DNA from: Asaia bogorensis
GTDB lineage: Bacteria > Pseudomonadota > Alphaproteobacteria > Acetobacterales > Acetobacteraceae
Length of the DNA: 32,400 nucleotides
Reading direction: 5' to 3'
Assembly: GCA_945869965.1 (NCBI GenBank)
Contig: CAMBRC010000048.1
Location: 1 to 32,400 of the forward strand
The notes below the pieces were generated by a model. The model made no database searches and had not been told where the DNA came from. It saw nothing but the letters and a program-made list of their open reading frames with translations. This document shows, in pieces, positions 1-32,400 of this stretch; positions within the stretch are counted from its first letter, which is position 1, and every line of letters starts with the position of its first letter. The position numbers and the translations under genes are program-made.

Positions 1-2
1 GG

Positions 3-119
3 GCGCGGGTCTCGGTCGTCCACATGCTCGGCCTCGCTGATCGATGCAAGGGAGTGAGTCACAGGTGGTTCGCGCCGGGCAAGCCAATCTTCCGGGCAAC
101 AAACAGAAGATTCAAATGA
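3..119 (+). CDS. C-terminal end of an upstream gene (partial, unknown)
   Basis: This reading frame is open from the left edge of the window and ends in TGA at 117-119. It encodes 38 residues rich in Arg, Lys and His, with no recognisable motif. Its stop overlaps the ATG at 116 in an ATGA arrangement, the same coupling seen between the next two genes. That is the main reason to read it as the tail of a first operon gene rather than as noise. A longer frame of the following gene, opening at ATG 44, would overlap this tail for over 70 bases and is therefore less likely. The stretch is too short to identify and chance openness is possible. Confidence 0.4.
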   Translation, partial: ARVSVVHMLGLADRCKGVSHRWFAPGKPIFRATNRRFK

Positions 120-712
120 CTCATAATCCTTCCGGACGGACACTAAGAGCTATCGTACGGGAGAATTTATTGGATCATCCACAGGTCGAGTTGGCCCGAC
201 TTGGGACGGAACATCCAGGTCTCACGAACGTAATTGCCGCCTTTTATGCTGAGGCAGCCGAAGTTTGTCTCAGCAGGCATCATGCACCACCGCGCGGAGT
301 AACGGTAGAAACCGCCCGAGGTGACGCTAAATTTGTTCTCTTGTGGAATGCACCAGACGACCGCACTCGCAATGCTTGGGCCAACGAGATCGATGCCACT
401 GAAGCCGGGGCCTGTGGCGTGTGCCTCTTGGCGGTCGAGCTTAACCTCGGCTTGGTTGCAATCATGAGGGCCGAGACCGCAACCGGGGCGGATTATTATG
501 TGGCGCCAGTTGGCGCACCTTTGGACGACATCGAGAACGCATACAGGCTAGAGATATCTGGAGTCGATAGAGGCAATGCTGCGGCAGTGCATAGAAGATT
601 GACGGAAAAGGTCGCTCAGGCACGAAGGGGAAAGAGCAACCGCCCAGCGCTGGCCTCTGTCTGCGGCTTTCAACTAGGCCTTGTTGCTGTTTCGGACGTA
701 ATCTTCCCATGA
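116..712 (+). CDS. Uncharacterised 198-aa protein, first partner of a coupled pair
   Basis: I do not recognise a named domain. The protein starts with a basic stretch, then a helical segment (about residues 20-50), and then a conserved-looking centre containing APDDRTRNAWANEIDATEAGA, WANEIDATEAGACG being its most distinctive part. This is followed by a hydrophobic segment, TGADYYVAP, and a C-terminal part ending in a hydrophobic strand. It has no signal peptide and no clear transmembrane helix, so it is probably cytoplasmic. The ATG at 116 is preferred over ATG 44 because it forms an ATGA overlap with an upstream stop. Its own stop overlaps the next start (ATGA at 709-712), so the two proteins are probably made in fixed ratio and may act together. 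Base composition is clearly poorer in G+C than the rest of the window, which suggests acquisition by transfer. Confidence 0.75.
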   Translation: MTHNPSGRTLRAIVRENLLDHPQVELARLGTEHPGLTNVIAAFYAEAAEVCLSRHHAPPRGVTVETARGDAKFVLLWNAPDDRTRNAWANEIDATEAGACGVCLLAVELNLGLVAIMRAETATGADYYVAPVGAPLDDIENAYRLEISGVDRGNAAAVHRRLTEKVAQARRGKSNRPALASVCGFQLGLVAVSDVIFP

Positions 713-1818
713 CGTGGGTAGAATATCACCGGGCAAGCGAAGTAGCAGCAGCGCAGGCTACTATTGCTCAGAATGCAGGGATAACCTCCGCTTCTCTCGA
801 GTGGTTTAGAAAAGCGGCCGAATTGGAGCAGAAGGCTCTTTCCGATATTCCGGCTGACAAACCCCGCACGCGGGGTGTAGTTGCAATCAGTGCCTCATCT
901 CTATGGCTAAATTCGGAAAGTCATGATGAGGCAGAAAGTATTGCGCTGGACGTCTTGAGAGATAACACTCTTCCAGATTTCGCTCGCGAGCAAGCTCGCG
1001 AGATATGCCAAATGATATGGATCAAGCGCAAATTCCAGGAAGCAAATGTTGGATTCCTTCCGGGAATGGTTACGGTGTCAATTAAGGGAAAGGAAATCGC
1101 TTACGGCGGAGCACCGCTCGATTTGATTGTTGAGAAGGTGCAGGCGATTCAGGCGATATTCTTTCGTACGATCGAATACAAGAGAGGAATGCCGCACCGT
1201 TTGCGCGGGGCTGCACCCAAGGAAGTGCAGGAGGCATGTCGGCCGTGGCTATTTCAGGCTCCTCCCGGCAGCTATCAATTCACAGTGGCTGTCAAGACCC
1301 CTTCTCAGAAAGATTTCTTCAGAGAAGAGATAAGGCCGAATGAAATCGCTGAAGAGTTTTTGCGGGTCTTGAGTGCATCAATAAGTGAGGATGCTTCCGC
1401 GCTCGACGAAATCGTGACAGACTCACAGTATAAAAATACATTTCTTAAGTTATCGAGATCCTTGGTTCCAAGCGGCAAAAATCACGATCGAATTGACCTG
1501 CGAAGCGGCCACTCCGAAGTGTCCGTAACACCCGAAAATAGAGCCGCTATCTCCAAGAAAATATCAGCCTCTCGTGTGGCAGTTGCCAAACCCGCCGACA
1601 GTTCGTTGCAAGAAGAGCAAATTTCAGGAACGTTGCGAGCGGTGAATCTTGATGAGGATTGGCTTATTGTGCATCAGGGGGGAGAGCAAATTCGTATTGA
1701 TAACTTGGGGGATACGGCAGACGATGTTATAGGACCAATGGTGAATAAAGATGTTGTAGTGCGTGTATTGAGCAATTCGTTCCGTAAAGTATTTATTGAT
1801 ATCGAGAGAGTCGAATAG
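709..1818 (+). CDS. Uncharacterised 369-aa protein: TPR-like N-terminus, beta-barrel-like C-terminus
   Basis: The function is unknown. Residues about 5-105 look like paired helices of a TPR-type solenoid: AAELEQKAL, then DKPRTRGVVAISASSLWL, then HDEAESIALDVL, then FAREQAREICQMIW. A middle region of about residues 115-270 contains GGAPLDLIVEKVQAIQAIFF, a segment ending in CRPWLFQAPPGSYQFTVAV, and FLKLSRSLVPSGK; these read like an ordered domain. A linker follows. The last 65 residues or so form short strands (ISGTLRAVNLD, DDVIGPMVNKDVVVRV, FIDIERVE) suggestive of a small beta-barrel of the kind that binds nucleic acid or peptide; this is inference from pattern only. No catalytic motif or export signal is visible. 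The gene is A/T-rich relative to the core genes, overlaps the 198-aa gene by four bases, and ends just before a GC-rich repeat that appears to mark the edge of the foreign segment. Confidence 0.85.
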   Translation: MTWVEYHRASEVAAAQATIAQNAGITSASLEWFRKAAELEQKALSDIPADKPRTRGVVAISASSLWLNSESHDEAESIALDVLRDNTLPDFAREQAREICQMIWIKRKFQEANVGFLPGMVTVSIKGKEIAYGGAPLDLIVEKVQAIQAIFFRTIEYKRGMPHRLRGAAPKEVQEACRPWLFQAPPGSYQFTVAVKTPSQKDFFREEIRPNEIAEEFLRVLSASISEDASALDEIVTDSQYKNTFLKLSRSLVPSGKNHDRIDLRSGHSEVSVTPENRAAISKKISASRVAVAKPADSSLQEEQISGTLRAVNLDEDWLIVHQGGEQIRIDNLGDTADDVIGPMVNKDVVVRVLSNSFRKVFIDIERVE

Positions 1819-1863
1819 TTTTTCGCGGTGTTATAAAATGTCGACTTTATTTTTCTTGTATTG

Positions 1864-1926
1864 ATTGATGGGGTCTGGGGCCGCCGGCCCCAGCGGGTCC
1901 AGGGCAGAGCCCTGGCCTTCCTTCCC
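1864..1926. repeat. GC-rich intergenic repeat, copy 1
   Basis: The core reads GATGGGGTCTGGGGCCGCC, then GGCCCCAGCGGGTCCAGGGC, then GAGCCCTGGCCTTCCTTCCC. It contains short palindromes (GGGGCCGCCGGCCCC and CCAGGGCAGAGCCCTGG). Related sequence occurs near 2840, 16330, 23650 and 32380. This copy abuts the stop codon of the flanking minus-strand gene and separates the low-GC cassette from the high-GC core. It could fold in RNA and may help terminate transcription from either side. Confidence 0.8.
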
Positions 1927-2745
1927 TTACAGCCCGCCGGCCTTGGCGATGCGTTCGACGCTGCGGAGCCAGTCGTCGAGTTCGCGGTCGGTGGGTTCGA
2001 TCATGATGTGGTTGATGCCGGCTTCGGCGTAGGCGGCGAGGCGGGATTTCAGGGCGTCCTGGTCTTGGCCGTCCCAGGAGGTTCGCAGGGAGATGGTGAA
2101 GTCGGGGCCTGGGCGGGCGGCGCGGAGGGTTTGGACCAGGGTTTTGGCTTCTTCGGGGGTTTGGCGGGTGCCGTGCCAGCCGTCGTGTTTGAGGGCTCGG
2201 GCGAGGGCGGGGGGTGAGTTGCCGCCGATCCAGATGGGGATGGGGGGCGGGAGGGGGCGCATGCGCATGTCCTCGATTTCCGCCTCGATGAGTTTGGTTT
2301 TGAAGGTGACGGGGTCTTGGGTCCAGAGGGCTTTCATGAGGGCCAGGCCCTCGTTCATGCGGCGGCCGCGTTGGTTGAAGTTGGCGCCGAGGGCGCGGAA
2401 TTCGGCTTCCATCCAGCCGACGCCGGCGCCGAAGATGAGGCGGCCGTTGGAGAGGGTGGCGAGGGTTGCGAGTTCCTTGGCGAGCGGGACGGGGTGTCGC
2501 ATGGGGAGGACGAGGACGGTGGTGCCGAGTTTGATGCGGGTGGTGTAGGCGGCGGCCCAGGTGAGGGTGAGGACGGGTTCGTAGAAGATGTTGGAGGGGG
2601 GGTATGGGGCGCCGTTGGGGAGGATGATGTGTTCGGAGACCCAGGCGTCGGTGAAGCCGAGGTCTTCGGCTTGGATGGCGGCGCGGCGGATGGCGTCGGG
2701 GGTGGCTTTGCGGCCGATGTGGGGGAGATGGATGCCGAGTTGCAT
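1927..2745 (-). CDS. LLM-class (luciferase-like) F420/flavin-dependent oxidoreductase
   Basis: This is a 272-residue TIM-barrel protein of the bacterial luciferase-like monooxygenase superfamily, resembling the subgroup often annotated as probable F420-dependent. Visible family features are the N-terminal MQLGIHLPHIG strand, DAWVSEHIILP, the TTRIKLGTTVLVLPMRHPV segment, LSNGRLIFGAGVGWMEAEF, and PPPIPIWIGGNSP near the C-terminal half. Substrate and cofactor (F420 versus FMN) cannot be told from sequence alone. The ATG at 2745 was chosen because the barrel begins there; the 40 upstream residues of the longer frame are translated repeat sequence. It follows a second LLM gene on the same strand after 148 bases of repeat, so it may be the last, weakly linked gene of the phosphotransferase operon. 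Confidence 0.85.
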   Translation of the reverse strand: MQLGIHLPHIGRKATPDAIRRAAIQAEDLGFTDAWVSEHIILPNGAPYPPSNIFYEPVLTLTWAAAYTTRIKLGTTVLVLPMRHPVPLAKELATLATLSNGRLIFGAGVGWMEAEFRALGANFNQRGRRMNEGLALMKALWTQDPVTFKTKLIEAEIEDMRMRPLPPPIPIWIGGNSPPALARALKHDGWHGTRQTPEEAKTLVQTLRAARPGPDFTISLRTSWDGQDQDALKSRLAAYAEAGINHIMIEPTDRELDDWLRSVERIAKAGGL

Positions 2746-2755
2746 GGTTGAGCCT

Positions 2756-2896
2756 CGGGGTTTTGGGGGGGTGGGAGGGGTGAGCAAAAGCGAGAGCCCC
2801 CCTCCGGCTCCCCCCGACCGCGGGGGGAGAGAAGCAAGAATGGATGGGGTCTGGGGCGACGCCACAGCGGGGTCGAGGGGCGGAGCCCTCGCCTTA
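2756..2896. repeat. Composite GC-rich repeat between two LLM genes, copy 2
   Basis: It has two parts. The first, at about 2796-2831, is a C/G-rich palindromic stretch (CCCCCCTCCGGC, then CCCCCCGACCGCGGGGGG). The second, from about 2841, repeats the GATGGGGTCTGGGGC unit and the GAGCCCTCGCCTT end of the GC-rich family. The last bases include the TTA that forms the stop codon of the neighbouring minus-strand gene. Strong secondary structure here would be expected to weaken read-through into the last gene of the operon. Confidence 0.75.
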
Positions 2897-3853
2897 CTTA
2901 GGGCGGGCGGGTTTGGGCCAGCGGCGGGCGATCTCGGGGAGGATTTGTTCGATCAGGAGGCGGGTTTGGCGGGTGACTTCCTGGCCATCGTTGCCGATGG
3001 GGCGGAGGATGAATTTCTGGGCGCCGGCTTGGATGTATTGGGTGATGCGGTCGAGGATGGTGGTGGCGTCGCCGATGGCGAAGTAGGTGTCGGGGTCGGC
3101 GCCGGTTCGTTTGGCGTAGGCGGCTTTGGCGCGGGCGATGCCGGGGTCTTGGGGGGTGCCGAAGCGGAAGGGGAAGGCGGCGCCGTAGTGGTCTTCGTCG
3201 ATGGGGCGGCCGGCCTGGGTGCTGGCGGTGCGGATGGCGGCGACGATTTCGGCGAGTTGGGCGGGGGTTTCGGCGCCGGCTTGCCATCCGGTGCCGTATT
3301 TGGCGGTGCGGCGGATGGCGGCTTCGGAGGCGCCGCCGATCCAGATGGGCAGGTCGGGCTGGACGGGTTTGGGGGCGATCTGGGCGTTGGTGAGTTTGAA
3401 GTGGCGGCCCTGGTAGGTGACGGGGTTGCCGGTCCAGAGGGCGGCGATGATCTCTAGGGCTTCGTCGGTTTTGCGGCCTCTTGTGGTGGAGTCGAGGTGG
3501 AGGGTTTCCCATTCGGGGGCGCGGGGGGAGCCGATGCCGAAGCCGGGGAGGAGGCGGCCTTCGGAGAGCATGTCGATGGTGGCGCATTGCTTGGCCAGGA
3601 GGACGGGGTCGCGCATGGCCAGGGAGACGACGTTGACGCCGAATTTGAGGCGGCGGGTGCGGCCGGCGAGGGCGGCCATGACGGACATGCATTCGAGGAT
3701 GGGGGTGCTGGAGACGATGCGGTCGGTTTGCCAGAGGCTGTCGATGCCGCCGTGTTCGCAGAGGTCGACCCAGCGCCAGAATTCGGGGGCGTCGGCGAAG
3801 GGGAACTCGGTCATGCCGAGGCCGATTGCGACTTTCAGGGGTGCGACTTTCAT
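2894..3853 (-). CDS. LLM-class flavin/F420-dependent oxidoreductase, coupled to EI gene
   Basis: This is a 319-residue luciferase-like monooxygenase family protein, paralogous in fold to its downstream neighbour but only distantly similar. Landmarks are IGLGMTEFPF at the N-terminus, DSLWQTDRIVSSTPILE, RRLKFGVNVVSLAMRDPV, LSEGRLLPGFGIGSPRAPEW, and QPDLPIWIGGASEAAIRR. These match the barrel strands that hold the flavin or deazaflavin in this superfamily. The substrate is unknown. Its ATG overlaps the stop of the EI gene (ATGA), so it is translated as part of the phosphotransferase operon. That is an unusual partner and may reflect either control by the same signals or simple adjacency. The stop codon lies in the edge of a GC-rich repeat. 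Confidence 0.88.
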   Translation of the reverse strand: MKVAPLKVAIGLGMTEFPFADAPEFWRWVDLCEHGGIDSLWQTDRIVSSTPILECMSVMAALAGRTRRLKFGVNVVSLAMRDPVLLAKQCATIDMLSEGRLLPGFGIGSPRAPEWETLHLDSTTRGRKTDEALEIIAALWTGNPVTYQGRHFKLTNAQIAPKPVQPDLPIWIGGASEAAIRRTAKYGTGWQAGAETPAQLAEIVAAIRTASTQAGRPIDEDHYGAAFPFRFGTPQDPGIARAKAAYAKRTGADPDTYFAIGDATTILDRITQYIQAGAQKFILRPIGNDGQEVTRQTRLLIEQILPEIARRWPKPARPK

Positions 3854-5730
3854 GGGGCGGGGTCGCCGAGGACGAGTTGGCGGATGGCGGCGGGGTCGGA
3901 TTGTTCCATGACTTTGCGGGCGAAGCGGGCGCAGTCGTCGATGTTGGTGGCGCGGACGGCTTGTTTGACGCGGGGGACGGCGGCGGCATTCATCGAGAAG
4001 CTGCGCAGGCCGAGGCCGAGGAGGAGTTTGGTCAGGCGCGGGTTGGCGGCCATTTCGCCGCAGACGGAGACGGGCATGCGCATGCGCAGGGCGGCTTCGG
4101 TGGCGAACTGGACCAGGCGCAGGACGGCGGGGTGGAGCGGGTCGTAGAGATGGGCGACGTCGGAGTCGGCGCGGTCGACGGCGAGGGTGTACATGGTGAG
4201 GTCGTTGGTGCCGATGGCGAAGAAATCGGCTTCGAGAGCGAGGGCGTCGGCGGAGAGGGCGGCGCCGGGGGTTTCGATCATGATGCCAAGAGGGGGGAGT
4301 TTTTCGGCGATGCGTTCGCCGCGGCGGCGCAGGCGGCGGGCGACGCGTTCATAGATGTCGCGGGTTTCGCGGATTTCGGCGGCGGTGCTGACCATGGGGA
4401 GGAGGACGCGGACGGGGCCGTGGGCCGAGGCGCGCAGGATGGCGGCGAGCTGGGTTTCGAAGAGTTCGGGGTGGCGCAGCAGCATGCGGATGCCGCGCAG
4501 GCCGAGGGCGGGATTTGGGTCGGTGGTGACGGGGACGATGCCTTCGGTTTGCAGGGCTTCGATGTCCTTTTCGCCGCCCCAGTCGAGCACGCGGATGGTG
4601 ACGGGGTCGCCGGCCATGGCTTCGACGACGCTGCGGTAGGTGTCGTACTGGGCGGCCTCGTCGGGCAGGGTTTCGCGGTTCATGAAGAGGAATTCGCTGC
4701 GCAGGAGGCCGATGCCGGCGGCACCCGCCTGGGCGACGAGGGGGAGTTCGGCGGGGAGTTCGAGGTTGGCCTGGAGGTCAACTTCCTCGCCATCCTCGGT
4801 GATGGCGGGGAGGCGGCGGAGCTTGGCCAGGCGTTGCTGTTCGCGGGCGAAGGCGATGACGGCGCGGCGGGCGGTGGCCAGGGTGGCGGGGCTGGGGTGG
4901 ACGATGACGGTGCCGGCGGTGCCGTCGACGATGATGACGGCGCCGGGACGGGCGGCTTCGGACAGGCCGGGGACGCCGAGGACGGTGGGGACGCCCAGGG
5001 CGCGGAGCATGACGGCGGTATGGCCGTCGGCACCGCCGTCGTCCGTGGCGACGCCGGCGAGGCGGGCGGGGTCGAGGAGGGCGGCGTCGGCGGGGCGGAG
5101 GAACTCGGCGACCAGGACGGCGCCGGCGGGCAGGGCGGTGAAGCTGCGGAACGGGGCGCGGGTGAGGTTGCGGATCAGGCGGCGGCCGATCTCGCGGACT
5201 TCTTCGGCGCGGCGTTTTCGGCCGGCGCGGTCGTCATCGGCGGGCATGGACTGGATCAGTTCGGCGATCGCCTCGCTTTCGTCGAACACCGCGGTTTCGG
5301 CGCTGACCAGACCCTCGGCGATGCGTTTCTTGGCGCCGCGGACGAGGCGGGAGGGGCCGACCATTTGCAGGTAGGCGTCGAGCAGGGGGGCGATCTCGGC
5401 CTGGCTGTCCTCGGGCAGGACGCCGAGGCGGGCGCGCAGCTTGAGCAGCTGCTTGCGCGACTGGGCGATGGCGGCTTCGAGACGGGAGGTTTCGGCGCCG
5501 CTGTCCGAGGCGTGGATGCGGGTGCGGACGACGATTGCGGGCGGCTCGATGGCGCCGAAGACCGGGCCGATGGCCACGCCCGGCGAGACGGCGATGCCGG
5601 CCAGGCGGCGTTCGGGGCGCGCGGATGCGGGTTCGGCGGGCTTGGCCACGGTGGGGGGGGCGGGGGTGGGCTGGACTGGGGCCGGCGTCGCGAGGTGGGG
5701 TTCCTCGGCCGGCGGGCTAGTCCTGTTCAT
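3850..5730 (-). CDS. ptsI: Phosphoenolpyruvate-protein phosphotransferase (enzyme I)
   Basis: This 626-residue enzyme transfers phosphate from phosphoenolpyruvate to HPr in the cytoplasm. The swivelling domain carries the phosphorylated histidine, here H237 in GGADGHTAVMLRALGVP. The PEP-binding barrel has GIGLLRSEFLFMNRE (about 339-353), the DFFAIGTNDLT signature (502-512) and the active-site cysteine C557 in SVCGEMAANP, so it should be active. It lacks the GAF domain typical of PtsP-type enzyme I(Ntr). Instead it begins with about 40 Pro/Ala/Glu-rich residues of low complexity before the usual LAGIAVSPGVAIGP start. The ATG is supported by a GAGG ribosome site nine bases upstream and overlaps the HPr gene by 14 bases. 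No sugar-specific membrane component is present, so the role is presumably regulatory. Confidence 0.95.
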   Translation of the reverse strand: MNRTSPPAEEPHLATPAPVQPTPAPPTVAKPAEPASARPERRLAGIAVSPGVAIGPVFGAIEPPAIVVRTRIHASDSGAETSRLEAAIAQSRKQLLKLRARLGVLPEDSQAEIAPLLDAYLQMVGPSRLVRGAKKRIAEGLVSAETAVFDESEAIAELIQSMPADDDRAGRKRRAEEVREIGRRLIRNLTRAPFRSFTALPAGAVLVAEFLRPADAALLDPARLAGVATDDGGADGHTAVMLRALGVPTVLGVPGLSEAARPGAVIIVDGTAGTVIVHPSPATLATARRAVIAFAREQQRLAKLRRLPAITEDGEEVDLQANLELPAELPLVAQAGAAGIGLLRSEFLFMNRETLPDEAAQYDTYRSVVEAMAGDPVTIRVLDWGGEKDIEALQTEGIVPVTTDPNPALGLRGIRMLLRHPELFETQLAAILRASAHGPVRVLLPMVSTAAEIRETRDIYERVARRLRRRGERIAEKLPPLGIMIETPGAALSADALALEADFFAIGTNDLTMYTLAVDRADSDVAHLYDPLHPAVLRLVQFATEAALRMRMPVSVCGEMAANPRLTKLLLGLGLRSFSMNAAAVPRVKQAVRATNIDDCARFARKVMEQSDPAAIRQLVLGDPAP

Positions 5731-6094
5731 TAAAGCCGGCCTCGACGAGGGCGGACAAGGCGTCCATCGCCTCCTTGGCGTCCCAGCCCTCGGCGCGCAG
5801 GGTGATGGTGGAGCCGAGACCGGCGCCGAGCATCATCAGGCCCATGATCGAGCGGGCCGAGACCGACTGGCCGTCCTTCTCGACATCGACCGAGGCGCCG
5901 AAGCGTTCGGCCAGGGTGACGAACTTGGCAGCGGCGCGGGCGTGAAGGCCGCGCTTGTTGCAGATCACCAGTTGGCGGCGCAGCACCGAGGCTTCCGTGC
6001 CGTCGGACGCACTGCCGTCGGACGCACTGCCATCGGACGCACTGCCATCGGACGCACTGCCATCGGACGCACTGGCATCGTCGGGGCCGCTCAC
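5717..6094 (-). CDS. ptsH: Phosphocarrier protein HPr with repeat-bearing N-terminal extension
   Basis: HPr carries phosphate from enzyme I to EIIA and is also phosphorylated on serine by HprK. With the GTG start at 6094 the protein has 125 residues. The catalytic histidine is H51 in NKRGLHARAAAKF, and the regulatory serine is S82 in SVSARSIMGLMMLG. The GTG overlaps the EIIA stop (GTGA), matching the coupling elsewhere in this operon. Ordinary HPr is close to 90 residues. The extra 35 or so at the front contain five perfect SASDG pentapeptides encoded by a 15-bp tandem repeat. There is no other obvious start between the repeat and the fold, so the extension is probably translated. The longer frame opening at 6178 lies inside the EIIA gene and was not used. 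Confidence 0.9.
   Translation of the reverse strand: MSGPDDASASDGSASDGSASDGSASDGSASDGTEASVLRRQLVICNKRGLHARAAAKFVTLAERFGASVDVEKDGQSVSARSIMGLMMLGAGLGSTITLRAEGWDAKEAMDALSALVEAGFNEQD
5999..6073 (-). repeat. 15-bp in-frame tandem repeat (5 units) in the HPr gene
   Basis: Five consecutive 15-base units, plus-strand form GTCGGACGCACTGCC with single-base variants, encode SASDG x5. Because the unit is a multiple of three, copy-number change by slippage would lengthen or shorten the protein without breaking the frame. Confidence 0.92.
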
Positions 6095-6516
6095 TCGCAG
6101 CTTCCGTTGCCGTTCTTTGCATGCGGCAGGATGTGGGAGGCGGCGGCGATGTATTTGCGGCCGGCGGCGGTGGCGCAATCGACGGCATCCGCCAGCGGCT
6201 GGCTGCCGCGCACCTTGGCCAGCTTGACCAGCATCGGCAGGTTGACGCCGGACAGCACCTCGACGCCCTTGTGGACCATCTGGGAGATGGCGAGGTTGGA
6301 GGGCGTGCCGCCGAACATGTCGGTGAGCAGGACGACGCCGTCGCCGGTATCGACCTCGACGATGCAGCGGTGGATTTCCGCCCGGCGGCCTTCCATGTCG
6401 TCATCGGGGCCGATGCAGACGGTGGCGACATTGCGCTGGGCGCCGACGACATGCTCCATCGCCAGGCGCAGCTCCTCGGCGAGGCGGCCATGGGTGACGA
6501 GGACGAGACCGATCAA
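6091..6516 (-). CDS. manX: PTS EIIA component, mannose/fructose family
   Basis: This 141-residue EIIA domain accepts phosphate from HPr. The start MIGLVLVTHGRLAEEL places the phosphorylated histidine at H9, and LLTDMFGGTPSN (about 64-75) is the second family signature. It is a stand-alone EIIA with no IIB, IIC or IID genes nearby, as in the regulatory phosphotransferase of many alphaproteobacteria, where it is thought to act as a signal output. The start codon is TTG at 6516, the only start compatible with a normal N-terminus. It lies in a small local duplication: GACCGATCAAG occurs at 6507-6517 and again at 6524-6534. No strong ribosome site is seen. The stop overlaps the GTG of HPr. Confidence 0.92.
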   Translation of the reverse strand: MIGLVLVTHGRLAEELRLAMEHVVGAQRNVATVCIGPDDDMEGRRAEIHRCIVEVDTGDGVVLLTDMFGGTPSNLAISQMVHKGVEVLSGVNLPMLVKLAKVRGSQPLADAVDCATAAGRKYIAAASHILPHAKNGNGSCE

Positions 6517-6578
6517 GCGTGGGGACCGATCAAGGCGTGTGGCCGATCATGGCGCGGGTTTGCTCAAGGCCGACGTGC

Positions 6579-7556
6579 TCAAGGGGGGCTCTCCGGAACA
6601 GGCTGGGATGCGGTCTGATAATCGGTGCGGCCTTCTTGCCGCAGGATGCCCTCGCGGGCCAGTTCACGATGGGTCGCAGTCGCTCGCCAGCCGTTTTCGC
6701 TCAGATACCTTGCGAGATATTCAACAATCGTCACCGAACGGTGCCGACCGCCGGTGCAGCCAACGGCAACAGTCGCATATTTTTTGCCCTCTTGCACGAA
6801 GCGCGGCAAGAGCAGGTCGAGCATGCCGGTGAGGGCGGCAATAAATTTGTCATAATCCGGGTCGGCCGCGACGTAGGCGGCGACCGCTTGGTCCAGCCCG
6901 CTGCCGGGGCGCAATGTGGGATCATAGAAGGGGTTGCGCAGGAATCTTGCGTCGAAAACCAGCTCGGCCTCGCGCGGCAGGCCTGCAGGAAACGCGAATG
7001 AGATCAGCGAAATCGAGAGGGCCTGACGGCCGCTGGCTTCCTCGGCGCCGGAGCCGAAACTGGTGTCGATCTGTTGGCGCAGCCGGGCGAGCGGCAGGTC
7101 GGAGGTGTCGATCACCCAGTCGGCACGCTCATGCAGCGGGGCGATCAGCCGGGTTTCGGCGCCGATGCCGTCGGAGACCCGGCCGCGCGGCGAGAGCGGA
7201 TGTCGGCGCCGGGTTTCGGTGAAGCGGCGCAGCAGCACCTCCTCCTCGGCCCAGGCGAAGACCAGGTCCACCCGCATGTCCGGGATGGCGCGCAGGCGGT
7301 CGCGCAGTTCGAGCACGCGCTCCGGGGTGAAGCTGCGCGAGCGGGCATCCACGCCGAGTGCCACCTGGCGCGCGCCGCCATCATCGATGCTGCGCACCAG
7401 GCCTTCGATCAGGTCGAGCGGGGGGTTGTCGGTGGCTTCGTAGCCGACATCCTCCAGCGCGCGCAGGATCGAGGCGCGGCCGGCGCCGGCCAGGCCGGTG
7501 ACCAGGGCGACGCGGCGTTTTTCCGGGGGAGGGGTATCCATCTGGGCATCGATCAT
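6579..7556 (-). CDS. rapZ: RapZ/YvcJ family nucleotide-binding protein (RNase adapter)
   Basis: This is a protein of up to 325 residues, or 320 from the internal ATG at 7541. The N-terminal P-loop reads VTGLAGAGRAS; the Lys-to-Arg change is common in this family. It is followed by LRALEDVGYEATDNPPLDLI. The C-terminal domain carries the hallmark VAVGCTGGRHRSVTIVEYLA. In enterobacteria RapZ binds RNA and a hexosamine-phosphate and guides RNase E; in alphaproteobacteria its place between hprK and the EIIA gene is conserved but its role is less clear. The first ATG overlaps the hprK stop (ATGA). A 62-base gap, the largest inside the core operon, separates it from the EIIA gene. Confidence 0.94.
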   Translation of the reverse strand: MIDAQMDTPPPEKRRVALVTGLAGAGRASILRALEDVGYEATDNPPLDLIEGLVRSIDDGGARQVALGVDARSRSFTPERVLELRDRLRAIPDMRVDLVFAWAEEEVLLRRFTETRRRHPLSPRGRVSDGIGAETRLIAPLHERADWVIDTSDLPLARLRQQIDTSFGSGAEEASGRQALSISLISFAFPAGLPREAELVFDARFLRNPFYDPTLRPGSGLDQAVAAYVAADPDYDKFIAALTGMLDLLLPRFVQEGKKYATVAVGCTGGRHRSVTIVEYLARYLSENGWRATATHRELAREGILRQEGRTDYQTASQPVPESPP

Positions 7557-7987
7557 GCCAGCAGTTCCGGGGCGAAGGCGCCGGCGTGCTGGGTGCGGAC
7601 ACCCTGGGCGCAGTCAAGCGCCAGTTCGACGATCTGGGCGGCGGCGGGGCGGCTTGGGTCGATGGCGACCAATGGCAGGCCGGTGTGCCGGCATCGGGCG
7701 GGGGCGGGCAGCCGGGTCACATCGCCGCCCAATTCCACCGCCAGCGCAAGGCGCGCGCGCGGCAGGTAGGGCAGGCGCAGGATGCCGAGGCCGCGCACCT
7801 CCAGCAGCCCCGCCAGGCTCGCCGGCGCCGAGGCGTGGCAGCCGTCAAGCTCCACCCGGTCATCGGCCACCAGCGCGAAGCCGCGGTCGAGCAGGCGCAG
7901 CACCAGGTCCGACTTCCCGGAACCCGGCGGGCCAATCAGCAACACGCCAACGCCTTGGCGCGCGGCACAGCTCGCATGTATCTGCAT
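7553..7987 (-). CDS. hprK: HPr kinase/phosphorylase, short alphaproteobacterial form
   Basis: This 144-residue protein corresponds to the C-terminal catalytic domain of HprK, which phosphorylates HPr on its regulatory serine. The P-loop is GPPGSGKS (19-26), followed by LVADDRVEL and the family signature LLEVRGLGIL. Like other alphaproteobacterial versions it lacks the N-terminal domain of Gram-positive HprK. The ATG at 7987 (MQIHASC) was chosen because family members begin with an IHASC-like strand; the 46 residues upstream in the open frame are translated hairpin repeat and leader. It is the first gene of the operon, and no ChvG/ChvI-type sensor-regulator pair precedes it here. It is divergent from the dehydratase gene. 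Confidence 0.92.
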   Translation of the reverse strand: MQIHASCAARQGVGVLLIGPPGSGKSDLVLRLLDRGFALVADDRVELDGCHASAPASLAGLLEVRGLGILRLPYLPRARLALAVELGGDVTRLPAPARCRHTGLPLVAIDPSRPAAAQIVELALDCAQGVRTQHAGAFAPELLA

Positions 7988-8059
7988 GGGACCGAAGGAT
8001 GGCCTGGATGCGGCTCGAACGGAAGCCTCTTCACGAAATTGCCCGGAACAGCGCTTAAC

Positions 8060-8141
8060 GGATGAAAGTTTTTTGGTTCTTTTTTTCAAAAAAGAACAGG
8101 CGCTTGCTTTTGAAAAAAGAAGCAAAAACTTTCATCCATTT
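8060..8141. repeat. A/T-rich double-hairpin repeat, copy 1
   Basis: An outer inverted repeat (GGATGAAAGTTTTT paired with AAAAACTTTCATCC) encloses two inner hairpins, one built on GTTCTTTTTTT/AAAAAAGAAC and one on CTTTTGAAAAAAGAAGC. The folded form would be a three-way junction. It lies in the divergent region between hprK and the dehydratase, not at any gene end. It is in the same orientation as the copy at 9938 and opposite to those at 18118 and 19320. Confidence 0.9.
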
Positions 8142-8186
8142 AGAGCGTGGCTTGATGAAGGGGCGGGTGCGTGCGAGGAATCGGAT

Positions 8187-9131
8187 ATGACCGTGAACCG
8201 TGACAGCATTGCCACCGCCGCCGCCCGGATTGGCCCCTATGTGCGCCGCACGCCGGTGCTGGAGGTGCTCGAGGGGGAGTTGGGGCAGGCATTTCAGATG
8301 GTACTGAAGCTGGAGCTGCTCCAGCACGCCGGCAGCTTCAAGCCGCGAGGGGCGTTCAACCGCATCCTGTCGGCGCGGCTGGCCGGGGAATTGCCGGCGG
8401 CCGGGGTGATCGCGGCGTCGGGCGGCAATCATGGTGCGGCGGTGGCCTATGCGGCGAAGGTGCTGGGTTTGAAGGCCGAGATCTTCGTGCCGCAGAACAC
8501 GCCGGCCACCAAGATCGCGCGCATCGAGAGTTTCGGGGCCAAGCTGGTGCGCGGCGGCAAGGCCTATGCCGAGGCGCTGGCGGCCAGCCGGGTGCGCCAG
8601 GCCAAGACCGGGGCGATGGAAGTGCATGCCTATGACCACGAAGCCGTGCTGTCCGGGCAGGGGACGGTGGCCAAGGAGTTTCTGGAGGATGCGCCGGACC
8701 TGACGCATTTGATGGTGGCCACGGGCGGCGGCGGGCTGATCGGCGGGATGGCGGCCTGGGCGGCCGGGTGGACCGAGGTGGTCAGCGTGGAGCCGAGCGG
8801 TTGTCCGGGGCTGTATAATGCGCTGGCGGCGGGCAAGCCGGTGGTCTCCCCCGTGGGTGGGCTGGCGGCCGATGCGCTGGGGGCGCGGCAGGTGGGCAGC
8901 ATCATGTTCCCGATCGCGCAGGCGCATGTGGCGCATGCGGTGCTGGTGGAGGATGACGATATTCGCGCGGCGCAGCGCCTGTTGTGGGACCGCTTCCGGC
9001 TGATCGCCGAGCCTGGCGGGGCGACCGCGTTGGCGGCGATCCTGTCGGGCGCCTTTGTGCCGCCGCCGGGGTCGCGGGTGGGCGTGTTGGTCTGCGGGTC
9101 GAATACTGATCCGGCGGAGGTAACGGGGTGA
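8187..9131 (+). CDS. PLP-dependent threonine/serine dehydratase family protein
   Basis: This is a 314-residue fold-type II pyridoxal-phosphate enzyme, single-domain and without an ACT regulatory domain, so it is of the catabolic rather than the biosynthetic type. The Schiff-base lysine is K52 in GSFKPRGAFN, the substrate loop is ASGGNHGAAVAYAA (77-90), and the phosphate-binding glycine loop is ATGGGGLIGG (178-187). A likely reaction is deamination of threonine or serine to the 2-oxo acid; related enzymes act on hydroxyaspartate or phenylserine and cannot be excluded. The ATG at 8187 has a GAGGA ribosome site about ten bases upstream. The longer frame upstream runs through the hairpin repeat and is not coding. 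The stop overlaps the next gene by four bases (GTGA). Confidence 0.88.
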   Translation: MTVNRDSIATAAARIGPYVRRTPVLEVLEGELGQAFQMVLKLELLQHAGSFKPRGAFNRILSARLAGELPAAGVIAASGGNHGAAVAYAAKVLGLKAEIFVPQNTPATKIARIESFGAKLVRGGKAYAEALAASRVRQAKTGAMEVHAYDHEAVLSGQGTVAKEFLEDAPDLTHLMVATGGGGLIGGMAAWAAGWTEVVSVEPSGCPGLYNALAAGKPVVSPVGGLAADALGARQVGSIMFPIAQAHVAHAVLVEDDDIRAAQRLLWDRFRLIAEPGGATALAAILSGAFVPPPGSRVGVLVCGSNTDPAEVTG

Positions 9132-9943
9132 GTGCCATGGCCGATCCGGTCCTGTTGGAAATCGACGCGCGCGGGGTGGCGACGGCGACGCTGAACCGGC
9201 CCGAGCGCGGCAATGCCTATGACGAGGACATGCTGGCGGCGTTCAATGGCGGGCTGGACCGGCTGGCGGGGGATGCGCAGGTTCGGGCGCTGGTGCTGCG
9301 TGGGGCGGGGAAGCACTTCCAGGCCGGGGCGGATATCCACTGGCTCGGCCGGGCGGCGCAGTATCCGCCGGATCGCGCCTATGCCGCCTCGCACGCCACC
9401 ACGCTGGCGATGCAGAAGCTGAACGAGTTTCCGCATCCGACCATCGCCATGGTCAAGGGCGCGTGCTTCGGCGGCGGGGTGGGGATTGTGTGCTGCGTCG
9501 ACGTGGCGCTTGCCGCGCCGGACGCGCTGTTCGGGATTACCGAGATCCGGGTGGGCGTGGCGCCGACGCCGATCAGCACGCACATGATCAACGCCATCGG
9601 ACTGCGCCAGACGCGGCGCTATGCGCTGACCGGCGAGCGTTTCGGGGCGGCCGAGGCGGTGCGGATCGGGCTGGTGCACGAGGTTGTGGCCGGCGACATG
9701 GAGGCGCGGCTGGCCGAGGTGCTGGACGCCATTTTCCTGGGGGCACCAGGGGCGATTTCGGCGACCAAGGATTCCTTCCTGGGCGCCAACGGGCTGAAGC
9801 TCGATGCGCGGCAGATGGCGCTGTTGTCCCACGAAGGCTGGACCCAGCGTTCGTCACCGGAAGGCCTGGAAGGCACCGCCGCCTTCCGCGACAAGCGCGT
9901 GCCGTCCTGGTACGCTCCGCCGCCCGCCCAATCGAATGGATAA
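9128..9943 (+). CDS. Enoyl-CoA hydratase/isomerase family protein, methylglutaconyl-CoA hydratase-like
   Basis: This is a 271-residue crotonase-fold protein acting on acyl-CoA. Oxyanion-hole segments are FQAGADIHWL (about 64-73) and KGACFGGGVGI (about 110-120). One catalytic glutamate is present, E139 in FGITEIRVG. The second glutamate of classical enoyl-CoA hydratase is glycine (GGGVGIV), and the following APTPISTHMINAIG resembles LiuC-type methylglutaconyl-CoA hydratases of leucine breakdown. That assignment is tentative. The GTG start at 9128 has GGAGG seven bases upstream and couples it to the dehydratase; ATG 9137 is the alternative. The last codons (Asn-Gly-stop) lie on the edge of hairpin repeat copy 2, which supplies the TAA. 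Confidence 0.88.
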   Translation: MSAMADPVLLEIDARGVATATLNRPERGNAYDEDMLAAFNGGLDRLAGDAQVRALVLRGAGKHFQAGADIHWLGRAAQYPPDRAYAASHATTLAMQKLNEFPHPTIAMVKGACFGGGVGIVCCVDVALAAPDALFGITEIRVGVAPTPISTHMINAIGLRQTRRYALTGERFGAAEAVRIGLVHEVVAGDMEARLAEVLDAIFLGAPGAISATKDSFLGANGLKLDARQMALLSHEGWTQRSSPEGLEGTAAFRDKRVPSWYAPPPAQSNG

Positions 9944-10010
9944 AAGTTTTTTGGTTTTTTTTTCAAAAAAGAACTTCTTTTTGAAAAAAGAAGCAAAAAC
10001 TTTTTATTCG
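9938..10010. repeat. A/T-rich double-hairpin repeat, copy 2
   Basis: Same architecture and orientation as the copy at 8060, but the inner hairpins are slightly shorter and less perfect. The first bases GGATAA provide the stop codon of the enoyl-CoA hydratase gene, and the far end reaches the permease gene. Confidence 0.88.
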
Positions 10011-10026
10011 CTTGCGCTTCGTCGAG

Positions 10027-10857
10027 ATGATGCGGCGCGGGGAGGGGTTTAAGAACGGGGCTATTCAGGCGCTACTGGTGTTGAATGCCGTGGTGATGGT
10101 TTATCCGTTGCTGGTCATGCTGTTGTCGGCGTTCAAGACCAATGCCGAGCTGTTTGCCTCGCCGTTTGCGCTGCCGGAGAGTTTTTCCTTCACCAATGCG
10201 GCGCGGGTGTGGGGGGAGACGAATTTTGTCGCCTATCTCGGCAATTCCGTGGTGGTCACCGCCTGTTCCGTGCTGGGCATCCTGGTGACCGGGACGATGG
10301 CGGCCTATGCGTTGGCGCGCTACCGGTTTTGGCTGAACTCGCTGGTGTTTCTGTTTTTTCTGAGCGGGTTGATGGTGCCGTTGAAGCTGGCGGTGATCCC
10401 GTTGTTCATCCAGCTCGACGCGCTCGGGCTGATCGACACGCGGGCCGGACTGGTGCTGGTGTATGTGGCGATGGGGCTGCCATCGGCGATCTTCATCCTC
10501 ACCGGCTTCCTGCGCTCCCTGCCCACTGAGTTGGAGGAGGCCGCGCGCATGGAAGGTGCCAGCGAGCTGCGCATCATGCTGCTGGTGATGCTTCCGCTGG
10601 CGCGCCCAGCCATGGTGATCGCGGCGATCCAGAACGCGGTGCCGATCTGGAACGATTTCTTTTTTCCGCTGATCTTCATCTCCAGCGAGCGCCTCAAGAC
10701 CCTGCCCCAGGGGCTGACGGTGTTCATGGGCGAATACAATACGGATTGGGGGGTGTTGTTTGCCGGGCTGAGCCTGGCGGCGCTGCCGATCGTAGCGGTT
10801 TACATTGTGCTGTCGCGGCATTTCATCGAGGGTATGACGCAAGGCGCGATCAAATAA
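10027..10857 (+). CDS. Carbohydrate ABC transporter permease, MalG/UgpE type (orphan)
   Basis: This is an inner-membrane permease of the CUT1 sugar transporter family with about six transmembrane helices, of 276 residues from ATG 10027. An in-frame TTG at 10012 is possible but lies at the repeat edge. The cytoplasmic EAA loop that contacts the ATPase is present as ELEEAARMEGASELRIMLLV, and FKTNAELFASPFALP after the first helix is typical of the second (MalG-like) permease of such systems. Importers of this class need two permeases, a binding protein and an ATPase. None is adjacent: the next genes encode amino-acid-binding proteins. The first-type permease and a sugar-binding protein lie at 23739-25934 and lack exactly this partner. 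Confidence 0.88.
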   Translation: MMRRGEGFKNGAIQALLVLNAVVMVYPLLVMLLSAFKTNAELFASPFALPESFSFTNAARVWGETNFVAYLGNSVVVTACSVLGILVTGTMAAYALARYRFWLNSLVFLFFLSGLMVPLKLAVIPLFIQLDALGLIDTRAGLVLVYVAMGLPSAIFILTGFLRSLPTELEEAARMEGASELRIMLLVMLPLARPAMVIAAIQNAVPIWNDFFFPLIFISSERLKTLPQGLTVFMGEYNTDWGVLFAGLSLAALPIVAVYIVLSRHFIEGMTQGAIK

Positions 10858-10879
10858 GCCCGCGGGGAATGGAACAGCG

Positions 10880-11905
10880 ATGAAACGGTCATGGCCTGCA
10901 TCAGTGTTGGCTTTGCTTTTGGTCCTGGCGGTATACCCCGTGCTGGCCCAAGGCTCGGGCTCGCCAACCATCGATGCCATCGTCAAGCGCGGCGAGGTGC
11001 TGTGCGGCACGTCTGGCGTGACGCCCGGGTTTTCGCTGCCCGATAGCCAGGGGGTGATGCGGGGGCTGGACGCCGATCGCTGCCGCACGGTGGCGGCCGC
11101 CATCCTGGGCGATGCCCGGCGCACCCGCTTCGTCATCACCACCACGCAGAACCGCTTTACCATCCTGCAGGGTGGCGAGATCGACCTGTTGACGCGGGCG
11201 GTGACCTGGACGCTGGGGCGTGAGGGCAACCTGGGGCTGAGCTTCGCTGGGATCAATTTTTATGATGGCACCGGGTTTCTGGTGAAGGCGACCAGTGGCA
11301 TCACCTCGGCGCGGCAGCTCGACGGGGCCGCGGTCTGCGTGGCGCCGGGGTCGTCCACCGAGTTGGCGGTCGCTGATTATTTCCGGCAGCACAATATGAA
11401 ATTCAATCCGGTGCTGATCCAGGACACGGCGGAGATCCGCGGCGCCTATCTGGCGGGGCGGTGCGACACCTATTCCACCGACGCCTCCGGCCTGGCCGGC
11501 TATCGCTTCATCCAGGGCGACCGGGCGGGCGAGCACGTCTTGCTGCCCGAAATCGTCAGCAAGGAGCCGCTGGGGGTGATGGTGCGCAAGGGCGATGCGA
11601 AGTTCTTCGACCTGGTGCGCTGGACGATGTTCGTCGGGCTAATCGCCGAGGAACACGGCCTGACGCAGGCCAATGTCGACCAGGCGCTGGCCAGCAACGT
11701 GCCGGAAATCCGCCGGCTGCTGGGGCTGGAGGGTGACATGGGGCGGGCGCTGGGGGTGGATAACCGCTTCGGCTACAACATCATCAAGCAGGTCGGCAGC
11801 TACGCCGATATGTGGCAGCGCAATATCGTGCCGGTCGGCATTCCGCGCGGGCTCAACCGGCTGTGGAACGAGGGTGGCCTGCAGTACGCGCCGCCGCTTC
11901 GTTAA
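10880..11905 (+). CDS. Amino-acid ABC transporter substrate-binding protein (AapJ-like), paralogue 1
   Basis: This is a 341-residue periplasmic binding protein of the general L-amino-acid (AapJ/BztA) family. A Sec signal peptide covers about residues 1-23 (cleavage near PVLAQ). The mature part starts TIDAIVKRGEVLCGTSG, followed by FSLPDSQGVMRGLDADRCR, the ligand-contacting TTTQNRFTILQGGEIDLL, TWTLGREGNLG, and the hinge region CDTYSTDASGLAGYR. It begins 22 bases after the permease gene with a GGGGAA ribosome site, yet that permease is of sugar type, so the pair is not a matched system. Permease and ATPase genes for amino acids are absent from the window. A close paralogue follows immediately. 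Codon use here is more mixed than in the paralogue, suggesting lower expression. Confidence 0.93.
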   Translation: MKRSWPASVLALLLVLAVYPVLAQGSGSPTIDAIVKRGEVLCGTSGVTPGFSLPDSQGVMRGLDADRCRTVAAAILGDARRTRFVITTTQNRFTILQGGEIDLLTRAVTWTLGREGNLGLSFAGINFYDGTGFLVKATSGITSARQLDGAAVCVAPGSSTELAVADYFRQHNMKFNPVLIQDTAEIRGAYLAGRCDTYSTDASGLAGYRFIQGDRAGEHVLLPEIVSKEPLGVMVRKGDAKFFDLVRWTMFVGLIAEEHGLTQANVDQALASNVPEIRRLLGLEGDMGRALGVDNRFGYNIIKQVGSYADMWQRNIVPVGIPRGLNRLWNEGGLQYAPPLR

Positions 11906-11914
11906 GCCGGCAAC

Positions 11915-11944
11915 GTGCCCAGCAGTGCGCCCAGCAGTGCGCCC
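11915..11944. repeat. Short 12-bp tandem repeat between SBP paralogues
   Basis: About two and a half copies of a GTGCGCCCAGCA unit lie in the 128-base gap between the two binding-protein genes. No function is evident. The rest of the gap should carry the promoter of the second gene, but no convincing -35/-10 pair was found. Confidence 0.6.
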
Positions 11945-12033
11945 TGTGCAACGCAGCTATTGATCTTGTCGCTGACCAACGCCATTAGAGCGCCATCGGC
12001 GGTGCGATACCGCCTCAACCAGGGAGCTTCCCA

Positions 12034-13065
12034 ATGATGCGTATCACCGCAGGCGCCATGATCGCCGGCGCCTTCCTTACCGTTGCCAGCGTCGGCGTCC
12101 AGGCCCAAGGCACCGGCTCGGCCACCATCGACGCCATCGTCAAGCGCGGCGAACTGAACTGCGGCACCGCCGGCAACTCGCCGATGTTCTCGCTGCCGGA
12201 CAGCCAGGGCGTGATGCGCGGCATCGATGTCGATGCCTGCCGCGCCGTGGCCGCCGCCATCCTGGGCGACGCCAAGAAGGTGAAGTTCATCCCGACGACC
12301 GCGCAGAACCGCTTCACCGCGCTGCAGTCGGGCGAAGTGGACATGCTGTACCGCTCCACCACCTGGACCCTCGGCCGCGAAGGCAATCTCGGCGGCATGT
12401 TCGCCAGCGTGAACTTCTATGACGGCACCGGCTTCCTGGTGAAGACCTCGCTCAAGGTCGCCGCCGCCAAGGAACTGGACGGCGCCACCGTCTGCGTCGC
12501 CCCGGGCACCTCGACCGAACTGGCCGTGGCCGACTTCTTCCGCATCCACAAGATGAAGTTCACTCCGATCCTCATCCAGGACACCAACGAGATCCAGAAC
12601 GCTTATCTGTCCGGCCGTTGTGACGTCTACTCGACCGACGCCTCGGGCCTCGCCGGCTTCCGCTTCCAGCAGGGCACCAAGATGACCGAGCACCTGCTGC
12701 TGCCGGACATCATCTCCAAGGAGCCGCTCGGCGCCATGGTCCGCAAGGGTGACGACAAGTTCTTCGACATCGTCCGCTGGACCTATTTCGCCCAGCTGAT
12801 CGCCGAGGAATACGGCATCACCTCGGCCAACGTCGACGACATCGCCAAGTCCGCCACCATCCCCGAAGTGCGCCGCCTCCTCGGCGTCGAGGGCGACATG
12901 GGCAAGGCGCTCGGCGTGGACAACAAGTGGGCCTACAACGCGATCAAGCAGGCCGGCAATTTCGCCGAGATGTGGGAGCGCAACATCACCCCGTACGGCA
13001 TCCCCCGCGGCATCAACAAGCTGTGGAATGCCGGTGGGCTGCACTACGCGCCGCCGATGCGCTGA
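12034..13065 (+). CDS. Amino-acid ABC transporter substrate-binding protein (AapJ-like), paralogue 2
   Basis: This 343-residue periplasmic binding protein has the same architecture as its upstream neighbour and long identical blocks (TIDAIVKRGE, FSLPDSQGVMRG, TWTLGREGNLG, YSTDASGLAG, SKEPLG). It arose by tandem duplication of one ancestor. The signal peptide ends near VGVQAQ. It has a GGGAG ribosome site eight bases before the ATG. Third codon positions are almost uniformly C or G, with few rare codons, typical of a highly expressed gene, and it ends at a strong intrinsic terminator. This is probably the main amino-acid receptor. Its permease and ATPase must be encoded elsewhere. Confidence 0.95.
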   Translation: MMRITAGAMIAGAFLTVASVGVQAQGTGSATIDAIVKRGELNCGTAGNSPMFSLPDSQGVMRGIDVDACRAVAAAILGDAKKVKFIPTTAQNRFTALQSGEVDMLYRSTTWTLGREGNLGGMFASVNFYDGTGFLVKTSLKVAAAKELDGATVCVAPGTSTELAVADFFRIHKMKFTPILIQDTNEIQNAYLSGRCDVYSTDASGLAGFRFQQGTKMTEHLLLPDIISKEPLGAMVRKGDDKFFDIVRWTYFAQLIAEEYGITSANVDDIAKSATIPEVRRLLGVEGDMGKALGVDNKWAYNAIKQAGNFAEMWERNITPYGIPRGINKLWNAGGLHYAPPMR

Positions 13066-13090
13066 GCGTTACACGCTCGACCAGGAAACG

Positions 13091-13123
13091 CCGCCCCGGG
13101 GTTCCCCGGGGCGGCTTTTTTTT
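13091..13123 (+). terminator. Intrinsic terminator after the binding-protein pair
   Basis: A perfect 10-bp stem (CCGCCCCGGG with CCCGGGGCGG) closes a four-base GTTC loop and is followed by C and eight T residues. It lies 26 bases after the stop of paralogue 2 and points along the plus strand. Confidence 0.95.
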
Positions 13124-13156
13124 GGCTTGAATTCAGCCTGTCGGTGTTAGCCGGTC

Positions 13157-13918
13157 CTACTCCGTCTGTGACCGGCCGGCGCGGGCGGCGACGAGGAGAT
13201 CCACACCGGCCGCGCCTGCTTCCAGCAGGGCGCGGGTGCAGTCGCGGGCGGTGGCGCCGGTGGTCAGCACGTCGTCAACCAGCAGCACGTGGCGGCCGGC
13301 GATCATGGCGGGGCGGCGCACCGCGATGGCGCCGGCGAGCATGCGGGCGCGGACCTCGGCGGAGAGCGTGGCCAGGGACTTGGTGGCGCGGGTGCGGCGC
13401 AGGGCGTCGGGCACGGCGCGAACGCCGGACAGGCGCTGGAGGCTTTGGGCCAGCAGGGCGGATTGGTTGTAGCGCCGGCCGAGCAGGCGGAAGCGATGCA
13501 GCGGCACTGGCACCAGCAGATCGGCGCGCGACAGCAGGGCAGCGCCGGCGCGCGCCATCATGCGGGCCAGGGCATGGGCCAGCTCCGGCCGGTCGGCGTG
13601 CTTGAACGGCAGTACCAACCGACGCGACTGGGCGTCATAGGCAAGGACGGCACGCGCCTCGCCCCAGGGCGGCGGGGCGGCGGTGCAATCGTCGCAGGTG
13701 GCCAGGCTAGTGTGGGCGGCATGCGGGAAGGCGCGGCCGCATGAGCGGCAATGCGGCGCGGTGATGAAGGTGGTGGCGCGGAAGCAGTCGGGGCAGAGCT
13801 GTCCTGGGCCGCCGACCAGCGCATCGCAGGTCAGGCAGTGCGACGGCAGCAGGGCGTCGAGCATGGCGCGGGCCGCGACATGGCCAGCGCGCAGACCAAG
13901 TTGCGCCAAGGCGCGCAA
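13157..13918 (-). CDS. comF: ComF family phosphoribosyltransferase-like protein
   Basis: This is about 253 residues. The N-terminal part has four Cys-x-x-Cys pairs (CLTC, CPDC, CRSC, CDDC), the zinc-ribbon of ComF proteins. The C-terminal half is a phosphoribosyltransferase fold with the PRPP loop HVLLVDDVLTTGATARDC, and LLVPVPLHRFRLLGRRYNQS precedes it. ComF takes part in DNA uptake in naturally competent bacteria; in alphaproteobacteria its role is mostly inferred. The start is uncertain. TTG at 13918, one base after the rhodanese stop, fits family length; ATG 13864 would begin only five residues before the first zinc ligands. It is the second gene of a two-gene unit with the rhodanese. Confidence 0.88.
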   Translation of the reverse strand: MRALAQLGLRAGHVAARAMLDALLPSHCLTCDALVGGPGQLCPDCFRATTFITAPHCRSCGRAFPHAAHTSLATCDDCTAAPPPWGEARAVLAYDAQSRRLVLPFKHADRPELAHALARMMARAGAALLSRADLLVPVPLHRFRLLGRRYNQSALLAQSLQRLSGVRAVPDALRRTRATKSLATLSAEVRARMLAGAIAVRRPAMIAGRHVLLVDDVLTTGATARDCTRALLEAGAAGVDLLVAARAGRSQTE

Positions 13919-13919
13919 G

Positions 13920-15464
13920 TCAGACGCCGAAGCGTACCGTGCCGTCGCGCTCGATCTCGTGCACCAGGTCGATCTCCCATGACAGGTAGGCCTGCATCGC
14001 TTCCTCGACGCCGGAATTGCGGTCGTAGGGGCGCAGGTAGAAGTCGATGCATTCGGCATCCGACGGCACCGTGCGGTCGCGGTCGAGCGGGCGGCCGGCC
14101 TGCTTCCAGGCATCGGTGCCGCCGGCCAGGGCACGCACCGGGGCGGGGGCGATTGCCTGCACCTCGGCCACCGCATAGGCCGCCAGGACGCCGTCCGGCG
14201 AGGCGATGACCACTTGGGACGAGCCTTCCAGTGCGCTGCGCAGGCGGCCGAGGCGGCCGCGCACGCCCCAGATGGCGCCGGGGATGTGGCCGTCGCGGAA
14301 ATCGATGCTGCGGGCGAGGTCGATCACCACCGTGCCGGGGGCGTCCAGTGCGGCGGCGTCGACCGTTGCGGCGGAGGGGGGCGACACCGCGACGAGGTGG
14401 GCGGTGCCCAACGCGCCTTCAGCGACGAACACGTCGGCATGGCCCATCTGGCGCAGCCAGGCGGCCGACATGCGGGCACGCACGCCGTCATCGTCGATCA
14501 GCGCGATGCGCGCGCCACGCACGCCGATCCAGGTGTCGGTCGCCTGGACCAGCTGGCCGCCAGGGGCCGAGAGCGCGCCGGGACGTGTGCCGGTGCGGTA
14601 TTCCGTGGGGTCGCGCACGTCGAGGACATACAGGCTTCGGCTGGGGTCGGCCTCCATCGCGGCCAGGGCGGCGGCGTCGATCACCCGAACGCTCGAGCGG
14701 TTGGCGAAGGTTTCGGCACGGCTATGGGCGAGGTTCGCTGTCTTCGGCCTGCCGGGGGTGAACTCGGCGGGTTGGCCGCGATCGGGGGTGAGGCCGGCGA
14801 GTTCCCAGCCCATGGTGCCGTTGCGCAGGGCAACCACCTTGTTGGGCACGCCGGCCTGGCGCAGGGTTTCGGCGCCGAGGATCGAGCGGGTGCGCCCGGC
14901 GCAGTTGACCACGATCAGCGTGTCGGGGTTCGGCACGATGTCGGCGATGCGGTAGGCGAGTTCGCCGCCCGGCACCGACTGGCCGCGCGGGATCGACATG
15001 CGGCGAAATTCTTCCACTGTCCGGCTGTCCAGCACGACCATGTCGCGGCCGTCGTTGAGCCAGGCGTTCAGCTCCGGGGCGTCGACGCTCTCGGTGCCGA
15101 AATGGTGCTCGACCCACTCGCCGAACGCCTTGCTCGGGACGTTGACGCCGCTGAACAGGACGTAGCCCGCGGCCTCCCAGGCCTTGGTGCCGCCATCGAG
15201 CACGGCGATGTCGGTGCAGCCGATGGATTCGAGGTAGGTGGCGAGTTTCTCGGCCACACCGCGCCCATCGTCACAGACCACCACACGGGTGCCGCGCCGG
15301 GGCAGCAGGCCGGGCGCGCGCAGTTCACGGCGGGAATAGGGGCAGGGGACGGCCCAGAAGAGGTGGCTGGCGCCGAACTCGCCCTCCTCCCGTGCATCCA
15401 GTAGCGCCAGCTCCTGGCCGTCGGTAATCCAGGCGCGCAGCGTGGCGGCGTCGATCCGGCGCAT
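13920..15464 (-). CDS. Four-domain rhodanese-like sulfurtransferase
   Basis: The protein has 514 residues containing four rhodanese repeats (about 1-105, 115-230, 255-360 and 365-465) and a C-terminal tail. Domain 1 has a candidate sulfur-carrying cysteine, C64 in VVVCDDGRG, and domain 2 has C188 in the classical loop NCAGRTRS. In domain 3 the matching position is Asp (ALIDDDGVR) and in domain 4 it is Ser (VIASPDGV), so those two are probably structural. Such proteins move sulfane sulfur between donors and thiol acceptors in the cytoplasm. The ATG at 15464 has a near-perfect GAGGAGG site; the much longer open frame overlaps the divergent methyltransferase and was not used. Only about 60 bases separate the two divergent starts. 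Confidence 0.92.
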   Translation of the reverse strand: MRRIDAATLRAWITDGQELALLDAREEGEFGASHLFWAVPCPYSRRELRAPGLLPRRGTRVVVCDDGRGVAEKLATYLESIGCTDIAVLDGGTKAWEAAGYVLFSGVNVPSKAFGEWVEHHFGTESVDAPELNAWLNDGRDMVVLDSRTVEEFRRMSIPRGQSVPGGELAYRIADIVPNPDTLIVVNCAGRTRSILGAETLRQAGVPNKVVALRNGTMGWELAGLTPDRGQPAEFTPGRPKTANLAHSRAETFANRSSVRVIDAAALAAMEADPSRSLYVLDVRDPTEYRTGTRPGALSAPGGQLVQATDTWIGVRGARIALIDDDGVRARMSAAWLRQMGHADVFVAEGALGTAHLVAVSPPSAATVDAAALDAPGTVVIDLARSIDFRDGHIPGAIWGVRGRLGRLRSALEGSSQVVIASPDGVLAAYAVAEVQAIAPAPVRALAGGTDAWKQAGRPLDRDRTVPSDAECIDFYLRPYDRNSGVEEAMQAYLSWEIDLVHEIERDGTVRFGV

Positions 15465-15525
15465 CGTGTTCCTCCTCAAACCTGAGCGGACCATACGCCT
15501 TGGCTTTATCGTTGGGGAAGCGCAC

Positions 15526-16380
15526 ATGGGCGGCATGAGCGATTCCATGCTGGTTTTCGACCGCCGCGCCGTGCGGCTGCACCGCGACCGCGCCGCCGCC
15601 ACGGTCGGCACGACGGCGCCGGTCCTGCGCGAGGTGGCGGAGCGGCTGCTCGACCGGCTGGACGACACGAAGCATCGGTTCGCCCGTGCGCTGGATATCG
15701 GCGGGCGCGGGGTGGTGGCGCCGCTGTTGCGGGCGCGCGGGATCGAGGTGGTCAGCTGCGACCTGTCGCCGGCAATGGCGGCGGTGAACGGCGGCGTGGC
15801 GGTGGCAGCGGACGAGGAGTTCCTGCCGTTTGCACCGGAGAGTTTCGACCTGGTGGTGGCCAATTTGTCGCTGCACTGGGTGAACGACCTGCCGGGGGCA
15901 TTGATCCAGTTGCGCATGGCGTTAAAGCCGGATGGTTTTTTCCTCGCCAGCCTGCCGGCGCTGGGGACGCTAGGCGAATTGCGCGCGGCGTTGATGGAGG
16001 CGGAAGCGATGGTGGCCGGTGGAGCGTCGCCGCGGGTCTCGCCGTTTCCGGATTTGGGCGATGGCGCGGCGCTGTTGCAGCGGGCGGGGTTCGCGCTGCC
16101 GGTGGTGGATGCCGACCGGATCGCGGTTGCCTATCGCAATCCGCTGGAGCTGTTGCGCGACCTGCGCGCGAGCGGGGAGGGCAACGCGGTGCGGCTGCGC
16201 GACCGGCGCACCCCGCCGCGGGCATTGTTTCCGGTGGCGTTGGCCACGTTGCCGCAAGAGGGCGAGCGGGTGCCGGTAACGCTGCGGCTAGCGATGCTGA
16301 CGGGGTGGGCGCCAGCTGAGGTGAAGGCAAGGCCAAGGCTTCGCCCTGGACCCACCAGGGGCCAAGCCCCTGGACCTTAG
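15526..16380 (+). CDS. NDUFAF5-like SAM-methyltransferase-fold protein, 3' end in a repeat
   Basis: This is 284 residues. The start SDSMLVFDRRAVRLHRDRAA is characteristic of alphaproteobacterial relatives of NDUFAF5, a complex I assembly factor that hydroxylates an arginine in humans. The fold motif I (ALDIGGRGVVAPLL) is degenerate compared with active methyltransferases, followed by SCDLSPAM and LVVANLSLHWVNDLPG. ATG 15526 (or 15535) follows a GGGGAAG site. The last 18 residues or so (KARPRLRPGPTRGQAPGP) are translated from a GC-rich repeat, and the TAG stop sits at the foot of its palindrome. The original C-terminus appears to have been replaced after the LTGWAP segment. Loss of a few terminal residues may be tolerated. 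Confidence 0.85.
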   Translation: MGGMSDSMLVFDRRAVRLHRDRAAATVGTTAPVLREVAERLLDRLDDTKHRFARALDIGGRGVVAPLLRARGIEVVSCDLSPAMAAVNGGVAVAADEEFLPFAPESFDLVVANLSLHWVNDLPGALIQLRMALKPDGFFLASLPALGTLGELRAALMEAEAMVAGGASPRVSPFPDLGDGAALLQRAGFALPVVDADRIAVAYRNPLELLRDLRASGEGNAVRLRDRRTPPRALFPVALATLPQEGERVPVTLRLAMLTGWAPAEVKARPRLRPGPTRGQAPGP

Positions 16381-16441
16381 TTTATAAGGGTCCAGGGGGC
16401 TTGGCCCCCTGGCGGGTCTGGGCGGAGCCCAGCCTTTCTGG
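16326..16441. repeat. GC-rich repeat copy 3 with large inverted repeat
   Basis: Near-identical arms at 16355-16378 and 16386-16412 (CCAGGGGCCAAGCCCC outward form) flank a short A/T-rich loop, TTTATAA being its clearest part. The pair stands between convergent genes, so it could terminate transcription from both sides. The left part encodes the end of the methyltransferase gene, and the right end abuts the TAG of the minus-strand binding-protein gene. Confidence 0.88.
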
Positions 16442-18019
16442 CTAAACGCCTCGCCGAACGTTCCAGAACACGGGCAGGCCGGTCAGGACGCCTTGCAGGT
16501 CAGCGCGGTGGGCGCTTTGGCCGCGGACCTGGCCGAGCGGGATATAGGGGACGTCCTTGAAGGCCTGGAGCTGGAGGGTTTCGCAGACCTTCTGCTGGGC
16601 GGCGAGGTCGGGGGCCAGGAGCCATTCGGCGCGGAGCGCCTCGATGGTGGGGCTAAGTGGCCAGCCCATGATGCCGGACTTGCCGTTTCCGCGCAGGAAG
16701 GCGTGGACGGCCGGGTTGAACTGGTCGACGCCGCCCCAGGAGGTGTGGAAGACGCTCCAGCCGCCTTGGTCGACCGGATCCTGCTTGGCGCGGCGCTGGA
16801 CGACGGTGGCCCAGTCCATGGCTTGGGCGTCAACGTTCAGGCCGATGCGGCGGAACAGGTCGTGGGTGACTTCGGCGATCGCCTTGGTGGAGGGGATGTC
16901 CTGGGGGGCCAGGAGGACGACTTTTTCACCCTTGTAGCCGGCGGCGGCGAGTTCGCGTTTCACCGCTTCGAGGTCGCGCTTGGCGGTGAGGTTCTCCATG
17001 CCGGCCTCGCTGGCCATGGGGGTGTCCGGGCAGAAATAGCCGACGCCGTCGCGCCAGGTGGCGCGGTCTTCGCCCTGGATCGCGATCATGTAGTCGGACT
17101 GGGTGACGGCATGCATGACGGCGCGGCGGATGGCGGGATTGTCGAAGGGCGCGTTGAGCTGGTTGAAGCGCATGGTGGCGATGGTGCCGGTGGGGATCAT
17201 GGTGAACAGGCGCACATTGCGCGAGCGGGCCAGGACCGGGCGCAGGTCGGCTGCGACGCCGCCCCACCAGTCCAGCTCGCCCTGGGTCAGGGCGTTGGCG
17301 ACGGCGGAGACGTCGGGGATGATCATCCATTCCACGCGGTCGAAATGGACGACCTTGCCGCCGGCGGTGCGTTCGGCGGGCTCGTTGCGGGGCACGTAGC
17401 CGGCGAATTTCTCGTAGACGACGCGGCTGCCGGGGACGCGCTCATCGGCCTTGAACTTGAACGGGCCGCTGCCGACCATCTCGGTGATCTGCTTGGACGG
17501 GTCGGTTTCGGCCAGGCGCTGGGGCATGATGGCCAGCATGTTGGGCGAGTAGTGGCCGAGCGCGTCGGGCAGGAGGGGGAACGGGTTTTTCAGGCGGAAG
17601 CGGATGGTCTTGTCGTCTGGGGCGTCGATCTCGTGGGTGGCGGCCATCAGGGCCTGGCCGAAGCTGTCGCGCTTGCCCCAACGTTGGATGGACGTGACGC
17701 AGTCGCGGGCGAGGACTTTCGTGCCGTCGTGGAAGGTGAGGCCGTCGCGCAGGGTGATCTTCCAGGTGCGGCCGTCATCCTCGACCACGTGGCCCTCGGC
17801 CATCTGGGGGCGGGTGCGGTATTGGTCGTCCTGGCCGTAGAGGCTGTCGAACACCATGAAGCCGTGGTCGCGGGTCTGGTAGCTGGTAGTGATGACGGGG
17901 TCGATGACGGCGAGGTCGGCGTCGGGGACGAATTTCAGCACGCGCTTGGACTGGGCCTGAACCACGCTGGGGGCCGCGAGCGCTGCCGCCATGCCGCCGA
18001 GAACCTGACGCCGCTTCAT
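16442..18019 (-). CDS. Peptide/nickel-type ABC transporter substrate-binding protein (family 5)
   Basis: This 525-residue exported binding protein belongs to the DppA/OppA family, which captures oligopeptides, nickel chelates or similar ligands. The signal peptide contains KRRQVLGGMAAALAAPSVV, a twin-arginine-like sequence, with cleavage near VQAQ. Family landmarks are YQTRDHGFMVFDSLYG, ITLRDGLTFHDGTKV, TEMVGSGPFKF, GELDWWGGV and RFNQLNAPFDNPAIRRAVMH. A GGAGA ribosome site precedes ATG 18019; the much longer open frame upstream crosses the hairpin repeat and is not coding. No permease or ATPase is adjacent. A double-ATPase protein of the same transporter class lies 2.5 kb away at 20486-22132 and could serve it, which is inference. 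Confidence 0.93.
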   Translation of the reverse strand: MKRRQVLGGMAAALAAPSVVQAQSKRVLKFVPDADLAVIDPVITTSYQTRDHGFMVFDSLYGQDDQYRTRPQMAEGHVVEDDGRTWKITLRDGLTFHDGTKVLARDCVTSIQRWGKRDSFGQALMAATHEIDAPDDKTIRFRLKNPFPLLPDALGHYSPNMLAIMPQRLAETDPSKQITEMVGSGPFKFKADERVPGSRVVYEKFAGYVPRNEPAERTAGGKVVHFDRVEWMIIPDVSAVANALTQGELDWWGGVAADLRPVLARSRNVRLFTMIPTGTIATMRFNQLNAPFDNPAIRRAVMHAVTQSDYMIAIQGEDRATWRDGVGYFCPDTPMASEAGMENLTAKRDLEAVKRELAAAGYKGEKVVLLAPQDIPSTKAIAEVTHDLFRRIGLNVDAQAMDWATVVQRRAKQDPVDQGGWSVFHTSWGGVDQFNPAVHAFLRGNGKSGIMGWPLSPTIEALRAEWLLAPDLAAQQKVCETLQLQAFKDVPYIPLGQVRGQSAHRADLQGVLTGLPVFWNVRRGV

Positions 18020-18070
18020 CGTGAAGTCTCCTGATGGGTCTGAGCCGGATGTAGGGCGGGCGTTGGCGCA

Positions 18071-18105
18071 GGGCAACCATTGTGAAGCGGGGCAACCATT
18101 GTGAA
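18071..18105 (-). promoter_or_regulatory. Two 16-bp direct repeats upstream of the binding-protein gene
   Basis: GGGCAACCATTGTGAA occurs at 18071-18086 and again at 18090-18105, a 19-base period, about 50-85 bases before the start codon of the minus-strand gene. Spacing close to two helical turns and the position fit an operator, but a chance local duplication is equally possible. No regulator gene is adjacent. Confidence 0.4.
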
Positions 18106-18117
18106 AGAGGGGCGAAT

Positions 18118-18200
18118 GAATGAAAGTTTTTGCTTCTTTTTTCAAAAAGAAGCGCTTGTTCTTTTTTGAAAAAAAGAACCAAAAAACTTTTATCCGCTTG
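18118..18200. repeat. A/T-rich double-hairpin repeat, copy 3
   Basis: This copy is the reverse complement of copies 1 and 2: the GCTTC hairpin comes first and the GTTC hairpin second, separated by GCGCTT, with the outer ends GAATGAAAG and CTTTTATCCGC. Both inner hairpins are long and nearly perfect. It sits in the divergent region between the peptide-binding-protein gene and the flavoprotein gene. Confidence 0.9.
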
Positions 18201-18221
18201 CTGTGGGCGGTGGAGGGTCGG

Positions 18222-19325
18222 ATGGACGAAGTTGATGTTGTGGTGGTCGGTGCCGGCGTTGTGGGCATCGCGGTGGCGCGGGCGCTGGCGCTGGCGGGGC
18301 GCGAGGTGATTGTGCTGGATGCGGCCGAGGGGATCGGGACGGAGACCTCGTCGCGCAACAGCGAAGTGATCCATGCCGGGATCTATTATCCCAAGGGCAG
18401 CCTGATGGCGCGGTTCTGCGTGGCCGGGCGGCGGATGCTGTACCGGTACTGCGACGAGCGCGGCGTGCCGTATGCCAATTGCGGCAAGCTGATCGTGGCG
18501 ACCAGCGATGTCGAGACGGAGATGCTGACGGGGATCAAGGCGCGGGCGGAGGCGAACGGGGTGGAGGGGATGCGGTTCCTGACGACCGCCGAGGCGGTGG
18601 CAATGGAGCCGAACCTGTCGTGCACTGGGGCGTTGTTTTCGCCGACGACGGGGGTGTTGGACAGCCACGCCTATATGTTGGCGCTACAGGGCGATGCCGA
18701 GCATGCGGGAGCGGTGTTTGTGTTCCACTCACCGGTCGAAGGCGGGCGGGTGGTGGAAGAGGGAGTTGAGCTGTCGGTGGGTGGCGCCGATCCGATGCGG
18801 CTGCGGGCGCGGCTGGTGGTGAATGCGGCGGGGTTGCACGCCTGTTCGCTGGCGCGCGCGATCGAGGGGATGCCGCGGCAGATGATTCCGCAGGAGTACT
18901 ACGCCAAGGGGAACTATTTTACCCTAGTGGGGAAGTCGCCGTTCTCGCGGTTGATCTATCCGGTACCGGTGCCTGGCGGGTTGGGGGTACATATTACGGT
19001 GGATTTGGGAGGGCAGGCGCGGTTTGGGCCGGATGTGGAGTGGGTTGAGCGGATCGAGTACGTGGTCGATCCGCGGCGGGCGGATAGCTTCTATGACGCG
19101 GTGCGGCGATATTGGCCGGCGTTGCAGGATGGGCAGATTCAGCCGGGCTATGCCGGGATACGGCCGAAGATCGTGCCGAAGGGGGCGCCGGGGCAGGATT
19201 TCGTTGTCCAGGGCAGGGCGGTGCACGGCGTGCCGTCACTGATCAACCTGTTCGGGATTGAATCACCGGGCCTGACCGCGGCAATTGCGCTGGCCGAGCA
19301 TGTCGGCGAATTGGCAAATGGATGA
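18222..19325 (+). CDS. FAD-dependent oxidoreductase, L-2-hydroxyglutarate oxidase (LhgO)-like
   Basis: This is a 367-residue flavoprotein of the DAO family. The FAD-binding motif is [17 protein letters not shown] (residues 7-23). The block [20 protein letters not shown] is the hallmark of the L-2-hydroxyglutarate dehydrogenase/oxidase group, and VNAAGLHA and [11 protein letters not shown] follow in the usual order. The likely reaction is oxidation of a 2-hydroxyacid to the 2-oxoacid with electrons passed to oxygen or quinone; the exact substrate is not proven. ATG 18222 has GGAGG about eight bases upstream. The longer open frame begins inside the hairpin repeat. The last codons, Asn-Gly-stop, lie on the edge of repeat copy 4, which supplies the TGA. 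It stands alone between two repeat copies. Confidence 0.9.
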
Positions 19326-19398
19326 AAGTTTTTGCTTCTTTTTTTTAAAAAGAAGCGCTTGTTTTTTTTTGAAAAAAAGAACAAAAAAACTTTTATCC
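19320..19398. repeat. A/T-rich double-hairpin repeat, copy 4
   Basis: Same orientation as copy 3. The first inner hairpin is GCTTCTTTTTTTT paired with AAAAAGAAGC and the second has long T and A runs. GGATGA at the left edge is the stop codon of the flavoprotein gene. The rest of the roughly 340-base gap up to the dismutase gene holds a 32-codon ORF, a short hairpin and nothing else recognisable. Confidence 0.9.
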
Positions 19399-19514
19399 GC
19401 TTGGCTTGCGTCTCTCCGTCGCGGTGTTGGGCTTTTCGCCGGAAGGGGTTTTCAGATGCCCTTTGGTATGCTAATCTACTGCTATCGTTAGTGTTTGTAA
19501 TAATTGAGCAAAAA

Positions 19515-19613
19515 ATGCGACGCTCTCATTTTCGGATGATGATGTTTGGACTGGCTTTTGTCGCGGTTGCCGGGATCGGGATGTTCGGCACCGTCCTGGC
19601 GGTCGGTTACTGA
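19515..19613 (+). CDS. Possible 32-residue single-pass membrane protein
   Basis: ATG 19515 to TGA 19613 encodes a short basic head (MRRSHFRMMM) and one hydrophobic segment (FGLAFVAVAGIGMFGTVLAV), the layout of a small inner-membrane protein with the N-terminus inside. No strong ribosome site is visible (GAG nine bases upstream), and the upstream 60 bases are locally A/T-rich, which might hold a promoter. The frame stays open further upstream into the hairpin repeat, but that part is not credible coding sequence. It resembles no family I know and could be chance. Confidence 0.35.
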   Translation: MRRSHFRMMMFGLAFVAVAGIGMFGTVLAVGY

Positions 19614-19620
19614 AGCGGTG

Positions 19621-19645
19621 CTCCCTGGACGAGATGCCCAGGGAG
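19621..19645. terminator. Hairpin between the small ORF and the dismutase gene
   Basis: CTCCCTGG and CCAGGGAG form an 8-bp stem around a nine-base loop between two convergent reading frames. No T run follows on either strand, so it is at best a weak or Rho-assisted end. Confidence 0.4.
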
Positions 19646-19664
19646 GCCGAGTTTCTGCCGTGGC

Positions 19665-20387
19665 TCAAATGCCGAGCGTGCCGGCCTTGGCGGCGGCATA
19701 GCGCGCATCGACCTTTGACCAGTCGACGACGTTCCACCAGCTGGCGAGGTAGTCGGCGCGGCGGTTCTGGTATTTGAGGTAATAGGCGTGCTCCCACACG
19801 TCATTGCCCAGCAGGACCATGGCACCGTCCATGCGCGGGTTGTCCTGGCCGGGGCGGGCGTTGAGCATCAGCTTGCCGGCAGCGTCCACGGTGACGAAGA
19901 CCCAGCCGGAGCCGAACACGCCCAGGCCCATGCGGTTGAAATCGGCCTGCATCTTCTCGAAGCCGCCGAGATCGCGGGTGATTGCGGCGGCGACGTCGCC
20001 CGCCGGCGCGCCGCCCTTGCCGCCCATGATGGTCCAGAACATCGAGTGGTTGGCGTGGCCGCCGCCGCTGTTGCGGATGACGCCGCGGATCGCCTCGGGC
20101 ATTTCGCCGATCTTTTGCAGGATCTGGTGGATCGGCATGGCCGCGATTTGAGGATTGTCCTTTGCGGCAGCGTTGAGATTGTTGACGAACAGGGCGTGGT
20201 GGCGGCCGTGATGGATGTTCATCGTCATGGTGTCGATGTGCGGCTCGTTGGCCTCGGGCGCGTAGGGCAGCGCCGGCAGGCTGAACGGGCCGGGGGTTTG
20301 CGCCAGCGCCGTATTGGTGCGCACGGCAGCATAGACGGTGGCGGCAGCGGCGCCGAACAGGGCGCTGCGACGGGTCAGCAGGTTCAT
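19665..20387 (-). CDS. Exported Fe/Mn superoxide dismutase
   Basis: This 240-residue enzyme dismutates superoxide to peroxide and oxygen. All four metal ligands are present: H59 in MNIHHGRHH, H114 in GGHANHSMFW, and D196 and H200 in GNDVWEHAYYLKY. Iron and manganese forms cannot be separated with confidence here. Unlike the usual cytoplasmic enzyme it starts with MNLLTRRSALFGAAAATVYA and a probable cleavage near ALAQ, a twin-arginine-like signal, so the protein should act in the periplasm. The ribosome site GGGGAG is good. Just upstream, GTGC-AGAATA-GCAC (20413-20426) is a short palindrome overlapping a possible -10 element, which may be regulatory. It appears monocistronic. Confidence 0.93.
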   Translation of the reverse strand: MNLLTRRSALFGAAAATVYAAVRTNTALAQTPGPFSLPALPYAPEANEPHIDTMTMNIHHGRHHALFVNNLNAAAKDNPQIAAMPIHQILQKIGEMPEAIRGVIRNSGGGHANHSMFWTIMGGKGGAPAGDVAAAITRDLGGFEKMQADFNRMGLGVFGSGWVFVTVDAAGKLMLNARPGQDNPRMDGAMVLLGNDVWEHAYYLKYQNRRADYLASWWNVVDWSKVDARYAAAKAGTLGI

Positions 20388-20485
20388 GGTGGAAACTCCC
20401 CAGATTTATTCAGTGCAGAATAGCACATCTGCGCGCCATCCTCACGAGCACTACGTCGTGCGGCGGCCTGTGGATGCAGGTTTCT

Positions 20486-22132
20486 TCAAATCGCAACGAC
20501 GCCGGTCTCGTCGGCCTCCAGGCTGAAGGCGGCGGCCATCAAGGCGCGGGTGTAGTCCTCGCGCGGCTGGGCAAAAACCTGTTCGGACAGGCCTTGTTCC
20601 ACGACCCTGCCCTGGCGCAGCACCACCACACGGTGGGCCATGGCGCGGACCACCTTGAGGTCGTGGCTGATGAACAGGTAACCCAGATTGTGTTCCGCCT
20701 GGAGCCGGCGCAGCAATTCGACGATCTGGCTCTGGACGGACATGTCCAGCGCGCTGGTGGGCTCATCCAGCACCACGAAGCGCGGCTTGAGCACCATGGC
20801 GCGGGCAATCGCGATGCGCTGGCGCTGACCGCCGCTGAACTCGTGCGGGTAGCGTTCGACCGAATCGCCCGGCAGCCCGACTTCGTCCAGTGCGGCTGCG
20901 ACGCGTGCCTCGCGGGCGGCCTGCACCAGTGTTGGTTCATGCACAGCCAGCCCCTCGGCGATGATCTCGCCCACCGAAAGGCGCGGCGACAGGCTGCCGA
21001 ATGGGTCCTGGAAGACGATCTGCATGTCGGCGCGCAGATGGCGCAAGGCCGGGCGATCCAACCTGGACAGGTCTTGGCCGGCAAAGGCAATGCGGCCTTC
21101 CGCGGCCTGCAGCTTGAGCAGTGCGAAACCCATGGTGGACTTGCCGGAGCCGCTTTCGCCGACCAGGCCGACGGTCTCGCCCTGGCGCACCGTCACCGAG
21201 ACGCCGTCGATTGCCTTCACGTGGGCCACCGCCCGGCGCAGGACGCCGCGGCGGATGGCAAAATGGACCCGGATGTTGTCGCCCTGCATCAGCACGGGAG
21301 CGTCGATGGCAAGGGCGGCCGGCGCGCCGCCTGGCTCGGCGGCCAGCAGCATGCGGGTATAGGGGTGCTGCGGGTGTTGGAAGACCCGGGCGACCGGGCC
21401 GGCCTCCACCACATCGCCATCCTTCATCACGCAGACATCGTCGGCATAGCGGCGCACGATGGCGAGGTCATGACTGATCAGCAGCAGGGCGAGGCCGCGC
21501 GCGGCCTTCTCGGCGGCGAGCAGCTTGAGGATCTGCGCCTGGATGGTGACGTCCAGCGCGGTGGTGGGCTCGTCGGCAATCAACAGGGCGGGATCGTTGG
21601 CGAGCGCGATGGCGATCATCACACGCTGGCGTTGGCCGCCGGAAAGCTGGTGCGGGAAAGCGTCGATCCGGCTGGCGCCGTCGGGGAAGCCAACCTCGGC
21701 CAGCAATTCGACGGCGCGGGCACGTGCCGCGGCACCATCGACCGGCCCGCCAACTGACCCCTTGGCCCGCGGATGCAAGTGCATCGCCTCGGTGATTTGG
21801 CGGCCGATACGGGTCAACGGGTTCAGGCTGTTCATCGGCTCCTGGAACACCATGCCGGCAACCCCGCCGCGCAGCCGGCGCAGGGTGGCTTGGCTCGCGC
21901 CCACCACCTCCTGCCCATCCAGGCAGATGCGCCCGGTGCAGGCGGCGCCGGGAGGCAACAGCCCGAGCAGCGCCAATGCGGTCAGTGACTTGCCCGAACC
22001 GCTTTCACCAACCAGGGCCAGGGTGCGGCCGCGCGACAGGCTGAATCCGACATTGCACACCACCTGGCGCGCGCCAAAGGCGACATTCAGACCGGCAACC
22101 TCGACCAACGGCATTCCACCGGCGGCACTCAT
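20486..22132 (-). CDS. Peptide-type ABC transporter, fused double ATP-binding protein
   Basis: This 548-residue cytoplasmic ATPase contains two complete nucleotide-binding domains of the Opp/Dpp class, as in YejF or GsiA. Domain 1 has Walker A GESGSGKS (42-49), signature [14 protein letters not shown] and Walker [13 protein letters not shown]. Domain 2 has [29 protein letters not shown] and [12 protein letters not shown]. Each ends with the HP(Q)HPYTR-type or PREDYTRAL segment typical of this class. All catalytic motifs are intact. ATG 22132 overlaps the upstream hydrolase stop (ATGA). Permeases are absent on either side. It may energise the peptide-binding protein at 16442-18019, or act with parts encoded elsewhere. 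Confidence 0.95.
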
Positions 22133-23481
22133 TCGCCCAACTCGATCACCGTCACATGCCGGGTGGCAAGCGGCCAAGTCCGGCCTGCTGCACGTTCGGC
22201 GTTGTACTGCACCTGCATCGGCCCCTGTGGCCCCGGCGCGTGGGCGCGCAACGTGTTCTCACTGGGGATGTCCATCCCGCCACCAACCTTCTGCCCGCCG
22301 ATCTCGATGCGGTCGCGGCCGAAATCAAAAAAGCCGCGCGGGCGAGTGACCACAACCAGCGCACCATCCTTGGGGTCGGCGCGATCGGGCAGGTAAGGGC
22401 GAAGATGGACATGGTCGCTGCTGCGCGGAAACGGCGCCCGATAGATGTGGGTGATCGGGTAGCCACGCAACGTCACCTCGAACTCGTAGGTGAAATCGGG
22501 CTCAACCTCCATCGGCCCCCAGCTGCCATCGGCCGGGGTGATGCGCTCGTACCGTTCCGGGCCGATGCGCTCGCCGGTGCCGGGGTCAACCGCGAAGACG
22601 CGAACCTGCGCACCGGCGACCCCGATATTGGTCGGCACACCGGCCTCATAGGCGCTGACGCGGCCATTCAGTGTCGGCTTCACCTCGCCGCGGATCCGGC
22701 CGACCGAGGGCGCCTCTCCGGCGGCGATGCGGTAGATCTCGGTAAAGGCATCAGCGGAATAGGCCGCCTCCATGTGGTCGATGCCCGTCAGCACGATGTT
22801 GGTCGCCCCGCGCAGCGCCGGGCCGTCATGGCCGATCCCCGTCAAGACGCCTGGCAGGCCGAGGAAGCGGCCGTCGGGCTGGGCCCATTTGTCCATCCGG
22901 TCGCTGGCAATGGTGGTGATGGCCGCACCCGGCGGCACCTCGCCCGGCAAGGCATTGAGCTGACGCAGAAACGGCGAGGCGCCATTGAACTCGCTGCCGA
23001 CCAAGTGGGTGTCGGAAACGATCAGACCGTGGCTGGGGGCGGCACACAGGATCGCAGCCTTAATTCGCAGCGCGCCGCTGCCGCGCAGGTAGTTGCGCAC
23101 GATATTGCCGCCGCGCCCATGCGCCACCAGCACGATGCGCTCGATCCCGGTGCTGCGACGCACGCGCGCAACCTCCTGGGCCAGTTGCGCTGTAGCCTCG
23201 TCCACCGACGAGCGGCCGGGATCACGCACGGCGTCAACACGGCGCGCGGTCGGCAGGCGCATGTCGATCGCGAAAAGGCGCGCGCGCGGGTAATAGTTGG
23301 ACTCAAAACGCCAGATCGTTGGAATCCACAGCGCCGCGCTGTCGCCGGAGCCATGCACAAACAGGACCGGAGCCACCTCCTGACCAGCGGGACGATCGCG
23401 CAGTTCCTGTGCCACGGCGCTGCCGGCAACCAACGCGGCCCCAGTCGCCAGCAAGCCGCGCCGCCGTACACCAGTCTGCAT
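22129..23481 (-). CDS. Exported alpha/beta-hydrolase-fold protein with altered nucleophile motif
   Basis: This is 450 residues. The signal peptide has a twin-arginine-like core ([21 protein letters not shown]). An alpha/beta-hydrolase domain follows: [13 protein letters not shown] (oxyanion region, about 40-52), then the nucleophile elbow [14 protein letters not shown], and a probable catalytic His in [11 protein letters not shown]. At the elbow the expected Ser of G-x-S-x-G is Gly122 (codon GGG), while the other residues look normal. The C-terminal 170 residues or so form a strand-rich region ([19 protein letters not shown] and so on) resembling a carbohydrate- or polymer-associated sandwich. 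Relatives include lipase- or depolymerase-like exported proteins. It is coupled by ATGA to the double ABC ATPase gene. ATG 23481 is preferred over the GTG three codons earlier. Confidence 0.75.
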
Positions 23482-23564
23482 CGTCAGCACATCCCCACAT
23501 ATCGCCGCACGCGCCTTTATAGCCCGGCCAGCCTGCGCCGACGAACAGGTAGTGGGGGAGGAGA

Positions 23565-23738
23565 AGCAAAGGCTAGGGGCTTTGCCCCTTGACCCCAGCA
23601 GGGGTCCGAGACCCCTGCACCCTCAACCATAAGCGTCTTCGGCAAAAGGGGGTTTGGGGCCGCCGGCCCCAACGGGTCCCGTGGCGCGGCTTCGCGCCGC
23701 GACGGCAGAGCCCTCGCCTTGCTTCCCGCCACCCCCCG
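23565..23738. repeat. GC-rich intergenic repeat, copy 4 (long composite)
   Basis: Successive palindromes occur here: AGGGGCTTTGCCCCT, CAGGGGTCCGAGACCCCTG, GGGGCCGCCGGCCCC, and GGCGCGGCTTCGCGCCGC. The end GAGCCCTCGCCTTGCTTCCC matches copies 1 and 2. It fills the space between the start of the hydrolase gene and the stop of the minus-strand permease gene, exactly where the second permease of a sugar transporter would be expected. Confidence 0.85.
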
Positions 23739-24674
23739 CTACAGTTCCATCTCGCGGCGGCGCAGGAAGCGCAGCGCGATCGCGGATGTGGTGGCGATGA
23801 ACAGGAACATCAGCACCGCCAGCGCGCTGCCACGGCCGAAATCCTGCAGGCCGGACGTCGTGTTGCCAAAGGCGGTGCGATAGAAATACAGGCCGAGCAC
23901 ATCGGTGGCACCGCCGGGCGAGCCGTTAAGGCCGGACATCACATAGGGCAGTTCGAACCAGTTGAAGCTGCCGATAAAGGTCAGGGTGAAGATGATGGTG
24001 GTCGCCGGCGCCACTAGCGGCCAGATGATGCGGGTCAGCAGCACCCGGTCAGTGGCGCCGTCGATGCGCGCGGCCTCCAGCGTTTCCTTCTGAATCCGCT
24101 GCATCCCGGCCAGGAAGATCAGGGCGGGGAAGCCGACCCAGTGCCAGGCGTTGGTGAAGATCAGACTACCCAGCGCGGTCGACTCATCGCCAAGCCACGG
24201 CCGGCCGGGCAGGCCGACCAAGGCGAGGGCGGCATTCACCATGCCGAACAGCGGATGCAAAAACAGCTTCCACAGGAAGCCGACGATCACCGCCGACAGC
24301 ACGACCGGCAGGAACACGATCACCTGGTGGATGCGGTGGCCGGGCAGGCCCTTGAGCAGGGCGAAGGCGATCAGGTAAGCGAGCCCGTTCTGCACCACCA
24401 TCAGGGCGGCGAAGACGATGATGTTGTGGCGCAAGGCGCGCCAGGTCCAGCTGGCGAAGGGCTCTTCGATGAGCACATCGGCGAAGTTGCGCAGCCCGAC
24501 GAAACTGTCGGGCGCGACGCCCTTGAAGCTGAAGAAGGCGTAGCGCAGCGCCGAGAGGAGCGGCCAGGCGACAAACAGGGTCATCACCAGCAGCGCCGGG
24601 GCGAGCAGGAACAGGATCCACAGGCCTTGCCGGCGCCGAGCATGGGCCCGGCGCGCGGCTGCCGTTAGCGTCAT
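23739..24674 (-). CDS. Carbohydrate ABC transporter permease, MalF/UgpA type
   Basis: This 311-residue inner-membrane permease of the CUT1 family has about six hydrophobic helices. The first part WILFLLAPALLVMTLFVAWPLLSALRYAFFSF and the VGLRNFADV segment are typical of the first permease of such pairs. The EAA loop is present as ETLEAARIDGATDRVLLTRI. The ATG follows the binding-protein stop directly with no gap, so the two are translated together. Normally a MalG-type permease and an ATPase gene would follow, but a GC-rich repeat comes next and then unrelated genes. The lone MalG-type permease at 10027 is a plausible former partner. Confidence 0.92.
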   Translation of the reverse strand: MTLTAAARRAHARRRQGLWILFLLAPALLVMTLFVAWPLLSALRYAFFSFKGVAPDSFVGLRNFADVLIEEPFASWTWRALRHNIIVFAALMVVQNGLAYLIAFALLKGLPGHRIHQVIVFLPVVLSAVIVGFLWKLFLHPLFGMVNAALALVGLPGRPWLGDESTALGSLIFTNAWHWVGFPALIFLAGMQRIQKETLEAARIDGATDRVLLTRIIWPLVAPATTIIFTLTFIGSFNWFELPYVMSGLNGSPGGATDVLGLYFYRTAFGNTTSGLQDFGRGSALAVLMFLFIATTSAIALRFLRRREMEL

Positions 24675-25934
24675 TTATTTCTGGAACGGCTTGAAGTAGC
24701 GGGCAATGCCCTGGGTCATCGAGGTGCCAACCTCGGCCGGGGTCATGCTGCCCGCCATCATCTTCTGGATGCCGGGCTGCAACAGCTCCGAGCCGGTGGG
24801 GCTGTCGTAGCGGAAATACACCGCGGTGATGTAGGGCGCCGCGGTTTCGTTCAGCTTTGCCACGCCGGCCAGCATTGGATCAGCGATGGTCACACCCTTG
24901 ATCGGCGAGATGTTGCCGAGCAGCGCGGAGAACTTGTCGCCGAACTGCGTTGTGCCCATCCAGCGTACAAGCTTGAGCGCGTCGGCCTGGTTGGCGGTCT
25001 TGGCGTTCACCGCATAGCCGCCGTCGAAGAATTTGCTGACCAGACGCGGTGCGCCGGCGGCCGGTGCCGGCGGGGCGACGAAGCTCATGTCCAGCTTCGG
25101 GTTCTGCTTGCGGAAATTGGCGATCTCGAAGCTGCCGCCGGCGAACATGGCGGCACGGCCGGACAGGAACAGCTGCTGGGCCGTCGGGTAGTCGATGCCG
25201 GAAAAGCCGGTCGGCATGAATTCGCGCAGTTCGAGCAGCTTGGACAGGGCGGCGGTGTAGCGCGGGTCCTCGAAGGTGGCGCGCCCGGCCAGCAGATCGG
25301 CCGTGAAGTTCGGGCCGAGATGCGGGTTGGTGAACACCGAGGTGAAGACCTCACACATCCAGGCGGTGGCCATGCCGTTGGCCAGCGGCACCACGCCCTT
25401 GTCCTTCAGCGTCTTGGCGACGGTGAGCAGCTCGGCCCAGGTGGTCGGCGCGGTCAGCCCGGCGGCCTTGAAGACATCGTTGTTGACGAACAGGCCCAGC
25501 GTTTGGCTGGCGAACGCATAGGAGTAGATGCGGCCGTCGGCGCGCAGGGTCAGGCTGGCCTTGGCGTCGTCCGGCAGGTTGGCCAGTTCAGGCACGTTGG
25601 CGGGGTCGAGCGGCAGCAGGTAGCCAGCCTTGGCGAACTGCTCCAGCCCGCCATAGGCGCGAGTGTGGATCACGTCGCCGCCCTTGCCAGCGGCCAGCGC
25701 GGTGGAGAGCACGGTGGCGTATTGCTCGACGGCAAAGGCCTCGAACTTCACCGTGATGCCGGGATTGGCCTTCATGAAATCGGCGAACAGCTCAGTGTAG
25801 GCGGCCTTGTCTTCCTGGCGCCACGTCCAGAATGTGACCTCGCCGGCCTGGGCCTGGACGGTGGCAATGCCGAGCATGGCACCTGCCGCCAAGGTCGCCG
25901 CCAGCATCCGCCGGCCAATCCGATTCGCCATCAT
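24675..25934 (-). CDS. Extracellular solute-binding protein family 1 (sugar-type)
   Basis: This is a 419-residue periplasmic binding protein for a sugar, sugar-phosphate or polyol. The signal peptide spans MMANRIGRRMLAATLAAGAM and ends near VQAQA. Mature landmarks are VTFWTWRQEDKAAYTELFADF, FEAFAVEQYATVLSTALAAG, GRIYSYAFASQTLGLFVNND, ALSKLLELREF and LFLSGRAAMFAGGSFEI. These match the UgpB/MalE-like family 1, but the ligand is not predictable from sequence. A GGGGAGG ribosome site lies about a dozen bases upstream of the double ATG. It is the first gene of a two-gene transporter remnant and is divergent from the phosphatase-superfamily gene, with a GGGCGC/GCGCCC hairpin in the shared upstream region. 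Confidence 0.93.
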   Translation of the reverse strand: MMANRIGRRMLAATLAAGAMLGIATVQAQAGEVTFWTWRQEDKAAYTELFADFMKANPGITVKFEAFAVEQYATVLSTALAAGKGGDVIHTRAYGGLEQFAKAGYLLPLDPANVPELANLPDDAKASLTLRADGRIYSYAFASQTLGLFVNNDVFKAAGLTAPTTWAELLTVAKTLKDKGVVPLANGMATAWMCEVFTSVFTNPHLGPNFTADLLAGRATFEDPRYTAALSKLLELREFMPTGFSGIDYPTAQQLFLSGRAAMFAGGSFEIANFRKQNPKLDMSFVAPPAPAAGAPRLVSKFFDGGYAVNAKTANQADALKLVRWMGTTQFGDKFSALLGNISPIKGVTIADPMLAGVAKLNETAAPYITAVYFRYDSPTGSELLQPGIQKMMAGSMTPAEVGTSMTQGIARYFKPFQK

Positions 25935-26100
25935 GGGCCTCAGCCTCCCCGAAAACGGGCGCGCTGGGCGCCCGGTGTTTGATGCAATGAACCTATGAAC
26001 CCGGCAATTTGGAAGTCAAGCAATGTGGCGGCGACATGCCGGGATGACGGGTGCGGCCAAGCCCGCTAAAGCACACGAGGTGATGGCGAGGGTCGACGGA

Positions 26101-27528
26101 ATGGACGAGCGGTTCCTGCTGTTGGTGTTCGACGGGCTGCGCCCCGACCTGGTGCGCCCGGACACCACGCCCAACCTGCTGCGCCTGGCCGCGATGGGCA
26201 CCCGCTTCGCCCGCGCCCGTTCGGTGTTTCCGTCCGAGACACGGGTTTGCTCGGCCACCGTCACCACCGGCTGCATGCCGCGGCGGCATGGGTTGGTGGC
26301 CAACCGGCTGGCACACCCGGTCGACGCCAATGTCCGGGGTGCTGCGGGGCGCAGCGTCGATACCGGGCAGATGGCGGCGTTACTGGCGCTGGAGGAGGCA
26401 ATGGGCGAGGCGCTGCTGGACATGCCCGCCCTCGGCGCCCGGCTGGCCGCGGCGGGGCGCGACTTTGCCTTGCTTAGCAGCGGCACCACCGGACAGAGCC
26501 ATGTGCTGAATCCGACCGCCGCCGCCCTCGGCCAGGTGACGCTGTCGGTGCACGGGGCGCAGGCCTGTTCGCCCAAGGGCGCGGCACTGCTGGCCACGCT
26601 GGAACCACCGCCGGCCGACCCCACCGGAAAGGCCGAGTGGATCGCCGATGTCTTTCGCAGCAATTTCCTGCCGGACCCGCCGGCGGCGACCATCCTGTGG
26701 CTGTGCGAGCCCGATACCTCCGGCCACTACCAGGGCTTGGGCAGTACGGGGAACCACGACGCGCTGCGCCGGGTGGATGCCGCCTTCGGGCGTATCCTGG
26801 ACGACTGGCAAGCGGGGCCGATGCGCGACCACCTGCACATCATGGCCGCCTCGGACCATGGCCACGCCACCATCACCGGCAATGTCAGTGCCGCACCGCT
26901 GTTTGCCGCCCAGCCTGAATTCGCCGGCTGCCGGATGCTGGCCGGCGTCAGCGGCGGCGTCGTGGTGCCGGGCGGCGAGGCCGCGGTGATCAGCGAGGTT
27001 GCCGCCTGGCTGACCCGGCAGGACTGGATCGGCCATGTCTTCGCCGCCGATGGCGCCGACCTGCCGCCCGGCGTGCTGCCGCGCAGTGCCGTGCTGGTGG
27101 ATCACCGGCGCACCGCCGAGGTGTTGTTCACCCTGAGGGCGGGGGCGGCGGCGTCACCGCTGGGCCTGTCGGGCACCACGCTGAACGATGGCGCGTTGCA
27201 GGCCGGGGCGGGCACCCATGGCGGGCTGACCGCGGCTGAGATGTCGATCGTGCTGATGATGGCGGGCGGGCGGGTACCGCGCGGCGAACTGAGCGAATGG
27301 CCGGCCGGACTGGCCGATATTGCGCCCACCGTGCTGGCGCTGCTCGGGATCGGCGGCGGCGAGATGCTGGATGGCCGCGTGCTGGTCGAGGCGCTGGAGC
27401 CTGGGGCCCAACCGGGTGATGCGCCGGCGCCGGAAACCTGGGAGCCGATCGACGGCACCTATGGCCAGCGCCTGGTCCGCACCCGGCTGGGCCGGCACAC
27501 CTATATCGACTACGGCCAACGGCTCTGA
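26101..27528 (+). CDS. Alkaline phosphatase superfamily protein (phosphodiesterase/nucleotide pyrophosphatase-like)
   Basis: This 475-residue metal-dependent hydrolase has the alkaline phosphatase fold. Metal ligands are visible at D11 in VFDGLRPDLV, in LCEPDTSGHYQG, in ASDHGHATI and in AGTHGG. The candidate nucleophile is T47 in FPSETRVCSATVTTG, where the following residues differ from the usual N-containing loop. MPRRHGLVANR completes the family pattern. It probably cleaves a phosphodiester or phosphomonoester; no signal peptide is evident, so it seems cytoplasmic. The start is uncertain: ATG 26101 has GAGGG eight bases upstream, with ATG 26083 and 26023 as alternatives. Its divergent neighbour is a sugar-type binding protein, so import and hydrolysis of a phosphorylated solute is possible but unproven. 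Confidence 0.88.
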   Translation: MDERFLLLVFDGLRPDLVRPDTTPNLLRLAAMGTRFARARSVFPSETRVCSATVTTGCMPRRHGLVANRLAHPVDANVRGAAGRSVDTGQMAALLALEEAMGEALLDMPALGARLAAAGRDFALLSSGTTGQSHVLNPTAAALGQVTLSVHGAQACSPKGAALLATLEPPPADPTGKAEWIADVFRSNFLPDPPAATILWLCEPDTSGHYQGLGSTGNHDALRRVDAAFGRILDDWQAGPMRDHLHIMAASDHGHATITGNVSAAPLFAAQPEFAGCRMLAGVSGGVVVPGGEAAVISEVAAWLTRQDWIGHVFAADGADLPPGVLPRSAVLVDHRRTAEVLFTLRAGAAASPLGLSGTTLNDGALQAGAGTHGGLTAAEMSIVLMMAGGRVPRGELSEWPAGLADIAPTVLALLGIGGGEMLDGRVLVEALEPGAQPGDAPAPETWEPIDGTYGQRLVRTRLGRHTYIDYGQRL

Positions 27529-27573
27529 CCGGCGGGCAGGCATCCATTGGCGCGTGCGCCACGTAACACCGGC

Positions 27574-28452
27574 ATGATCCGCACATCCCTGCGCCAGGTC
27601 GGCGCCCTGTTCCTGCCGCTGCTCGGCCTGTTCGCCGCCATTCCCGGCTGTGCGCCGGCCGATCTGCTGAACCGCACGGTCGACCAGGCCGGGCTCGTCG
27701 AGCAACGTGACATTGCCTATGGCACGCTGCCGCGCCAGGCGATGGACGTTTGGCGCCCAATTGACGGTGCGGCGAACTTGCCGGTGGTGGTGTTCTTCTA
27801 TGGCGGCTCCTGGCAGACCGGACGGCGCGCCGACTACCGTTTCGTCGCGGCCGATCTCGCCCGGCGTGGACATGTCGTGGTGGTGCCGGACTACCGGCTG
27901 TATCCCGAGGTCGGGTTCCCCGTCTTTCTCCAGGACGCGGCCGCCGCCGTCGCCAAGGCGCGCCGGATGGCGGCGGGTTGGGGCGGCGATCCCGCCCGCG
28001 TGGTGCTGATGGGCCATTCGGCCGGCGCCCATATCGCTGCGATGCTGGCGCTGGACCCGCGCTGGCTGGCCGCCGAGGGCGACAGCCGGGACCGCTTGGC
28101 CGGGCTGGTCGGCCTGGCCGGGCCCTATGATTTCCTGCCGATCACCGGGCGCGACATCCGCGCGGTGTTCGCCAGTGCCGCCGACCTGCGCGATACCCAA
28201 CCGATCAATTTCGCCGACCGCCGCGCGCCGCAGACCCTGCTGCTGCATGGCAGCGACGATACCACGGTGCTGCCGCGCAACAGCCAGGCTCTGGCCGACC
28301 GCATCAGCCACGATGGCGGGCAAGCGCGACTGCGGCTGTACGACGGGGTCGGCCATATCGGCATCGTGCTGGGGTTTGCCCAACTCTTTCGCGGCCGCGC
28401 CCCGGTTCTGGACGACACCGTCGCCTTCATCGCCACCCTGCCGCCGCGCTAG
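27574..28452 (+). CDS. Alpha/beta hydrolase (esterase), probable lipoprotein
   Basis: This is 292 residues. The N-terminus MIRTSLRQVGALFLPLLGLFAAIPGCAP is a hydrophobic signal with a lipobox-like IPGC (Cys26), suggesting attachment to a membrane. The hydrolase fold follows: FFYGGSWQTG (variant of the HGGGW oxyanion motif), VVPDYRLYPE, the nucleophile elbow LMGHSAGAHIA with intact serine, the acid in LHGSDDTTV and histidine in DGVGHIG. This pattern belongs to carboxylesterases of the BD-FAE/hormone-sensitive-lipase-like group. ATG 27574 was preferred over an in-frame TTG at 27547. It lies 45 bases after the phosphatase-superfamily gene and 56 bases before hpnA on the same strand, so it may be co-transcribed with the hopanoid genes. 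Confidence 0.88.
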   Translation: MIRTSLRQVGALFLPLLGLFAAIPGCAPADLLNRTVDQAGLVEQRDIAYGTLPRQAMDVWRPIDGAANLPVVVFFYGGSWQTGRRADYRFVAADLARRGHVVVVPDYRLYPEVGFPVFLQDAAAAVAKARRMAAGWGGDPARVVLMGHSAGAHIAAMLALDPRWLAAEGDSRDRLAGLVGLAGPYDFLPITGRDIRAVFASAADLRDTQPINFADRRAPQTLLLHGSDDTTVLPRNSQALADRISHDGGQARLRLYDGVGHIGIVLGFAQLFRGRAPVLDDTVAFIATLPPR

Positions 28453-28508
28453 CAGTTTCGTCCGCCGCCGCTATACAGGGCTTCTCGAAACCTTGGCGTA
28501 GATCGCGT

Positions 28509-29507
28509 GTGAGCACTCCTCCCACCCTCCTGACCGGCGGCACTGGCTTTGTCGGCTCCGCCGTGGCCCGGTCGCTATTGGCGCGCGGCCACCGCGTGCG
28601 CGCGCTATGCCGCCCCGGCAGCGACCGGCGCAACCTCGCGGGGCTCGACCTGGAGATTGTCGAGGGTGACCTGGGCGACCCCGCCTCGCTCGCCCGGGCG
28701 GTGGCCGGGTGCCGCTTTGTGATGCATGTCGCCGCCGACTACCGCATCTGGGTGCCTGACCCCGATGCCATGCTGCGCGCCAATGTCGACGGCACCGTTG
28801 CCCTGTTGCGCGCCGCCCATGCCGCCGGGGTCGAGCGCATCGTCCATTGCAGCAGCGTGGCAGCGCTGGGGCTGACGTCCGATGGCACCCCGGGCAACGA
28901 GACCACGCCGGTTTCCGAGGCAACGGTGATCGGCGTCTACAAGAAATCCAAGTTCCGCGCCGAACAGGCCGTCTTGGCCCTGGTGCGCGACGAGGGCATT
29001 CCCGCCGTCATCGTCAACCCCGCCGCCCCGATCGGCCCGCGCGACATCAAGCCGACGCCGACCGGGCGGATGATCGCCGATGCCGCCTCGGGCCGGATGC
29101 CGGCCTATCTCGATACCGGCTTATGCGTGGTGCATGTCGACGACGTGGCCGAGGGCCACCTGCTCGCCCTGGAGCGCGGCCAGATCGGCGAGCGCTATGT
29201 CCTCGGCGGCGAGAACCTGTTGCTGCGCGACCTGCTCTCCCTGGTCGCCGCCAGCGTTGGCCGCCGTCCACCCAGCATCTGTCTGCCCACCGGCCTGCTG
29301 TGGCCGGTTGCACTGGCCTGCGAAGGCCTGGCCCGCTTCGGCATCGAACCACTGGTCACCCGCGACCACCTGCGCATGGCACGCAAGAAGATGTTCTTTT
29401 CCTCGGCCAAGGCGACGCGCGAGCTAGGGTTCTCGGCACGACCGGCCAGTCAGGCAATCGCCGATGCCGTCACGTGGTTTCGTGATCACCGCATGGTACC
29501 CCGGTGA
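28509..29507 (+). CDS. hpnA: Hopanoid-associated sugar epimerase HpnA
   Basis: This 332-residue extended short-chain dehydrogenase/epimerase has the nucleotide-binding LLTGGTGFVGSAVARSLLARG at the N-terminus, HVAADYRIW typical of HpnA, and the catalytic YxxxK within IGVYKKSKFRAEQ. Further markers are NPAAPIGPRDIKPTPTG and VHVDDVAEGHLLALE. It is thought to make or modify the sugar part of hopanoid head groups. The start is GTG at 28509; no ATG is available near it. The stop overlaps the GTG of hpnB by four bases, the first of three such overlaps in this cluster. Confidence 0.95.
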   Translation: MSTPPTLLTGGTGFVGSAVARSLLARGHRVRALCRPGSDRRNLAGLDLEIVEGDLGDPASLARAVAGCRFVMHVAADYRIWVPDPDAMLRANVDGTVALLRAAHAAGVERIVHCSSVAALGLTSDGTPGNETTPVSEATVIGVYKKSKFRAEQAVLALVRDEGIPAVIVNPAAPIGPRDIKPTPTGRMIADAASGRMPAYLDTGLCVVHVDDVAEGHLLALERGQIGERYVLGGENLLLRDLLSLVAASVGRRPPSICLPTGLLWPVALACEGLARFGIEPLVTRDHLRMARKKMFFSSAKATRELGFSARPASQAIADAVTWFRDHRMVPR

Positions 29508-30625
29508 TCGCGGCGGCCGCGCTGCTGGCCTGGGCCTGGCTGCTCACCCTGCACGGGCGGTTCTGGCAGTCCGGCCCGGCATTGCCCCCGATGCTGCCGC
29601 GCGAGGCACCCGACGGGGCCCCCGACGTAGCCATCGTGGTGCCAGCGCGCGATGAGGCCGCCCTGATCGCCCGCAGCCTCGGCAGTCTGCTGGCACAGGA
29701 CTATCCCGGCCGCTACCGGGTCATCCTGGTCGACGACAATTCGCACGACGCCACCGCCGGCATCGCGCACACACTGCCGGGCGCCGACCGGCTGACGGTG
29801 ATCCACGGCCGCCCCCGCCCCGCCGGCTGGGCCGGCAAACTCTGGGCGGTGCACCAGGGAGTGGCCGCCAGCACCGAGGACCTCGTCCTGCTGACCGACG
29901 CCGACATCGAACACGCCCCCGGCCACCTGTCGTCGCTGGTCGCCCAAGCCCAAGCCACCGGCTGCGACATGGTCAGCGAGATGGTGCGGCTGAACACCGA
30001 AAGCTGGGCCGAGCGCGCCCTGATCCCAGCCTTCGTCTATTTCTTCCAGCTGCTCTACCCCTTCGCCTGGGTCAACGATCCCCTCCGCGCCACCGCCGCG
30101 GCCGCCGGCGGCACCGTGCTGATCCGCCGCACCGCGCTCGCCCGCATCGGCGGGATTGCCACCATTGCCGACCGGCTGATCGACGACTGCGCGCTGGCGG
30201 CCCGCGTCAAGCAGGGCGGCCGCATCTGGCTCGGCCACAGCGACCTCGCCCGCTCGATCCGGCCCTATCCCGGCCCCGGCGATATCTGGCGGATGGTCGC
30301 CCGCTCGGCCTATGTCCAGCTGCACCACTCGCCATTGCTGCTGCTCGGCACATTGCTCGGCCTCGCCCTGGTCTTCCTGGCCCCGCCGGCCTTGGCCATT
30401 GCCGGCGAAGGCAATGCCCGCCTCGCCGGCCTGCTTGGCTGGGCCGGCATGGCCGCGTCATTCCTGCCAACCCTGCATCGCTACGGCCGCTCGCGCGCCT
30501 GGGCACCGTTCCTGCCGCTGGTCGCCATCTTCTACATGGCGGCCACGCTAGGCGCCGCCTGGAGCCATCATTTCGGCCGCGGCGTCGCCTGGAAGGGCCG
30601 CGCCTACGCGGCGGGCCGGGCATGA
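29504..30625 (+). CDS. hpnB: Hopanoid biosynthesis glycosyltransferase HpnB
   Basis: This is a 373-residue membrane-attached family 2 glycosyltransferase. It begins with a hydrophobic segment (AAAALLAWAWLLTL). Catalytic features are IVVPARDEA, VILVDDNSHDAT, the DxD-like LLTDADIEHAP and the acid in RLIDDCALAARVKQ. The last 100 residues hold about three transmembrane helices. Its role in the pathway is inferred from its constant place in hopanoid clusters, where it is taken to transfer a sugar to the hopanoid side chain. It uses a GTG start within the hpnA stop and ends in an ATGA overlap with hpnC. Confidence 0.94.
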   Translation: MIAAAALLAWAWLLTLHGRFWQSGPALPPMLPREAPDGAPDVAIVVPARDEAALIARSLGSLLAQDYPGRYRVILVDDNSHDATAGIAHTLPGADRLTVIHGRPRPAGWAGKLWAVHQGVAASTEDLVLLTDADIEHAPGHLSSLVAQAQATGCDMVSEMVRLNTESWAERALIPAFVYFFQLLYPFAWVNDPLRATAAAAGGTVLIRRTALARIGGIATIADRLIDDCALAARVKQGGRIWLGHSDLARSIRPYPGPGDIWRMVARSAYVQLHHSPLLLLGTLLGLALVFLAPPALAIAGEGNARLAGLLGWAGMAASFLPTLHRYGRSRAWAPFLPLVAIFYMAATLGAAWSHHFGRGVAWKGRAYAAGRA

Positions 30626-31464
30626 GCGGCAACGTCGAAACCCCCAACGTCGAGTCATGGTCCGGCAAGTCGCGCGGCGACGAGAATTTCCCGGTTGGCT
30701 CGGCACTGATCAGCGCGCGCCTGCGACCGCATGTCCACGCCTACTACGCCTTCGCCCGCAATGCCGACGACATCGCCGACAGTCCCGAACTAGCACCCGA
30801 CGACAAGATCCGCCGGCTGGACGTCATGGAAGCGGTCCTGCTCGGCCACAGCGATGCCGGCAGCCCCAGCGCCCTGGGCCTGCGCGCCAGCCTCGCCGCA
30901 TGCGGCGTCACCTCGCGCCACGCCACCGACCTGCTGATCGCCTTCCGCCAGGACGCCACCAAGACGCGCTATGCCAACTGGGCCGAGTTGCTGGACTATT
31001 GCCGCTTCTCCGCCATGCCGGTCGGCCGCCACGTGCTCGCCCTGCATGGCGAGGCCGAGGCCACCTTCCCCGCCTCGGACGCCCTATGCGCCACGCTCCA
31101 GGTGCTGAACCACCTGCAGGACATCCAGAAGGACCTGCTCGAGCTCGACCGCTGCTACCTGCCGGCCGACCTGTTGGCGCGGTTTGGCACCGGGGTGGAC
31201 GACATCGCCCGCCCCGCCGCCACGCCTGGCATGCGTGGGGTGATCGACGCGCTGCTCGACGAGTGCGACGCCCTCAACCGCGCCGGCCGCCGCTTGCCGC
31301 CCGGGGTGCGCGACCGCCGCCTGCGCCTGGAGACGGCGGTGATCCTCGGCCTCGCCGAGCGCCTGGCCGCCCGCCTGCGCCGCCAAGACCCGCTGGCCCG
31401 ACGGGTGAAGCTAAGCAAGTTCGATGCCCTGGGGGCGCTGTTCGCGGCGCTGCGTTATTGGTGA
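30622..31464 (+). CDS. hpnC: Hydroxysqualene synthase HpnC
   Basis: This 280-residue member of the squalene/phytoene synthase family converts presqualene diphosphate to hydroxysqualene in the bacterial HpnCDE squalene route. The start ESWSGKSRGDENFPVGS is characteristic of HpnC. The first aspartate-rich motif is ARNADDIADSPE and the second lies in NHLQDIQKDLLELDRCYLP, where the pattern differs from HpnD as expected. It is cytoplasmic or peripheral. The ATG overlaps the hpnB stop, and its TGA overlaps the GTG of hpnD. Confidence 0.95.
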   Translation: MSGNVETPNVESWSGKSRGDENFPVGSALISARLRPHVHAYYAFARNADDIADSPELAPDDKIRRLDVMEAVLLGHSDAGSPSALGLRASLAACGVTSRHATDLLIAFRQDATKTRYANWAELLDYCRFSAMPVGRHVLALHGEAEATFPASDALCATLQVLNHLQDIQKDLLELDRCYLPADLLARFGTGVDDIARPAATPGMRGVIDALLDECDALNRAGRRLPPGVRDRRLRLETAVILGLAERLAARLRRQDPLARRVKLSKFDALGALFAALRYW

Positions 31465-32300
31465 GCAGCAGCACTGACATCGCCGAAGTGGAAGCCATCG
31501 TCCGCGCCGCCGGCACCAGTTTTTACCGTGGCATGGCCATCCTGCCGCCGCCGCGGCGCCAGGCGATGTACGCGATCTATGCCTTCTGCCGCATCGTCGA
31601 CGACATCGCCGACGAGGAGTCGCCCTTCGCCTCGCGAAAGCCACGCCTCGACGAATGGCGCGCCCGCATCGCGGCACTCTATGCTGGGCAGGCCGATGAC
31701 GCGGTGACCCGCGAACTCCGGCGCGCCATCACCGCCTACGTCCTGCGCCGGGAAGATTTCATCGCCGTGATCGACGGGATGGAAATGGACGCCGAAGCCC
31801 CGGTGGTGGCACCGGACGAAGCCACGCTCGACCTTTACTGCGACCGCGTCGCCGCCGCCGTCGGCCGGCTGTCGGTGCGCGCCTTTGGCGATGCGTCGGA
31901 AAACGCCGATCGGGTCGCCCACCACCTCGGGCGCGCCCTGCAACTCACCAACATCCTGCGCGACATCCACGAGGATTCCGGCCGCGGCCGCCTCTATCTG
32001 CCGCGCGATCTGCTCGACCCCGCCGGCATCCCGCATGATCCCCGCGCGGTACTACGCCACCCGGCCCTGCCGCAGGTCTGTGCTACCCTCGCCGCCCGCG
32101 CCCACGGCCATTTCCGCGACGCCGCCGCATGGATGGAAAAATGCGACCGCCGCGCCATGAAACCCGCCCGGCTGATGGGCGCCACCTACGCCGCCATCCT
32201 GGCGCGGCTGGAGGCGCGCGGCTGGGAGCGCCTGGAGGTGCCGGTGAAGCTCTCGAAATGGGCCAAGCTGCGCATCGCCGCCTGGCATTTGCTGGGCTAG
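31461..32300 (+). CDS. hpnD: Presqualene diphosphate synthase HpnD
   Basis: This 279-residue trans-isoprenyl diphosphate synthase condenses two farnesyl diphosphates to presqualene diphosphate. Motifs are SFYRGMAILPPPRRQAMYAI, the first Asp-rich FCRIVDDIADEE, VGRLSVRAFG, LQLTNILRDIHEDSGRGRLY (second Asp-rich), and YLPRDLL. The GTG at 31461 inside the hpnC stop gives a normal length; the much longer frame reported upstream is the shadow of hpnC. In most genomes hpnE, the flavoprotein that finishes squalene, follows at once, but here a GC-rich repeat follows, so hpnE is either beyond the window or elsewhere. Confidence 0.95.
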   Translation: MSSSTDIAEVEAIVRAAGTSFYRGMAILPPPRRQAMYAIYAFCRIVDDIADEESPFASRKPRLDEWRARIAALYAGQADDAVTRELRRAITAYVLRREDFIAVIDGMEMDAEAPVVAPDEATLDLYCDRVAAAVGRLSVRAFGDASENADRVAHHLGRALQLTNILRDIHEDSGRGRLYLPRDLLDPAGIPHDPRAVLRHPALPQVCATLAARAHGHFRDAAAWMEKCDRRAMKPARLMGATYAAILARLEARGWERLEVPVKLSKWAKLRIAAWHLLG

Positions 32301-32321
32301 CGCGAATGTCAGCAAGGAAGA

Positions 32322-32400
32322 CAAGACCAGGGGCTTCGCCCCTGCACCCCACCAGGGGGCCGAGCCCCCTGGACCCTCAATGGATGGGGGTCTGGGGCCG
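32322..32400. repeat. GC-rich intergenic repeat, copy 5 (cut by window end)
   Basis: Palindromic units AGGGGCTTCGCCCCT and CCAGGGGGCCGAGCCCCCTGG are followed by the GATGGGGGTCTGGGGCCG start of the family core. It lies 22 bases after the hpnD stop and probably acts as a terminator or boundary of the hpn operon. Confidence 0.85.

Follow-up and report, generated by a model that had tools for sequence, protein, structure and literature searches.

A listing in Vassallo et al. (2022; PMC9519451) places DUF6575 among the domains of defence systems that were found experimentally in E. coli. Pfam puts this domain at the front of such proteins, and the region behind it resembles gene B, the second of the two overlapping genes described here. 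The window, i.e., the whole stretch of 32,400 nucleotides that we analysed, is the start of a contig of Asaia bogorensis, the genome of which is assembled as 209 contigs. We read the pair as a two-gene mobile immune system in which A would be a nuclease and B its partner or sensor, and assign this reading a probability of about 0.5.

In the list of open reading frames, A and B occupy positions 116–712 and 709–1818 of the plus strand and share the ATGA at 709–712. Their composition differs from that of the DNA to their right, as the earlier note had said: the GC content of 149–1818 is 0.512, whereas all 1670-nt segments to the right of the cassette, taken in 50-nt steps, have a mean of 0.680 and a range of 0.596–0.732. 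The same was apparent from the third codon positions, with GC3 values of 0.54 for A and 0.47 for B vs 0.86–0.89 for the three genes measured to the right.

The pair had also been described as the end of a longer chain, in which an ATGA at 116–119 would couple A to a third gene whose tail occupies 3–119. Only the overlap of A with B is real. The third gene and the upstream ATGA are artefacts because positions 1–144 (minus strand) are the end part of a multicopy IS5-family insertion sequence (IS), with the transposase start running leftwards off the contig. The 38-aa reading of 3–116 has 100% identical copies in 10 other contigs of the same genome and a 30-aa copy in an eleventh, and a third coupled gene was rejected on these exact copies. 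The DNA of seven copies was read; each lies at a contig end, and identity to the window ceases at 144–149. GGACAC is followed by TAA or TTA in all eight cases, the window included, which resembles the TNA target copies of some IS5 relatives. Furthermore, the minus strand of the window reads MWTTETRA, and an IS5-family transposase from a related genome begins with MWTTKTRA. Another genus of the family has a related element, 69% identical, that encodes DUF4096 and DDE_Tnp_1 transposase pieces, which point away from the matching end. The gene upstream of the cassette is an IS and not a housekeeping gene; when a contig breaks off inside an IS, the remaining end can thus look like a gene in translational coupling with its neighbour. 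The cassette is real, with two genes rather than three.

The ATGA at 116–119 lies within the IS, and the 198-aa reading of A begins with about 10 residues that are IS DNA. Probably, A starts at TTG170 and has 180 residues, instead of starting at 116. The TTG (170–172) sits 6 nt past GGGAG (159–163), a probable native Shine-Dalgarno sequence, and gives A an N-terminus about as long as that of its relatives. Only about 23–26 bp separate the IS from this start, and the upstream insertion may have altered expression of A in this genome.

To the right of the pair, a palindromic repeat at 1864–1925 had been taken as a sign of a moved module. It marks no cassette edge because its core occurs in 176 copies (82 + 94) in the genome, against 0 for the reversed control pattern, and it was rejected as a mobile border; a second, similar palindrome copy lies at 2840–2900. 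The only close orthologue for the right flank was found in one genome (G006, 92%), whose contig stops 234 bp left of the orthologue. Two adjacent minus-strand genes at 1927–3853 have, by eye, the look of luciferase-type monooxygenases, and a search with the first of them listed 26 matches in the same genome. At 5998–6080, a 15-bp tandem repeat (5.5 copies, 97% matches) falls in the minus-strand reading of SDGSA repeats. The cassette was ruled out as an RNA feature, as searches of the window gave no Rfam match at gathering and no tRNA.

To judge from its AF2 model (pLDDT 91.2, pTM 0.86), weak Foldseek matches and invariant residues, A (170–712, plus strand) is predicted to be a nuclease of the PD-(D/E)XK type. 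The modelled helix 91–111, strands 113–118, 127–131 and 143–150, helix 155–170 and strand 178–184 follow the alpha-beta-beta-beta-alpha-beta order of the PD-(D/E)XK core. Among the 20 best Foldseek matches in the PDB, 18 are nucleases (seven tRNA-splicing endonuclease, seven SPARDA, three MGME1 and one SSO0001), which are usually placed in or near this superfamily. In that search nothing reached an E-value of 0.001, the best value being 0.024, and no TM score among the 20 best rows exceeded 0.39. A profile search of A against PDB chains gave no match, and neither did comparison with the Pfam, NCBIfam, PADLOC and PHROGs families.

E96, D126, E146, K165 and Q168 are unchanged in all 14 aligned A sequences, an alignment that leaves out the Leptolyngbya copy and the A of L011. 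The central motif of the 198-aa protein to which the earlier note drew attention, WANEIDATEAGACG, is conserved in part and includes the invariant E96 and A99. Position 148, the site of the motif lysine, is serine in 13 sequences and alanine in one. D126 and E146 are invariant, the K of (D/E)-x-K is lacking, and the invariant K165 lies nearby. Because the motif lysine is absent, A could be inactive. Its replacement by S or A in every aligned sequence fits an unlikely reading in which A is a non-cutting recognition subunit with a nuclease fold and the rear half of B is an effector exchanged between lineages. However, a pure binding subunit would not need E96, D126, E146 and K165 all to be invariant in 14 of 14 sequences.

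The model of B (pLDDT 83.3, pTM 0.65) has a TPR front, a middle alpha/beta domain and a beta-rich tail. Residues 1–118 (709–1062, plus strand) form a helix-pair solenoid with modelled helices at 3–22, 26–46, 52–68, 72–84 and 90–111; this part matches the designed TPR protein 7obi in a profile search (E 2.7e-7), and its Pfam TPR match is weak. Residues 119–300 (1063–1608, plus strand) are the middle domain, for which model, hhalign and profile indicate a distant similarity to the rear half of DUF6575 proteins. For the putative OB-like beta barrel of residues 301–369 and the stop codon (1609–1818, plus strand), the best PDB matches are OB-like (CusF and SilF), with E-values of 0.015–0.03, above 0.001. 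The designed-TPR match and the beta-rich tail bear out the original description of the 369-aa protein as a TPR-like solenoid joined to a beta-barrel-like tail.

The relation of B to DUF6575 proteins was seen in several comparisons. A BFVD search with B gave two matches at E ≤ 0.001 (TM 0.31–0.35), of which a DUF6575 protein was the best (1.0e-7) and a protein of Leptospira phage LE1 the other (2.7e-7). With hhalign, B and the DUF6575 proteins of Arthrobacter and Rhodococcus aligned with a score of 40.3 (E 1.4e-4, probability 52%), whereas 200 column shuffles never exceeded 24.7 and a reversed template scored 15.6. Of four DUF6575 proteins, two were matched by a profile of the rear part of B, with E-values of 0.0027 and 0.014 against 0.19 for the best decoy. 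When B was compared profile to profile with those of enterobacteria, at most a 19-column GSF motif aligned, and the Pfam model PF20215 (DUF6575) matched neither B (P0003) nor the A9 members. Because of these scores, and because the enterobacterial proteins do not align usefully, the rear half of B is probably akin to the rear half of DUF6575 proteins, but distantly so. On Rahnella and Pantoea plasmids (L069 2552–4275 and L070 2540–4245), a DUF6575 gene follows a small overlapping or abutting gene that has no Pfam match in either genus; this is possibly a parallel two-gene system.

Relatives were sought with the A and B sequences and then with alignments. They were found in Polaromonas and Undibacterium, on plasmids of Anabaena, Hymenobacter and Leptolyngbya, and on IMG/VR contigs. 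Counting A loci once per contig, 15 have readable downstream DNA, the window included; a 16th contig (L011) ends directly after A. In all 15, the gene next to A begins with the TPR module of B, so homologues that are not neighbours of one another, which would have spoken against a module, were not what we found. The 14 measured junctions comprise nine overlaps of 4 nt, three overlaps of 8–17 nt and two cases in which the genes are 1 nt apart.

A long B like that of the window, with about 250 further conserved residues behind the TPR module, occurs at 11 of the 15 loci. In the other forms the rear part is unrelated (L010), absent (Anabaena and Leptolyngbya), or replaced by a sugar transferase fused to the TPR module beside A on a Hymenobacter plasmid (L014 8525–9430; Bac_transf in Pfam, E 2.8e-52). 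The Leptolyngbya copy of A may be decayed, as the annotated gene begins mid-gene. When the TPR modules of the long forms were made into a profile, it matched the five other forms (E 1.3e-18 to 1.5e-32), one of them a TPR-only remnant without A (L026); with the rear-part profile, none of these five rose above decoys.

The retention of A and the TPR module with a rear part of B that varies in this way fits the non-cutting recognition subunit, and the cyanobacterial forms without any rear part argue against it. Because of these forms, A plus the TPR module seems to be sufficient. The variation would also suit a modular immune platform, with A and the TPR adaptor as invariant core and differing rear effectors grafted on. 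Most forms would carry the DUF6575-like plus OB module, L010 an unrelated domain and Hymenobacter a sugar transferase of the phosphoglycosyl-transferase type, and the cyanobacterial forms would carry none. We regard this as a tentative and doubtful reading.

The forms of B also bear on whether the pair serves maintenance of plasmids or prophages and not defence, as an addiction pair in which A would be a toxic nuclease that the TPR protein neutralises. Two overlapping genes, the first small and nuclease-like, on plasmid and phage-like carriers agree with such a toxin-antitoxin pair, as does the smallest form, A plus a TPR protein of 115–127 residues. A simple neutraliser would not need the roughly 250 extra conserved residues of 11 of the 15 B proteins, and we consider this explanation rather unlikely. 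The TPR-only remnant of L026 and a B fragment without A near a terminase (L022) fit toxin-antitoxin and defence alike.

The distribution of the pair is sporadic. B was found only in the genome of the window among 60 relatives, A only there among 299 genomes of the family, and A or B only there among 337 genomes of the class and 398 of the phylum. These sets overlap, and the search could miss copies because it scores only the best first-look candidates. Searching a phage collection by tblastn with A and B of the window and one other A gave nothing convincing. The core-like distribution that would have counted against a moved module was thus not seen in the family, class or phylum sets.

Several relatives lie on mobile DNA. 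At L024 (7462–9152), phage tail genes surround the pair, and the tape measure (PHROG E 7e-7) comes right after it; L013 has it near a Mu-type transposase (E 4.1e-99), and in L007 an integrase follows. The site before the tape measure of phages often holds cargo genes, often immune cargo. From its sporadic presence, odd composition and mobile carriers, the pair is cargo of mobile genomic islands.

In five relatives, the pair has known or candidate defence genes as neighbours. At L031 (5172–12625), its immediate flanks are type III restriction-modification genes on one side and a SIR2-HerA pair on the other. A PglX-like methylase follows it in L006; a D12 methylase, a SacI-like enzyme and AbiV precede it in L009. 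A type IV restriction enzyme lies about 6 kb away in L004, and the neighbours at L003 include a RhuM-type candidate and a NERD protein. The scan covered chosen neighbours, so these five loci are examples rather than a frequency set against a background. PADLOC scanning left out the neighbours at L002, L007, L008, L010, L013, L015, L021 and L024; for L021 only A and B were scanned, and these, like A and B of the window, gave 0 families in PADLOC 2.0.0.

Such neighbours could stand there by chance if the pair were ordinary phage or plasmid cargo without an immune role, e.g., for help in replication or maintenance. The positions between tail genes before the tape measure (L024), beside Mu-type genes (L013) and on plasmids suit such cargo, and the defence-flanked loci come from a scan of chosen neighbours. 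On the other hand, immune cargo is often found at such phage positions, and pairs also occur in islands that are not phage-like and hold several different known defence systems (L031 and L009). We find ordinary cargo quite improbable. The earlier note had suggested a module that moved horizontally and might serve defence; this is supported by the sporadic spread, the pairing at 15 of 15 loci across phyla, the plasmid and phage-like carriers, and the defence neighbours of five relatives.

If the pair is an immune system, A would be a small PD-(D/E)XK-type nuclease in which the missing motif lysine (S, once A) is replaced by the invariant K165 in the next helix. The TPR module of B would dock on A, and the middle and OB-like domains might license A after sensing or binding an invader's nucleic acid, with the overlapping reading frames holding the two proteins in ratio. 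We infer the nuclease activity, the contact between A and B, the recognition of nucleic acid by the OB-like domain, and phage as the target. The pair is probably an undescribed antiviral system and is new to the family libraries used, though a literature search is no proof of novelty. If this is correct, Pseudomonadota, Bacteroidota and Cyanobacteriota would have in common a small, portable two-gene nuclease system that has no match in Pfam, NCBIfam, PADLOC or PHROGs. It would also tie the DUF6575-type rear domain, listed from an experimental defence screen (PMC9519451), to a predicted nuclease partner.

With type II toxin-antitoxin systems, the pair shares the two short overlapping genes on mobile DNA; unlike them, it has a longer B, which at 11 of 15 loci includes conserved rear domains. 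The predicted nuclease and the methylases near L031, L006 and L009 are points in common with restriction-modification systems, whereas neither gene of the pair is a methylase and at most loci none lies within it. The predicted order of elements in A and its acidic residues in the helix and in the second and third strands are like those of the PD-(D/E)XK superfamily. It differs in having E-x-S (once E-x-A) in place of E-x-K and the invariant K165-x-x-Q168 in the next helix. B and the DUF6575 proteins of Arthrobacter and Rhodococcus align over their rear halves, a viral DUF6575 protein is the best structural match of B, and the DUF6575 gene of Rahnella and Pantoea is, like B, the second of an overlapping pair. 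In contrast to DUF6575 proteins (PF20215), B has a TPR front where the DUF6575 domain would be.
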